From contig NZ_OX458333.1 of the NCBI RefSeq assembly GCF_949769195.1, positions 1,054,001 through 1,118,000 of the forward strand: 64,000 nt of DNA, written 5' to 3'. Positions 1 through 64,000 of this stretch are shown in pieces. This stretch comes from Methylocaldum szegediense. GTDB lineage: Bacteria; Pseudomonadota; Gammaproteobacteria; Methylococcales; Methylococcaceae. Numbering within the stretch: the stretch's first letter is position 1; each line of letters opens with the position of its first letter. The position numbers and the translations under genes were made by a program. The notes under the pieces were generated by a model. The model was not told where the DNA came from, ran no database searches, and saw only the letters and a program-made list of their open reading frames with translations.

Positions 1-284
1 TACACACGGGACACTATGCCGACGCCGTTTCCGAAAAGAATCGCAAGGACGAGCTTGACCAGTTGGCCCGCGCGGCGGAATATGCCGCCGGAGTCGGTCT
101 TAAAGTGAATGCCGGGCATGGATTGAATTACCACAACGTAGCCGAAGTTTGCCGTATTCCTCAGATCGAGGAACTCAATATCGGGCATTCGATTGTGGCA
201 CGAGCCCTGTTCGTTGGATTAGAGCGGGCGGTAAGCGAGATGAAGCGGATCATGGAAACGGCGCGCTCGTCGATTGACCCATAG
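1..284 (+). CDS. pdxJ: Pyridoxine 5'-phosphate synthase, C-terminal part
   Basis: This is the last 93 codons of PdxJ, which condenses 3-amino-2-oxopropyl phosphate with 1-deoxyxylulose 5-phosphate to make pyridoxine 5'-phosphate (vitamin B6 synthesis, cytosol). The gene runs off the left edge of the window. The visible part begins with HTGHYA, the family's HTGxYA motif, and continues through [13 protein letters not shown] (the phosphate-binding GHGLNY loop) and [21 protein letters not shown], which closes the TIM barrel. The reading frame is intact to the TAG at 282-284. Identification rests on these motifs and is firm; upstream neighbours cannot be seen. Confidence 0.93.
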
Positions 285-441
285 GGCTTAATCTGCCATA
301 GTTGACAGTCTATTGACTAGGAAGACCGAACTGCTTTCTCGTACGCCTTGCTAAGGAAGGAAAAATGTCAAAGGCGTTGAGATGGTAATGAATTAAAAAC
401 AACGGTTTCGCTGGTTGGGGCGACATAGCGGAGGAGATGGG

Positions 442-1110
442 GTGTACGAAACACATCAGAGCGAGTCAACGAACGCGCGCGCGTTGCGTACCGGGACAGC
501 GGTCCAGTACCCGGCGTTGGCTGTTCGGCACCGGATTCCGCTGATGCTTATCGTGCTCTTTGTTGCCTGTCTATGTTCTTTTGCGGTTCTCCTGTATTTG
601 TCCAGTCGTCTCGAAACCAAAATAGCCGGTTCGAGGGAAGGGGAAGTCCGGGTCAAGGCAATCAATCAGCAGGTGGAGGCGCTGCAACAGAGGTTCGGTG
701 CGCTGTTGGCGGATTCGGTCGAAATGCGGCTCAAAGCTCTTCAGACCAAGATCGAGAAGGGAACAGTCAGCTCGGCGGATCTCGCCGCTTTTGACCAATT
801 GAAAAATGATTTAATGCTCTTACAGGGCTACGCAGCAGTGGGAGGTGCCGACGCGTTGGATGGCACGGCTGTTGAACATGCCCGTTTCCGGCGTTTACCC
901 GATTCGGGAGCCGCCCGTAACCAAGAGCTTTTGGATGAAGTTTTGTACGTCAAGAACCTGCTTTACTTCTGTGCTGCCAGCTTAGCCACAACGGCCGTTC
1001 TTATTAGCGGTTATTGGTTAGGGCAGCGGAGCCGTCTGCACCGTATCGGCTCGGAAATCGCCTCGATTCCGATGCTGGCGAAGCGGCCTGGCGGCGAGTC
1101 CAACGATTGA
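442..1110 (+). CDS. Hypothetical inner-membrane protein with two membrane segments and a coiled coil
   Basis: I do not recognise this family. The protein is about 222 residues, using the GTG at 442, which follows a good GGAGGAG ribosome-binding site at 430-436; a TTG at 415 is possible but has no such site. It has a hydrophobic segment near residues 33-54 (IPLMLIVLFVACLCSFAVLLY), then about 70 residues of amphipathic, coiled-coil-like helix (VKAINQQVEALQQRF and onward), then a second hydrophobic segment near residues 172-194 ending in GYWLGQRSR. The central part should be periplasmic, a layout like sensor or chemoreceptor input regions, but there is no HAMP or output domain. It lies 157 bp after pdxJ and is probably transcribed alone. 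Confidence 0.6.
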   Translation: MYETHQSESTNARALRTGTAVQYPALAVRHRIPLMLIVLFVACLCSFAVLLYLSSRLETKIAGSREGEVRVKAINQQVEALQQRFGALLADSVEMRLKALQTKIEKGTVSSADLAAFDQLKNDLMLLQGYAAVGGADALDGTAVEHARFRRLPDSGAARNQELLDEVLYVKNLLYFCAASLATTAVLISGYWLGQRSRLHRIGSEIASIPMLAKRPGGESND

Positions 1111-1293
1111 TCTTCCTCAGTTGTTTTCGTAGATAGCCACGGCTTTCTAAGGTTGTGGCATTCTTCCTCGACTTTCTCCCGGCTCTTCGCGCCATATTCT
1201 GCGATCCTGGATGATCGATTCGCTGGCTTCGTGGCGGGTTAGCACCATCGCGCTGTCGTTTGCTTCAATTGCGTGAGAGAGAAGTGAGTACTC

Positions 1294-1761
1294 ATGACAG
1301 AACTTGGCAAGCCCTCTATAGTCGTCCGCGTTCCCACGCCGATCTGGCTTTATGGCATGATCGCCGTTGCGTTCTGGATTGGCGAAGAATTCGGGCTTTC
1401 GACCGTTGTCCAGTACTAGCCTGCCGGTGTCTTCGTGTTCTTCGCGGGGTTTCTCTGGGGTGGGTGGGCTATCCTGACGTTCCGGCGACATAGTGCCGAA
1501 ATCCTTCCTTCTTCCACTGTCCATTCGGCGTTCGTCACGAGTGGCCCGTATCGCTGGTCACGCAATCCCATGTATCTCGGCGCGATTGTCATGGGCATTG
1601 GCGCAGCGTTGATCGCCGGCACGTGGCTTATGTGGCTCGTGCCTCTGGCCCTGTTCCTGCTTCAGAACTTCGTGATCATCCCTTTCGAAGAGCGCAGCAT
1701 GAGACACACGTTCGGCGAAGAGTATGAGGCGTATTGCGCGCGCGTGCGGCGGTGGTTCTGA
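1294..1761 (+). pseudogene. Isoprenylcysteine carboxyl methyltransferase-family protein, interrupted by an in-frame TAG
   Basis: From the ATG at 1294 (MTELGKPSIVVRV) one frame runs 155 codons to the TGA after 1758, broken only by a TAG at 1417-1419 (codon 42). The C-terminal two thirds is clearly a membrane methyltransferase of the ICMT/PEMT type: LVTSGPYRxxRNP is represented by FVTSGPYRWSRNPMYLG, followed by two hydrophobic helices and the family's C-terminal signature FEERSMRHTFGEEYEAYCARVRRWF. The stop falls between the first membrane helix and this domain. Restarting at a GTG at 1435 would give only 108 residues without helix 1. The simplest reading is a recent nonsense mutation (for example CAG to TAG), a sequencing error, or suppression. 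Substrate unknown. Confidence 0.7.
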
Positions 1762-1922
1762 GCATCGTCCAGGCTACCTCTCGAGTCCACGCGATCCAGC
1801 GCCTCGGCGGCCCACTGGCCGAACATCCTAATCTTCTTAAAAAGCTGAACGCCGTCGCGGGCGATGCGAACTTCTGCGCGGAATGCTGTTGAACCGTCTC
1901 TTCCTTTTGTGATGGTGCCCAT
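1662..1922 (-). pseudogene. Possible remnant of a phage-type integrase N-terminus
   Basis: On the minus strand an ATG at 1922, preceded by purine-rich GGAGG and GGAG sequences, opens a frame beginning MGTITKGRDGSTAFRAEVRI. This resembles the N-terminal arm-binding region of many tyrosine site-specific integrases (the pattern MGTIxxRxxxDGSxxYxAQVRxxRxG). After about 35 residues the resemblance fades, there is no catalytic domain, and the frame runs antisense into the 3' end of the methyltransferase gene. I read it as a decayed fragment left by a past integration event. Chance resemblance of a short frame cannot be excluded. Confidence 0.4.
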
Positions 1923-2035
1923 TTGCTCCACACCTCCTCCCACGGAGCAAAATGTAGCGAATGGCGTTCAAAATGTCAGAAAAAGCTAGCCGCCCATTCA
2001 AAACCATTCAAAAGTTTTCAGGCCAAATCAACGAT

Positions 2036-3010
2036 ATGTCGTTAAATCAAAGACATAGAATTTGCGTCGCGCCCATGATGGAATGGACAGACCGGCACTT
2101 TCGCTATTTTGTGCGATTGATTTCGCGCCGTGTGCTGCTCTATACCGAAATGGTGACGACAAGTGCGATTCTGCACGGGGATCGCGAGCGCCTGCTTGGC
2201 TATCATGCCGCTGAAAAGCCCTTGGCCTTGCAGTTAGGAGGCAGTAACCCTACGGAACTCGCCGCATGTGCGCGGATTGCAGAAGCTTATGGGTTCGATG
2301 AAATCAACCTCAATGTCGGCTGCCCGAGCGATCGGGTGCAGACCGGTCGGTTTGGTGCATGTCTGATGGCGGAACCCGAGTTGGTCGCTGAGTGTGTGGC
2401 GGCGATGGCCGGTGCCGTTTCGCTGCCGGTTACCGTCAAGACCCGAATCGGTATCGATGACAGAGACAGTTACGAAGAACTCGCACACTTCGTCGAAGTT
2501 GTCGCGTCTGGCGGCTGTCGTACCTTTATCATTCATGCCCGAAAAGCTTGGCTTAAAGGTTTGTCTCCCAAGGAGAACCGGGAAATACCGCCGCTAAGAT
2601 ACGACGTGGTCGAACGACTCAAGAACGACTATCCGACGTTGGAAATTATCCTGAATGGCGGTGTGGTTGATCTGGACCAGGCAGCACGACACCTCGAGCG
2701 TTTGGACGGCGTGATGATAGGCCGTGCGGCTTACCACCAGCCATACCTACTAGCGGAAGCCGATCGGCGATTTTTCGGCGATGACCGCCCCGTTCGCACG
2801 CGCCGCCAGGTGGTCGAGGCTCTGCTGCCGTACGTCGAGATGGAATTGAGGCGGGGTGTACGTCTACAGTCCATCGCTCGACACATTCTGGGTCTGTATC
2901 ACGGTAGGCCGGGTGGGCGGGCGTGGCGTCGACATCTTAGTCAATACGCCACCAAGCCGAACGCGGGAACGGACGTGATTCTGGAGGCCGCTCGTTACTG
3001 TGAGGAGTGA
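2036..3010 (+). CDS. dusA: tRNA-dihydrouridine(20/20a) synthase DusA
   Basis: FMN- and NADPH-dependent reduction of uridines 20/20a in the tRNA D-loop. The TIM-barrel start [13 protein letters not shown], the catalytic-cysteine motif NVGCPSD (C96 from this start), [28 protein letters not shown] and the phosphate-binding loop GVMIGRAAY are all present. KGLSPKENR and the HARKAWL motif are specific to the DusA subgroup. Length from 2036 is 324 residues, close to the usual ~330. An in-frame ATG at 1961 would add 25 residues (rich in K, S and F) that do not look like the family; 2036 is preferred, but neither start has a strong ribosome-binding site. folE follows closely. Confidence 0.95.
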
Positions 3011-3084
3011 ATTTATCATTCAGCCAGAAAGACATTCCGCACCCCGCGGGATATACTTACCGGCCAACCTTGGTGATATCAGTC

Positions 3085-3639
3085 ATGCAGAACGTAATGG
3101 AGCAACTTTTCTCTCAACTCATTCAAGCGCTCGGAGAAGATGTGACCCGAGAGGGTCTGGTCGATACCCCTCGGCGAGCGGCGGCGGCTTTTCGCTTCCT
3201 CAACAGTGGTTACAATCAGCGCTTGGAGCGTGTGCTCAACAACGCCGTCTTCGAAGCGGACACCGAGGATATGGTGATCGTGAAGGACATCGAACTGTAC
3301 TCGCTGTGCGAACACCATCTCCTCCCATTTATCGGTAAATGCCATGTGGCGTATCTGCCGAAAGGCAAGGTGATCGGCCTTTCCAAGGTTGCGCGTATCG
3401 TCGAGATGTATGCCCGACGCCTTCAGATTCAGGAACGATTGACGAAACAAATCGCGGATGCCATTCAGACAGCCATCAACCCGGCAGGGGTCGCCGTGGT
3501 GATCGAGGCCAAGCATCTGTGCATGATGATGCGAGGTGTCGAGAAGCAGAACTCGGTCATGACCACCTCGTCCATGCTGGGTTTGTTCCGCAAACAAATT
3601 AGTACGCGCTCGGAATTCCTTAACCTCATCAATCGGTAA
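3085..3639 (+). CDS. folE: GTP cyclohydrolase I FolE
   Basis: Converts GTP to 7,8-dihydroneopterin triphosphate, the first step of folate and pterin synthesis. Family motifs visible: [15 protein letters not shown], the zinc and substrate motif [45 protein letters not shown] and the second zinc-ligand region [11 protein letters not shown] followed by S-x-M-T-T-S. The zinc ligands (Cys and His of CEHH, Cys of HLCM) are intact. The ATG at 3085 (MQNVMEQL) gives 184 residues, near family length; a GTG at 3007 overlapping the end of dusA would add 26 unfamiliar residues. The gene sits between dusA and hemH on the same strand and is probably co-transcribed. Confidence 0.95.
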
Positions 3640-3658
3640 TAGAGCCGGAATTTCATTT

Positions 3659-4666
3659 GTGGCAGATGCCGAAAAGTCCCGTCGAACAGGGGTGCTTCTC
3701 GTCAATCTAGGTACTCCCGAGGCACCAACGCCGGCTGCCATCAGACGCTATTTGCGGGAATTTCTGTGGGACCCGAGGGTCGTCGAACTACCGAGGCCCC
3801 TTTGGTGGGTGATTCTTCACGGTGTGATCCTTTGGACGCGCCCTTCGAAGTCGGCGCGGGCCTATCGTTCCATCTGGACGGACAAGGGGTCTCCGTTGCT
3901 TGTGTTAAGCATGAACCTGGCGCGGGCCGTGCAGTCGGAGCTTGCGATTCGAACGGGCGGCGAAATCATCGTGGAAATCGCGATGCGTTACGGGAAACCC
4001 GCAATTCGAGAAAAACTGGAGGCGTTGAGGAACGCTGGAGCGGATAAGCTTCTTATTTTGCCCTTGTATCCTCAGTATTCGTCGCCGAGTACAGGGACTG
4101 TGTTCGACGCTGTCGCCTCGGTGCTTAAAGATCGGCGATATATCCCGGACATCGAATTCGTCAACGAGTATCACGATCATCCAGGTTATATCCGAGCCGT
4201 GGCGAAACGAATCGACGATTTCTGGTGCGACAGCGGCAAAGCCGAGTATCTACTGTTTTCGTTTCACGGCTTGCCGGAACGAAGCCGTGCTTTGGGCGAT
4301 CCTTACTACGACCAGTGTCATGCGACTGCGGCGCTGATCGCGAGCGAATTGAATCTTTCGAAGAATACCTGGCAGGTGGTTTTTCAGTCCCGTTTCGGTC
4401 CCGGTCGTTGGTTGCGTCCTTACTGTATCGATGTCCTCAGCACACTGCCGCAACAAGGTATTCGGAGCGTCGATGTTGTGTGTCCCGGATTTGCCGTGGA
4501 TTGCCTCGAAACATTGGAAGAGATCGGAATAGCCAACAAGGAAATCTTCACGAAAGCGGGTGGTGAGCAGTATCGGTTGATCCCCGCATTAAACGATAGC
4601 GCCGAACACACCCGGTTTCTGGCTGATTTGATAACAGAGCGCTTGCGGTCCGAGAATGTCGATTAG
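3659..4666 (+). CDS. hemH: Ferrochelatase HemH
   Basis: Inserts Fe2+ into protoporphyrin IX, the last step of heme synthesis. Visible motifs: GVLLVNLGTPEAPTPAAIRRYLREFL at the N-terminus, LLILPLYPQYSSPSTG, LLFSFHGLPERS with the catalytic histidine at about residue 203, YYDQCHATA, WQVVFQSRFGPGRWLRPY and VVCPGFAVDCLETLEEI with the conserved glutamate. The start is a GTG at 3659, 19 bp after folE, with only a weak ribosome-binding site. Length 335 is normal for proteobacterial enzymes, and no C-terminal [2Fe-2S] extension is apparent. The stop codon overlaps the stop of the convergent HDOD gene by four bases (TTAG). Confidence 0.96.
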   Translation: MADAEKSRRTGVLLVNLGTPEAPTPAAIRRYLREFLWDPRVVELPRPLWWVILHGVILWTRPSKSARAYRSIWTDKGSPLLVLSMNLARAVQSELAIRTGGEIIVEIAMRYGKPAIREKLEALRNAGADKLLILPLYPQYSSPSTGTVFDAVASVLKDRRYIPDIEFVNEYHDHPGYIRAVAKRIDDFWCDSGKAEYLLFSFHGLPERSRALGDPYYDQCHATAALIASELNLSKNTWQVVFQSRFGPGRWLRPYCIDVLSTLPQQGIRSVDVVCPGFAVDCLETLEEIGIANKEIFTKAGGEQYRLIPALNDSAEHTRFLADLITERLRSENVD

Positions 4667-5526
4667 TTTGGATGAATCAGCTTGAAAATCTGATCGAATT
4701 GTTGGTCTAGTTTTTGAGCGAGCTCGGCCAGCGTTGCGCCGGCAGCTAGGGAAAGTTCGAGCTTATCTGTGTCGGTTACTATCGTATCCCACGAGTCATG
4801 GCCGGCATAGCGTGAGTAGACAAAGGATTGTGCTTGAGCTACTAAGGCCGCTTCCCGACTGAAACCTATGGCGTTTTTCGGCGCATCATGATGCTCGATG
4901 GTCGCGGCGATGATTTCCGGAAGGCGCCACAATCGAGCCAGTTCCGCAACGACTTGGTAATGGTCGAATCCAATGACACGTCTTTCCCCTTGCTGAAAAC
5001 TGATTTTTTCGGATCGAGCCAAGAGCGCAGCCGCGCGCGCCAACTCCGGGAGCCGGTGATAGACCACTAGTCGCCCGATTTCATGCAACAAATCGCACAA
5101 AAATAAGGTTTGCACACATCGGTCGTAGCGCTGGTAAGTCGCTAATAATCGCACGGTCAAAGCGCAGCGGACGCTCTTTGCCCAGAATTCCTTCATCGTC
5201 ATCAAGCCGTTCGCAAAGTTTGAAAATTTATCGATCACCAAAGTGGTCAATACCAAAAGCTGGATTTCCTGGAGGCCGACAATATTCAGTGCCCGACGAA
5301 GGGAAGTGACTTTTCCCGGAATTCCGAAAAATGGGCTGTTGGCGATTCTTAATATCCTTGCCGAGAGACCCGGATCATTTTCGATCAGCGCGCAGGCATC
5401 ACGCAGATCAGCTTCCGGATTTTCAAGCACTTCATTGAGTTTCAAGAAGAGTTCCGGCGGAGAAGCGAGTTTTACGTTACCTGTGAGGATTGAGCGAACG
5501 CTGAGGCGAGTGGTTGTGAGTTGCAT
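4663..5526 (-). CDS. HDOD-domain signalling protein
   Basis: Single-domain HDOD protein of about 287 residues. The domain runs almost end to end: LASPPELFLKLNEVLENPEADLRDACALIENDPGLSARILRIANSPFFG is the typical HDOD opening, and ALNIVGLQEIQLLVL follows. HDOD domains are HD-related modules used in motility, c-di-GMP and cell-cycle signalling; most lack metal-dependent hydrolase activity, and here the HD dyad region reads LLHEIGRL rather than HD. The ATG at 5526 (MQLTTTRL) is preferred to a GTG at 5568 that lacks a ribosome-binding site. It is transcribed divergently from the receiver/GGDEF/EAL gene, suggesting a shared regulatory region and related function. Confidence 0.85.
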   Translation of the reverse strand: MQLTTTRLSVRSILTGNVKLASPPELFLKLNEVLENPEADLRDACALIENDPGLSARILRIANSPFFGIPGKVTSLRRALNIVGLQEIQLLVLTTLVIDKFSNFANGLMTMKEFWAKSVRCALTVRLLATYQRYDRCVQTLFLCDLLHEIGRLVVYHRLPELARAAALLARSEKISFQQGERRVIGFDHYQVVAELARLWRLPEIIAATIEHHDAPKNAIGFSREAALVAQAQSFVYSRYAGHDSWDTIVTDTDKLELSLAAGATLAELAQKLDQQFDQIFKLIHPN

Positions 5527-5703
5527 GTTTTCAGCTTTCGGCGCCCACCTCAAACGATATTTTGCCACTGAACTAATTTGACTGACATGACGGGAAGTGG
5601 CATCTATAATCCATATTCAGTTCAAGGAAGATGCTAGACGTGATACGCGTTTTGATTTTCTCCTCTAAAAGTTTAACCGGGCTTCGATTTTTTACTGGGT
5701 GTT

Positions 5704-7542
5704 ATGACGCCAACCAACCAGTTCGGCGACAAGTTGATTATTATCGGCGAGCATAACGATCGTCATTGTGCCCAGATTGAATCCATTCTGTCCGATGCCG
5801 GTTTCGCAAATTTCATGGTCGTCTCTAACGGACGAGAACTACGGGACCAACTGAAACGATTCCAGCGTACTCCGGAAGACATCGGCCTCATCATTCTCAA
5901 TAGCAGCCTGCCTGAATGTCAGGTAGATGAATTTTGTCTGTCTTTTTCGTCTATAGACGAAGGAATTGGTATTCCGGCGATCGTCTTTACCGAAGAATCG
6001 ACCGAATTGGATAGCGCACAGATCCGCCGCCTGAATCAACTGAGCAGGCAAGGCGTCAGCTTGATCGAGAAACCGATCCGCGGCCGTGACTTCATACCCT
6101 TGGTCAACATGAGTTTGACACTGAGAAACGAGCGCCACCTGAGACGCAGCCAGGAGGAGCAACTTTTGAATGAACTCTCCGAACGCAAGATCATGGAAGC
6201 TCGATTCAAGTATCTGGTGGCTCACGACGAGTTGACCGGCCTTGCCAATCGGCGCAGCCTGGAAAAGAGACTTCAACTCGCCATCCATCGGTGCCGAAAT
6301 TTCGATCAGGAGGGCGCGTTGCTGTATTTGGATTTGGACCGGTTCAACATGATCAACGATCTCGAGGGGCATGAAACCGGAGATCGGTTGCTGGTGGAGA
6401 CGGTCAGCCTGCTGCACGGCACGCTAGAGCCGGATCACATTGCTGCCCGCATCGGTGCTGATGAGTTTTGCATACTCTTGGAAAACGTCACACAGCAGGA
6501 GGCCCTGGCTATTGCCGAACGGCTTCGCCAAGCTTTGGACGGATTCCGTTTTGTCACGGGACAGGACAGCTATCACATATCGGCCAGCATAGGCGTGACG
6601 CTCCTGGAATCGCGCCGCATAGCTAGCCATCCGAGTGTGTTGATTGCGGAAGCCCATCAAGCTTGCTACGTGGCGAAAGCGAACGGGCGGAATATGGTTC
6701 AGTTGTACAACGACAAGGACACGGAGGCCTACACTCGGCGCAGCGACATACTATGGGTGCCGTTGATCCGAGAAGCTTTGATGGAAAATCGCTTTTTTCT
6801 GGTGTTTCAACCGGTCGTCAGAGTTTCGGACGGCGCTATCACGCACTACGAAGTTTTGATTCGAATGCGAGGCAAGCGCTCGGACGTGTTTGCGCCTGGG
6901 GAATTCATCCCGGTCGCGGAGCGTATGGGTTTGATTCACCACATTGATCTATGGGTGGTCGATAAAGCGATCGATTTTCTGGCTTCACTGCCTGAGAATC
7001 AATCGCATGTAAGTCTTACGATTAACCTCTCGGGCGTGGCGTTTCAGGATCAGTCCCTGTTGCCACTGATCAAGCAAAAACTCGAGATGACTTGGATTTC
7101 CGCATCCCGGGTTGCGTTCGAGATCACTGAGACGGCGACGGTCGCGAATTATCAGCAAACTCGGGAGATGATCGCGCGCATAAGAGCACTGGGGTGTCAT
7201 TTCGCTTTAGATGATTTTGGTGCCGGCTTTAGTTCGTTCGATTACATCAAGAAATTCCCCGTCGATTACCTGAAAATCGACGGGCAATTCATAAAGAATC
7301 TACTTCATGACGAAACCGACCAGGTACTGGTCAAGGCCATGATCGATATTGCCCGAAAGCTCGGGAAGAAGACCATCGCTGAGTATGTCGAGAGCCCCAA
7401 GGTTCTTTCCCTTTTGAAAACGCTGGGCGTAGATTATGTTCAAGGTTATCTGATCGGGAAACCGGAACCCTATCTGCTCGATAAAACGACAATCGCGATC
7501 GACGAGATCGCAGGTTCTTCACAGTCGACCCAAGCAGCGTAG
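5704..7542 (+). CDS. Degenerate receiver-GGDEF-EAL protein
   Basis: 612 residues in three modules: a receiver-like domain (about 10-140), a GGDEF domain (about 175-335) and an EAL domain (about 355-600). The receiver has Asn66 (LIILNSSLPE) where phosphoacceptors carry Asp, although Lys123 (IEKPI) is kept, so it is probably a pseudo-receiver. The GGDEF signature is RIGADEF (residues 249-255), so the second glycine is Ala, suggesting weak or no diguanylate cyclase activity. The EAL motif is EVL at 383-385, but the other catalytic elements are present: DDFGAGFSSFDYI (about 503), LKIDGQFI, E in AEYVE, and QGYLIGKP. It therefore probably acts as a c-di-GMP phosphodiesterase or effector in the cytosol; no membrane segment is seen. 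Confidence 0.9.
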   Translation: MTPTNQFGDKLIIIGEHNDRHCAQIESILSDAGFANFMVVSNGRELRDQLKRFQRTPEDIGLIILNSSLPECQVDEFCLSFSSIDEGIGIPAIVFTEESTELDSAQIRRLNQLSRQGVSLIEKPIRGRDFIPLVNMSLTLRNERHLRRSQEEQLLNELSERKIMEARFKYLVAHDELTGLANRRSLEKRLQLAIHRCRNFDQEGALLYLDLDRFNMINDLEGHETGDRLLVETVSLLHGTLEPDHIAARIGADEFCILLENVTQQEALAIAERLRQALDGFRFVTGQDSYHISASIGVTLLESRRIASHPSVLIAEAHQACYVAKANGRNMVQLYNDKDTEAYTRRSDILWVPLIREALMENRFFLVFQPVVRVSDGAITHYEVLIRMRGKRSDVFAPGEFIPVAERMGLIHHIDLWVVDKAIDFLASLPENQSHVSLTINLSGVAFQDQSLLPLIKQKLEMTWISASRVAFEITETATVANYQQTREMIARIRALGCHFALDDFGAGFSSFDYIKKFPVDYLKIDGQFIKNLLHDETDQVLVKAMIDIARKLGKKTIAEYVESPKVLSLLKTLGVDYVQGYLIGKPEPYLLDKTTIAIDEIAGSSQSTQAA

Positions 7543-7609
7543 CCGAATTTGCCGTTTTGGTGTCAGGTTCACTAGCTTAGGCCCTGATGGGCATCATCAT
7601 TGTTCTCCC

Positions 7610-9940
7610 ATGCGAAACATCAGACGTGGTAAGCGGTTACGCAAGACGCGGTCATCTACTTTGTCGTTGTTGAGCAGGTCATTCCGGCGTGTGTTGGTGT
7701 ATTTATCGCCTTTTGTTGTCGCCGGCGCGGTCGGCTATCTGGCATACGTAGATCATACGGTGCGCCAGCAGTTTGAAGGGAAGCGCTGGTCTTTGCCCGC
7801 GCGGGTTTACGCGAGCCCGGTGGAGTTGTTTGCGGGCTATGAATTGAGTGCGGATCGGCTCGAATGGTTGCTCGAACAACTGAAATACCGATATGACCCA
7901 AATTTGGCATCGCAGGGGACATATTTCCGAAAGGGCAACGAATATGCGCTGAAGACACGAGATTTTCGGTTCTGGGATAAGTTGGAAACCTCGCGCAATA
8001 TACGGGTGCGATTTGACGGCGGGCACATCAGCTCGGTCAGCGATGCCGTAGACGCCAGGCCGTTGGCATTGGTTCGCCTAGATCCGGTTCAAATCGGCAG
8101 TTTCTACCCCGCTTTGAAGGAAGACCGTATTTTGATCAAGCTCAATCAAGCGCCAGAGGTCCTTCTTAAGGCTTTATTTTCGGTGGAAGACCGGGAGTTT
8201 TACGAACATTTCGGAATTTCCTTCCGAGGTATCGCTCGAGCAATGTGGGCCAATATTCGCGCTGGAGCGATCGTGCAAGGCGGTAGCACCCTGACGCAGC
8301 AGTTGGTGAAAAACTTCTTCCTCAGCTCAGAGCGTACCTGGTGGCGCAAGCTTAACGAGTTGGTCATGGCTTTGGTGCTGGAAGCGCGGTACTCCAAGGA
8401 TGAAATCCTTGAAGCCTATCTGAATGAAATCTATCTCGGTCAAGATGGGGCCCGAGCGATACACGGTTTCGGTTTGGCGAGTCGCTATTATTTCAGCCGC
8501 TCGCTGGAAGAGCTGGAACTCCACCATGTCGCTCTGCTGGTGTCCCTGGTACGGGGACCTTCGTATTACGATCCGTTCCGATGGCCGGAAAAGGCGCGGA
8601 AGCGCAGGGATCTAGTATTGGACGAGATGGTCAAACAGGGACAGCTTTCGGCGAGTGAGGCTGCGGCAGCGAAGGCCAAGCCGCTAGATGTGGTGAAGAA
8701 TCCGCACCAAGCCATCAGCCGTTATCCCGCGTTCCTGGATTTGGTCAAGCGACAGTTGCAGAACGAATATCGTCCCGAGGACCTGACCTCCGAAGGGCTT
8801 CAGCTGTTTACGACTCTCGATATCTTTGCGCAGCATTATCTCGAGTCTGCCGTTGAGACTACGCTGGCAAAACTCGACAAGCAGACTCGGTCGACGCAAT
8901 TGGAAGTCGCCGTGGTCATGACTCGCCGGGCTACGGGAGAAGTCGCCGCATTGATGGGATCAAGAGATCCGCAAAATGCAGGGTTTAATCGCGCGTTGGA
9001 TGCGGAACGTCAGATTGGTTCGCTATACAAGCCGGTCGTTTATTTGACGGCGTTAGAGGAATCGCAACGTTATACGCTGGTTTCGCCCCTGCAAGACGTG
9101 GAGGTCCGTCTCAAGAACCCCGGGAGTCGACCATGGGCGCCGAAGAATTACGATCATCGGGAGCACGGTATCATTCCTTTGCATAAAGCCCTGGCGCATT
9201 CCTACAATTTGGCGACAGTCAATTTGGGAATGGAAGTGGGCGTTGCCCGTACGGCAGAAACGCTTAGACGGTTGGGCGTTGAAAAGCCGGTGGAGTTGGT
9301 GCCGTCGCTATTACTGGGCACGGCTGCGCTTACGCCGTTTGAAGTTGCCCAGATGTACCAAACGTTAGCCAGCGATGGCTTTGTGGTTCCTCTGCGGGCT
9401 ATTCACGCGGTGGTTTCGCAAGAAGGAAAGACCCTGCAGCGCTACGGCATTAGAGTTAAGCAATCGATCGATTCGGCGGCCGTCTACCTCGTCGCTACCA
9501 ACCTGCAAGAGGTGATGCGTGAAGGTACCGGGAAGCTTGCTTATTCCTATTTGCCCCGAAATTTCGATATGGCGGGGAAAACCGGAACGACCAATGATCT
9601 CAGGGATAGTTGGTTTGCTGGTTTCGCCGGCGATTACTTGGGTGTCGTGTGGGTTGGTAGGGACGACAATAAACCGGCAAAGCTCACCGGGGCTCAGGGA
9701 GCACTGCCGATCTGGGCATCTGTCATGCAAAAGGTGAGCAGGGAGCCGCTTGAATTAGAACCGCCCGAGAACATCGAATTCGTTTGGATTGACACTGCGA
9801 CCGGACTGCGATCGGAGGAAAGTTGCCCAAGCGCGATCCGTTATCCTTTTATCGTCGGTTCTGCACCGGTAGCGGTCTCGCCGTGTGGTCGCCCGTCGAT
9901 TCCGGCTGGCGGAGAATCGTGGGGTCGACCATTGTTCTAG
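7610..9940 (+). CDS. mrcB: Penicillin-binding protein 1B
   Basis: Bifunctional class A peptidoglycan synthase, 776 residues, inner membrane facing the periplasm. A basic cytoplasmic N-terminus (RGKRLRKTR) precedes one membrane helix (about residues 30-50). Next come the UB2H-type region (RVYASPVELFAGYELSADRLEWLLEQL), the glycosyltransferase domain with catalytic Glu193 (SVEDREFYEHFGI) and GGSTLTQQLVKN, and the transpeptidase domain with Ser471-x-x-Lys474 (IGSLYKP), SYN (HSYNLAT) and Lys657-Thr-Gly (GKTGTT). The UB2H segment identifies PBP1B rather than PBP1A and implies activation by an outer-membrane lipoprotein LpoB-like partner. The nearest Met start is used. It converges on fimV. Confidence 0.96.
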   Translation: MRNIRRGKRLRKTRSSTLSLLSRSFRRVLVYLSPFVVAGAVGYLAYVDHTVRQQFEGKRWSLPARVYASPVELFAGYELSADRLEWLLEQLKYRYDPNLASQGTYFRKGNEYALKTRDFRFWDKLETSRNIRVRFDGGHISSVSDAVDARPLALVRLDPVQIGSFYPALKEDRILIKLNQAPEVLLKALFSVEDREFYEHFGISFRGIARAMWANIRAGAIVQGGSTLTQQLVKNFFLSSERTWWRKLNELVMALVLEARYSKDEILEAYLNEIYLGQDGARAIHGFGLASRYYFSRSLEELELHHVALLVSLVRGPSYYDPFRWPEKARKRRDLVLDEMVKQGQLSASEAAAAKAKPLDVVKNPHQAISRYPAFLDLVKRQLQNEYRPEDLTSEGLQLFTTLDIFAQHYLESAVETTLAKLDKQTRSTQLEVAVVMTRRATGEVAALMGSRDPQNAGFNRALDAERQIGSLYKPVVYLTALEESQRYTLVSPLQDVEVRLKNPGSRPWAPKNYDHREHGIIPLHKALAHSYNLATVNLGMEVGVARTAETLRRLGVEKPVELVPSLLLGTAALTPFEVAQMYQTLASDGFVVPLRAIHAVVSQEGKTLQRYGIRVKQSIDSAAVYLVATNLQEVMREGTGKLAYSYLPRNFDMAGKTGTTNDLRDSWFAGFAGDYLGVVWVGRDDNKPAKLTGAQGALPIWASVMQKVSREPLELEPPENIEFVWIDTATGLRSEESCPSAIRYPFIVGSAPVAVSPCGRPSIPAGGESWGRPLF

Positions 9941-9976
9941 ATCGTTTCAATCGCGCTCGTAGGTCAAAATAGGCCT

Positions 9977-9995
9977 GGCGGCAATTGCTGCCGCC
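9977..9995 (+). terminator. Perfect hairpin after mrcB, probable terminator
   Basis: GGCGGCA, loop ATTGC, TGCCGCC: a perfect seven-base-pair stem 37 bases after the mrcB stop. No T-run follows, so it is not a textbook intrinsic terminator; it could be a weak or Rho-assisted one, or stabilise the 3' end of the transcript. Confidence 0.4.
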
Positions 9996-10081
9996 TTCGG
10001 TTCGGGTGAATGGATGCATGTTTAGTTGTAGATCGGCAATCCTGTGCTGATCAACCGGTTACCCCAGCTGCACCATCGGGA

Positions 10082-10123
10082 AAGGTGGCTTCGGCGCTCC
10101 CGAAGACACCGTTTGCGATTGGA
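10082..10123 (+). repeat. Hairpin repeat, copy 1 of 3
   Basis: CTTCGG (10089-10094), loop CGCTC, CCGAAG (10100-10105), followed by the tail ACCGTTTGCGATTGGAAG. Two further copies with the same loop and tail but different, still complementary, stems lie in tandem at 43893-43975. The orientation is the same in all three. This copy occupies the gap between the convergent mrcB and fimV genes. Confidence 0.7.
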
Positions 10124-10149
10124 AGAAACGTCTGCGTTACTCGCGAGTG

Positions 10150-10165
10150 TACGTACAAGTACGTA
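10150..10165. other. Perfect palindrome next to the fimV stop
   Basis: TACGTAC AA GTACGTA, a seven-base arm with a two-base centre, lies 10 bp beyond the end of fimV in the convergent gap. It could be a transcript-end hairpin or a protein-binding site; nothing more can be said. Confidence 0.3.
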
Positions 10166-10175
10166 GGAAAACGCT

Positions 10176-13148
10176 CTAGGTTCTGCGGAGATGGGTGATG
10201 ACGGATTTCGGCGTCGATGGCGCTTCTTGCAGGTTCAACTTATCCATCAGTGCGCTTGCCTCTGCTTTCTGTTGTTCGTTGCCCATCTCCAAAACGTCCA
10301 TGAGCATATCCAGCGCCGATTGTTTATCATCCATATCCGCATAAGCCTTGGCCAAATCCAGTTTGGTTTCCATCGGGTCCATGTCAGTGAGCGGGGCGAA
10401 GTCATCGCTCTCTTCTTCCACAAGGCTTCCGATGTCATCCGTATCAAAAGTCTCCCCATCGCCTGGTATGGATGATGCCAGGTCGAATCCGAGCTCGGAT
10501 GTTTCTAAGTTTGAGACGGACTCAGAGCCTTGGTTCGACGCTTGATCTTGCTGAGCATCGTTTCTGGCCAGCTCACGTAGGATATCATCGATAGATGGGT
10601 CCGTTTCGCCCTGGATCTGGCTTTCCGCGCGGAAGTTTGACCGGTCTGCATTAAAAGGAATCAGATTGTCGAGCTTCGGCAGTTCATTGCCAGTTTCCAA
10701 AACTTCAGCGTCAGCCTTGGAAGCTTCAGCATCTAAGGAAACGAAATCAAAATCCAACATTTCATTGTTGGAGGCGGTTACGACGTCGCCCGACTCCGTC
10801 TTATTCTCGTGCGTTGCCGTTGCGGCTAAGTCCGGCACGGTATCGTCCGTGGCATTTCCGGATGCCTGCGAGTAGTGCTGGCCTTGGGAATCGGTCTCCA
10901 ACTTGCCGGTATCGAACTCGATCAAATTCTCGAGATCCGAGTGTTCCTCTTTAGCGTGACTGGTGCCAACGACAGGCTCTTCTTGTAATTCGATAGTGTC
11001 CAAATCGACAACGGATTGTTTGTCGAGTGACGTGGGAGGTACGTCGGAGCTGTTCACATCGATTTGGAAGTCCAAGGAAACATGCTTTTCCTCGGCGGAC
11101 TTAGATGTCTCCGTTACCTCGTCGTCGAAACGCTTCAAATCCTCGATCAACTCGTCGGTGAGGTCGATAGCGCCAAGCACCTCGCTCGGGTTTGAACCGA
11201 AGACCGGAACCGGGCTCGTGGACGACGAACCAGCAAAGAGCGGACTGCCGGGACATAGCTCCCGCCCCATCTCCACCACGTTTTCCCAGAAGCTCGCATT
11301 GCTGTCCTTGCCTTGTGCTTTCAGCTCTTCCGCAAAACGCTCGAAAGCTTCGCGATTTTCGGTGGCGTAGTGGATTTCCAGGAGTTTCAGCTTGCATTCG
11401 TCCCGATCGGGATACTGCTCAATGGCGTTGCGGATTAAATCCTCGGCCTGCTTGTAACGGCCGTATGCCAAATAGACATCGGCTTCGGCAATTGGATCGA
11501 TCTCGTCCGTTTCAGCGCCCAAAGCATCGAAATCACTGGGTGTAAACTCGCTCAGGAAAGACGTTTTCGCAGTGGCGGTGGAATCCGAAACCGTGGAGTC
11601 AAATTGTTTCAGTGTTTTCGATTTTTGTAGGTTTTCCTTTTCGGCCGCGATCAAAATACTTTCGGTTTCTTCGATCATGGCCGCTCGGCGGCGAGCGAGC
11701 AGCCAAGGTATGACTCCCAACAGCATCAGACCGGCCGCGCCACCGACAGCATAGGCGGGCTGTTCAAACAGCTCGTCCCAGATGCTGGTTTCCATAACCT
11801 GCGGAGCCGGGGTCGGCTTCGGAGGAGCAAGCTTCGGTTCTTCCGGCGTAATATCTGAGGACGGAGGCGGTTGAACCGCTTTCTCGGTGTCGTCCGTTGT
11901 TAGGGCAGGCTGTGTCTGAGCGTCGGTCGGGCTGGACGGTTCTGCCTTCTGTTCAGGTGTCGACTGAGCGCTTAATTGTTCGGGACTCGGGACATCTTTT
12001 CCGGTCGGCTCGGTCAGGGGCTGTTGTTCTTGCGATTGCTGCAGCAGAGCGATTTGTTCATCCTTGAGCGTGATCAGGCGATGCATCTCGTTCAGCTGCT
12101 GCTCGAGAGCTGACAGGCGGGAACGAAGTTCCTCGTTTTCTTGTTTGAGAGTTTCCGCGATTTCAAGCGCGATTTCGCCTTTGGATTTTCCGGTTCCGCC
12201 CGCAGTCCCAACCACGGCTTCTTCGTCCTTGGTCTTGTGGTCGGATGGGGCGAGGAGTTTGAGTTGGGCCTGAGTTGGACTCGTGGTGCTACCGTCAGCG
12301 TTCAGTTTTTGCTGTTTGCTGCTGCGGCTTGCGAGCTTTCCGGTTCTGCTGTCGTTCCACCGGGCAAGCTCTGCGCGCGCTTCAGAGCTAGTGACTTGCA
12401 GAATAAATTCGCGATCAGGAATTTTCAGGATTTCCCCCGCTTTCAGAGTATCCGGCGTGTCCCCGTAAAATGCTTGCGGATTATTTCTGTAGAGGGCAAT
12501 GACCATTTGTTCGTGTGTAACGTCCGGGTCACGATTCACGAGTTTGGCGATCTCCCATAGCGTGGAATCTTTCTTGACCGGTCCATATTCGGACCCGCTG
12601 ACCGAGCTTTCCGGCGCCGCGGACGCGGTCCGAGCCGTAGCACGAAGTGTGGTATTGCCGCGCGACGTATTTGTCTCGGCGGGTTGCCAGTGACGGTCCA
12701 TCGGTTGCTCATAGACCGATGGCACATCAGCGTCGGCGAGCGCGTGGTCGGAAAAGGTAGCCGGCGGGTCCAGTAGCACGGTATATTCGCGAATCACGCG
12801 CCCGCGAGGCCAGTTAACCTCCACCAAGAAACTCACGAACGGCTCGCGCATGACATCGTTGGAACTGACTTCGATAGCGTAGCTGCCGTCGGGTTTCTGT
12901 ACGGCGTTGAAGCGCAGCTTGGTAAGAAAATAGTGCCTCTCCAGTCCCGCTTTGGCGAAAGCTTCCGGCGAGGCTAGCGTGACCTTGACGTCCGCTAAGG
13001 AGTCGTCGCCGGAAAGCACCAACGGAATTTCGGCACTGAGGGTTTGATTCAATGTGGAGCGTAGCCTGATGTCGCCGATACCGAGCGCGCTTGTGCCCAT
13101 TGGGGCCAACAGACTCATCATCGCCAAGGTTGTTGATAGCTTACGCAC
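10176..13148 (-). CDS. fimV: FimV-family polar/motility scaffold protein
   Basis: 990 residues. A signal-peptide-like start (MSLLAPMGTSALG) is followed by the conserved FimV N-terminal domain (LGIGDIRLRSTLNQTLSAEIPLVL through FLVEVNWPRGRVIREYTVLLDPP). A LysM-like peptidoglycan-binding module follows (about residues 190-255, KKDSTLWEIAKLVNRD to ILKIPDREF), then a coiled coil, a Pro/Thr-rich stretch, one membrane helix (about 463-483, VGGAAGLMLLGVIPWLLA), a TPR region, a long acidic linker and the C-terminal FimV motif (METKLDLAKAYADMDDKQSALDMLMDVL). FimV homologues organise cell-pole assemblies and type IV pili. Its position after leuC-leuD-leuB-asd is common in gammaproteobacteria; asd is 81 bp upstream. 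truA, its usual downstream neighbour, is missing here. Confidence 0.93.
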   Translation of the reverse strand: MRKLSTTLAMMSLLAPMGTSALGIGDIRLRSTLNQTLSAEIPLVLSGDDSLADVKVTLASPEAFAKAGLERHYFLTKLRFNAVQKPDGSYAIEVSSNDVMREPFVSFLVEVNWPRGRVIREYTVLLDPPATFSDHALADADVPSVYEQPMDRHWQPAETNTSRGNTTLRATARTASAAPESSVSGSEYGPVKKDSTLWEIAKLVNRDPDVTHEQMVIALYRNNPQAFYGDTPDTLKAGEILKIPDREFILQVTSSEARAELARWNDSRTGKLASRSSKQQKLNADGSTTSPTQAQLKLLAPSDHKTKDEEAVVGTAGGTGKSKGEIALEIAETLKQENEELRSRLSALEQQLNEMHRLITLKDEQIALLQQSQEQQPLTEPTGKDVPSPEQLSAQSTPEQKAEPSSPTDAQTQPALTTDDTEKAVQPPPSSDITPEEPKLAPPKPTPAPQVMETSIWDELFEQPAYAVGGAAGLMLLGVIPWLLARRRAAMIEETESILIAAEKENLQKSKTLKQFDSTVSDSTATAKTSFLSEFTPSDFDALGAETDEIDPIAEADVYLAYGRYKQAEDLIRNAIEQYPDRDECKLKLLEIHYATENREAFERFAEELKAQGKDSNASFWENVVEMGRELCPGSPLFAGSSSTSPVPVFGSNPSEVLGAIDLTDELIEDLKRFDDEVTETSKSAEEKHVSLDFQIDVNSSDVPPTSLDKQSVVDLDTIELQEEPVVGTSHAKEEHSDLENLIEFDTGKLETDSQGQHYSQASGNATDDTVPDLAATATHENKTESGDVVTASNNEMLDFDFVSLDAEASKADAEVLETGNELPKLDNLIPFNADRSNFRAESQIQGETDPSIDDILRELARNDAQQDQASNQGSESVSNLETSELGFDLASSIPGDGETFDTDDIGSLVEEESDDFAPLTDMDPMETKLDLAKAYADMDDKQSALDMLMDVLEMGNEQQKAEASALMDKLNLQEAPSTPKSVITHLRRT

Positions 13149-13229
13149 GTATTGCCGCTCCTTTATCCAATCGTTCCCGCGATTTGTGGTATAGCGGGAC
13201 TTGCCTAGATTGCTGAAGGAAAGCTTAGA

Positions 13230-14252
13230 CTAGATGAACGTTTTTACCAGCACCTCGGCGATCTGGATGCTGTTGAGCGCCGCGCCTTTACGCACGTTGT
13301 CGGCCACCACCCACAGGTTCAAACCACGCGGGTGGGAAATGTCTTCGCGGATCCGTCCGACGAAAACCGCATCGTGTCCGGCTGCCTCGGTTACCGCGGT
13401 CGGATAGCCGCCGGGCTTGCGTTCGTCGATCACCGTCACCCCGGGAGCGCGGCTGAGCAGGTCCCGCGCTTGTTCGGCGGTGATTTTTTCCCGGGTTTCG
13501 ATATGAACCGCTTCCGAATGGCCGTAAAACACGGGTACTCGCACGGTGGTCGGATTCACCTGAATGCTGTCGTCGCCCATGATCTTGCGAGTTTCCCAGA
13601 CCATCTTCATTTCTTCCTTGGTGTAGCCGTTATCCATGAAGATGTCGATCTGGGGCAGGGCGTTGAACGCGATTTGTTTCGGATAGACTTCGGGCTTGAT
13701 AGGTTTGCCATTGAGCAATAGGGCGGTCTGATGGCTGAGTTCCTCTATCGCCTTTTTTCCGGTTCCGGAGACCGCTTGATAGGTGCAGACGTTGATGCGT
13801 TCGATACCCACGGCGTCGTAAATCGGTTTCAATGCGACCAACATTTGAATCGTGGAACAGTTCGGATTGGCGATGATGCGCCGCGTCTTGTACTGCGCGA
13901 TGGCATCCGGATTGACTTCCGGGACCACCAGAGGGATATCAGCCTCGTACCGGAAACAGGACGTGTTGTCCACCACCACACACCCTGCTGCGGCCGCCTT
14001 AGGCGCGTAGATAGCGGAAACCGACGCGCCCGCCGAAAACAGGCCGATCTGCGCTTTGGAAAAATCGAACTCGGCCACGTCCTGGACGGTGAGATAGCTA
14101 CCTTTGAATTCCACCCGCTCGCCGGCGGACCGGGAACTGGCCAAAGCGTACACTTCGCCGACCGGGAAGTTGCGTTCTTCAAGGATGGACAGCATGGTCT
14201 CGCCCACGGCACCGGTGGCCCCTAATACTGCAACGTTGTAAGATCTACTCAT
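13230..14252 (-). CDS. asd: Aspartate-semialdehyde dehydrogenase
   Basis: NADPH-dependent reduction of aspartyl phosphate to aspartate semialdehyde, the branch point to lysine, diaminopimelate, threonine and methionine. The N-terminal nucleotide loop VLGATGAVGETMLSILEER, the catalytic cysteine in NPNCSTIQM, YQAVSGTGKKAIEEL and RVPVFYGHSEAVHIET are present. At 340 residues it belongs to the shorter USG-1/Gram-positive-like branch of the family found in Pseudomonas and relatives rather than the longer E. coli type. It starts 18 bp after the leuB stop and is probably in the leu operon. Confidence 0.96.
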   Translation of the reverse strand: MSRSYNVAVLGATGAVGETMLSILEERNFPVGEVYALASSRSAGERVEFKGSYLTVQDVAEFDFSKAQIGLFSAGASVSAIYAPKAAAAGCVVVDNTSCFRYEADIPLVVPEVNPDAIAQYKTRRIIANPNCSTIQMLVALKPIYDAVGIERINVCTYQAVSGTGKKAIEELSHQTALLLNGKPIKPEVYPKQIAFNALPQIDIFMDNGYTKEEMKMVWETRKIMGDDSIQVNPTTVRVPVFYGHSEAVHIETREKITAEQARDLLSRAPGVTVIDERKPGGYPTAVTEAAGHDAVFVGRIREDISHPRGLNLWVVADNVRKGAALNSIQIAEVLVKTFI

Positions 14253-14270
14253 GGGAAAACTCGTTCGGAA

Positions 14271-15359
14271 TCATCGGTTCAACGATCGTAAGGCCGATAC
14301 GATGGCATCGCCCATTTCGGCGGTTCCGACCTTCTTCATACCTTCCGAATAAATGTCGGCGGTCCGATAACCTGCATCCAAGGCGGCGATCACCGCCTTT
14401 TCGATCCGTTCCGCGGAGGCGGCGTCGTCAAAACTGTACCGCAGCATCATCGCCAGAGAGAGCACCGTTGCGATCGGATTGGCAATGCCTTTGCCGGCGA
14501 TGTCCGGCGCCGAGCCGTGAATGGGTTCGTACATGCCCTTGCTGTTTTTGTCTAGCGAGGCCGAGGGCAGCATGCCGATTGAACCGGTCAGCATGGCGGC
14601 GCAATCCGAAAGGATGTCGCCGAACATATTGTCGGTCAGCATCACGTCGAATTGCTTGGGTGCCCGCACCAGTTGCATCGAGGCATTGTCGACGTACATG
14701 TGGCTGAGTTGAACGTCCGGGTATTCGCGACCCACCTCGGTCACAACCTCGCGCCAGAGTTCCGTGCACTCCAGCACGTTGGCCTTGTCGACGGAGCACA
14801 CGCGTTTATTCCGTTTTTGTGCGATCTGGAACGCGATGTGGGCTATGCGTCGGATTTCCGACTCGCTATAAATTAAGGTGTTGAAACCTTCCCGCTCGCC
14901 TTTTTCGTTGACGCGGCGTCCCCTCGGCTTGCCGAAGTAGATGCCGCCGGTCAGTTCCCGGATGATCATGATGTCCAGGCCCGAGACGACTTCGGGTTTC
15001 AGCGTCGAGGCCGCGACCAATTGCGGATAGAGAACGGCCGGGCGGAGGTTCGCGAACAGTTCCAATTCCGCTCGTAGCCCCAAGAGGCCGCGTTCCGGTC
15101 GTACCGAATAATCCAACGGTTCCCATTTCGGACCGCCGACCGCGCCCAGAAGCACGGCGTCGGCTTCCTTTGCCAATTTCAGGGTTTCCTCCGGAAACGG
15201 CGTGCCTTTGGCATCGTATGCGGCGCCGCCGATCAGAGCTTCTTCCGTTTCGACGTCGAGTCCGAATTCTCGTCTTAAGCAGTCGAGAATTTTTGACGCC
15301 TCGGCGACGATTTCCGGTCCGATACCGTCGCCGGGTAGTACTGCGATCTTCTTGGTCAT
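14271..15359 (-). CDS. leuB: 3-isopropylmalate dehydrogenase
   Basis: Third enzyme of leucine synthesis: NAD-dependent oxidative decarboxylation of 3-isopropylmalate. 362 residues, full length. Motifs: [45 protein letters not shown], the metal-binding VDNASMQLV, the [13 protein letters not shown]-like [16 protein letters not shown], and the NAD site [20 protein letters not shown]. It is 33 bp downstream of leuD and just upstream of asd. Confidence 0.97.
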
Positions 15360-15392
15360 GCGATTGCTGATGCTTTCGTGGATTCTATGGAC

Positions 15393-16034
15393 TTAGGCAT
15401 ATTCCGGGAACAACCAGGGTGCGGTTTCGCGGCGGCGCTTTTCGTAAGCCCGGGTCTTATCCGCATGCTCGAGGGTCAGGGCGATGTCGTCCAAGCCGTG
15501 GAGCAGGCGGTGTTTCCGCGACGGATCGATCTCGAAGTGGATCTTTTCGCCGTATGGTGTGGTGATGGTCTGCGTTTCCAAATCGACGCTGAGATCGAAG
15601 CCGGGACCCGCTTGATCGAAAAGCCGATCGACGACCTTGGCATCCAGTACGATGGGCAAGATGCCGTTCTTGAAGCAGTTATTGTAGAAAATGTCGGCAA
15701 AGCTCGGCGCGATGATGACGCGGAAGCCGTAATCTTCGAGGGCCCAGGGCGCATGTTCGCGCGACGAGCCGCAGCCGAAGTTTTCGCGGGTCAAGAGGAT
15801 ACGCGCGCCGTAGTAGCACGGTTGGTTAAGCACGAAATCCGGATTCAACGGTCTTTGCGAGCAATCCATGTCGGGCTCGCCGCGATCGAGGTAGCGCCAT
15901 TCGTCGAACAGATAGGGGCCGAAACCCGTGCGGCGGATGGATTTTAAGAACTGTTTGGGAATGATCGCGTCGGTATCGACATTTGCGCGGTCCAGAGGCA
16001 CGACCCTGGACGTAACACGACGAAACGGTTTCAT
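15393..16034 (-). CDS. leuD: 3-isopropylmalate dehydratase, small subunit
   Basis: Small subunit of the LeuCD isomerase, carrying the swivel domain. The start [22 protein letters not shown] and the [23 protein letters not shown] motif are diagnostic; 213 residues is full length. Its ATG overlaps the TGA of leuC by four bases (ATGA), so translation is likely coupled. Confidence 0.97.
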
Positions 16035-17599
16035 TGCTCGGATTTCCTCTTGCGTGAGTTACGCACGGGCTGATTTCGAGACGAAGAAGCGGGTTCTGGC
16101 TTTTTCGAAGACGCTGCGGCTGATCGAGTTTTCGACGTGGCGGTCTTCGCGGGCGCTGTTGGGGCCGACGCTTTTCGGGGCCCGGCGGGTGTTGCTGGTA
16201 GTTGGCGTATGTCGACGAAATGACCGTGGATGGCAGCTGCCGCCGCCATGGCAGGGCTCACGAGATGAGTACGGCCGCCGTAGCCCTGACGTCCCTCGAA
16301 ATTGCGGTTCGAGGTGGAAGCACAACGTTCGCCCGGCTCGAGACGATCGGCATTCATCGCGAGACACATCGAGCATCCAGGCTCGCGCCATTCGAACCCG
16401 GCCTCCTTGAATATCCTGTCCAAGCCTTCCTGTTCAGCCTGGCGTTTCACCAGTCCCGATCCCGGAACGACCAAAGCCTGCTTGATGGTGCTCGCGAGCT
16501 TACGGCCTTTGACCACTTCGGCGGCGGCGCGCAAATCTTCGATGCGGGCATTGGTGCATGAACCGATGAAGACTTTGTCGACCTGGATGTCGGTGATTGA
16601 GATGCCCGGCTTCAAATCCATGTATTGCAAGGCACGCTTCATGCCCTCGCGTTTTACCGGGTCTTTTTCCGCGGTTGGGTCGGGAATTCTGGCGTCAATG
16701 GACAGAACCATTTCGGGCGAGGTGCCCCAGGTGACTTGAGGTTTGATCTCCGCAGCATCGATCTCGACCACCTTGTCGAATACGGCGCCGTCATCGCTGT
16801 GGAGGTGCCGCCAGGCCGCTACGGCCTTGTCCCACAAATCCCCTTTCGGCGCATAAGGCTTGTCCTTCAGATAATCGAACGTCACCTCGTCCACGGCGAC
16901 GAGTCCGGCACGGGCACCAGCCTCGATCGCCATGTTGCAGATGGTCATCCGGCCTTCCATGGACAGACCTCGAATCGCAGATCCCGCGAATTCGATGGTA
17001 TATCCGGTGCCGCCGGCCGTGCCGATCTTGCCGATGACGGCCAAAATGATGTCTTTGGCGGTGACGCCTGGGCCGAGCTGTCCTTCCACCTTGACCAGCA
17101 TGTTCTTGGCTTTTTTCTGCACCAAGCATTGGGTGGCGAGCACATGTTCGACTTCGGAGGTTCCGATGCCGAAGGCGAGGGCGCCGAAAGCGCCATGCGT
17201 CGAGGTATGCGAGTCGCCGCAGACGATGGTCATGCCGGGTAGGGTTGCGCCTTGTTCGGGACCGATCACGTGAACGATGCCTTGCCGCTCATCGTTCATG
17301 CCGAATTCGGTGATGCCGAAATCCGCGCAGTTTCGGTCCAAGGTCTCGACCTGGAGCCGTGAAATGGGATCGGCTATGCCGTGTTCACGTCCGGCCGTCG
17401 GTACGTTGTGGTCGGCCGTCGCGAGATTAGCCGTAACGCGCCAGGGCTTGCGACCCGCGAGTTTCAAGCCCTCGAAAGCTTGCGGCGAAGTGACTTCGTG
17501 AATCAGGTGGCGATCGATGTAAATGAGGGTCGATCCGTCCGGCTCGGTGTGAACCACGTGATCGTCCCATAATTTGTCATAAAGGGTTTTGGCGGCCAT
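16031..17599 (-). CDS. leuC: 3-isopropylmalate dehydratase, large subunit, with a basic C-terminal tail
   Basis: Aconitase-family large subunit that binds the [4Fe-4S] cluster. The core (residues 1 to about 465) carries [43 protein letters not shown] and GCSMCLAMN, which supply the cluster cysteines, and ends in HFVDIR. E. coli LeuC is about 466 residues; this protein is 522. The extra residues 466-522 are low-complexity and strongly basic (P/A/S/T/K/R-rich, ending [10 protein letters not shown]) and still end exactly at the coupled leuD start, so the tail is a genuine part of the frame. A role for the tail is unknown. Confidence 0.95.
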
Positions 17600-17693
17600 G
17601 AGTTCTTGTAGTTGGCGAGGTTTACGCAGGGAAGGCGGTGATTCTCCAAAATGAACGGGAACGGCTTTCCACCAAGGTCATGGTTCGGTGGAT

Positions 17694-18395
<702 letters not shown>

Positions 18396-18547
18396 TCACA
18401 CGGGGTATCGCTCGCGTGGGTTCGTCATGATCTCCGAGGTCCACACCTGGCGACTATCGTTGGCCGAAGCGATTCTAACTGTCCATCGGGCTGGGCTGCA
18501 GCCGTAAGAGCTGATCCGTTCGACCGGATTATCGTTAGACTATTGAA

Positions 18548-18919
18548 ATGTCGGAGCTCAACGATCCACGCGTCTTTTTTGCGGCCGAACGCACACTCTT
18601 GGCTTGGAACCGGACCAGTTTGGCTTGGATGGCATTCGGGTTCGTGATCGAGCGTTTCGGTTTGTTTGCGCATTTGGTTTTTTCGAGCCCCGGCGAGCCT
18701 TTGGAAAAGGGAATTTCTTTTTGGCTCGGCATCGCTTTTGTGCTCTGCGGAGTCGTCATCGCGATGCTGTCCGCGCTTCAGTATCGCAAGGTGCTGAAAA
18801 CGCTAAAGCCGGTCGAAATTCCGCACGGTTATCGTGCCGGTCTCGGGATGCTAGCGAATCTGGTCGTCGTCGTGCTCGGTATGACGCTGATCGCTTATTT
18901 GTTCGTCGGGGAGTTCTAA
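18548..18919 (+). CDS. DUF202 (YidH-like) small membrane protein
   Basis: 123 residues with three predicted membrane segments: about 20-40 (LAWMAFGFVIERFGLFAHLV), 56-76 (SFWLGIAFVLCGVVIAMLSAL) and 99-119 (MLANLVVVVLGMTLIAYLFV). The N-terminal DPRVFFAAERTLLAWNRTSLAWMAFGF is the DUF202 signature (xERTxLAWxRT). Function of the family is unknown. It is divergent from adk and convergent with the EcsC gene. Confidence 0.85.
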   Translation: MSELNDPRVFFAAERTLLAWNRTSLAWMAFGFVIERFGLFAHLVFSSPGEPLEKGISFWLGIAFVLCGVVIAMLSALQYRKVLKTLKPVEIPHGYRAGLGMLANLVVVVLGMTLIAYLFVGEF

Positions 18920-18994
18920 GAAGGCGGGCGATACGTGACCGTGGGACTCGAATACCGGATCGGTCCGCGTTGACGTGGATTTCACGCGGCCCAC

Positions 18995-19825
18995 TTACCA
19001 ACCTTCCAGAGGGCTGAACCCCTTTATCGACTTCACTTCCTCTTTTTGAATTCGCTTGTATTCCTTCCGCACGACTTCCGGGTGGTAAGTTCGTTCCAAA
19101 CGGCGTAGGGTGAAATGGCCGCGCGCCACATCCTGAAAGTGCTGCATGAATACGAGGTTCAGAAGGCCGCCGGAGATCGCCCCCGCTACCGGTACGAGCT
19201 GTAGGGCGATCTCATCAGAAACCACCGTGCCGAAACGAGCAGAAATGCCTCGAATCAGTTCCACGCCGGCCGGGAGATTGATCTGGGAAGCCCCGCTGTA
19301 ATGAGGCACACGGGAGAAATGGAAGGCTAGGGTCGATCGTAGTCCATAGTAGCCGGTATCGGTCGCGTCGTCGTCTTTGGAGCGACCGCCCAAGGCGAAC
19401 ACCTCCACGCAAGCGAGGCGTGCGTCCAGGGTATTCAAATCTTCGCCTTCGCTGCGAGCGATGTCGGCGATCGAGCGTAGCATCAGTAGGGTTACCAGCG
19501 GCAACTCGGCTAACAACGCCACAGGGCCGAAAAATCCGCCGACCGCTCCGGCGGTGAACGCGGCAAGCTTGTGGTAACGATCGCTTGCACCGGAAACGGG
19601 GCGCGTATCCAGAGTCCTTAATGCTATATTCATGGCCAGGCGAATACTGAATTCGGCGGCTTGATTGACACGCTGATGCCAGCTCGTCGGCAGCAGTTTC
19701 AGCGTTTGTTCGATTGGTGTTCCGATTACGTTGCTCAAGCGAGCGGCGATGGATGGATGTTCCAAATGCTGATAGGCCCGGTACAGTTGTTCCATTTCCT
19801 CGGGCGTGAGCGATGACTTTGCCAT
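18995..19825 (-). CDS. EcsC-family protein
   Basis: 276 residues from the ATG at 19825 (MAKSSLTPEEMEQLYRAYQ), which has a GGAG nine bases upstream. The core AAFTAGAVGGFFGPVALLAELPLVTLLMLRSIADIARSEGEDL matches the EcsC family, whose members are membrane-associated with glycine-rich hydrophobic stretches; a second glycine-rich hydrophobic segment, VPVAGAISGGLLNLVFMQHF, lies near residue 215. The biochemical function of stand-alone EcsC proteins is not established. A much longer upstream reading frame exists but is Pro/Arg-rich and not protein-like. Confidence 0.8.
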   Translation of the reverse strand: MAKSSLTPEEMEQLYRAYQHLEHPSIAARLSNVIGTPIEQTLKLLPTSWHQRVNQAAEFSIRLAMNIALRTLDTRPVSGASDRYHKLAAFTAGAVGGFFGPVALLAELPLVTLLMLRSIADIARSEGEDLNTLDARLACVEVFALGGRSKDDDATDTGYYGLRSTLAFHFSRVPHYSGASQINLPAGVELIRGISARFGTVVSDEIALQLVPVAGAISGGLLNLVFMQHFQDVARGHFTLRRLERTYHPEVVRKEYKRIQKEEVKSIKGFSPLEGW

Positions 19826-20045
19826 GAGGTGCTCCATGGTTTGAGGTTTGTGCGGGCGTCGTGCCGGTCGGAATCCGCCAGTTCCCGTCGGCGGACTGTT
19901 GTGAGGGGAGGCTAAATCGAGGAATTTGACGATTACTTGGACGAACCCGTTTCGGGCACGGTTCCGTCCGGTCAGGTTTTTACGACCCGGGCACAGCGGC
20001 CGAGGGCATTCCGAGCCCGAGCCGTTCTGCGGCGAAAAGCGGTTT

Positions 20046-20072
20046 GCCAGCTCAAGCAAAGCATGAGCTGGC
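20046..20072 (-). terminator. Perfect hairpin after gltD
   Basis: GCCAGCTCA and TGAGCTGGC form a nine-base-pair stem with a nine-base loop, 17 bases beyond the gltD stop on the minus strand. Only short T-runs follow, so it is a probable but not classical transcription end for gltBD. Confidence 0.5.
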
Positions 20073-20088
20073 AGCCGGGCGAATTGTG

Positions 20089-21528
20089 CTACCGGGGGAG
20101 ATCCGAGTGTCCCATCAGGTACTCGTCGACGGCCCGGGCGCACTGGCGGCCTTCGCGTATCGCCCACACGACGAGAGATTGGCCGCGGCGCATGTCGCCG
20201 GCCGCGAAAACCTTATCCAAAGAACTGCGGTAGTCCACGGTATTGGCTTTGACGTTGCCGCGTTCATCTAGGGCTACCCCGAGGTCTTGGAGCATGCCTT
20301 CGTGTACCGGATGCACGAAGCCCATGGCCAGGAGGACCAGATCGGCCTGCAGAGTGAACTCGCTGCCGGGAATTTCGTTCATGACCCAGCGTCCACCTTC
20401 CTGTTTCCAATCGAGCTTGACGCAGCGGATATGGGTAACCCGCCCATTTTCCCCTTCGATTGACTTCGTGGCGACGCTCCAAAGACGTTCGCAGCCTTCT
20501 TCGTGCGAACTGGACGTGCGTAGTTTGTTGGGCCAGTTGGGCCAAGTGACCTCCTTTCTCTCCTTTTCCGGAGGCTTGGGTAGGATTTCCAACTGGGTGA
20601 TGGACTTCGCACCATGCCGGGCCGAAGTGCCGATGCAGTCCGCACCGGTATCGCCACCGCCGATGACGACGACATGCTTGTCCGTTGCCCAAATACTGGT
20701 TTCCTCCGGAAGGATGTCGCCCGCCACGCGGCGGTTCTGCTGGGGCAGAAACTCCATCGCGAAATGCACACCCTTCAGCTCGCGACCCGGCACGTTCAGG
20801 TCACGCGGCTTTTCCGAACCGCCGGCCAATACGACGGCATCATAATTGTCGAGCAGGTTCTGGACTGGGATGTCCCGACCGACATAGCTGTTGGGTCGAA
20901 ATACCACGCCTTCCGCCTGCATTTGGGCAATACGTCGGTCGATCAGGTGCTTTTCCATTTTGAAATCGGGGATGCCGTAGCGCAGCAGTCCGCCGATGCG
21001 GTCGGCCTTTTCGAAAACCACGACGCTATGGCCGACGCGGGCCAGTTGTTGCGCGCAGGCAAGACCCGCAGGGCCCGAGCCCACCACCGCCACCTTTTTG
21101 CCGGTGCGGCGTCGGGGAATCTGCGGTTTGACCCAACCGGCCTCCCAAGCCTTGTCGATGATCGCGCACTCGATGGTTTTTATCGTGACTGGCTCGTCGG
21201 TCAGGTTCAACGTGCATGCCGCTTCGCACGGAGCAGGACAAACACGGCCGGTGAATTCGGGAAAGTTATTGGTGCTGTGCAGTACGTCGACAGCCTCGCG
21301 CCACGATCCTTGATAGACCAGGTCGTTCCAGTCCGGAATGATGTTGTTGACCGGGCAGCCCTGATGACAATAGGGAATACCGCAATCCATGCAGCGCGCC
21401 CCTTGGCGGCTGACTTCTTCGTCAGTTAGCGGGACGACGAACTCCTGATAGTTTTGGAGACGGTCGGCCACCAGCTTGTAACGCCTGTCCTGACGTGCGA
21501 TTTCCATGAATCCCGTAGGTTTGCCCAT
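20089..21528 (-). CDS. gltD: Glutamate synthase (NADPH), small subunit
   Basis: FAD/NADPH subunit passing electrons to GltB; 479 residues from the ATG at 21528 ([15 protein letters not shown]). Two cysteine clusters near the N-terminus ([14 protein letters not shown] and [11 protein letters not shown]) bind the [4Fe-4S] centres. FAD and NADPH loops [17 protein letters not shown] and [20 protein letters not shown] follow, with the C-terminal [21 protein letters not shown]. It lies 134 bp downstream of gltB on the same strand. Confidence 0.96.
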
Positions 21529-21662
21529 TCTGCTTCTACCTCGTTGCTGTGCTTTGTTGCACGAGAAATCTCTTAACTTCGGTTTTTGCTCGCCGAAGTG
21601 ATTTCCATTTTTCGGTCGTGAATTCCGGTCGGCGAGGGGCGCGTATGGTGCGCCCCGAACGG

Positions 21663-24600
21663 TTAGTGGTGAACTTCGGTCTGCGTTTTTGCCTTCTGCA
21701 TCTTTTCGAGTGCGCGACGGTAGTCGACTGGCATGACTTTGACGAACCGCTGCACGTAGGTAGACCAATTGTCCAGAATCTGCTTCGCTCGTCCGCTGCC
21801 GGTATAGCGGCGGTGCTTTTCGATGAGGGTGCGCAGACGCTGAACGTCGTGGCGGGTCATGTCATGCATGATGTCTACCATTCCGTGGGTTTCCAGATCG
21901 CCGCCCTGGTGTTCCAGGTTTTCCAAGGCGATGTCCTCGGCCAGGATCGGTTCCAGCTCGACCATGGCCAGGTTGCAGCGCCGCTCGAAATCGCCGGTCT
22001 CGTCGAGCACATAGGCCACGCCACCCGACATGCCAGCGGCGAAATTGCGGCCGGTCGAGCCTAGAACCACGACCACGCCGCCGGTCATGTACTCACAACC
22101 GTGATCGCCGACGCCTTCGACGACCGCGATAGCTCCGGAGTTCCGCACCGCGAAGCGTTCGCCCGCGACGCCACGGAAATAACATTCGCCGCTGATGGCG
22201 CCATATAGCACGGTGTTGCCGACGATGATGTTTTCTTCGGGCACGATTGGGGATTCTGGCGACGGATAGATTGTGATGCGGCCGCCCGACAGTCCCTTGC
22301 CCACGTAGTCATTCGCATCCCCCTCAAGTTCCAGTGTGACACCGGCGGCGAGGAAAGCTCCAAAGCTCTGTCCGGCCGTACCTTTCATACGAATGTAGAT
22401 GGTGTCTTCGGGCAGACCGGCATGGCCGTACCGCTTGGCCACTTCGCCAGACAGCATTGCGCCGACGGTACGGTTGTAATTGCGGACGCCCATTTCGATA
22501 CGGACGGGCTTGCGCTCGTCGAGAGCCGGGCGTGCCAACTCGATCAGCTTGTGATCCAGTGCTTTCTCCAAGCCATGGTCCTGCTTCTCGCAGTTGTAGA
22601 TGGCGACATCAGGACCCACTTCTGGACGGTAGAGAATTCTGGACAGGTCCACCTTGGAGGCTTTCCAGTGCGCGATGGCTTTGCGCATGTCGAGCTTGTC
22701 GGTGCGCCCGACCATGTCGTTGAAACGGCGGAAGCCCAGCTTGGCCATCAGCCGACGTACTTCCTCGGCAACGAAGAAGAAGTAGTTGACGACATGCTCC
22801 GGCTGGCCGGTGAAGCGCTTGCGGAGTTCAGGGTCCTGGGTCGCGACGCCCACGGGGCAAGTGTTCAGATGGCACTTGCGCATCATGATGCACCCTTCGA
22901 CGATCAGCGGGGCCGTGGCGAAACCGAACTCGTCCGCGCCCAAGAGCGCAGCGATCACGACGTCACGCCCGGTGCGCATGCCGCCATCCGCCTGCACGCA
23001 GATACGCCCGCGAAGCTTGTTCAAGACCAGGGTCTGGTGGGTTTCGGCCAGGCCGATTTCCCAGGGCAGTCCGGCGTGCTTGATCGAGGTGATCGGGCTC
23101 GCGCCGGTGCCGCCGTCGTAACCGGCGATGGTGACATGGTCGGCATGCGCCTTGGCGACGCCCGCTGCGATCGTTCCGACCCCCACTTCGGACACCAGTT
23201 TCACGCTGATGCGCGCGCTCGGATTGACGTTTTTGAGGTCGTGAATGAGCTGCGCCAAATCCTCGATCGAATAGATGTCATGGTGCGGCGGCGGCGAGAT
23301 CAAGCCTACCCCTGGCGTCGAGTGGCGGACCTTGGCGATGATGGCATCGACCTTGTGGCCGGGCAGCTGACCGCCTTCGCCGGGCTTGGCGCCCTGACAG
23401 ATCTTGATTTGCAGGTCATCGGCGTTGACCAGGTATTCGGTGGTCACACCGAAACGGCCGGACGCCACCTGCTTGATGGCCGAACGCATGGAATCGCCGT
23501 TGGGCAGCGGTTTGAAGCGGTCGGGCAATTCGCCGCCTTCACCGGTATTCGATTTGCCGCCGATACGGTTCATGGCGATGGCCAGTGTCGTGTGGGCTTC
23601 GTAGGAGATCGAACCGAACGACATGGCGCCGGTGGCAAAACGCTTGACGATTTCCGACGCGGGTTCGACTTCGTCCAACGGCACGGATTCCCGCTCGTCG
23701 AACTTGAAATCCATCAAGCCGCGCAGTGTGAGCAAACGCTCGTTCTGCTCGTTGATCGAGCGGGTGTACTCCAGATAGGTTTCCCAACTATTGGTGCGTG
23801 TCGCATGCTGCAGCTTGGAGATGGTCTCCGGCGTCCAAACGTGGTCTTCGCCGCGGACACGGTAGGCATATTCGCCGCCCACATCGAGGGCATTTCGGTA
23901 CAACGGGGCGTCGCTGAAAGCTAGACGATGTCGGCGTACGGTTTCCTCGGCGATTTCTGCAAGTCCAGCGCCGCCGATGGTACATGCGGTGCCGGTGAAA
24001 TATTCATTCAGGAATTCATCACTCAGACCGACCGCGTTGAAAATTTGAGCGCCACAATATGACTGATAGGTGGATATGCCCATCTTGGACATGATCTTGA
24101 GCAAGGCTTTCCCTATAGCCTTGATGTAGCGCTTGTGCACTTCCTCCTCGGACAGCGGTTCCGGAAGTTTCGTGCGCAGGTCTGACAGCGTGTCGAAGGC
24201 CAGATACGGGTTGATGGCTTCGGCGCCATAACCCGCCAGCAGCGCGATATGATGCACCTCGCGCGCTTCCCCGGTTTCCACAACCAGGCCGACCTTGGTG
24301 CGAAGACCTTTTCGGGTCAGGTGATAATGGACCGCAGAGGTGGCCAGTAGGGCAGGTATCGCGATGTGCTCCGCGTCGATTTCGCGATCGGACAGCACCA
24401 GGATGTTATTGCCCTCATGCACCGCCTGTTCGGCCCGCGCGCACAAGCTTTTCAGGGCCGGCTCCATGCCGCTGGCGCCGGTGTCCGCCGGATAGCAGAA
24501 GCTTATGGTCTTGGTCTTGAATGCACCGCCGGTGCGGGCTTCGATGCGGCGGATCTTCTCCAAATCCTGATTGGTCAGAATCGGCTGCTGCACTTCCAGC

Positions 24601-26294
24601 CGTTTGTGGCTGCCGCCCGTGTCAAGAGCCAGCAAATTCGGCCGCGGACCGATATGGGACACCAGCGACATGACCAATTCTTCGCGAATGGGGTCGATGG
24701 CCGGGTTGGTGACCTGGGCGAAGCCTTGCTTGAAGTAATCGTAAAGCAGGCGCGGACGATTGGAGAGTACCGCGAGTGCCGCATCGGTGCCCATGGAACC
24801 GACCGGCTCCTGGCCGCTAATGGCCATGGGCGTCAGGAAGAACTTAATATCTTCCTGCGTGTAGCCGAACGCCTGTTGCCGATCGAGCAAGGTCTCCGGA
24901 TCGGGCGGCATAGCGGCAACTTCGGGCGGTAGCTTCTCTAGCTGAATCTGGGTCTCGTTGAGCCACTGCCGATACGGCTTCCGGGTGGCTAATTCCAGTT
25001 TGATTTCGTTATCGTCGATGATACGGCCCTGTTCGAGATCGATCAGGAACATCTTGCCGGGCTGCAAGCGCCATTTCTTGACGATCTTGTGCTCCGGGAT
25101 ATCCAAAACGCCCATCTCGGAGGCCATGATGACATAATCGTCGTCGGTGATCAGATATCTCGCCGGACGCAGCCCGTTGCGGTCGAGCGTAGCGCCGATC
25201 TGCCGCCCATCGGTAAAGGCTACGGCGGCCGGACCGTCCCAAGGTTCCATCAGGGCGGAGTGATATTCGTAAAAGGCGCGACGGTCTTCGCACATGAGAG
25301 GATTGCCTGCCCACGCTTCCGGAATCAGCAGCATCATGGCGTGGACCAGCGAATAGCCGCCCATGACTAGGAGCTCGAGCGCGTTATCAAAACTGGCCGA
25401 ATCGGACTTTCCGTCCGCGATCAGCGGCCAAATCTTGTCGAGATCCTCGCCCAAGATTTCGGACGACATCGAATGGCGCCGGGCAGCCATCCAGTTCACG
25501 TTGCCGCGTAAGGTGTTGATTTCGCCATTGTGGGCGATCATCCGGAACGGGTGGGCCAGGTCCCAGGTCGGGAAGGTATTGGTGGAGAATCGCTGATGGA
25601 CCAGGGCGAGCGCCGACACCAGCCTCTCGTCGTTGAGGTCGCGATAGAACACACCGACTTGGTCTGCCAGCAGCATGCCTTTATAGACCAAGGTGCGGGA
25701 CGAGAAGGAAGGAATGTAGAACATCTTGCCTTCGGCAAGGTTCAATCCCCGAATTTTTTTGTCGATCTGTTTGCGGATGACGAATAGCTTGCGTTCGAAG
25801 GCGTCTTGATCTTTGCAGCTTTCCGCCCTTCCGACGAAGACTTGGCGGATAACGGGTTCGATTGCCTTGACCGATTCGCTGAGCGTCGAATTGTCTACCG
25901 GCACATCACGCCACCCGATAACGGTCTGACCTTCAGCGCGGATGAATTCCTCGACGACCCTTTCACAAATCGCGCGGTACTCAGGATTTTGTGGCAGAAA
26001 CAGCATGCCGACGCCGTAGTAGCCATAGTCCGGCAGAGTAATCCCGCGTGCAGCGCATTCTTCGCGGAGGAATGCATCCGGTGTTTGAATGAGAATGCCG
26101 GCACCGTCGCCCGCCAACGGGTCGGCACCTACCGCTCCGCGGTGAGTTAGATTCTTGAGGATTTCCAGTCCGTTGCGGACAATGCTATGGCTCTTATGAC
26201 CCTTAATGTGAGCGATGAAACCTACGCCGCAAGCGTCATGTTCATTGCGCGGGTCATATAGACCTTGCTTGGCGGGTATGGTGCTGAAACTCAT
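21663..26294 (-). CDS. gltB: Glutamate synthase (NADPH), large subunit
   Basis: 1543 residues, full length. Together with GltD it makes two glutamates from glutamine and 2-oxoglutarate. The class II amidotransferase domain begins after a short propeptide at Cys22 ([14 protein letters not shown]), the expected N-terminal nucleophile. The central and FMN domains include [85 protein letters not shown] and [13 protein letters not shown], and the [3Fe-4S] cysteines lie around CHLNTCPVG. The C-terminal beta-helix (GxxxG repeats such as [21 protein letters not shown]) is intact. No frameshift was noticed. Confidence 0.97.
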
Positions 26295-26718
26295 GTTGTA
26301 CCTCTGTTAGGGGTATGGTCCATCTTTAGCGCGTTCGTGGTTTTTCTAGTGAAACGTTGCGCCCCTAGTGGTGGGGCGCCGCGACAACCACGAACCCATG
26401 GCGGATCGCAGTTGGGTCGGAAATACCCGAGATGGTGGACGTGGGCGCGCCCCTTTCGCCAAAGGGCGGAAAACTTTAAAGAATCCGGCTCTGCATTTCA
26501 AGTCCCTCTTGTGCACTTAAGTGTTTATCATGGATTCCGTGAATACGGGGTTCAATAGAGAATGATCTGTACGAGTAGCGTAATTCTTTGCCCTGAGCGC
26601 GGTGCGAAGAAAACTGCTATTGTTTGTCGATTGGGTTGCCTACTTGCCTTGTTACCTCAAAATCAAAGACCGTTTTGCAACCACGGTCGAGCATGCGTCC
26701 TGAGCATGGAGAATTGGA
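26295..26718. promoter_or_regulatory. Divergent intergenic region upstream of gltB and the flavin hydroxylase
   Basis: This 424-bp gap must hold the gltBD promoter. It contains three palindromes: GCGCCCC/GGGGCGC (26359-26379, seven-base arms), CCCTTT-CGCC-AAAGGG (26451-26466) and CACTTAAGTG (26514-26523). The first lies 65-85 bases before the gltB start codon and could form a leader hairpin. I could not assign a known operator or a convincing -10/-35 pair. Confidence 0.35.
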
Positions 26719-27936
26719 ATGATCGAAAAATATGACGTCATTGTTGTGGGCGGTGGCATGGTCGGTGCCGCATTGGGATGCGGCCTGGGCGGAAGCCGCC
26801 TGCGAGTGGCCGTGATCGAGGATACGCCGCCGCCGGCTTTTGCGCCCGAACAGCCCCACGATCTTCGCGTGTCCGCCATTAGCGTCGCATCGGCTAGCAT
26901 CCTAAAGACCGTGGGCGCTTGGAGAGGCATCGCGTCGCGTCGATTTTGCCCTTTCCGCAGAATGCGCGTCTGGGAAGAGGCGGGCGAAGTCGAGTTTCGC
27001 AGCGAGGACGTCGACGAGCCGGTGCTCGGTTATATCGTCGAGAACCGGGTGATACAGCTGGCCTTGCTCGATAGACTGGTTGAGTTTCCCAACGTCGATT
27101 TCTTTTGTCCTGCCAAGACCCGGATGATCGACTACGACCCGCTAGGCTCGACCATCGAATTGAATGACGGCCGTACGTTGTCGTCCCACTTACTCGTCGC
27201 TGCGGACGGCGGCTATTCCAGAGTACGGCAGGTAGCCGGGATGGGGGTTAGCGGTTGGGATTACGAACAGCACGCCCTCGTGCTGACGGTGGAGACCGCA
27301 TACGGCCAGCAGGATATTACCTGGCAACGCTTCACGCCCAAGGGGCCCCAGGCTTTCTTGCCGCTCGATGGGCCTCATGCCTCTTTGGTCTGGTACGAGG
27401 CGCCTGAGGAGGTCAAGCGCTTGAAGGCACTGCCGGACGAGGCTCTTCTCGCGGAACTGATCTCGGCGTTCCCGCCCGTTCTGGGTGAGATCAAGCGCAT
27501 CGAGGCGAAAGGCAGTTTCCCGCTCAAGCGCCAGCATGCCTTGAGCTACAGCAAGGAAGGCGTGGCTTTGATCGGCGATGCGGCCCACATGATCCATCCG
27601 CTGGCCGGACAGGGCGTCAACATCGGGCTCCTGGACGCTGCGGCCTTGGCGGAGGTGCTGGTCGACGCCTACAGGAACCATCGAGATATCGGTTCGGCGA
27701 GCGTGCTACGTACCTACGAAAATATGCGTCGTAGCAACAATTTGATCATGATGACGACCATGGACTTGTTTTACCGCGTTTTCGGCACGGCGAACCGTCC
27801 GTTGCGATTCATCCGCAATCTAGGCTTGGGTTTGGCAGAGCGGGTGACACCGGCCAAAAAGTTGGTCATGCGATACGCAATGGGTTTGGGCGGAGGATTG
27901 CCGAACTTGGCGCGCGGCCAAGCTATTCTGGGGTGA
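26719..27936 (+). CDS. UbiH/UbiF/COQ6-family FAD-dependent hydroxylase
   Basis: 405 residues; class A flavoprotein monooxygenase. Dinucleotide-binding DVIVVGGGMVGAALGCGLG at the N-terminus, HLLVAADGGYSRVRQ (the DG motif), and the second FAD motif ALIGDAAHMIHPLAGQGVNIGLLDAAAL near residue 290 are those of ubiquinone-ring hydroxylases. A GGAG lies nine bases before the ATG. Which ring position it hydroxylates cannot be told from sequence alone (UbiF, UbiH and UbiM types overlap). The window also holds ubiCA and ubiEJB, so a role in ubiquinone synthesis is likely. Confidence 0.88.
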   Translation: MIEKYDVIVVGGGMVGAALGCGLGGSRLRVAVIEDTPPPAFAPEQPHDLRVSAISVASASILKTVGAWRGIASRRFCPFRRMRVWEEAGEVEFRSEDVDEPVLGYIVENRVIQLALLDRLVEFPNVDFFCPAKTRMIDYDPLGSTIELNDGRTLSSHLLVAADGGYSRVRQVAGMGVSGWDYEQHALVLTVETAYGQQDITWQRFTPKGPQAFLPLDGPHASLVWYEAPEEVKRLKALPDEALLAELISAFPPVLGEIKRIEAKGSFPLKRQHALSYSKEGVALIGDAAHMIHPLAGQGVNIGLLDAAALAEVLVDAYRNHRDIGSASVLRTYENMRRSNNLIMMTTMDLFYRVFGTANRPLRFIRNLGLGLAERVTPAKKLVMRYAMGLGGGLPNLARGQAILG

Positions 27937-28084
27937 GTACGGGATCACGCTGGAGTTGCAAGATACGTATTTCTTCATATTGAGCGGTGTGAGTTTGCTA
28001 TAGTAAGCGCGGTGGTATTTCAGTGCGTAGTCTCTGATATTTACCAAGACAACCATTAACCTCCCTAAGCAAGTGAAATGACTT

Positions 28085-28489
28085 ATGGTTAGAAAGCAAT
28101 TGGTTAAAAAGCAATCAGTATTTCTTTGCACCGTGCTGGCTTTGAGTGGTTGCGCAACTTACACCGGATGGACGCCGGTGGTGGACACCTACAACAATCC
28201 AAATGCGTACCGTCTTCAGCAGGATTTGGAAGAGTGCAAGATGCTCGCCCGCGAGGCGGCTAGTACCGGAACGGAAGCGCTCAAAGGTGGCGCGGCGGGT
28301 GCTCTGCTGGGTGCCGCGACCGGGGCTGCAGTCGGGGCCGTGGCCGGCAATCCAGGCGGCGGCGCGGCGATTGGCGCGGCCGCAGGCGGGCTTGGCGGTG
28401 CAGGCTACAGCGGTGTGTCCGGTGACGATCTATACAAGCGGGCTTATATCAACTGCCTCCGGAATCGCGGACATAAAGTCATCAATTAA
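28085..28489 (+). CDS. Glycine-zipper outer-membrane lipoprotein
   Basis: 134 residues. The N-terminus is basic (MVRKQLVKKQ), then hydrophobic, ending in the lipobox LSGC (Cys22), so lipidation and export are expected. The centre is a glycine/alanine-rich zipper (about residues 69-110: GGAAGALLGAATGAAVGAVAG and onward) typical of YMGG/Rick_17kDa-like outer membrane proteins. The C-terminal DLYKRAYINCLRNRGHKV is the conserved end of this group. The exact role is unknown. A strong terminator follows. Confidence 0.85.
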   Translation: MVRKQLVKKQSVFLCTVLALSGCATYTGWTPVVDTYNNPNAYRLQQDLEECKMLAREAASTGTEALKGGAAGALLGAATGAAVGAVAGNPGGGAAIGAAAGGLGGAGYSGVSGDDLYKRAYINCLRNRGHKVIN

Positions 28490-28517
28490 TAAGCGAGCGA
28501 TCCGTCCGCAAAGACAG

Positions 28518-28559
28518 AATCCCGCCGTTGCACTTCGAGGTCCGGCGGGATTGTTTTTT
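28518..28559 (+). terminator. Rho-independent terminator after the lipoprotein gene
   Basis: AATCCCGCCG (28518-28527) pairs with CGGCGGGATT (28543-28552), a ten-base-pair stem, followed at once by GTTTTTT. It is the clearest intrinsic terminator in the window and separates the lipoprotein gene from the acyl-CoA synthetase gene. Confidence 0.9.
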
Positions 28560-28612
28560 CTGCGTTCTTCGCCCTGTTCGGGGACGAGAATCGACGAGAA
28601 GGTGTCAGTAGG

Positions 28613-30154
28613 ATGTCGACATTGATCCATGCTCTTCGGGAAAGTGCCCGTCTCTATCCCGATAGGCCGGCGGTATTCCAGGGTTGCGAGGTGATCGACC
28701 ATGCGACCATGGGCGATCGTTCGGATCGGGTTGCGGCGGGTTTGGCGGCGCGAGGCGTAGTCAAAGGGGACCGGATTGCGCTTTATTGTCCCAACTCGGC
28801 GGAGTTCGCCATCGCCTATACCGGCATCGTGAAGGCCGGGGCCGTGGTCGTTCCGATCAATCTGCTGCTGAATACGGAAGAAATCAGCTTCATTCTCGAC
28901 GACTCGGGCGCCAAGGGCTTGATCTTTCATCAGGCTTTTTCGCAGCAGGCGGAAACGGTCCTTCGCACCGCGAGTCGAGTTGAGTTCTCGGTATCCATAG
29001 GCGCCGCCGTCTCTGGCGCTGAGCCGTTTGAGACTTTGCTGAATTCGAACGGGCCGATCCCCGATGTCGATTGCGACCCGCAAGAGGATCTCGTTGTCAT
29101 TCTTTACACCTCGGGCACTACCGGCCGCCCCAAAGGGGCGATGTTGACCCACAGCAATTTGGTGGCCAACACGCGGAGCGTGCGTGAAGCCATGCATTGG
29201 CGTCCGGGTCGGGACATCGTGCTGCTGGTGCTGCCGATGTTTCATGCATTCGCGGCCACGGTCGGCATGCTCACGCCTTTGACGAACGGCTGTGCCTTCG
29301 TCCCGCTGCCGCGGTTCGAGCCGGAAAAGGTCGCCGAGGCGATCCATACCTACCAGGCCACGATTTTCCTGGGCGTCCCCAGCATGTATTCGGTACTGCT
29401 GCGGCTCAAGGATGACCGGGTACGCCTCTTTTCCTCGTTACGCTATTGCGTCTCGGGTGGTGCCGCGCTTCCGGTCGAGGTGCTGAAGCGATTCGACGAA
29501 AAGTTCGGTATCCGGATCTACGAAGGCGACGGGCCGACCGAATGTTCGCCGGTCACGTGCGTGAATCCGATAGGCGGTCTTATCAAGCCGGGGACCGTGG
29601 GGTTGCCGGTACCGGGAGTGGAAATGAAAATCCTCGATGAGGACGGACGCGAACTGCCGTGCGGCCAGGTCGGCGAGATCGCTGTACGCGGCGCGAATGT
29701 AATGAAGGGCTATTGGAAGCAACCGGAAGCGACCCGAGAAGTATTCCGTGGTGAATGGTTTCTCACCGGCGATTTGGGGATGCGGGACGAGGATGGCTAT
29801 TTCAGCATCGTCGATCGGAAAAAGGATTTGATCATCGTCAACGGCATGAACGTGTATCCACGGATGGTCGAGGAGGTGCTGTATCGCTTTCCGTCGATTC
29901 GGGAAGCCGCGGTCGTCGGGGAGCCGCACGATACGCACGGCGAGACTCCGGTTGCCTATATCGCACTCGATCCATCGAAGCCCACCACAGAGGCCGAAGT
30001 CCGCGCCTTTTGCCGGGAACATTTAGGGCGGCATCAGATTCCCCGTAAGATCGTCATTCTGGCGGAGTTGCCAAAAAATGCCGCGGGCAAGATCCTCAAG
30101 CGCCAGCTTCGGAAGCACGGTGAAATCGAGCGCGGCGTTCGGGATCTCGACTAG
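28613..30154 (+). CDS. Long-chain fatty acid--CoA ligase (AMP-forming)
   Basis: 513 residues, ANL superfamily. Activates a carboxylic acid through an acyl-adenylate to the CoA thioester. P-loop-like motif YTSGTTGRPKGAMLTH near residue 164; IRIYEGDGPTECSPV in place of the common YGxTE; GEWFLTGDLGMRDEDGYFSIVDRKKDLI with the hinge Asp/Lys; and the C-terminal catalytic lysine in PKNAAGKILKRQLR. No FadD membrane-targeting features are obvious. Substrate chain length cannot be told from sequence. It converges on bepA with only 27 bp between them. Confidence 0.88.
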   Translation: MSTLIHALRESARLYPDRPAVFQGCEVIDHATMGDRSDRVAAGLAARGVVKGDRIALYCPNSAEFAIAYTGIVKAGAVVVPINLLLNTEEISFILDDSGAKGLIFHQAFSQQAETVLRTASRVEFSVSIGAAVSGAEPFETLLNSNGPIPDVDCDPQEDLVVILYTSGTTGRPKGAMLTHSNLVANTRSVREAMHWRPGRDIVLLVLPMFHAFAATVGMLTPLTNGCAFVPLPRFEPEKVAEAIHTYQATIFLGVPSMYSVLLRLKDDRVRLFSSLRYCVSGGAALPVEVLKRFDEKFGIRIYEGDGPTECSPVTCVNPIGGLIKPGTVGLPVPGVEMKILDEDGRELPCGQVGEIAVRGANVMKGYWKQPEATREVFRGEWFLTGDLGMRDEDGYFSIVDRKKDLIIVNGMNVYPRMVEEVLYRFPSIREAAVVGEPHDTHGETPVAYIALDPSKPTTEAEVRAFCREHLGRHQIPRKIVILAELPKNAAGKILKRQLRKHGEIERGVRDLD

Positions 30155-30181
30155 GCTCCTGCAGCCGCATTTCTTGCAGTT

Positions 30182-31636
30182 TCACTGCTTTCTGCGTTCT
30201 TCCTCTTCGGCGAGCAGCTGTTTCAAGCGTTCGTCGATGACGGAATTGAGATAGAAATCGTTGCCGGCTGCTTTTTGGGCGAGTCGTAGCTGCAATATGG
30301 CGGCACGGTTTTGTCCCGAGGCGTAATAGGATTCGGCCACGTAGCGGTGCGACTCGGCATCGTTGCCGAGTTGGCTGTAGGCTCTCGCCAGCAGCGTATA
30401 GACTTCGGGCGTGGGCGGATGGCGGCGGGTGTAATTCTGGAGCAGCTTGCGCGCTTCTTTCGCCTTACCGGTAGTCAGCAGGACACGAACATAGTTGAGT
30501 GTCAAGGCCCGGTTTTCGGGAAAGCGCTGCAACGCGGCCTCGTAAAGCTCTATCGCACGGGCGTAATTCTTGGTTTCCAGTTCGGCGCTGGCCAGTGCAT
30601 TGGGGAAGTGGGATTGATCTGGGTATACCTCCATGAGCCGCTGGAGGACCGGTTTGGCTTCCGCGGGACGAGCATTCGCGATTAGGGCTAGGGCCAATCC
30701 GTAGGCGGAAACGTCCTGTTGCAGCTTAGTGCCTTGGCCGCTCACGGCTTTGAAATAATTCAGCGCGTCGTGCGGACGGGCGGCGGTCTGTACTCGCAGT
30801 TTGGCGCGAACAAGCTGATAGGCGAAAGAATCCGGATATTGCCGGTAAGGAAACTGTTCCGCGCGTCCGCGGGTATCGGAGATACGGGAAACCGTCACCG
30901 GGTGAGTCATCAGGAATTCGGGCAATTCGCGGCCGACAAAGCGGGTGGATTGCTGCAGTCTTTCGAAAAACGTCGGCATGGCGCGCGGGTCGAAGTCGGA
31001 TTTCGATAAAATTTGCATCCCGACGCGGTCGGCTTCGGCCTCGTTGTCGCGGGTGAAATTGATTTGATACTGAACATTCGCAGCCTGGGCAGCCATCAAG
31101 GCGGCTTGCCCCAACTGCGCGGATTTGGCGCCTAAAAGAACCGCGGCCAGCATCGCGGCGGCGGTGGGTAATGCCAGCCGTCCGGCGGCCTGAAACGTTT
31201 GGTAAAGATGCCGTTGCGTAACGTGCGCAATTTCGTGGGCTAGTACCGAGGCGAGTTCGCTTTCGGCTTCGGAGGTCAGAATCAGTCCGGAGTTGACGCC
31301 GATGTACCCGCCCGGCCCTGCGAACGCATTGATCGTAGGATCGTTGACCACGAAGAAATGAAACGGCTGTGCCGGGTTGTCGCTGGCACCGACCAATTTC
31401 TGCCCTATGGACTGAATGTAATCGTTGACTTCCGGGTCCTGGCTGATTTCGAGCTGTGAGTGCAGTTTGCGGTAAAAAGCTTCGCCCAATTCTTTTTCTT
31501 GCTGCGGCGTCATCAACGTTCCTGTCGGGTCGCCGATTTCGGGCAACTCGAGATTGAGTTGTGCGTAGGCGGGTTGCAGCGCCCATGAGCCGTAACAGAG
31601 AATCAACAGTGAGGCGACCAGTTTGTCGAATTTCAT
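30182..31636 (-). CDS. bepA: BepA-like periplasmic M48 metalloprotease with TPRs
   Basis: 484 residues. A signal peptide (MKFDKLVASLLILCYGSWALQPAYA, cleavage about residue 25) precedes the M48 protease domain with the zinc motif HEIAH at 134-138, the third ligand region NEAEADRVG, and a C-terminal TPR array (about residues 270-470). This matches BepA (YfgC), which in E. coli degrades or matures misassembled outer-membrane proteins such as LptD with the BAM complex. The gene is divergent from tusD. Confidence 0.92.
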   Translation of the reverse strand: MKFDKLVASLLILCYGSWALQPAYAQLNLELPEIGDPTGTLMTPQQEKELGEAFYRKLHSQLEISQDPEVNDYIQSIGQKLVGASDNPAQPFHFFVVNDPTINAFAGPGGYIGVNSGLILTSEAESELASVLAHEIAHVTQRHLYQTFQAAGRLALPTAAAMLAAVLLGAKSAQLGQAALMAAQAANVQYQINFTRDNEAEADRVGMQILSKSDFDPRAMPTFFERLQQSTRFVGRELPEFLMTHPVTVSRISDTRGRAEQFPYRQYPDSFAYQLVRAKLRVQTAARPHDALNYFKAVSGQGTKLQQDVSAYGLALALIANARPAEAKPVLQRLMEVYPDQSHFPNALASAELETKNYARAIELYEAALQRFPENRALTLNYVRVLLTTGKAKEARKLLQNYTRRHPPTPEVYTLLARAYSQLGNDAESHRYVAESYYASGQNRAAILQLRLAQKAAGNDFYLNSVIDERLKQLLAEEEERRKQ

Positions 31637-31722
31637 GATGTTTGAGGGTCGTATGCGGGAGCCGCGAGTGAGTCTGTGATGCGTGGATACGCGATGAACC
31701 GTTTTGAGAGAATGTCGCTGCG

Positions 31723-32076
31723 ATGAAATATGCGATTCAGGTCAACGCCGGGCCGTTTTCGGCGCAAGCGGCGCACACCGCTTATCAGTTTATCAAAGCG
31801 GCGTTGGGCAAAGGTCACGAAATCGTGAGTGTATTCTTTTACCACGACGGCGCTTATAACGCTCTTAGGTCTGGTTCGTCCGCGGAGGTTCACGATTCGG
31901 CACCGCGTTGGTCCGATCTCGCTGATCAATACCGGATCGACCTAGTGTTGTGCGTCTCCGCCGCAGAGCGGCGCGGCCTGGCGACATTCGGTACTGACGG
32001 TTTTCGGGTCGGCGGTTTGGGGCAATGGATTGACGCCTGCCTGAAAGCCGACCGGGTCTTGGTTTTCGGTCCTTGA
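31723..32076 (+). CDS. tusD: Sulfur-relay protein TusD/DsrE
   Basis: 117 residues of the DsrE fold. The active cysteine is Cys77 in LVLCVSAAERRG, matching TusD/DsrE where a persulfide is carried. In E. coli TusBCD passes sulfur from TusA to TusE for the 2-thiouridine of tRNA wobble bases; in sulfur oxidisers the homologous DsrEFH hands sulfur to DsrC. It is the first gene of a tight four-gene set (4-bp gap, then an overlap, then a 3-bp gap), so the products are made together. Confidence 0.92.
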   Translation: MKYAIQVNAGPFSAQAAHTAYQFIKAALGKGHEIVSVFFYHDGAYNALRSGSSAEVHDSAPRWSDLADQYRIDLVLCVSAAERRGLATFGTDGFRVGGLGQWIDACLKADRVLVFGP

Positions 32077-32080
32077 ATCG

Positions 32081-32440
32081 GTGCAAAAGAAATTCTTGTT
32101 TGTCATGCGATCTGCCACCCGAGGCGGTGTCAGAATCCGGGAATCCTTGGACATGGTCATGACCGCCGCTGCGTTCGATCAAGCCGTGCGGCTTCTGATA
32201 CTGGACGACGGTGTTTTCCTGCTCAAGAGGGGGCAACGACCCGAAGCGAGCAAGTTGGCTCCCGTAGCACCGTTGTTTGAAGCTTTGGCGCTGTACGATG
32301 TAGAGGACGTGTGGGTGGAGCGCGAGTCTTTAGAGGCTAGGGGGCTGACCGAGGAAGATCTGGTCATCCCGGTGGGTGTCGTGGAAAGAGCCGACATCGC
32401 CCGTTTGTCAGCGGAACATGACATCGTGGTCTCGTGCTGA
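32081..32440 (+). CDS. tusC: Sulfur-relay protein TusC/DsrF
   Basis: 119 residues from a GTG at 32081, four bases after tusD. The opening KKFLFVMRSATRGGVRIRESLDMVMTAAAFDQAVRLLILDDGVFLL is the DsrF/TusC signature (start strand, P-x-G-like turn, and helix). It forms the heterohexamer with TusB and TusD; it has no active cysteine at the TusD position. Its last codons overlap the tusB start. Confidence 0.9.
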   Translation: MQKKFLFVMRSATRGGVRIRESLDMVMTAAAFDQAVRLLILDDGVFLLKRGQRPEASKLAPVAPLFEALALYDVEDVWVERESLEARGLTEEDLVIPVGVVERADIARLSAEHDIVVSC

Positions 32441-32748
32441 TGGCGGTTCTGCACCTCATCAGCCGTTCGCCTCAGGAGAGCCGTACCTTGGAAGCGTGTC
32501 TCGCTCGCGCCGGCGAGGGCGATGCGGTGCTGCTGATCGAAAACGCGGTCTATGCAGCCTTAAAGAGCGGCGATTGCGAAGCCGTCATAGCCGCGGCCGC
32601 GGGAAAGATCAGGGTTTATGCCTTGGGTCCGGACCTCGTTGCGCGCGGCGTGGAAACCTCTGAGGTCGCCGAGACCATCGGCATCATCGATTACGACGGG
32701 TTCGTCGACTTGACTATTGATTATCACCCTATCCAGTCCTGGTTTTGA
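32434..32748 (+). CDS. tusB: Sulfur-relay protein TusB/DsrH
   Basis: 104 residues. MAVLHLISRSPQESRTLEACLARAGEGDAVLLIENAVYAAL is the DsrH/TusB N-terminus, and the C-terminal ... DYDGFVDLTIDYHPIQSWF matches the family's C-V-x-W-like end. The start overlaps the end of tusC by seven bases; an alternative start is the ATG at 32440 (MAVLHL). Confidence 0.9.
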   Translation: MLMAVLHLISRSPQESRTLEACLARAGEGDAVLLIENAVYAALKSGDCEAVIAAAAGKIRVYALGPDLVARGVETSEVAETIGIIDYDGFVDLTIDYHPIQSWF

Positions 32749-32751
32749 GCC

Positions 32752-33081
32752 ATGATCGAAGTGGACGGAAAAATTCTGGAAACGACCGAGGGCGGATTTT
32801 TGACCGACGCGAACGCCTGGGACGAGCGTGTTGCCGCCGTTCTGGCATCGGGCGTATCTATCGAATTGACCGCCGCGCACTGGGAAATCGTGCGCTTCAT
32901 CCGGGATTACTATTTCAGATTCCGCCATCTTCCGAACACTCGCATGTTCGTTAAGGCGGTGGAGAAAGAATTCGGAGCAGAAAAAGGCAATTCCCGCTAT
33001 CTGCATAGGCTATTTCCGGAGAGCCCTCTGAAATATGCCTGCTTGATCGCCGGGTTGCCGAAGCCGCCGGGGTGTATTTAG
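32752..33081 (+). CDS. tusE: TusE/DsrC-family sulfur carrier with both DsrC cysteines
   Basis: 109 residues, three bases after tusB. The family pattern is clear: MIEVDGKILETTEGGFLTDANAWDE, LTAAHWEIVRFIRDYYFRFRHLPNTRM, GNSRYLHRLFPESPLKYACLIAGLPKPPGCI. The terminal Cys108 is the sulfur-accepting cysteine common to TusE and DsrC. Cys97, ten residues between, is the second cysteine found in DsrC of sulfur-oxidising and sulfate-reducing organisms but absent from E. coli TusE (ATKIAGLPKPVKCI). The protein is therefore DsrC-like; no dsrAB genes lie in the window. Named tusE here only for its place beside tusDCB. Confidence 0.88.
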   Translation: MIEVDGKILETTEGGFLTDANAWDERVAAVLASGVSIELTAAHWEIVRFIRDYYFRFRHLPNTRMFVKAVEKEFGAEKGNSRYLHRLFPESPLKYACLIAGLPKPPGCI

Positions 33082-33480
33082 GAGCGAGACGCACGGCGTC
33101 TGAGGTTTGCGGCATTAAGAACCTATCCGAATAGGCTTTAAGTCACGCAGTTGCCGGCATCTTTGCCGATAGCCCCAAGCGGCTTGTCGCCGACAGGGCT
33201 AGATTTTCCTCAGGTGCAATTCACCGCTGGCTGACGACACTCAGCCGTGAACATCTGTCTCGATACGATTGGCCCATCGCCAACACCATCGACCAATTCT
33301 CTAAATCGCTGACGTCCACTTTTTCGAGCCTAGCTTACGCAGTAAGGTGTCTGTAAGCTCCACATGTTTTCATGCCATGTTTTGTGACGACAAATGATGT
33401 TCCGTTGCATGCCGGATTCATGGCCTCATCGAGGCTGATTTTCGGTTGAGACGTGCGCGAATCGCTGACTTGGGGAACAG
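33082..33480. other. Intergenic region with no recognised gene
   Basis: Nearly 400 bp between the sulfur-relay genes and the P-type ATPase. On the plus strand a frame is open from 33135 to the stop at 33354-33356 (about 73 codons, including FADSPKRLVADRA and GAIHRWLTTLSREHLSRYDW) but has no convincing start or ribosome-binding site; it may be a gene remnant. Any promoter for the ATPase must lie here; no clear one was identified. Confidence 0.3.
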
Positions 33481-36400
33481 ATGTCTAACGATGATTACCG
33501 CGAAAAGCAGACGATCGATTGGCACAGTCACGATGCGGACGAGGTTATCGAACGGCTCCGTTCGGATCGTCAACGTGGGTTGTCCTCTCAGGAGGCGTGG
33601 CAACGGCTGAAGCGTTTCGGTCGCAACCGTCTTCCGCCGCCGCGTAGGCGCCCTGGTTGGCTACGCTTCCTCCTCCAGTTCCACAACGTCCTGATTTACG
33701 TGATGCTGGTCGCCGGCGCGACCACGGCGATGTTGGGCGATTGGGTCGACACGGCTGTTCTCTTGAGTGCCGTTTTCGTTAACGCCATCATCGGTTTCAT
33801 TCAGGAAGGCAAGGCGGAAAGAGCCCTGGACGCGATCCGCGGCATGCTGTCGCTGCGCACGATTGTAATCCGCGATGCCGAACGCATCGAAATCCGGGCC
33901 GAGGATCTGGTGCCCGGCGATATCGTGGCGCTCACCTCCGGCGACAAAGTGCCCGCCGATCTGCGGCTGATCGCGACCAAAGGGTTGCGTGTGAACGAAG
34001 CCATCCTGACCGGCGAATCCGAGGCCGTGGAAAAGACGGTGGCTCCCGTGCCTGTCGATGCATCTCTGGGCGATCGCACGTGCATGCTTTATTCGGGCAC
34101 GCTAGTGGTTTCCGGGCAGGCGACGGCGGTGACGGTCGCAACCGGCGTTCACACCGAATTGGGCCGAATCAGCGCGATGTTGGAGCGCGTGCAGTCGGTG
34201 ACGACGCCTTTGCTGCGCCAGATTGCAAGGTTCGGCCATTGGCTCGCGCTGGCGATCGTTTTTATGTCCGTGGCCACCTATGCCATCGGTGTGTTGTGGC
34301 ACGGGCATCCGCCCGCAGAGATGTTCATCATGGCCGTGGCACTGGCAGCCTCAGCTATACCGGAAGGGCTGCCGGCCATCATGACCATCACGCTCGCACT
34401 CGGCGTTAGGCGCATGGCTCACCGCAACGCCATCATCCGGCATTTGCCGGCGGTGGAAACGTTGGGTTCGGTCACCGTCATTTGTTCCGACAAGACCGGT
34501 ACCCTGACCCGGAACGAGATGACGGTGCAGCGGGTGATCGCTGCCGACCACATCTTCGAGGTGAGCGGTGTGGGCTATGCGCCGGACGGCGGCATTCATC
34601 TGGGCGGGGAGGCGGTGCCGCCCGATCAATATCCCGAGCTGGCCGAGATTGCCCGTGCCGCCGTGCTTTGCAATGACGCGCAGCTGCGTAAATCGGCCGA
34701 CGAGACCTGGCAGGTGGCGGGCGATCCGACCGAGGGTGCGCTGCTGGCATTCGCCATGAAGGTCGGCATCGACCCGAAGTGGGAGCGGGATTCTTTACCG
34801 CGTACCGATGCCATTCCATTCGAGTCCGAACATCGGCTCATGGCCACGCTCAACCACGATCACGAAGGACGGGGAACCGTTTACGTCAAGGGCGCGCCTG
34901 AACGGGTCTTTGAGATGTGCGATCGCCAGGGCTGCTTACAGGAGGCGCTGCTGGATCTGGAGTATTGGCGCCGTGCTGCCGCGGATGCTGCCGCGGATGG
35001 ACTGCGGCTCCTCGCGATCGCAGCAAAGCCCGCCGAGGAAGCGCAATGCGAGGTTCAGTTTTCGGATTTGAAGAACGGTTTCCGGTTGCTTGCGCTAGTC
35101 GGCATCATTGACCCGCCGCGAGACGAAGCGGTGGCGGCCGTGGAAGCGTGCAAAACTGCGGGCATCCGGGTGAAGATGATCACTGGCGACCACGTCGATA
35201 CGGCGCGCGCCATCGGCGCGCAGCTCGGGATCGGCCGCAATCGGCCGGCGTTGACCGGAGCCGAGATCGAGAGCATGGATGACGCGCAATTGCGCGATGC
35301 GGTACTGGATGTCGATGTGTTCGCGCGAGCCAGCCCAGAGCACAAGCTGCGCTTGGTGCAGGCACTGCAGGCAGCGGGACAGGTGGTCGCGATGACCGGG
35401 GATGGGGTGAACGACGCGCCCGCGCTGAAGCGCGCGGACGTCGGCGTGGCGATGGGATTGAAGGGTACCGAGGCGGCCAAGGAAGCGGCGGATATGGTGC
35501 TGGCCGACGACAATTTCGCTACGATCGGCAACGCCGTTCGCGAAGGACGGGGCATCTACGACAACATCCGGAAATTCGTTCTGTTCATGCTGCCGACCAA
35601 CGGCGGCGAGGCGTTGGTGGTGATCGCCGCAATATTGTTTGAGCTGGCACTCCCGCTGACACCGGCTCAGGTGCTCTGGATCAATATGGTAACCTCGAGC
35701 ACTTTGGGGCTTGCCTTAGCCTTCGAGCGTCCCGAGCACGACATCATGCGCCGCCCGCCGCGCGACCCTAAGGAATCGCTGCTTTCGTGGTTCTTCGGCT
35801 GGCGAATTCTGATGGTCTCCGTACTCATGATGGCGGGCTCACTGGGTCTGTTCCTTTGGGAGTTGGATCGCGGCTCCAGCCTGGAAACCGCGCGAACTAT
35901 GGCGGTCAGCGCGGTCGTGGCGGCGGAGATGTTCTACCTGATCAACAGTCGCTATATTTTTAAATCCGTCCTCTCGCTCGAAGGGCTGTTCGGCAATCGC
36001 TATGTGCTGATCGCGATCGCGGCCTGTGCGGGGCTGCAGTTCGCCTACACGCATACCCGGCCGTTGCAGGTACTATTCGGTTCGACCGATCTGTCGCCGG
36101 AAGAATGGTTGAAGGTGATGCTGGCCGGTATGTTCGTGTTCAGCGTCGCCGAAATGGAAAAAGCGGTGATCCGCCTCTCCAGGCATATACGCCGAAAGCT
36201 TCGCGCCGGAACAAAAACGGAATCCCGACACCTACACAAAGAGGAGGGCCATTTGAGAACACCGAAAACTGTATTGGCGGCAACCGACTTCTCGGATGAC
36301 GCCACAAATGCTGCCTGCCGGGCGGCCATGCTGGCTGCGGAACAGGGGGGACGGCTGGAACTGCTACATGTGGTGAGCGGAACTTCGCCGGCGGTTGTGC

Positions 36401-37152
36401 GCGAAATGCTCCTTACGCACGACGGAGCCGAAGAGAAGCTGATCAACGATGCGCAACAGAGGTTGGACGCGGCGAAGTTGAAGATCACCGCGAAGACCCA
36501 CGTGGCCGCGTTTTCAAGAGTCGCGATCGGATCCGTGCCGGAAGAGATCCTGTCGGCCTCCGAGCAGGCGGATTTGCTGGTTTTGGGCGCGCACGGCCTA
36601 AGCCCTTGGCGTGATTTCTTGCTCGGCACAACGGCAGACCGCTTGCTCAGAACGTGCAAAAGGCCGGTCCTCGTGGTTAAGCGTCGGCCGGACGCACCTT
36701 ATCGGCGCGTCCTGGTTCCGGTCGATTTTTCTCCCCACTCCGTCGCCGCCTTGAAGATGGCGATGCGGATCGCACCTGACGCCGACATCATGGTTGTCCA
36801 TGGTTCCGCCGTGGCTTTCGAAGGCGTGCTTCAGGACGCGGGGGTCGTCGAGGACGATATCGACAACTATCGTGCTCAGTCACAACGCCAAGCGCTGAGC
36901 GGTCTCAACTCGCTGATCGACGAGGTCTCTGACGGCTCGCACCGGATTTTTCGAGTTGTCGAGCACGAGAATGCCGCTCGTCTGATCCTGGCCAAGGAAG
37001 AATCGTTCAAAGCGGACCTGATCGTTATCGGCAAACACGGGAAAACGATCGTCGAGGAGATGCTCCTGGGCAGCGTGACGCGTCGCATCCTGTCCGATTC
37101 GAAATCCGATGTGCTGATCGTGCACGAAAGTTCCGTGGTCAAAGACCCTTAG
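33481..37152 (+). CDS. P-type cation ATPase fused to two universal-stress (UspA) domains
   Basis: 1223 residues. Residues 1 to about 905 form a complete P2-type ATPase: N-terminal cation-ATPase domain ([26 protein letters not shown]), actuator TGES motif ([11 protein letters not shown]), TM4 AIPEGLP, phosphorylation Asp337 in CSDKTGTLT, nucleotide-domain KGAPERV, hinge [20 protein letters not shown] and C-terminal helices with [22 protein letters not shown] points to the Ca2+/Mn2+-type or related type II pumps, but the TM6 aspartate typical of SERCA is Ser here, so the ion is uncertain. Residues about 928-1063 and 1068-1218 are tandem UspA domains ([17 protein letters not shown]-x8[21 protein letters not shown]; [38 protein letters not shown]), both with the G-x-x-G ATP-loop pattern. 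See the embedded start at 36253. Confidence 0.92.
36241..36255 (+). promoter_or_regulatory. Ribosome-binding site and in-frame TTG inside the ATPase-UspA fusion
   Basis: GAGGAGG (36241-36247) stands five bases before TTG at 36253, in frame with the fusion (codon 925) and exactly where the first UspA domain begins ([14 protein letters not shown]). It looks like a complete translation start for a separate UspA-UspA protein of about 299 residues. Either it is a relic of two once-separate genes or it still produces a free UspA protein beside the fusion. Confidence 0.55.
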
Positions 37153-37196
37153 GCGACACACCGACCGAGGGACGGTTCTTTCGACGCAGTGGCGCG

Positions 37197-37309
37197 ATTA
37201 TTAACCCGGCCAATACGTATCGACCGGGTTTATCCGGGGTAGGGATGCCCCGGCGCGGCAACAAGCCGCGTGAGCCCATGCTGGGCAGGTACCGGGCCTG
37301 ATTAATAAT
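37197..37309. ncRNA. Candidate structured element: four hairpins closed by a long-range stem
   Basis: ATTATTAA (37197-37204) is fully complementary to TTAATAAT (37302-37309). The five bases after the first arm (CCCGG, 37205-37209) can also pair with CCGGG (37292-37296). Between them lie CCGGGG/CCCCGG (37234-37253), CGCGGC-AACAA-GCCGCG (37254-37270) and GCCCA-TGC-TGGGC (37274-37286). The first arm can instead pair locally: AACCCGG (37203-37209) with CCGGGTT (37224-37230), giving two mutually exclusive folds. I cannot match it to a known riboswitch or ncRNA family. On the plus strand it would lie 250 bases before the K+/H+ antiporter gene; transcription and strand are unproven. Confidence 0.5.
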
Positions 37310-37416
37310 TCCTCGCCACTCACTATGTATATTCGCCGCGAAACAAAAACGCCCGGAATGTTTCTGCGATTGGCCAACACGTTTATGTTATGGTGAAAGT
37401 TATTTGCTCGCGGCCG

Positions 37417-37480
37417 CGCCGCCAAAGCGGCGGCGACCCATTTGCGTTCGCCGGTGGCCTCAGCGTTCGACCGCCGGCGA
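37417..37480 (+). other. Two further GC-rich hairpins upstream of the antiporter gene
   Basis: CGCCGC-CAAA-GCGGCG (37417-37432, six-base stem) and TCGCCGG ... CCGGCGA (37448-37480, seven-base stem) stand in tandem 80-145 bases before the kefB-like start codon. Together with the element at 37197 they fill most of the 410-bp gap, suggesting a long structured leader. Confidence 0.4.
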
Positions 37481-37562
37481 TTGAGGAGAGGGATCTCGAT
37501 CGGCGCTGAAAAATACATACCGCATCGACGGATTCTATCAGCATCATGATGTCAAATACCGT

Positions 37563-39575
37563 ATGCATAATTTGGGATTACTAGAAAATATTGCCGTTAC
37601 GCTCACCGTAGCTTTTATTGGGGGGCTCATCGTTCAACGGATCGGCCTGCCATCCATCGTGGGGTATTTGCTCGCGGGCGTGGCCATCGGTCCGTTCACG
37701 CCGGGGTATCTGGCCGATTCTCACACCATCAACCAATTGGCGGAATTGGGCGTCATCTTCCTAATGTACGGCGTGGGGCTACATTTTTCCTTCGCCGATC
37801 TGTGGAAAGTGCGTGACGTCGCAATTGTGGGCACATTGGGGCAGATGTTGACCATGCTGGCACTGGGTTATGGCCTGAGTCAGTATTGGGGCTGGACGCC
37901 CAAGTCCGGCTTGGTCTTGGGGCTGGTGCTGTCGATCGCCAGCACTATCGTGATGCTCCGAGGATTCATGGACAAAGGCTGGCTCAATACGCCGGACGGC
38001 CAGGTCGCGGTCGGCTGGCGCGTCATGGAGGACATCGCCACGGTCCTTATGATTATGATCCTGCCCAATTTGGCCGACACCGGAAAGCCCATGGAATGGC
38101 AGTCGCTTGGGCTCGCTCTGCTTTCGGCCTTGGGCTTTCTCGTGGTGATGCTGTTCGTAGGCAAACGTTTTATTCCCTGGCTGCTGCTGCGGGTGGCCCA
38201 TACCCGTTCGCGCGAGCTGTTCATCCTGGCGGTCCTGGCCTGCTCCTTGGGTATCGCCCTGGGCGCCGCGCAATTGTTCGGGGTTTCGTTGGCGCTGGGG
38301 GCTTTCGTCGCGGGAGCCGTGGTGAGCGAATCGCCGCTCAGCCACCGCGTCGCATCCGATCTGTTGCCGTTCCGGGAAGCCTTTTCCGTGCTGTTCTTCG
38401 TGTCCGTCGGCATGATGCTCGATCCGACCTTCCTGGTGGAACATATCGAACCGGTACTGATTCTGACCGCTCTGGTTGTCATCGGAAAGTTCATCGTCTC
38501 GGGGGTCTGGGTATTGCCTTTCCCGCGCCCCGCGAGTACCGCGCTGGTGGTTGCGGCCGGCTCCTGCCAAATCGGCGAATTCTCCTTCATTCTGGATCAG
38601 ACCGGCCTGAGTCTCGGCATTCTGGATGAGAGCCAACACGCGTTGATATTGGCCGCCGCTCTTCTGTCCATTGTCGTGAATCCGTTCATGCTGCACAGCG
38701 TCGATCCGCTGCAACGCAGCCTGCGCGGGGTTCAGCCGCTGTGGCGATGGTTGAACCGGCATGGTTCGACGCATACGCCCGCGGAGGAGTCGATTTCGGA
38801 TCACGTTGTGGTGGTCGGTTACGGCCGGGTGGGCTCGCATATCGTCGATGTTATGGGCGAACTGGGAATTCCGTATCTGGTCATCGATTTCCGTATTAGT
38901 CGGATCGAGAAATTAGCTAAACGGGGGGTTCCCACACTTTTAGGCGATACGGCCAATTCGGATATCCTCAGCCATGCGGCGTTGCACCGGGCTCGTTTGC
39001 TCGTGGTCACTCTGCCTGAAGAAGCGGCTACCGAATTGACGGTCGCGGCAGCCCGCGACATTGCCCCGAATCTTCCGATCATCGCTCGCGCCGCGACCCG
39101 GGCAGGCGTCAAACGACTGTCGGAATTGGGCGCGCAATTGGTGATCCATCCAGAATTGGAAGGCGGCTTGCAGGTGCTGAGGCACACGCTATTGCAACTG
39201 GGTTTTCCGCTGCACGAAGTCCGGCGTTACGCGGATACGGTGCGACGCGAAAACTACGAGGCCTTGGTCAAATCGCAGGGCGAGCACGCCTTGCTCCGCG
39301 ATCTGCTCGACGCCTCCGAGCTGATCGATATCGCCTGGAGAAAAGTGCCCGAGGGGAGTCCCCTGGCCGGCAAACTGCTGGGCGAAGCCGCCTTGCGAAC
39401 CCGGACCGGCGCGACACTGGTGGCGATCAAGCGCAAGAACGAACTGATGGTCAACCCGTCGACCCAGACCGTGTTTCTTCCGGGAGACCGGATCGGTTTG
39501 CTCGGAAATCCGGAGCAGTTGGAGGCTGTGGAGCGTTTGTTGGCCCCGCAGCCACAGGAGTCTGATGCGGCGTGA
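37563..39575 (+). CDS. CPA2-family K+/H+ antiporter with regulatory TrkA-N and TrkA-C domains (KefB/YbaL-like)
   Basis: 670 residues. Residues 1 to about 385 form the Na+/H+ exchanger-type membrane domain with some 12 helices (LLENIAVTLTVAFIGGLIVQRIGLPSIVGYLLAGVAIGPF at the start; FGVSLALGAFVAGAVVSESPL; LFFVSVGMMLDP). A Rossmann RCK/TrkA-N domain begins near residue 415 (HVVVVGYGRVGSHIVDVMGELGIPYLVID ... LLGDTANSDIL) and a TrkA-C domain occupies about 575-655. This layout matches KefB/KefC/YbaL potassium-efflux systems. The ATG at 37563 follows a structured 410-bp gap after the ATPase-UspA gene. Confidence 0.93.
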   Translation: MHNLGLLENIAVTLTVAFIGGLIVQRIGLPSIVGYLLAGVAIGPFTPGYLADSHTINQLAELGVIFLMYGVGLHFSFADLWKVRDVAIVGTLGQMLTMLALGYGLSQYWGWTPKSGLVLGLVLSIASTIVMLRGFMDKGWLNTPDGQVAVGWRVMEDIATVLMIMILPNLADTGKPMEWQSLGLALLSALGFLVVMLFVGKRFIPWLLLRVAHTRSRELFILAVLACSLGIALGAAQLFGVSLALGAFVAGAVVSESPLSHRVASDLLPFREAFSVLFFVSVGMMLDPTFLVEHIEPVLILTALVVIGKFIVSGVWVLPFPRPASTALVVAAGSCQIGEFSFILDQTGLSLGILDESQHALILAAALLSIVVNPFMLHSVDPLQRSLRGVQPLWRWLNRHGSTHTPAEESISDHVVVVGYGRVGSHIVDVMGELGIPYLVIDFRISRIEKLAKRGVPTLLGDTANSDILSHAALHRARLLVVTLPEEAATELTVAAARDIAPNLPIIARAATRAGVKRLSELGAQLVIHPELEGGLQVLRHTLLQLGFPLHEVRRYADTVRRENYEALVKSQGEHALLRDLLDASELIDIAWRKVPEGSPLAGKLLGEAALRTRTGATLVAIKRKNELMVNPSTQTVFLPGDRIGLLGNPEQLEAVERLLAPQPQESDAA

Positions 39576-39727
39576 AAGCATCCGGGTAACGCTGCTATCT
39601 ACCGGAAATAATCAGAGTGGTTTTCGGTTTAGCTCGAGGATGTCAAGGTCGACTCTCGGGCTAGACCTGCGGCGACGCAAGTGACAAAGGCGCTACCGTT
39701 TGCAGGAATTTGTACGGCGATGGAGGT

Positions 39728-39773
39728 GATTTCTCCTCTTCCTAGACCTCCCCTGTCCAGGTGAGGAGAAATC
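39728..39773. repeat. Inverted repeat downstream of the antiporter gene
   Basis: GATTTCTCCTC (39728-39738) and GAGGAGAAATC (39763-39773) are perfect 11-base inverted arms; inside them ACCT and AGGT can extend the stem. No T-run follows. It lies 150 bp after the antiporter stop and may end that transcript or be part of a decayed repeat. Confidence 0.5.
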
Positions 39774-39850
39774 GAGACGCGCTAATGACAAAAGCGGTCC
39801 CATGTCGGGCGGGATTGCCAGAGCGTTTCATCGCTGATGTACACGTGAAA

Positions 39851-40018
39851 TCGCCGGTTTGAGCTGGGGGTGGCAGAAAGCCCGTCCGTGCGCCACTGTC
39901 GGTGCCCGCGGTTCCTCGGGTGCCCCTTCGGGCGATTCCAGCTACAGCCGACGATGCTAGGGTGTGCCATACGGGACTATTCAGCATTGCCGGACATCTG
40001 ATTAGAAAATGCTCTAAA
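39851..40018. repeat. Dispersed 168-bp repeat, copy A
   Basis: From TCGCCGG to GCTCTAAA this segment aligns over its whole length with 60808-60975 (copy B); both are 168 bp. Strongly kept blocks include GTCCGTG, GTGCCCCTTCGGGC, GATTCC/AATTCC and GCCATACGGGA. Short frames on either strand of such repeats look protein-like but are probably not genes. The surrounding gap 39576-40306 holds this copy, the inverted repeat at 39728 and nothing else recognised. Confidence 0.65.
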
Positions 40019-40306
40019 TGGAATCACGCTTCGCGCTGCCGAATCTTCGTGGAGCGAGGGCTTATTCAGGCGGGCTTTTTATAAAGCACCAGGGTCGTCC
40101 TCCGTTTGGCTGGGTCGACGTGTGGTTGAAGGGCGCGGACTCACCCATGACGGCGGAACAATAAGCCGACCCGTGTAATCTACCAGCTTGTGGGGACCTG
40201 AAAATTCTTTGATGCAAGGCGCTTCTGCTTTGACCCATTTCAGGGAAGCGGGGCCCTTCGTCAGATGTTCTTCATTCAAGGACGCGATCGTCGGTCAGGA
40301 GGACCT

Positions 40307-41841
40307 ATGAGAACCCAAATGCTTTGTTTGGTGTCCGCGGCGGTGACTGTATTTTCGACCGCGGCGAACGGCTGGAACAACGGTCCGAACAACGATCATC
40401 AGCTCCCCGAGTCGCTAGAGCGGAAGGTCCGCAATCTTCAAACCGAACTCGAGGCAGAAGGCTATCAGGTCGCGCGGGGAGCCTGGAATCTGTTCACGAT
40501 CGAGGACTGCAAGTTCGCGATCGAGACTGTCGGGAGCTGTCTCGGGAATAACCCGGCGGCGCCTTATCTCATCCCTTCCGTTCCGCTCTGGCCGGACGAG
40601 TTCGTAGACGAGAACATGAGGGATCTGCTCGGCCCGGCGCCGGGCGACACCTTGTGGACGTACCGCCTCGACGAGCGGGAGGCACTGGTTGTACTGGCGC
40701 AGCTACCGCCGCCCGGAAGGTATTTCGGGATGCAGACCTACATTTCCTCGCGAGAAGGCTAGATCAAGGCCAGATCGACACCACGGATGAAATCTACCAG
40801 TCCGTAGCCGATGATGCTTTCATGCAGAGCATTCTCTTCATGATGTCGCCGAACCCGTCCCGTATGCTGGTATTCTCGAGCATCGGCAACAGCAACAACA
40901 ACGTGGTCATTGAGCGGCAATCCGGAGCAGCGTTCGATCAGCAGCGTTTCTTCGTTATCACGCCGGACGAGGTGATGGCGCGGGAGGTGGCCGAAGCGTT
41001 ACTGCGGGCGGGTGTCCAAAATCGCGATCAAGTGTTCATCGAGCCCGTGTCGGCGGATGTCGCGCGGCTTGGTCTTGGTTCCGGGGCGGATGATCTGATG
41101 ATCCTCGTTCGGTATGCGCTGTCGGAAGATGAGGAAGCCGGTAATCGGTGGCGTCAGCAGCTCCAGCTCGCCGTGCTCCGGGTGAGGGACGCGAACACGG
41201 CGCGTCGGGTCGAACCTTATCCCAAACCTGCCTACGATGAGCGGACCGCTCGTTCCGAACTCGGACTCGAAGCTGACGTTAAGGACCTGGTCGATTCGGT
41301 CAAACAATATTGGGGGCAACCCGCTGCCAAGGACAGACCGTTCGAAAGTCTGCTGCTCACGGTGGACCTTATCGGCCAGCACTGCCTCGAACGTCCCATG
41401 AACTGTCTTGGTGATACCCAGGATGCCGATTACCAAATCAGCCCGGCGGAGAACCTCGACTCGGGTGAAGTCCTCGCCGTTGTGGGTACCCTCGGCACGG
41501 CTACCGGCAACGCTACGTACACTAGCCTGGCGCCCAACCGGATTCCGATTATGGTGGGCGTCACCAACGTCTCGGGCCTGGGTCTCGAGGGCAGCGCGTC
41601 GGCTTTCTCAAAGACGGTTGGCAACACCGACAAGCTCTACGTGTACTATTTCGCACGCGACTGCGGGAACCTTCCGAATTGCCGAGAAATCACCGAGGAG
41701 ATGGTCCCCCGAGGGGAGGACATCAAAATTGTTCAGCGGAACTATGTTGCACCGGGGGGTACGCGAGCTGCGGATCCCAAGCAGGTTGTGAACCCGACGC
41801 TCATCGTTTTCGACGGAGCGAAGCGGCCATTGGGCCAGTGA
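40307..41841 (+). pseudogene. Exported protein of unknown family, split by a frameshift
   Basis: A 152-codon frame starts at ATG 40307 with a strong GGAGG site and a signal peptide (MRTQMLCLVSAAVTVFSTAANG) and stops at 40760-40762. The continuation lies in the frame one base back: from about 40740 the reading ADLHFLARRLDQGQIDTTDEIYQSVADD runs on to the TGA at 41839. A single base lost near 40735-40760 explains the break; joined, the product is about 510 residues. I see no slippery heptamer, so a frameshift mutation or sequencing error is more likely than programmed frameshifting. The joined protein has no domain I recognise; the C-terminal half has alternating strand/helix text (RMLVFSSIGNSNNNVVIERQ) and two Cys pairs. 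A second frame internal start is not evident. Confidence 0.6.
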
Positions 41842-41847
41842 GATAAG

Positions 41848-42120
41848 GGTACAAACCGATATGATCCTTCACAAAATATACCGGGCAGCTGGTTTACATG
41901 ATTGTGAAAGGGCCAGGCTTTTGTCTTTTACTCAGGATCAAGTCATCCCATTCCGTTAAGAAGATCTTAACTGGACGGCTTGCTCGTACTCAGGTCGATC
42001 TTCTTATGAAGCGCGTGTAGGGCGCATTAGCCTAGCGTAATGCGCCGAATGGAAGGTTCCCATGGGGCGGAATAGGCGACTACGCTATTCCGCCCTACGC
42101 GGGCTGTCCACCTCAGTGAG
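41848..42120. repeat. Repeat cluster copy A with two REP-like hairpins
   Basis: This copy begins with GGTACAAACCG at 41848. It then shares about 96 bases (41917-42012) with 44435-44531, which spans the 3' end of the kinase gene, and the rest resembles 43171-43325. It holds two perfect inverted repeats: GGCGCATTA/TAATGCGCC (42022-42047) and GGGCGGAATAG/CTATTCCGCCC (42066-42096). Pairs of this kind resemble REP-type palindromes known from many proteobacterial intergenic regions. Confidence 0.65.
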
Positions 42121-42554
42121 CTGTCACTTCGCGTAAGAAGCCCAAAGCAAATAACCAAAACCTGACGCGTTCTCGTTTCGTTGGTTGAGCGCTTGGGATT
42201 GTGAACGGTCGGGAATTGCGGGGTTGCACAGCTAGGGCGCGTTGATATCGAAAGCAAACAACAAAAGCCTGACCTTTTTGACCCTTTTTTCTTTTTTTGT
42301 GCTCACCCGCCCAAGCCGCTGGGTCTGGTTTCGGAAGCTTCGACCAGTGGATTCCGGCAGCACGGCCGCCCGCTTTTCTATTGAAGACGATGTAAAAAAT
42401 TTTAAATTTTAGCTTTGCCTTCCCAGTACCGGGTGCGCTGTCATGGCCTTCAGAAAAGCCCATGAAAAACAGACGAATACGATGCTGGTTTTATTTTTGC
42501 CTGAAGGCAATCCGGGTAATTCCGCCCGCCATCCCGTGGACAAAGGAGACGTTC
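42121..42554. promoter_or_regulatory. Region upstream of the PEP-CTERM gene
   Basis: No convincing gene. An AT-rich block with inverted symmetry (42393-42411, TAAAAAATTTTAAATTTTA) about 145 bases before the start of the PEP-CTERM gene is the only promoter-like feature; it could be an UP element or protein-binding site. A minus-strand frame here is Lys/Arg-rich and not protein-like. Confidence 0.3.
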
Positions 42555-43169
42555 ATGAACAAGACCCAAGAAAAAGAACAATTGCAGCAAGCTCCGCTCC
42601 CCCTCGCGCAGCCAGCATCGGCCACCAGAAGGCGCAACCGACTGACCCGGAACCTGGCCGTCGCGGCTTTCCTGGCCGTCCTTCTGCCCCTGACCAGGGC
42701 TGAGGCCATCCCCATCGTCATGAACTTCACGGTGCCCGGTCCCGTGACCGGCACCATCGTCTGGGACGCAGCCTCCCCGACCTCGCCCATCGATAGCCTC
42801 ATCTCCATTGATCTGAGCATTGATGGGCATGACTTTACCCTAGACGAGGTCGACTTCGTCAACCTTGGGGAATTTGGGTTAATCGGGGGCAGGGTGACCG
42901 GAGTCAATACTATCTCTCCTGGGACTAACGACTTTTGGATAATGTGGGACGTACAGCATTTGACTCCTTTCGAGTTCGCCTACACCAGCCCCACCCTCGA
43001 CGTTGTTTCTGTTGTAACGAAATCGAGATTCGACCAGTTCAGCGTGACAGCGCAACAAGCGGTGCCGGAGCCAGCGACCCTGACCCTCCTCGCGGCGGGT
43101 CTCGCCGTGGGGCGCCTCGCCCGGCGCCAGCCTGTGTACGCTTCGGCACCGCGGTACAAACCGGGATGA
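42555..43169 (+). CDS. PEP-CTERM sorting-domain protein
   Basis: 204 residues from the ATG at 42555, preceded by AAAGGAG. After a basic, hydrophilic lead (residues 1-35) comes a hydrophobic signal segment ending TRAEA (LAVAAFLAVLLPLTRAEA), then a beta-rich body without a recognised domain (TGTIVWDAASPTSPIDSLISI). The C-terminus has VPEPATLTLLAAGLAVGRLARR, the PEP-CTERM signal: VPEP, a hydrophobic helix and an Arg-rich end, processed by an exosortase and linked to exopolysaccharide or biofilm surfaces. The last ten residues (YASAPRYKPG, roughly) are encoded partly by repeat DNA that starts at 43153, so the original stop was probably displaced. No exosortase gene lies in the window. Confidence 0.85.
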   Translation: MNKTQEKEQLQQAPLPLAQPASATRRRNRLTRNLAVAAFLAVLLPLTRAEAIPIVMNFTVPGPVTGTIVWDAASPTSPIDSLISIDLSIDGHDFTLDEVDFVNLGEFGLIGGRVTGVNTISPGTNDFWIMWDVQHLTPFEFAYTSPTLDVVSVVTKSRFDQFSVTAQQAVPEPATLTLLAAGLAVGRLARRQPVYASAPRYKPG

Positions 43170-43325
43170 TCCTTTTGCCCATACTCAGGCTGATCTTCTC
43201 GAGCAACACGTGTAGGGCGTATCAGCTTTAGCGCAATTCACCGAATGGAGATTCCCATGTGGCGGAATAAGCGCGTACGCCCTTCCGCCCTTTCACGGCC
43301 TCAACCCTGAGGTGCCGAACTCCGC
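43153..43325. repeat. Repeat cluster copy B (decayed)
   Basis: Begins with the same GGTACAAACCG block as copy A (here inside the PEP-CTERM reading frame) and continues with ATACTCAGGCTGATCTTCTC, GTGTAGGGCGTATCAGC and GTGGCGGAATAAGCG, matching copy A at 41972-42100, but the palindrome arms are no longer perfect. Compared with copy A about 95 bases are missing. The 43326-43467 stretch beyond it holds nothing recognised. Confidence 0.6.
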
Positions 43326-43662
43326 TGGAGTTCGAACAACAGTGGCAAACAGCAGCCTGGCTTTTTTATCCGGAAAACTCTTGCCCTGCCAACTGTTGGA
43401 CGACAAGGGGCGGAGTAACGGGGCTATTCAAATCAAAAGGAAAGAACGAAAGGCTGACACTTTTCGACTATTTCTTCTTACGTGGGTCATCGGCAGGATT
43501 CGTATAAACGATATCCCATGGCCCGGTGGCGATTAGCTCGACGATCGTTTCCTCGTCAGTCGTCCAGACATAATGGGTATGATCTCCGGGTAGCACAAAA
43601 CTTGAACCTGCTTTAAGCATCTCGCCTTTTTGCGTGTCGAATGTTTCACCGACGCCATTTCC

Positions 43663-44106
43663 TTATTCCATTTCTACCTCATAGCTGAAATATTCGACTG
43701 CACTTTGTCCGCTCTATTTTGCTAGGTCACGGATCATAATTTCACTTCAGAATTAGAAATTGAATTAGTTACTTGAGCCAACGTGTGAACCGAAAACCGA
43801 AATAACGGAAACGTCCCATCAGCCGGCGCATTCCCTCACCCCAACCCCTCTCTCAGAGGGCGAGGGGCTTAACTCCCTTCTCCCTCTGGGAAGGGGCGTC
43901 CTGGTGCTCCCAGGACGACCGTTTGCGATTGGAAGGGTCGTTTCGGTGCTCCCGGAACGACCGTTTGCGATTGGAGAAGGGCCGGGGATGAGGGCCTAGC
44001 ACTTTTGGGCTTGTTGTTCCATTTCTACTCCATAGCGGAAACGTTTGACTGTACTTTGTCTGCTCTACTGTGATAGGTCATGGATCATAAATTCACTTCG
44101 GAATTA
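43663..44106. mobile_element. Composite, transposase-less nested repeat element inserted in the cupin gene
   Basis: The element is bounded by two 105-bp imperfect direct repeats, R1 (43663-43767) and R2 (44014-44118), each with inverted ends of the type TTATTCCATTTCTA ... TAGAAATGGAATAA. Outer ends 43663-43676 and 44105-44118 are perfect 14-base inverted repeats. Between R1 and R2 lies a second element with ends CCCTCACCCC (43833) and GGGGATGAGGG (43994), of a type common in proteobacterial intergenic DNA, and inside that two copies of a hairpin repeat (43893-43975). There is no transposase frame, so movement would need enzymes supplied in trans. R2's last 12 bases may be original cupin sequence. 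Confidence 0.7.
43893..43975 (+). repeat. Hairpin repeat, copies 2 and 3, in tandem
   Basis: Copy 2: CGTCCTGG, loop TGCTC, CCAGGACG, then ACCGTTTGCGATTGGA (ends 43933). Copy 3: TCGTTTCGG (43938-43946), loop TGCTC, CCGGAACGA, then CCGTTTGCGATTGGA (ends about 43975). Stems differ between copies but remain paired; loop and tail are constant, matching copy 1 at 10082. The pair is nested in the CCCTCACCCC...GGGGATGAGGG element. Confidence 0.75.
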
Positions 44107-44485
44107 GAAATGGAATAATTTGCCGCGTAGGACTGTAATGACCTCGGTAAACGGGTGTTTGTGCGGTGGAATCGGGTAGTTGGGCGGAAATTTTAACCAA
44201 GCGATGAAAACACCTGCTCTGTTCGGATCGCCGACCAGAACTGCGCTCTGAGCGCCGTTAGGGAGTATCGGTTCGTCATTCCACTTAACGATATCTGGCG
44301 TAAACGATCCTGGGGTAACGGCATTCATGCGATCGATCTTATCCCGGCCTAACGCAGAACCAACGAAAGAGAAAACCAATAGGGATATCAAGAAAATCTT
44401 CATCTGATTTCTCGCACAACGTTGGAAAGCGTCGGGTTTTTCGTTTTTACTTTGGATCGGGTCGTTCCATTCAGTTGAAAAAACC

Positions 44486-46069
44486 TTAATCGGACGATTT
44501 GTCCGTACTCAGGCCGATTTTCTTGACAAGTTCGTCAACCGAAACCGCTCCGCTGGTCTCGATCACCAGCGTATTGCGCTGCTCTTCTTCGGTTAATTCA
44601 TCATGCGTCGCAAGCTGACGTTCGAGCACCGCCAGATCGGCTTCAGAGGGATCTCGACCCTGTGAGGCGCGGGATTCGATGCGGCTTTTCAACGTGGCGA
44701 CCGGAGCCCGGCAATCAAGAATCAAGAAGGGGACGCCTAGCCGTTGGGCAAGCAACCGTTGGCTTTCACGGTACTCATATTTCAGGAACGTGGCGTCGAC
44801 GATGACGGAGACGCCGGATTTCACGATCGCCTCGGCGGTGTCGAGTAGATAGTCATAGGTTCTCCGCGTCATATCGGCGGTATAGATGCCGGTGTCGAGG
44901 GTCGATCCAGTATTGGCGAGTTCGCTAAATCCGGCCAAGCGTTTTCGTTCCAGGTCGGAACGGAGGCGTATGGCCGGGAGGCGTTCGGCGATTTGGCCGG
45001 CGATATAGGACTTGCCACTGCCCGAAAAACCGCGGGTGATGAACAATGCGGGGCTTGGTGGCCGGATGAGACCGGAAGCGTAATCGAGGTAACGCCGATA
45101 AAGGGCCAATAATTCCTGCTGTTTCGAGGAATCAGTGGTGGATGCTCGAGTCAGTTGGGCGATCTTGGCCCGCACCATAGCGCGATAGACGAGGTAAAAA
45201 TCGAACAAGGCAAGCCCTCGGTAGTCTCCTGTAACCTCCAGGTAACGGTTCAAAAGCCGGAAAGCTAAATTCCTTTTGCCTTTAACTTCGAGATCCATGG
45301 TCAGAAAGGCCAGCTCGCTCATGACATCGATCCAGCGCAGGTCTTCGCTGAATTCGATGCAGTCGAACGGCGTGGGCTCGTCGTCGATGAGCACGATGTT
45401 GCCGAGGTGAAGGTCGCCGTGGCATTCGCGAATGAAACCAGCGGCTTTACGGGCAAGCATGGTCTCTCGGCAGCGCGAATACACCTCGGACGTCCAGGCG
45501 CGCACGGCTTCGAGTTTGGCGCGGTCGATCGGATCGTCCTGTAAGGGCTCGACGTGGGTGAAATTCTGTTCTGCGGTGTCGTGGATCTGTTCCGGGAGTC
45601 CGTGGGCGTCTTCGGCGGTGCTGCGGTTTACGCTTGCGTGAAACCGCGCCAGCGTTTCGGCCAGCTTGTCCATGTGTTCAGGCGAGAGGCGATCTTCCTG
45701 ACACAAGCGATCGAATAAGGCCGACTCGTCGAAGCGGCGCATCTTAATGGCGAATTCGATAGGGGTGCCACTGCCGCCGATTCGGGGGTTTCGAGCATCT
45801 TCGGTGATGGGGACGACGGCGAGATACAAGTTTGGAGCGAGCCGGCGATTGAGTCGGAGTTCCTCTTCGCAAAACCGGCGGCGTTTTTCCAGAGTCGTGA
45901 AGTCGAGGAAACCGAAATCCACCGGCTTCTTGATCTTGTAGGCATAGGGATTTGTCAGCAAAACCCAGGAAATATGGGTCTCCCGGATTTCGATGGTGTT
46001 TGTGGGATGATCGTAAGCGGCGGGATTACGCAGCGCCGAGATCAGTTCGGGATAGGGAGCGTCATCCAT
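44486..46069 (-). CDS. Bifunctional aminoglycoside-phosphotransferase-like/P-loop kinase protein
   Basis: 527 residues from the ATG at 46069 ([16 protein letters not shown]), which overlaps the end of rnd by eight bases. The N-terminal two thirds has the APH/choline-kinase fold signature ECHGDLHLGNIVLIDDEPTPFDCIEF (catalytic HGDxxxxN and the metal D). The C-terminal third is an AAA_33/zeta-toxin-like kinase with Walker A GFSGSGKSY near residue 355 and VIVDATFL. This fusion is widespread in bacteria, often near rnd or cytosine metabolism, but its substrate is unknown. Its 3' end (residues KKIGLSTDKSSD) is duplicated, in decayed form, at 41.9 and 43.2 kb. Confidence 0.85.
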   Translation of the reverse strand: MDDAPYPELISALRNPAAYDHPTNTIEIRETHISWVLLTNPYAYKIKKPVDFGFLDFTTLEKRRRFCEEELRLNRRLAPNLYLAVVPITEDARNPRIGGSGTPIEFAIKMRRFDESALFDRLCQEDRLSPEHMDKLAETLARFHASVNRSTAEDAHGLPEQIHDTAEQNFTHVEPLQDDPIDRAKLEAVRAWTSEVYSRCRETMLARKAAGFIRECHGDLHLGNIVLIDDEPTPFDCIEFSEDLRWIDVMSELAFLTMDLEVKGKRNLAFRLLNRYLEVTGDYRGLALFDFYLVYRAMVRAKIAQLTRASTTDSSKQQELLALYRRYLDYASGLIRPPSPALFITRGFSGSGKSYIAGQIAERLPAIRLRSDLERKRLAGFSELANTGSTLDTGIYTADMTRRTYDYLLDTAEAIVKSGVSVIVDATFLKYEYRESQRLLAQRLGVPFLILDCRAPVATLKSRIESRASQGRDPSEADLAVLERQLATHDELTEEEQRNTLVIETSGAVSVDELVKKIGLSTDKSSD

Positions 46070-47225
46070 ACGGTTCCATCTGTAAGCGGCCGTTAACCAC
46101 TTTAAGCTGTCTTTCGCCCTGAAGGAGCGCTTTGAGCTCCGCCCCGGCCATGGCCTTGCGCCAGCCCTGAAGCAGTTTCGATTGCTCCGGGTCATCCATC
46201 AGTTGTTCCAAATCCTTGCGGCCTGCGAGCACCGCCGGGTTCAGTGTGTGCTGCGCGGCCCGCAGGCGTACCACCGCAGTCAGCACATCAAGCAGCGCTT
46301 CCTGTTCCGGCGTCTTCTTGGCCTGCCGCGGTCTGAGGGGAACCGCCGGCGGTGGGCGGTGTTTCGCCTCGTCGATGATTCGGCACAGTTGGCTGCCATA
46401 ACGCTTGAGCGTACGTTCCTCCAGCCCCCGGATCAGCTTGAACTTGTCGGCAGTCGTCGGCTGCAGCCGTGCGAGATCGAACAAAACTTCGTCCTTGACC
46501 AGCCAACTGCGTGGAATGTCCTGCTGGCGCGCGTTATCCTCACGCCAAGCCGCGAGCGCCTGTAGTACGGCGAGCTGGGATGCGTTCAGCTGATAATGTC
46601 CGCCGATGCGCTGCCAAGCTTGATCGGACGCATTCTCGTAAAGCTTCGGATCGAGCAGGGCAGCGAAATCGCCCTCCGGCCAATCGAGGCGGCCCAAATC
46701 TTCCAAACGCTGGCGGAGTTTCAGATAAGCGGTTCCGAGATGGATGACATCGTCGGCTGCATAACGCAATTGGGCATCGGCCAAGGGCCGGAGCGACCAA
46801 TCGGTGCGTGCGTGGCCTTTGCCCAGGTTCACGCCGAGCAGTTCCGAAATGAGGCCGGCGTAACTGATCTGTTCGGGCAAGCCGATCAAGGGAGCGGCGA
46901 TCTGGGTATCGAAGATCGGCGCCGGCAGTTTTCCCCAGAGGTTGAAGAAGATTTCCAAATCCTGCCGCGCAGCATGAAATACCTTCGTGATGGCGGGATC
47001 GAACAGCAGATTCGCTACCGGTTCCAAGGATTCGAGGACGAGCGGGTCGATGCAAGCTACCCGGTCGGCGGTCGCGATCTGGAGCAGGCAGAATTTGGGA
47101 TAGTAGGTTTTTTCGCGGAGAAATTCGGTGTCGACGGCAATCCAGGAGGAGTTCCTGGCAGCGCGGCAGAAGTCTTGGAGTTGACTGGGCGAGTCGATGT
47201 AGCTGATTTGCGGAGAGGACGTCAT
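46062..47225 (-). CDS. rnd: Ribonuclease D
   Basis: 3'-to-5' exoribonuclease in tRNA maturation; 387 residues from the ATG at 47225 ([21 protein letters not shown]). DEDDy exonuclease motifs: [21 protein letters not shown] (Exo I), [13 protein letters not shown] (Exo II) and YAADDVIHL (Exo III with the tyrosine). An HRDC domain follows (about residues 210-290, [34 protein letters not shown]) and a second helical HRDC-like domain at the end. A longer frame upstream is not protein-like. It is divergent from etfB. Confidence 0.94.
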
Positions 47226-47312
47226 GTCGGAAAGAGTGCTTTTTCGAGTCATAAGGCTATTATATGGCTTAGGGACGAAGAATACGCTCCCGCCAATCAT
47301 CCGAGGTGGCGC

Positions 47313-48062
47313 ATGAAAATATTGGTGAGTGTGAAGCGCGTGGTGGATTACAACGTGCGCATTCAGGTGAAGCCGGACGGGACGGGCGTCATGCTGGACG
47401 GGGTGAAGATGAGCATGAACCCGTTCGACGAGATCGCCTTGGAAGAGGCGATTCGTCTTAAAGAGGCCGGCAAGGCGACCGAGATCGTGGCCGTCTCGCT
47501 CGGGCCGCAGGCGGTACAGGAGCAATTGAGGAGCGCTCTAGCGCTAGGCGCAGATCGGGCGATCCACATGCCGCTGGATAAGGCACCTCAACCCATCAAC
47601 GCCGCGCGCGCCTTGGCCCAGCTTGCGCGGCGCGAGAATCCCGATCTGATCCTGATGGGCAAGCAGGCCATAGACGACGACTGCAATCAGACGCCCCAGA
47701 TGCTCGCGGCGCTGCTCGATTGGCCGCAGGCGACCTTTGCTTCCAAAATCGAGTTGAATGACAAGTCAGCCACGGTTGCCCGCGAGGTCGACGCCGGACT
47801 CGAATTTCTGGCAATCGATCTACCGGCAGTGATTTCCGCCGACCTGCGGCTCAATGTTCCCCGTTATCCGAAGTTACCGGACATCATGAAGGCGCGTCGT
47901 CTGCCGATCGAAACGGTCACGCCGGGGGACCTGGGCGTCGAGTTCGTGCCGGAACCTAAGCTAGTTAAAGTCGCGCCTCCAGAGAAGCGTCAGGCCGGAC
48001 GGAAGGTAGCTTCGGTCGAGGAGCTGGTGGCGGCGCTACGCGAGCGAGGGCTGTTGTCATGA
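47313..48062 (+). CDS. etfB: Electron transfer flavoprotein, beta subunit
   Basis: 249 residues from ATG 47313 ([17 protein letters not shown]), preceded by GAGGTGG. The beta subunit binds AMP and forms the recognition surface for dehydrogenases; the family signature [36 protein letters not shown] and the ETF-beta signature region ([21 protein letters not shown]) are present. Its stop overlaps the start of etfA by four bases. With etfA and the ETF-quinone oxidoreductase it makes a complete electron path from acyl-CoA or amine dehydrogenases to ubiquinone. Confidence 0.95.
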
Positions 48063-49009
48063 GCAAGGTATTGGTCATTGCCGAGCACGACGGCGAAACC
48101 TTGAATCTTTCGACTTCGAAAACCGTGGCTTGCGCGCTGACTCTCGAGCCGGAGGCGATCGATGTGGCCGTGTTCGCCGATGCTGGGAACAAGCCCGCGC
48201 AAGCAGCGGCCCGGCTGAATGGCGTGACCAGGGTGCTACTGGTCGAACATGTTGCCAACCAGAATCCCGTGGCGGCGGTTCTTGCGCCGCAAATTTCCGC
48301 GCTGGCTAGAGACTACACCCATGTGCTAGCGCCGGCGACCACCTTCGGCAAGGATGTTTTGCCGCGAGCGGCGGCGTTGCTTGGCGTACCTCAAGTGAGC
48401 GATGTCATGCGGGTGATCGACCGGAATGTTTTCGAGCGGCCGATTTATGCAGGGAACGCGGTGGAGACAGTCGAAACGCCGCCCGGCATCGTCGTCGCGA
48501 CGGTGCGCACAGCCTCGTTCAAGGCGGTTCCTGAATCGGGATCGGCACCTGTGGAAAAAATCAGCCTCGATTTCGACTGTCCGACGCACACGCGTTTTCT
48601 CCGGGTCGAAAGTTCGTCCGGCGGGCGTCCGGATCTTCAGTCGGCCCGCGTAGTAGTGTCTGGCGGTCGGGGTTTAGGAACCAAGGAAAACTTCGATTTA
48701 ATCTATGCGCTAGCGGATCGATTGGGCGCGGCGGTCGGCGCATCCCGCGCGGCGGTGGACGCAGGATTGGTTCCGAACGACTTGCAGGTGGGGCAGACCG
48801 GTAAGATCATCGCGCCCGAGTTCTATTTGGCTTTCGGCATCTCCGGAGCGATACAGCATCTCGCGGGAATCAAGGACGCGGGCACCATCGTCGCGGTCAA
48901 TAAGGACCCGGACGCGCCCATCTTCGAAGTGGCGGATATCGGTTTGGTGGCTGATTTGTTCGACGTGCTGCCAGCCTTGATCGAGGCTCTGTCCAAGGGG
49001 CGAGCGTGA
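48059..49009 (+). CDS. etfA: Electron transfer flavoprotein, alpha subunit
   Basis: 316 residues. FAD-binding alpha subunit: N-terminal [24 protein letters not shown], the C-terminal FAD motif [69 protein letters not shown] and [29 protein letters not shown]. All of these are full-length and intact. It overlaps both neighbours by four bases (ATGA and GTGA), so the three ETF genes are translationally coupled. Confidence 0.96.
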
Positions 49010-50643
49010 ACCGCGAAAGTCTGGAGTTTGACGTCATCATCGTAGGGGCCGGCCCCGCGGGGCTCTCCGCCGCTTGTCGTCTGATGCAACTGGCGAATGA
49101 GGCGGGAAAGTCTCTCCGGGTCTGCGTCGTCGAAAAAGGAGCCGAGGTCGGCGCCCACATCATTTCCGGTGCCGTGTTCGAGCCGACCGCTCTGAACGAA
49201 CTGTTCCCGGATTGGAAAGAGCAGGGCGCGCCGGTCACTGTACCTGTCGAACACGACGAACTGCATTACCTCATCGGCGAAAAAAACTCGGTCAAGGCGC
49301 CCGGCTTTCTGATACCAAAGCCCATGCGCAACGAGGGCAACTACGTGATCAGCCTGGGCCGTTTGTGCCGTTGGCTGGCGGAAAAGGCCGAAACGCTCGG
49401 CGCCGAAATTTTCACCGGCTTTGCCGCGGCCGATGTGCTTTATGACGAGAACGGTTCGGTAGCCGGCGTAGTGACGGGCGACATGGGTGTTGCTAAGGAC
49501 GGTTCAAAAAAGCCGAACTATCAGCCCGGCGTTGAGCTGCGCGCGCCCTATACGATTTTCGCAGAGGGCTGCCGCGGACATTTGGGCAAGCGGCTGATGG
49601 AGCGCTTCGACTTGCGGAGGGACATCGATCCGCAGCATTACGGCATCGGCATCAAGGAAATCTGGCGCATCGATCCGTCCCGCTACCGGCCAGGGCACGT
49701 GGTTCATACGCTAGGCTGGCCTTTGGACAATGAAACGGAAGGCGGCGGTTTTCTCTACCACAGTGAAGACGGACTGGTTTCGGTCGGGTTCATTGTCGCC
49801 CTGAATTACCGGAATCCCTATCTGAATCCGTTTAGCGAGATGCAGCGCTGGAAGCATCATCCGATCGTGCGCCGGTTCCTTGAAGGCGGAACCCGGATCG
49901 GCTACGGTGCGCGGGCGGTCAACAAGGGCGGCTGGCAGTCAGTGCCCAGGCTCTCTTTTCCAGGCGGCGTGCTGGCGGGTTGCGAGGCCGGATTTCTCAA
50001 CCCGGTGAAGATCAAGGGCAATCATACCGCCATGAAAACCGGCATGCTGGCGGCGGAAGCGGTATTCGAGGTGCTGGAAACGGGAGGAATCCCGGATTTG
50101 GACGGGCGCTATCGCGAGTCCTGGGTCTATGACGAGTTGTTCCGGGGTCGCAACTTCGGTCCCGCACTGGCGAAATTGGGAACGCTCGTTGGAAGCGCGT
50201 TCATTTGGCTCGATCAGAACATTTTCCGCGGAAAGCTTCCGTTTACCCTACACAATCGTGTTCCGGATCACGCCTCGTTGGATCGAGCCGCGGACAGCCG
50301 TAAGATCGATTATCCTAAGCCCGATGGCGTACTGAGTTTCGACAAACTGTCCTCGGTTTATCTCTCCAACACCAATCACGAGGAAGACCAGCCCTGTCAT
50401 CTCGTTCTGACCGATCCTTCTATCCCGATTTCACAGAACCTGCCGTTGTACGACGAACCGGCACAGCGCTATTGTCCGGCAGCGGTTTATGAAATCGTGG
50501 AGGCGCCAGGAGAACCGGCCCGATTCCAGATCAACGCGCAGAACTGCGTTCACTGCAAAGTCTGCGATATCAAGGACCCGGCGCAAAACATCAACTGGGT
50601 ACCACCTGAAGGCGGGGGCGGGCCGAATTACGTGAATATGTGA
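49006..50643 (+). CDS. etfD: Electron transfer flavoprotein-ubiquinone oxidoreductase
   Basis: 545 residues from a GTG at 49006. Membrane-associated FAD/[4Fe-4S] enzyme that oxidises reduced ETF and reduces ubiquinone. FAD loop VGAGPAGLSAACRLMQ, a second conserved block GAHIISGAVFEP, GCEAGFLNPVKIKGNHTAMKTGMLAAE, and the C-terminal cluster motif NCVHCKVCDIKDPAQNINWVPPEGGGGPNY with three cysteines. The fourth cysteine is expected near 'RYCPAAVYE' (Cys in RYCPAAVY), which is present. It converges on ubiA. Confidence 0.95.
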   Translation: MNRESLEFDVIIVGAGPAGLSAACRLMQLANEAGKSLRVCVVEKGAEVGAHIISGAVFEPTALNELFPDWKEQGAPVTVPVEHDELHYLIGEKNSVKAPGFLIPKPMRNEGNYVISLGRLCRWLAEKAETLGAEIFTGFAAADVLYDENGSVAGVVTGDMGVAKDGSKKPNYQPGVELRAPYTIFAEGCRGHLGKRLMERFDLRRDIDPQHYGIGIKEIWRIDPSRYRPGHVVHTLGWPLDNETEGGGFLYHSEDGLVSVGFIVALNYRNPYLNPFSEMQRWKHHPIVRRFLEGGTRIGYGARAVNKGGWQSVPRLSFPGGVLAGCEAGFLNPVKIKGNHTAMKTGMLAAEAVFEVLETGGIPDLDGRYRESWVYDELFRGRNFGPALAKLGTLVGSAFIWLDQNIFRGKLPFTLHNRVPDHASLDRAADSRKIDYPKPDGVLSFDKLSSVYLSNTNHEEDQPCHLVLTDPSIPISQNLPLYDEPAQRYCPAAVYEIVEAPGEPARFQINAQNCVHCKVCDIKDPAQNINWVPPEGGGGPNYVNM

Positions 50644-50653
50644 TGTGGGTGGT

Positions 50654-51541
50654 CTATGCGCGCAACAGGTAATCCGCCGCAAGTCCCGCAAACACCGTCG
50701 CACCGAACCAATGGTTGTTCAAAAACGCCTTGAAGCAGCCGTCGCGGTCGCGCTTCCGTATCAGAAATTGCTGGTAGGCGAATAGTCCAGCAGCAACCAG
50801 GAGTCCCAAGAAATAGGGCAATCCCAGCCCGGTCTGCCTACCCACCCCATAAAGAAGCAGCAGCACGAAGATCTGAAGCATTCCGATCAAGACTCTATCC
50901 ATATCGCCGAACAGAATGGCGGTGGATTTCACGCCGATTTTGAGATCGTCGTCCCGATCCACCATGGCGTACATGGTGTCGTAAACCAGAGCCCACAGGA
51001 TGGTCGTGAAGTAAAGTTCCCAGCCGATCCACGGAATACCACCCGTTTGGGCCGCGAAAGTCATAGGCACGGCCCAGCCGAAGGCTAGCCCCAGGTAGGC
51101 TTGGGGAAGATAGGTGTAGCGCTTCATGAAAGGGTAGGACGCGGCGAGGAAAGCGCCGGGAACCGACAATGCAATCGTGAGCGGGTTGGTAAGGAGAACC
51201 AGGCCGAACGACACGAGGCAGAGTATGACGAACAGCCAAAGCGCTTCCCTAGGGGATACCAACCCAGCGGCGATCGGGCGTGATTTTGTGCGTTTCACAT
51301 GAGGATCGAAGTCACGGTCGGCGTAATCGTTGATCACGCAGCCCGCCGCTCGCATCAGCACGACGCCGGTCGCGATGACGAAGGTTACCAAGATATCAGG
51401 CTTGCCGTTTCCGGCGATCAATAACGCCCATGCGGCCGGCCACAGCAGAAGGAAGATGCCGATGGGCTTGTCCATCCGCGTCAGCCTCCAGTAAAGCTCG
51501 AGACGCTGGGTGGAAAGTCCGAAGGTCGGTTGCTCGATCAT
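50654..51541 (-). CDS. ubiA: 4-hydroxybenzoate polyprenyltransferase
   Basis: Membrane prenyltransferase that attaches the polyprenyl tail to 4-hydroxybenzoate, the first membrane step of ubiquinone synthesis. 295 residues, 8-9 hydrophobic helices. The first Asp-rich motif is [19 protein letters not shown] and the second [14 protein letters not shown], both binding Mg-diphosphate. Start overlaps the ubiC stop by four bases, so ubiC and ubiA are coupled. Confidence 0.96.
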
Positions 51542-52119
51542 AGGCTCGCTTCTCGTTTCAACAGAGAAGGTAGAAAGAACTCAGCGACTAAGAGGTTTCC
51601 GTGCGCGATGGCGTACAGTGAGCGTCGACCCCAGATCCGCTCGGACGATTCGACAGTATCAAGCACGTCGAGGCTTCCGGGAAGCCGCTCTGCCTTTTCG
51701 ACGACGGCTAGCTCCAACCCGAGGCGCCTCAGCTTGGGATCGGAGAAAAGAACCTCTCCCAGTGGGCGGTTGCCCAAAGACGCCAAATGGTGCTGAGCGC
51801 CGCGGCGAATGCTTGCCGGTATGATGCTGCGCGCCACCACCAGAGGCTCCTCACCGCACTGAAGGGAGACCTCGCGTACCAATGCGACCCGCGAAGGTCT
51901 AAGTCTAAGCGCCCTCGATTCGTCGGCGAACGGTCTCAGCCAGTCTTGCTGTAGCACTCGGAGGCGGAACTCGCCGCCGCAGAGGTCGCGAACCCGGCGG
52001 GTCAGCGAACCGGTTTCGAAAAGCCAGGAATGGAGGCCGTCGGGGATACGGCTACGCCGACTGCTTCCGGGATGAAACCAGTCCGGTGCTCGGCGGAAAA
52101 GTTGGCTGCGTGTCGTCAA
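51538..52119 (-). CDS. ubiC: Chorismate--pyruvate lyase
   Basis: 193 residues; converts chorismate to 4-hydroxybenzoate and pyruvate, feeding Ubi[26 protein letters not shown] (the GSLTxRL motif), [21 protein letters not shown] and the C-terminal [20 protein letters not shown] (with the conserved Arg and Glu) match UbiC. Together with ubiA it gives the entry to ubiquinone. Confidence 0.9.
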
Positions 52120-52287
52120 TGGTTGCTCTCAAGAACAAACCGCAAATTCTAACAGAGGGAGTGGGCTTTCTGGATCGGCCAAATATATTGAGCCGCAAGG
52201 AATGGCTTAGCTGCGCCTCCGATGCGGCGGTTTGATCGGAGCGGCCGCTTAGGTCGCCGAACTCGCCATCCGCTCGAGCGCATCCCC

Positions 52288-53073
52288 TTACTTGGTCCGT
52301 GAAGCGCGCATCTGGAGAACATGGTCCACGAAGGTGCCGTCCCCGACTTCCTTCATAAATCGCTCGGCGACATCGACTATCGCTTTGCCAACGTAGGCGT
52401 ACTGTCTCGAAAACGGCGGCCAATAATCTCCAAGCCCGATCGCGTCGTTGATGACCAGAACCTGTCCGTCGCACCCTGCGCCCGCGCCGATCCCCACGGT
52501 GGGCACTTTGATCGACTGCGTGATCGTTTTCGCCAGGGCTGCCGGTATGTGCTCGAGAACCACCATGAACGAGCCAGCTTCGGAGATGCCGATCGCTTCG
52601 CTCAAGATGCGTTCCGCGTCGCTTTTGTTTCCTCCGACCTGCCGGAAATCGGAGGCCGTCTGGGGCGTCAAGCCGGTATGGCCGACCACATCGATTCCGT
52701 TGGCGACGAGATGCGCAATCACGTCGTACTTCGGACCTTCCAGCTTGATGCTGTCGGCACCGGCGTCCAGCAGCCGTTTGGCGCTTTTCAAGGCCGTTGC
52801 CGGATCGCGATCGCTGTTGTATGGAAGATCGCCGATGATATGGGTGTTCGGTGCGCCGCGGCGGACAGCGCCGACATGGTACTCCATATGTTCGATGGTG
52901 ACGTGGTGCGTGCTGTCGAAACCCATTTCAACCATTCCCACCGTGTCTCCGACCAGGATGACCGGAATCCCCGCTTTTTCGAGAGAACGGGCGACCGGAG
53001 TGGTGTAAGCCGTCAGCACCGGGATCGGTTTTACCGACTTCATATGTCTTAAGGTTTCTGCGTTGAGTTTCAT
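52288..53073 (-). CDS. panB: 3-methyl-2-oxobutanoate hydroxymethyltransferase
   Basis: Ketopantoate synthase, first step of pantothenate synthesis. 261 residues. VLTAYTTPVARSLEKAGIPVILVGDTVGMVEMGFDSTHHVTIEHM (Mg-binding Asp and substrate residues), DLPYN, GADSIKLEG, HTGLTPQT, EHIPAALAKTITQSIKVPTVGIGAGAGCDGQVLVINDAIGL are all diagnostic. The neighbouring panC gene usually found after it is not in the window; the gene appears to be transcribed alone. Confidence 0.97.
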   Translation of the reverse strand: MKLNAETLRHMKSVKPIPVLTAYTTPVARSLEKAGIPVILVGDTVGMVEMGFDSTHHVTIEHMEYHVGAVRRGAPNTHIIGDLPYNSDRDPATALKSAKRLLDAGADSIKLEGPKYDVIAHLVANGIDVVGHTGLTPQTASDFRQVGGNKSDAERILSEAIGISEAGSFMVVLEHIPAALAKTITQSIKVPTVGIGAGAGCDGQVLVINDAIGLGDYWPPFSRQYAYVGKAIVDVAERFMKEVGDGTFVDHVLQMRASRTK

Positions 53074-53166
53074 GGCTCTTATCTCCGGTTTGTCGGATTC
53101 ATAACAAGTGTCGTCATCGTGTGTCAGGGAGCTTGGAACCTATCCCGGCGACTCGGCTCAGGACGA

Positions 53167-53197
53167 GCCCGTTCGACAGCCTCCGAGCGAACGGGTT
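53167..53197. repeat. Palindrome of a common intergenic type
   Basis: CCCGTTCG (53168-53175) and CGAACGGG (53188-53195) form an eight-base stem with a 12-base loop ACAGCCTCCGAG. The sequence AGGACGAGCCCGTTCGACAG resembles the widespread CTGAGCCTGTCGAA-type intergenic palindrome of proteobacteria. It lies between panB and the recG stop. Confidence 0.45.
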
Positions 53198-53314
53198 GTA
53201 TGGCTATCTGTTTCCTCGAGGCGGGGATAAGACGGACTTTTATCGTTGCCGTATTCGCTTTGGAAGACCGTAATGGCATCAGGAAAAATGTCGAGATGCC
53301 ATTCAGGTCGCCAT

Positions 53315-55399
53315 TCAAGCGCCGGCATATTGCACCGAATGGCCGACCCAGCGCCGGATCAGGCGTTCGGCGCGGTCGGGATAATCCTTCAGCAGAATAG
53401 CGGCCGATTGAGCAACAGCATCCAGGAGGGGGCCGTCGCGCGTCAAGTCGGCGATGCGGAACTGAATTTGCCCGGTCTGCCGGGTTCCCAAGAGTTCGCC
53501 GGGGCCCCGCAGTTCAAGGTCCTTCTCGGCGATGACGAAGCCGTCGTCGGAATCCCGCAGAATCCCCAAGCGCTGTCTGGCGGTTTCCGAAAGAGGCGGC
53601 TGGTACAGCAAGACACAATGAGCTTCGCCGGGTCCGCGTCCGACCCGCCCGCGAAGCTGGTGCAGCTGCGCCAGTCCCAAGCGTTCGGCATTCTCGATGA
53701 TCATCAGGCTGGCGTTCGGGACGTCCACGCCGACTTCGATCACGGTGGTTGCCACCAGCAAATCGAAATGTCTTTCCTTGAAGGCCGACATGACGGCTTC
53801 CTTTTCGGCAGGCTTCAAACGCCCGTGTATCAGAGCAACGCGCACATTCGGAAGGGCTTCGGCCAGCATGACAGCGGTCTTTTCAGCTGCTTCGCACTGC
53901 AAGACCTCGGATTCTTCGATCAGCGTGCACACCCAGTATACCTGCCGGCCTTTGGACACCCAATCGGTAATGCGGGCGATAATGTCCGCGCGGCGGCTGG
54001 TCGGAATAACCGCGGTTTTGACCGGCGTCCGTCCGGGAGGGCGCTCGTCGATGACGGAAAGATCGAGGTCGGCATACCCGAGCATCGCCAAAGTTCTCGG
54101 AATCGGTGTGGCGGTCATGATGAGCTGGTGCGGATACAAGCCATCCTGAAGACCTTTTTCGCGTAACGCCAGCCGCTGATGGACGCCGAATCGGTGCTGT
54201 TCGTCGATGATGATGAGCCCTAAGCGGTGAAATACCACCTGTTCTTGAAACAGTGCATGGGTGCCGACGACGATGCCGGCTGCGCCGCTACTGATCGCCT
54301 CGAGTTCGGTTTTTCGGGCTTCGCCTTTTAGGCGTCCGGACAGGAAGGCGATCTGCACGCCGAAGGGTTCGAGCCACTGGCGGAAGTTGCGGAAATGCTG
54401 TTCGGCCAGGAGCTCCGTCGGGGCCATGATGCCGACCTGGTAGTTGGACGACAATGCGGCCAATGCGGCATAGGCCGCGACGACCGTCTTACCCGAGCCG
54501 ACGTCACCCTGAACCAGCCGCATCATGGGGCGATCGGAACACAAATCGGCTTCGATTTCGGCGATAACGCGCTGCTGAGCGCCGGTCAGAGCGAACGGCA
54601 GGCTGCGCACAAACCGCTCCGCCGCCTGCCGATTGATCGCCAGAACCGGTGCTCGATGAGCTTGCATCTGGGTTCTGAAACGACCGAGGCTCAGATGATG
54701 GCTGAGGAGTTCCTCAAAGGCGAGGCGCGACCGGGCCGCGGTTAGCTTCGGTGATGTTTCGTTGCAGCCGGCGGGCGGCTGATGCAGCAGCCGGAGAGCG
54801 TCCCGAAGCGGTAAGCGATACCCTGCCGGGATCAGCGGCTCGGGCAGCAAGTCGGGAAGCCGCGATTCGTCCGCCATGGACAAGGCTTGCGCGGCCAGTC
54901 GGCGAATGGCTTTCTGATGGATGCCTTCAGTCAACGGATAAACCGGCGTCAGCGCTTGCTCCGAAACGTCGGCGTCCATATCGTCGATCAGCTTGTAGTC
55001 GGGATGGGTCATTTCCAACCCGGCGTAGCCCGTCCGCACTTCGCCGTAACAGCTGAGTCTTTTGCCTCGGGCCAGTTGCTCGCGCTGCTTGGCCGTGTAG
55101 TGAAAGAATCGGAGGTCGAGAAAACCGGTACCATCGCCAATCCGGATGATCAGCGAGCGACGGCCTTTTGGGAGGATTTCCGCGAGTTCAACCCGGCCTT
55201 CCACCAGTGCATGGTCGCCGGGTTTCAGTTGGCCGATGGGCGTGACGCGAGTCCGGTCCTCGTAACGCAGCGGCAGGTGGAACAGCAGATCACCGACGGT
55301 GGAAATGCTCAGCTTTTCTAGCCGCTTGAGCGTGTGCGCCCCGGCGCCCTTCAGGGCGGATACCGGGAGCTCGTCGAGAGATCGGACTTGCGAAGCCAA
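53315..55399 (-). CDS. recG: ATP-dependent DNA helicase RecG
   Basis: 694 residues; branched-DNA helicase acting at stalled forks and recombination intermediates. N-terminal wedge domain (LPLRYEDRTRVTPIGQLKPGD), Walker A RLVQGDVGSGKTVVA, DEQH box LIIIDEQHRFG, motif III MTATPIPRTLA, and C-terminal motifs VATTVIEVGVDVPNA and QLRGRVGRGPGEA. Full length. It lies 17 bp after ridA in a recG-ridA-spoT-rpoZ order that is common in gammaproteobacteria. Confidence 0.96.
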   Translation of the reverse strand: MASQVRSLDELPVSALKGAGAHTLKRLEKLSISTVGDLLFHLPLRYEDRTRVTPIGQLKPGDHALVEGRVELAEILPKGRRSLIIRIGDGTGFLDLRFFHYTAKQREQLARGKRLSCYGEVRTGYAGLEMTHPDYKLIDDMDADVSEQALTPVYPLTEGIHQKAIRRLAAQALSMADESRLPDLLPEPLIPAGYRLPLRDALRLLHQPPAGCNETSPKLTAARSRLAFEELLSHHLSLGRFRTQMQAHRAPVLAINRQAAERFVRSLPFALTGAQQRVIAEIEADLCSDRPMMRLVQGDVGSGKTVVAAYAALAALSSNYQVGIMAPTELLAEQHFRNFRQWLEPFGVQIAFLSGRLKGEARKTELEAISSGAAGIVVGTHALFQEQVVFHRLGLIIIDEQHRFGVHQRLALREKGLQDGLYPHQLIMTATPIPRTLAMLGYADLDLSVIDERPPGRTPVKTAVIPTSRRADIIARITDWVSKGRQVYWVCTLIEESEVLQCEAAEKTAVMLAEALPNVRVALIHGRLKPAEKEAVMSAFKERHFDLLVATTVIEVGVDVPNASLMIIENAERLGLAQLHQLRGRVGRGPGEAHCVLLYQPPLSETARQRLGILRDSDDGFVIAEKDLELRGPGELLGTRQTGQIQFRIADLTRDGPLLDAVAQSAAILLKDYPDRAERLIRRWVGHSVQYAGA

Positions 55400-55416
55400 A
55401 TAGTCGCGTGCGCCTA

Positions 55417-55803
55417 CTACTTCGCCACAACCATGACCGCATCCATCTCGACGCCGGCGCCGCGCGGCAGTGACGCTACGCCGATAGCGGCACGGGCAGG
55501 GTAGGGCTCGGCGAAATACTCCGCCATGATTTCGTTCACCAGCGGGAAATGGGCGAGGTCGGTCAGGAACACGTTGAGTTTGACAACATCCCGGAGGCTA
55601 CCCCCGGCAGCTTCGGCCACGGCCTTGAGATTGTCGAACACGCGCCGGATCTGCACGTCCATTCCGCCCTCGACCATGGTCATGGTGGCGGGATCGAGCG
55701 GAATCTGTCCGGATAGATAAACGGTGTCGCCGATTTTCACGGCCTGGGAGTAGGTGCCGATCGCCTTGGGAGCCAGGTCAGTCTGAATAATTTGTTTTTC
55801 CAT
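55417..55803 (-). CDS. ridA: RidA-family enamine/imine deaminase
   Basis: 128 residues. Hydrolyses reactive 2-aminoacrylate-type enamines. Motifs: [56 protein letters not shown] and [25 protein letters not shown] with the conserved Arg and Glu. Its start lies 26 bp inside the end of spoT, so its translation is probably coupled to SpoT synthesis. Confidence 0.95.
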
Positions 55804-57994
55804 GGTTTTGCTTCTTTCTGAGTTCGGACTTTACGCGGGAAATTTTCAAAACGACCGACAATTTTCGGAGTTCTCGCATGACCGAGGCGAGATGGACGCG
55901 GTCCTTGACCATCAAGGTGATGATGTCGGTAGAAATCTGGCTGTCCTGATTGGTGATCTGGACGTTCTCGATGTTGGCACCCATGCGGGAGATGGTGGAA
56001 GCGACTTTCGCCAGAGTGCCCACCTGGTTCATCAGTTCGAGGCGGATGACGGCCGGAAATTCGCCGCTGGCTTGCTTGTCCCAGTCCACGTCCAGCCAGT
56101 TCATGTGTTTCTTTCTAAGTTCCGAGACGTTCTTGCACTCGCTGAGATGAACGACGATGCCTTTGCCCGGATTGAAGAATCCAACGATAGGGTCGCCCGG
56201 TATCGGGCGACAGCATTTGGCCAAATTGACCACCATGCCCTCGGTGCCTTTGATGATGAGCGGCGACAGCGCGGTTCCCTTCTCCTCTTTGCTTCCGGCG
56301 TCCAATGAGGCATCAGCCTGAAGGAACTGGCGGACGACCAAGAAAGGCAAACGGTTGCCTAGCCCGATATCTTCCAGCAAGGCTTCTAGGGAGGGCAGTT
56401 CGAGTGCCTTTAGCAGTTGGTCGATACGCTCTTTCGGAACATCCTCGAAACTCATGTTGTGGGCGTTGAATTCCTTTTCCAGCAGGCGCCTGCCCAGGGC
56501 AACCGCCTCTTGTTTCTTGAAATTTCGGAGATAGCTGCGGATGGCGGCGCGCGCTTTCGCGGTAACGACGAAATTAAGCCAGAGCGGGTTGGGGCGGGCC
56601 CAGGGCGCCGTGATGATCTCGACGGTCTGGCCATTTTCGAGAACGGTCTGGAGCGGCGCGAGCATGCGGTCGATTCGGGCGGACACGCAGGTGTTGCCGA
56701 TGTCGGTATGCACGGCGTAAGCGAAGTCGACAATCGTCGCGCCGCGCGGAAGCTTGGTGATTTTGCCCTTGGGTGTGAACACGTAAACTTCCTGTTGGAA
56801 CAGGTCCACCTTCAGGTTGTCCAGGAATTCCATCGAATCGCCGGCACTTTTCTGGATTTCCAGAAGATCTCTCAGCCATTCGTGAGCACGGGCCTGACTG
56901 CTGGATATCTCTTCTTGGTCGCTTTTGTATAGCCAGTGTGCAGCAATGCCTGACTCGGCTAGGTGGTGCATGGCACGGGTGCGGATTTGGATTTCCAGCG
57001 GCTGGCCGTAAGGTCCGACCAATACGGTATGAAGGGACTGATAGCCGTTGGCTTTGGGCACCGCGATGTAATCCTTGAAGCGACCCGGAACCGGCTTATA
57101 GAGGTTGTGGACGATGCCGAGCGCCCGGTAACAATCGTCCACCTGGTCCGCGATGATGCGGAAGGCGTAAACGTCGTAGACGCCGGAGAAGGACACGTGC
57201 TTGGTGCGCATCTTCTGATAGAGACTGTACAGATGCTTTTCCCGTCCGATCACTTCGCAATTGACCAGTCCGGCATCGTGTAATCGTTTGGTGATCGTGG
57301 ATTCGATCAGCGCCACCACTTCTTTGCGATTGCCGCGCGCCTTTTTTACCGATTGTTCCAGCACTCGGTAACGCATCGGATACATCGCGGCGAACCCCAG
57401 TTCTTCGAGTTCGAGCCGCATTTCGTTCATGCCGAGTCGATTGGCGATCGGCGCATAGATATCCAGGGTCTCGCGCGCAATACGCCGCCGCCGCGTCGGC
57501 GACATGATTCCTAGGGTGCGCATGTTGTGGAGACGGTCTGCCAGCTTGACCATGATGACGCGGAGGTCCTTGACCATCGCGAGCACCATCTTTCGGACAT
57601 TCTGAGCCTGCGCCTCGGCCCTGGATTTACAATCGAGCTGGGTCAGTTTGCTGACCCCGTCGACCAGTTCGGCGACTTCGTCTCCGAATTGTTCGCGTAA
57701 CTGTTCCTTAGTGACGGGGGTGTCTTCGATGACATCGTGCAGGATGGCCGCCATGATGCCTTTCGCGTCCATGCGCATTTCCGCAAGAATGATGGCGACG
57801 GACAGCGGATGGCAAATGTACGGTTCTCCGGTCAGTCGAAATTGGCCTTCGTGGGCGGAAAGGGCGAGCTGATAAGCGCGGTATATCTCGTCAACCTGAG
57901 CGCTGTCGAGATAGGTCGAGACCAAGCTGCAAAGCCTGCGAATGAGCTTCTCATTCGGCAGTTCGGTGACTTCTTTCGGAAGCAGCTGGTTCAT
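55778..57994 (-). CDS. spoT: Bifunctional (p)ppGpp synthetase/hydrolase SpoT
   Basis: 738 residues, slightly longer than E. coli SpoT (702). Order: HD hydrolase (about residues 40-180, [16 protein letters not shown], the HDVIED motif intact), synthetase (about 215-330, [26 protein letters not shown] is the bifunctional-type signature) with EIQIRT, TGS domain ([26 protein letters not shown]), the helical region, CC-type motif ([15 protein letters not shown]) and the C-terminal ACT domain. It controls the stringent response. The gene follows rpoZ by 23 bp and overlaps ridA. Confidence 0.95.
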
Positions 57995-58017
57995 AACACC
58001 CCGGGATTCGGACCGGT

Positions 58018-58311
58018 TTACTCGAAGTCGTCTTCCTCGAGTTTCTCCATGCCGGCAGCCTCCGGGCTAGGCGCTGCCGGACGTTCGATGGCGAACCGTT
58101 CCTGTTTGGTGTCAGCAGTGAGATAGTCGCGGGTGATCAGACCCTCGGCGATTTCCCGAAGCGCTACCACGGTCGCTTTATCGTTTTCCCACGGCACTTT
58201 GGCAGCGTCGGGGTGACGGGACAGTTCGCGGGCTCTCTTGGTCGCCAGCAAAACGAGTTGAAAGCGGTTGTCGACATGCTCTAGACAGTCTTCGACGGTT
58301 ACTCTTGCCAT
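58018..58311 (-). CDS. rpoZ: DNA-directed RNA polymerase omega subunit
   Basis: 97 residues; omega aids assembly of RNA polymerase and ppGpp binding. [33 protein letters not shown] ... [16 protein letters not shown] is the family consensus; the acidic C-terminus (KLEEDDFE) is typical. The usual upstream neighbour gmk is absent: the next gene is the Pgk fusion, after a 270-bp gap (58312-58584) that must hold the rpoZ-spoT-ridA-recG promoter. The 50 bases before the start are AT-rich. Confidence 0.95.
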
Positions 58312-58584
58312 ATGTGATGTATCCTCGATTTACAATCGATTGAATAAAAAGTTAATAAAAACAATTGCCTTATAGGATATTCTACCTAAAAAGAGAGGTC
58401 TTGACGCAGAGCATCCACACTGCGAAGCGGAACGTACTCCGCCTCCAGCAGTCCCCCTCCAGTTTTGGTCGAAGCTTCATAATCCAGACCGTCAACGCGC
58501 TTGCAAGGTTCAGACCGCCGAGAAAACAAAGCGCGAAGGACAGCGCCGGGTGCTCTCCCTCGCGCTGCGGAGTCGAAGAAAAGA

Positions 58585-60363
58585 CTACTTGGCCCGTTCT
58601 TCCAGCATGGCGACCGCCGGGAGCGTTTTTCCCTCCAGGAATTCCAGAAAAGCGCCGCCCCCCGTCGAGGTATAAGACACCCGATCGCCGATTCCATACT
58701 TTTCGATCGCGGCTAGCGTGTCGCCGCCGCCGGCGATGGAGTATGCGCTACTTTCCGCGATTGCCATAGCCAGGGTGCGGGTGCCTTCACCGAATTGATC
58801 GATTTCGAAAACGCCGACCGGACCGTTCCAAACGATAGTGCCCGCCGACTTGGCCAGTTCAGCATAACGGGCCGCGGTTTCCGGTCCGATGTCGAGGATC
58901 AGATCGTCGTCGGCTACATCGCCCACCTTCTTGACCGTTGCTTGTGCCGATTCCGAGAACTCTTTCGCGCAAACCACGTCGGTTGGAATCGGAATTTCTG
59001 CGCCTCTTGTTTTCGCCTGTTCCATCAAACGCTTGGCCTCGGGAATCAAATCGGCCTCGTACAAGGATTTGCCCACCGAGTGACCTGCCGCGGCGATAAA
59101 GGTATTGGCGATGCCGCCACCGACGATGAGCTGGTCGACCTTGGAAGCCAGTGAGTCGAGCACCGTCAGCTTGGTGGATACTTTGGACCCGCCGACGATC
59201 GCGAGAAAGGGGCGCTCCGGGTTTTCCAGCGCCTTGCTAAGAGCGTCGAGCTCGGCCGCCAGCAGGAGACCGGCGCAGGCCTCGGGCGCGAAACGGCCGA
59301 CACCGTGGGTCGAAGCTTCGGCCCGGTGAGCGGTGCCGAAGGCGTCCATCACGTAGATGTCGCAAAGAGCGGCCAGTTTTCTGGCCAAGGCTTCGTCGTC
59401 CTTCTTTTCACCTTTATTGAAGCGGACATTCTCGAATAGGACGATCTCGCGTGGATGTAAATCGACACCGTTCAGCCAGTCCTTGATCAGGGGTACCTTG
59501 CGGCCAAGCAGCCAGGTCATACGGTCGGCCACGGGTTTCAACGAAAACTCGTCGGAATATTCGCCTTCGGTCGGCCGCCCGAGATGGGACATCACCATCA
59601 CTTTGGCGCCGGCTCTGAGACAGTGCTCGATCGTGGGCAAGCTAGCGCGTATGCGGGTATCGCTGGTGACTTTGCCATCTTTTATCGGGACATTCAGGTC
59701 CGCGCGGATCAGAACGCGTTTTCCGGCGAGATCGAAATCGGTGATGCGCTTGAAAGAAAGGGATTTTTTGTTTTCGACTTCTTTTTTCTCGGCTTTTTCA
59801 GGGGCTGGCGGTTCCCGCCATTTGATCGAGCAGCCCATGCTCGGGATTTGTTCCTCCGGTCCCTTACCGGTTTCCGCGATCTGCTTCATGGCCTCGAACA
59901 GCTCGCGCCTTGCGTCCGGCGGGGCGGCTTCCTTACGGCTCGCGTCGAGTCGTCCGCGGTATTGCAGTTCCAAGTCCTTGTTATAGCCGAAGAAGTCCGG
60001 CGTGCAGACAGCTCCGTAGGCTTTGGCGACTTCCTGAGTTTCGTCGTACAGGTACGGGAACGGATAGCCGAGCTGCTCCGCGACGATTTTCATGTTTTCG
60101 AAGGAGTCTTCGGGGTAGTCCGTCGGGTCGTTGGACATGATAGCTACGGCGTTGATGCCGTATTCCTTGAGTTCTTTGACGTCCCGAATGATGCGATCTT
60201 GCACGGCCTTTACATAGGGGCAGTGATTGCAGATGAACATCACCAGGAGCCCGTTGGGACCCTTGCATTTTTCCAGAGTCCAGATCTGGCCATCCACGCC
60301 AGGCAGAGCAAAATCAGGTGCTTTCTTGCCGAATTCACAAACCGGGGTTTCTGTGCGCGCCAT
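58585..60363 (-). CDS. pgk: Peroxiredoxin-like thioredoxin-fold domain fused to phosphoglycerate kinase
   Basis: 592 residues in one uninterrupted frame. Residues 1-183 are a complete thioredoxin-fold PRX-like protein: [33 protein letters not shown] (Cys48), [33 protein letters not shown] and the closing [13 protein letters not shown] charged linker (184-200, [16 protein letters not shown]) leads into phosphoglycerate kinase (201-592): [79 protein letters not shown] and [11 protein letters not shown]. All of Pgk is present (~392 residues), and no internal ATG or GTG starts it, so the fusion looks real. Pgk normally transfers phosphate between 1,3-bisphosphoglycerate and ADP. Confidence 0.93.
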
Positions 60364-61047
60364 GGGGACCGTCCTTTCTTATACGTTTGTGACCGAGGAA
60401 ATCTATGAAAATGACCCGAAATCATAACAAAGAAATCGATTCGAGTCGTCGGGATGAGCTACGGTCTCATGTCTGTCATTCGTACGTAACGGTTGCAGTT
60501 TAGAGCGTTTTCATCCCTGTTGTGCCCTCGAATAAGGAAGCTGCCTTCGGCAGCAAGCTATTTTTGAGCGGGTCTCGCCCCGCCGGCGAGTTTCGCTGCA
60601 AACTCCGTCCCTGGAGTTTGCCCTTCGGGCCAGCCTTCGGCTGTCCGAATTCGCTCCCGGCGAATTGGTCTTTTGCTTGCCCAAAAGACAAGTTTGTCAG
60701 GAACAAACTTGGACGCGCGAAGCGCGCCCGAAGGGTTCGCACCAAGGAGGGTGTGAATCAGCGAAACCAAAGAAAAGGGCACCCGGATGGCGCGCTGATC
60801 CTGCGCGTCGCCGGCTTGCGCCAGGGGCGACAGAAGGCACGTCCGTGTACCTCTGTCGCCGCACGCGCTCCCTCGCGTGCCCCTTCGGGCAATTCCGGCT
60901 CCAACCGGCGATGCTCGGGCGCGCCATACGGGAAAATTTTTTTATTCCATCTATTGGATTAGTAAAAGCTCTAAAGACAGGATGGCTGATAGGGGAAGCT
61001 CTTAGGAGCGAATGCCATCCCCATCGAATGTTTTGAAATTGCGAGGA
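60364..61047. other. Repeat-filled intergenic region between pgk fusion and ubiB
   Basis: 684 bp between two minus-strand genes. From about 60535 it is dense in short palindromes, for example GCTGC-CTTCG-GCAGC (60540-60554), CTTTTGCTTGCCCAAAAG (about 60669), AAGTTTGTCAGGAACAAACTT and GCGCGAAGCGCGC, and ends in the 168-bp dispersed repeat. Open frames on both strands here (for example a 146-codon plus-strand frame) are repeat-encoded and not believed. Promoters for the pgk fusion must lie in 60364-60530. Confidence 0.5.
60808..60975. repeat. Dispersed 168-bp repeat, copy B
   Basis: Aligns end to end with copy A at 39851-40018, without net gaps. The CTTGCGCCAGGGGCGACAGAAGG part and the CCTCGCGTGCCCCTTCGGGC block are the best conserved. 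Neither copy sits next to a transposase. Confidence 0.65.
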
Positions 61048-62667
61048 TCAGAGCCAGGCTCCTACGAGCAGGAGCACGCCTAGAGTGCCAGCTACGCCGG
61101 CGATGGCGAGCGGCGCGGAGCCTGATAGGACTGCCGCGCTGATGAGCAGGGCTCCGCCGGTGATTCCGATAAGCAGACGTCGCCGGCTCCGCACGATTTC
61201 CTGACGGATCTGCTCGAGCTCGCGCGATTCGAAATTCACCGTCAGCTTTCCGGTTGCCGCATTTTCCAGCGTGCGGTGGATCAGCATCGGCATCTCGGGC
61301 CAGCTTTCCGCCCATCCCGGAAATTGCGCCTGGATTTTCTTCAGGCTGGCCTTGGGTCCCATTTCGTCCTTGAACCAGCGTTCCAGAAACGGTTTCGCGG
61401 TCTGCCAGAGATCGAGGTCGGGATAGAGCTCGCGGCCAAGTCCTTCGATGTTCAGCAGAGTCTTTTGTAGCAGCACCAGTTGCGGCTGCACTTCCATGTC
61501 GAAGCGGCGGGCCACTTGGAACAGCCGCAATAACAGATGGCCGTAAGAGATATCTTTCAACGGCTTCTCGAATATCGGTTCACTCACGGCGCGTATAGCG
61601 GACTCGAATTCCTCGACGCGGGTGGTTTTGGGAATCCAACCCGATTCGATATGCATTTCCGCGACGCGGCGGTAGTCGCGGTTGAAAAACGCCAGGAGGT
61701 TTTCCGCGACGTAGCGCTTGTCTTCCCGCGATATGCTGCCGACGATGCCGAAATCGACGGCGATGTACCGGGCGGGCGGCGTGACAAAAATATTGCCGGG
61801 ATGCATGTCGGCGTGGAAGAAACTATCCCGCAGCACCTGGGTGAAAAAGATTTCCACGCCTCGTTCCGCCAGGAGTTTAAAATCGACGCCTTCGCGCCTG
61901 AGAGTTTCCACCTCGCCGACCGGAATGCCGGAAATGCGCTCCATGACCAGGACCTGGCGTCGCGTATACGGCCAATAGATCTTAGGGATGTAAAGGATTT
62001 CGGAATCCTGAAAGCGACGCCGCATCTCCGCGGCATTGGCGGCCTCGCGCACCAGATCGAGTTCATCCAATATGGTTTTTTCGAACTCGGCGACGACCTC
62101 GACTGGCCGAAGGCGCCGGCCGTCGGACCAGAAGCGTTGAGCGAGCCTGGCCAATTCGTACAAAAGGGCGATGTCGGACCGGATCTGCTTCTCGATGCCG
62201 GGTCGAAGCACTTTGACCACTACGGCCTGTCCGTCGTGCAGCTTTGCCGCGTGTACTTGCGCGACGGAGGCGGAGGCCAGCGGCGTTTCGTCGAACTCGG
62301 CGAAAATTTGGGCGACCGACTGTCCCAAGGCCTGCTCGACGATGGCTTTGGCTTCGCTGCCGGGGAAAGCCGGCACGCGGTCTTGAAGCTTGACCAGTTC
62401 CTCTGCGATGTCGTCCGGCAGTAGATCCCGGCGGGTAGACAGGGTTTGGCCGAACTTGACGAAGATCGGACCCAAGTCTTCCAACGTTTTTCGGATTCGG
62501 ACGCCGCGCGGTTGGTCTTTGGAGCCCAGCCAGTAATTCGGGGATAGGGCAGCGACGAAGCGGACTGGCCGGAACAAATGAGTGGCCAGTACCAATTCGT
62601 CCAGGCCGTGGCGCACCAGCACGCGTTGAATGTGTAGCAAGCGCCTGATTAGCTTCGGTCGGACCAC
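61048..62667 (-). CDS. ubiB: UbiB, atypical kinase of ubiquinone synthesis
   Basis: 539 residues. ABC1/UbiB kinase-like fold: [32 protein letters not shown] (the KxGQ motif), the Ala-rich loop [42 protein letters not shown] and the DFG motif VAVDFGIVG (D-F-G). Two hydrophobic helices close the C-terminus (about 500-539, [35 protein letters not shown]). Needed for the hydroxylation steps of ubiquinone synthesis. Third gene of a ubiE-ubiJ-ubiB set. Confidence 0.95.
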
Positions 62668-62680
62668 GAGAGGGAGTTCC

Positions 62681-63337
62681 CTAGACAGCGGACTCGGGAT
62701 CCGAGGGGGTAGCCTGCAACGAGCGGCGAATCCGTTCTATTCGGACTTCGAGGCGGTCGCAATCGGCACGCAGCCGATCGACTTCGGCGTAGAAGGCGTC
62801 GGCCTCGGTCTGTGCCGGCAGTTCCCGGCTTTCTTCCTGCCAATATTCAGCGAGATCGAGTCTCAAGGTGTTGAGGGTGTCCCTGGACCAGGCGAGTCCT
62901 GAGCGAAAGAGCTCGAAGCAGGTCGAGGCAAACGCTTGACCAGTATATTGGGCAAGTTGAGCCTCGAAGTCGACGTTCAGTTTCTCGAACAGTGCCTGGA
63001 AGCGGCGCGCCGTCTCCATGTCGCCGTCGATTTCGATGTCGCCCGAAGAGAGGAGTTGCCTCGGGGATTCGCCGAGTCTGAGCCTGGTGAAGGCCAGAAT
63101 CGAACCAGCCAGCGTCACGTCTGGTCGACTTCCGAAATCGCCGAGTACTTGCACGCTCGTATCGGTAGGGCAGAAGTAGATCGAGAAATCGAACGGGCGC
63201 GGTTTGAGTTCGATCACTTTGCCCGCGATCGGCGCCAGCAACTCGCGGCTTCGGGGATCCAGGCTCACATAGTGCGCGACCGCACGTTCCAGCGCTTCCG
63301 CGAGAAAACCGGCCAACACCGGATGGCGAACCGTCAC
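62681..63337 (-). CDS. ubiJ: UbiJ, SCP2-like lipid-binding factor of ubiquinone synthesis
   Basis: 218 residues. The middle (about residues 20-125) is an SCP2-type lipid-binding domain ([70 protein letters not shown]). The tail is a coiled coil (about 175-215). UbiJ holds ubiquinone intermediates in the soluble Ubi complex with UbiK. Its sequence is poorly conserved, but the SCP2 text and the place two bases after ubiE and 13 before ubiB make the call firm. Confidence 0.9.
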
Positions 63338-63339
63338 GG

Positions 63340-64000
63340 TCAGACCTTATAGCCCCGATGAACGGCGACCACGCCGTGAGTGAGATTGAAATACTCGCAG
63401 CGCTCGAAGCCCGCTTCGAGCATCATCTGCTTGAGCTTTTCCTGGTTGGGGTGCATCCGAATGGATTCGGCCAGGTACTGATAGCTCTCGGCATCGTTGG
63501 CAACAAGCTTGCCGAGCATGGGCAAGACCTTGAACGAGTAGAGATCGTAGACCTTCTTGAACACCTTACCCTGCGCTTCCGAGAATTCCAGGATGATCGC
63601 CCGCCCACCCGGCTTCAGGACCCGATAAATCGAGCGCAGGGCCTCATCTTTGTGAGTTACATTGCGGAGGCCAAAGGCGATACAGACGCAATCGAACTGG
63701 TTGTCACGAAACGGCAGTTTTTCGGCGTCGATCTGCGCATAGCTCACGTTGTCGACCACGCCCTCGTCTATCAGACGGTCGCGGCCACGTTTCAGCATCT
63801 CGGCATTGATATCGGAAAGAATAACGCGCCCGTTCGGTCCGACCCGCTTCTGGAAGAGAGATGTCATGTCGCCTGTGCCGCCTGCCAGATCCAGAACCTT
63901 CTCCCCGGCACGCACGTGGCTCAGCTGCAAGGCGATCCGTTTCCAAATCCGATGAATGCCCAGGGACATGAGGTCGTTCATGATGTCGTACTTGTCCGCG
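63340..64000 (-). CDS. ubiE: UbiE methyltransferase, cut by the right edge
   Basis: C-methyltransferase of ubiquinone and menaquinone synthesis. The visible part ends at the window edge with [21 protein letters not shown], so the true start lies outside; residues before the internal ATG at 63981 belong to the gene because UbiE proteins carry AxKYDxMNDLMSxGIHR there. The SAM motif is [16 protein letters not shown]; then [45 protein letters not shown] and the UbiE ending [15 protein letters not shown]. First gene of ubiE-ubiJ-ubiB. Confidence 0.96.

Follow-up and report, generated by a model that had tools for sequence, protein, structure and literature searches.

A P-type ATPase and two Usp domains in one reading frame

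The window analysed here, a 64,000 nucleotide stretch of the 4.9 Mb genome of the methanotroph Methylocaldum szegediense, harbours an ATG-initiated open reading frame of 1223 codons, free of internal stops, in which a P-type ATPase is joined through a basic linker to a tandem pair of Usp domains (Table 1). The pump part possesses the full P2 set of Pfam domains, including Cation_ATPase_C, and the phosphorylation motif and the PEGLP sequence of helix M4, which we take to be marks of P2 (type II) pumps, are invariant across the four fused proteins found in this study. Beyond the linker lie two stretches matching the Usp family (PF00582), which together score 159.9 bits against a cut-off of 24. 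This architecture, contained within a single open frame, agrees with the original prediction that a complete type II pump runs straight into tandem UspA domains. Each of the two domains carries the motif of the ATP-binding, MJ0577-type Usp proteins, such that nucleotide binding is predicted; the pair scores well below the UspE equivalog model of NCBIfam (32.6 versus 227 bits), and prediction of the fold of the Usp part from two input sequences gave a mean pLDDT of 36.7, too low to be interpreted.

Table 1. Features of the pump-Usp locus, numbered from the first nucleotide of the window
Feature	Position	Strand	Basis or remark
Fused gene: P2-type P-type ATPase, linker and tandem Usp (1223 aa)	33481..37152	+	Open reading frame, Pfam, orthologues
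Pump part, residues 14-895	33520..36165	+	Pfam: Cation_ATPase_N, E1-E2_ATPase, Cation_ATPase, Hydrolase, Cation_ATPase_C
Catalytic Asp D337 in CSDKTGTLT	34489..34491	+	Invariant in 4/4 fused proteins
Basic linker, residues 896-928	36166..36264	+	Alignment of orthologues
Possible internal start: AAAGAGGAG, 6 nt, in-frame TTG (codon 925)	36238..36255	+	Sequence pattern only
Usp domain 1	36265..36681	+	Pfam; genome-wide mapping, same open frame
Usp domain 2	36700..37125	+	Pfam; genome-wide mapping, same open frame
CPA2-type cation/proton antiporter, 670 aa	37563..39575	+	Na_H_Exchanger, TrkA_N and TrkA_C; 410 bp downstream of fused gene

With 216.1 bits, the product of the antiporter gene stays under the 238.3 bits required by TIGR00932, the NCBIfam model of the CPA2 subfamily, hence 'CPA2-type' is used here for a likeness by domains. 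Just upstream of the fused gene, DsrE-like and DsrC/TusE-like sulphur-relay genes occupy window positions 32081-33081. Scans for promoters and terminators gave counts within the scatter of shuffled sequences (1 versus 1.7, and 7 versus 4.8 with a standard deviation of 2.3).

Distribution, descent and selection

Full-length, stop-free orthologues of the fusion were found, among 61 genomes searched, in three other species: one of the same genus (G003, 89% identity), G017 (75%) and G006 (73%). A missed stop codon between the two parts, which the original prediction had named as one way in which it might fail, is thereby excluded at the sequence level. An artefact of annotation, sequencing or assembly, in which the stop between two genes was overlooked, is almost certainly the wrong explanation for a frame that runs uninterrupted through four assemblies of different species. 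The fusion is present in four of the 38 genomes of the family, the window's included, and one more, Methylocaldum sp. 14B (G001), has the Usp part only.

No other fused frame was detected at E <= 1e-60 in samples of the window's class (369), a second class (337) and the phylum (398), which cover one phylum; a fusion could have been missed, as the samples partly overlap and three or four candidates were scored per genome. G766, where a match spans both parts, was rejected as a further fusion, as its tandem Usp is a separate frame beginning 12 bp behind the pump. A scan of the genome collection with a Usp profile, for which just two short patterns were used, gave two loci. When plasmid records, through which alone phyla beyond Pseudomonadota were covered, were queried with the whole protein, 20 of the 490 with a match were covered over at least 80%; of the two among these that were listed, one (H4) contains two separate genes, and in the other (H9, a record without annotation) the pump frame stops at 914 aa. 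A query restricted to the junction reached 80% in one of 184 records, which was again the pair of separate genes in H4. The original prediction had further held that this exact layout is not widely described; likewise, among the matches listed by a full-text literature search, none described a P-type ATPase-Usp layout by title or abstract opening, and the terms 'universal stress', 'fusion' and 'fused' are absent from the main text of a recent P-type ATPase review (PMC10654040).

On a FastTree phylogeny of 105 pumps, the four fused pumps form one clade with a local support of 100. This sits within a nine-member clade that also takes in the pump encoded next to lasR in Pseudomonas aeruginosa, one from a Rhodococcus plasmid and those of G598, G188 and G221. 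Judged from the sequences, the pump-Usp fusion is genuine, conserved and confined to one clade on this tree.

Pairwise comparisons with G003, G017 and G006, based on simple counts in which synonymous sites are near saturation for the far pairs, gave dN/dS values of 0.10-0.12 for the pump and 0.14-0.30 for the Usp domains, with dN in the Usp halves 2 to 2.6 times that of the pump. By these ratios, purifying selection acts on the pump part and on each of the Usp domains. The linker, counted over residues 897-928, is poorly conserved between genera (38% and 22% identity; dN/dS 0.96 and 1.32, versus 0.15 against G003). The motif G-2X-G-9X-G(S/T) is found in both Usp domains of all four fused proteins.

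The syntenic locus of Methylocaldum sp. 14B (NZ_MSCV01000007.1) aligns with window positions 26703-33081, then 36216-37134, then 37563-39592, and no alignment to the pump part was found there. Its Usp gene, 281 bp upstream of the antiporter, is nested in the fused clade of the Usp tree beside two Methylocaldum fusions (support 99/93), retains the KEE stretch of the linker and has a dN/dS of 0.22-0.26. On the basis of the nested position, the kept linker stretch and the synteny, the pump has most likely been deleted from this locus, with purifying selection acting on the Usp pair that stayed behind; the opposite polarity, with the free Usp gene of 14B as the ancestral state, is unlikely on the same three grounds. 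As the pair is present without the pump in 14B, it has some function apart from the pump, and this locus provides a natural control for the pump's absence.

Separate Usp and antiporter genes beside related pumps

Homologous pumps in other genomes are in some cases adjoined by tandem Usp and CPA2 genes of their own. A census of the pump rows of the class sample (79 loci fetched and 78 counted, omitting L212, which had no pump match over the limit, and not counting apart a second pump of G419 inside L176) compared regions near pumps with flanks at 0.5-6 kb through binomial tests. A tandem Usp gene lies within 500 bp of the pump in six of the 78 loci, equivalent to an 11-fold greater density (7 in 73.9 kb near pumps versus 6 in 703.7 kb of flank; p = 7e-5), and a CPA2 gene does so in five (8-fold; p = 0.002). 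The original prediction, in which the UspA domains could gate the pump, is supported in part, in that separate tandem-Usp genes in the window's class adjoin homologous pumps above chance; an earlier count of 60 loci is not relied upon, as it took in G598 and G766, the latter chosen with its adjacent Usp already known. The remaining 72 of 78 loci lack a Usp within 500 bp (some of the stretches reaching a contig end), hence such a neighbour is not a general requirement of the pump. In the second class, for which 19 of 24 pump rows entered the census, CPA2 genes were found near the pump at three of 19 loci (p = 7e-4), and Usp genes were not enriched beside pumps, occurring at one of the 19, as a single domain (p = 0.47).

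The partners are arranged in a number of ways. One-strand cassettes run in the order CPA2-pump-Usp in L166 and L215, and pump-CPA2-Usp in L235 and L243, where the frames overlap; L118 is similarly pump-CPA2-Usp, L121 is pump-CPA2-CPA2-Usp and L125 is CPA2-Usp-pump. On the Novosphingobium plasmid pLA4, a tandem Usp gene is found 12 bp behind the pump and is followed by a calcium/sodium antiporter. Two genomes of the family have a tandem Usp gene 94-151 bp before the pump. In G188, the host of a close relative of the fused pump and also of a second, divergent tandem Usp, a tandem-Usp frame with the start AAGGAG-N6-ATG begins 26 nt behind the pump stop. The gap from pump to Usp is 12 bp in L051 and L113 and 2 bp in L215, based on annotated or mechanical starts; outside pLA4 and G188, gaps are measured from the earliest start codon. 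As for the fusions themselves, the antiporter gene lies 213 bp behind the fused gene in G003, and in G017 and G006 an identical search of 16 kb detected no CPA2 gene next to the fusion.

The state of adjacency to a pump requires six changes on the Usp tree, at least three of them forced by well supported branches, and the label for an unfused pump with an adjacent Usp requires eight on the pump tree, at least seven of them forced. These counts, which are blind to gain versus loss and include some long Usp branches, indicate that the pairing has probably been formed, or lost, several times. The nucleotide motif is present in both domains of three, in the second domain only of two and in neither domain of nine of the 14 pump-adjacent tandem Usps; among 14 free tandem Usps, the corresponding numbers are eight, four and two.

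Candidate ion and interpretations of the fusion

Among solved structures, the pump part is best matched by SPCA1, LMCA1 and SERCA. Residues E295, N707, E710, N735, T738 and E816 match SERCA E309, N768, E771, N796, T799 and E908, six of the seven calcium ligands of that pump; the match of E295 was made via the SPCA1 alignment. The central Asp of M6, SERCA D800, differs, being represented by S739. As 101 of the 105 pumps on the tree are without an Asp at this position, its absence is a trait of the family; by pattern, three have it (L042, L043 and L045), L041 gave no match, and L055 has an Asp one position earlier. The pump also falls below the NCBIfam cut-offs for PMR1 (661.3 versus 798.3 bits) and SERCA (638.6 versus 703.4 bits). 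The P. aeruginosa pump encoded beside lasR (NZ_CP131792.1), presumably PA1429, is 65.6% identical to the pump part, belongs to the same nine-member clade and differs in ending at 902 aa without a fused Usp. In Mycobacterium tuberculosis, the pump CtpF (Rv1997) and Rv1996, which we take to be a tandem Usp, are comparable by description, with the two components encoded by separate genes. These genes are reported to share one DosR block (PMC5309233). CtpF is described as a P2-type pump that moves calcium out of the cell (PMC9180918), having been left among possible transporters of Na+, K+, Ca2+, H+ or Mg2+ in a 2012 profile study (PMC3573892), and an influence on calcium homeostasis is ascribed to PA1429 (PMC5770612, citing Guragain 2013). 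Given these reports, the solved relatives and the kept ligands, Ca2+ is the first candidate by homology for the pumped ion, with a monovalent ion the second.

The fusion is best read as a variant, physically joined, of the cation-stress cassette of pump, Usp and antiporter that recurs in other genomes. More specifically, the protein may be a cation-exporting ATPase of the P2 type that carries its own nucleotide-responsive regulator in the cytosol and works with the CPA2 antiporter, a proposal that we hold to be about evenly balanced between right and wrong. As P2 pumps have a cytosolic C-terminus, the Usp pair, which follows the last membrane helix on a basic and presumably flexible linker, would lie in the cytosol. 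The pump would export its cation by the usual P-type cycle, while the two Usp domains might bind ATP or another adenine nucleotide and report the energy or stress state of the cell to it, shifting its activity; pump and neighbouring antiporter could then jointly restore cation balance under stress. Through fusion, pump and regulator, otherwise loosely paired, would be held in a 1:1 ratio. The related genomes in which the same partners are neighbouring genes suggest that the stress domains may tune the pump.

There are precedents and related systems for this proposal. The fused Usp sequence matches structures 2jax and 3cis, which we take to be Rv2623, a protein that likewise has two Usp domains in one chain. 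Rv2623 is a free protein, described as interacting with the transporter Rv1747 and as acting through phosphothreonine and an FHA domain (PMC5549992). In archaea, Usp domains have been reported fused to Na+/H+ exchangers or amino-acid permeases (PMC12159084), which as secondary transporters differ from a P-type ATPase, and the Usp domain of KdpD is reported to bind c-di-AMP (PMC4686210).

A strictly pump-bound role for the Usp domains is opposed by the pump-less pair of 14B, by the nine motif-less pump-adjacent Usps out of 14 and by the lack of enrichment in the second class. The main rival explanation dispenses with gating: the fusion would serve to anchor a stress protein at the membrane, in fixed stoichiometry, for the CPA2 antiporter or for other partners. 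We regard this as less probable, though the pairing of Usp and antiporter genes lends it some weight, as a tandem Usp adjoins CPA2 in L115, L117 and L119, where the 11-12 kb retrieved contain no pump; the free Usp nearest to the fused ones on the tree apart from that of 14B, L059/L115, is found 34 bp behind a CPA2 gene, and the Usp gene of 14B is still beside the antiporter in the absence of the pump. However, the fusions of G017 and G006 have no CPA2 gene in the 16 kb searched, and there the Usp is still fused and under purifying selection. It is also conceivable that the fusion is near-neutral, a downstream Usp gene having lost its separation from the pump without coupling and without harm to either part. 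In its favour, the two frames lie head to tail with tiny gaps in G188, L051, L113 and L215, and the Usp part survives alone in 14B, but the in-frame fusion has been kept across three genera, with synonymous divergence at roughly 1 per site or above and with both parts constrained, which makes this an unlikely account.

A further proposal is that one gene gives two products, the full-length protein acting as a pump with a tethered sensor and a free tandem Usp of approximately 299 aa, made from a ribosome site at codon 925, acting as a soluble protein for the adjacent antiporter. The start pattern occurs at the same place in G003 (L046) and, with GTG and the same purine box and distance, in 14B, where the Usp part is kept as a gene of its own with no pump at the locus; none was found at the domain boundary in G017 or G006 (L047 and L048). 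It is one of two in-frame starts in the window's frame that follow one of nine Shine-Dalgarno-like hexamers by 4-10 nt, and the only hexamer-preceded in-frame start in that of G003, with TTG accounting for 23% and 13% of leucine codons in the two genes. As sequences this close are not independent, the pattern is a hint only, and the two-product arrangement is rather doubtful.

What many Usp proteins do exactly is, to our knowledge, not known. With a Usp pair attached to a pump whose catalytic cycle can be measured, an effect of Usp-bound nucleotide on that pump becomes directly testable, and the recurrence of the pump, Usp and CPA2 cassette points to a common job in cation stress.

Modules of other kinds, which like the antiporter partner did not feature in the original prediction, are fused to pumps of the same family; the family may consequently serve more generally as a platform on which cation export is regulated. 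Seven pumps (L013, L020, L022, L023, L024, L038 and L128) have a C-terminal extension of approximately 300-340 aa, which consists of Cation_efflux (CDF) and ZT_dimer domains by Pfam in L013, L038 and L128 and by sequence likeness in the other four. An extra 135-155 aa or so is found at the C-terminus of L010 and, judged by length, of L011, L012, L015, L017 and L018; it is PsiE-like in L010, the only one scanned. N-terminal extensions of approximately 200 aa are present in L163, L168 and L186, with no Pfam name for those of L163 and L168. An AI-2E family transporter domain is fused to the P-type ATPase at the C-terminus in L044 and at the N-terminus in L042. On the Methylocystis rosea plasmid pGW6_1, a P-type ATPase (L055:5061-8579) carries a HlyD/CusB-like membrane-fusion domain at its C-terminus, which would have to lie outside the cytosol if that domain functions as in HlyD. 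The genome carrying the fused gene itself encodes, near position 2712567 of G000:C1, a 1125 aa P-type ATPase with an N-terminal HlyIII domain (L041).
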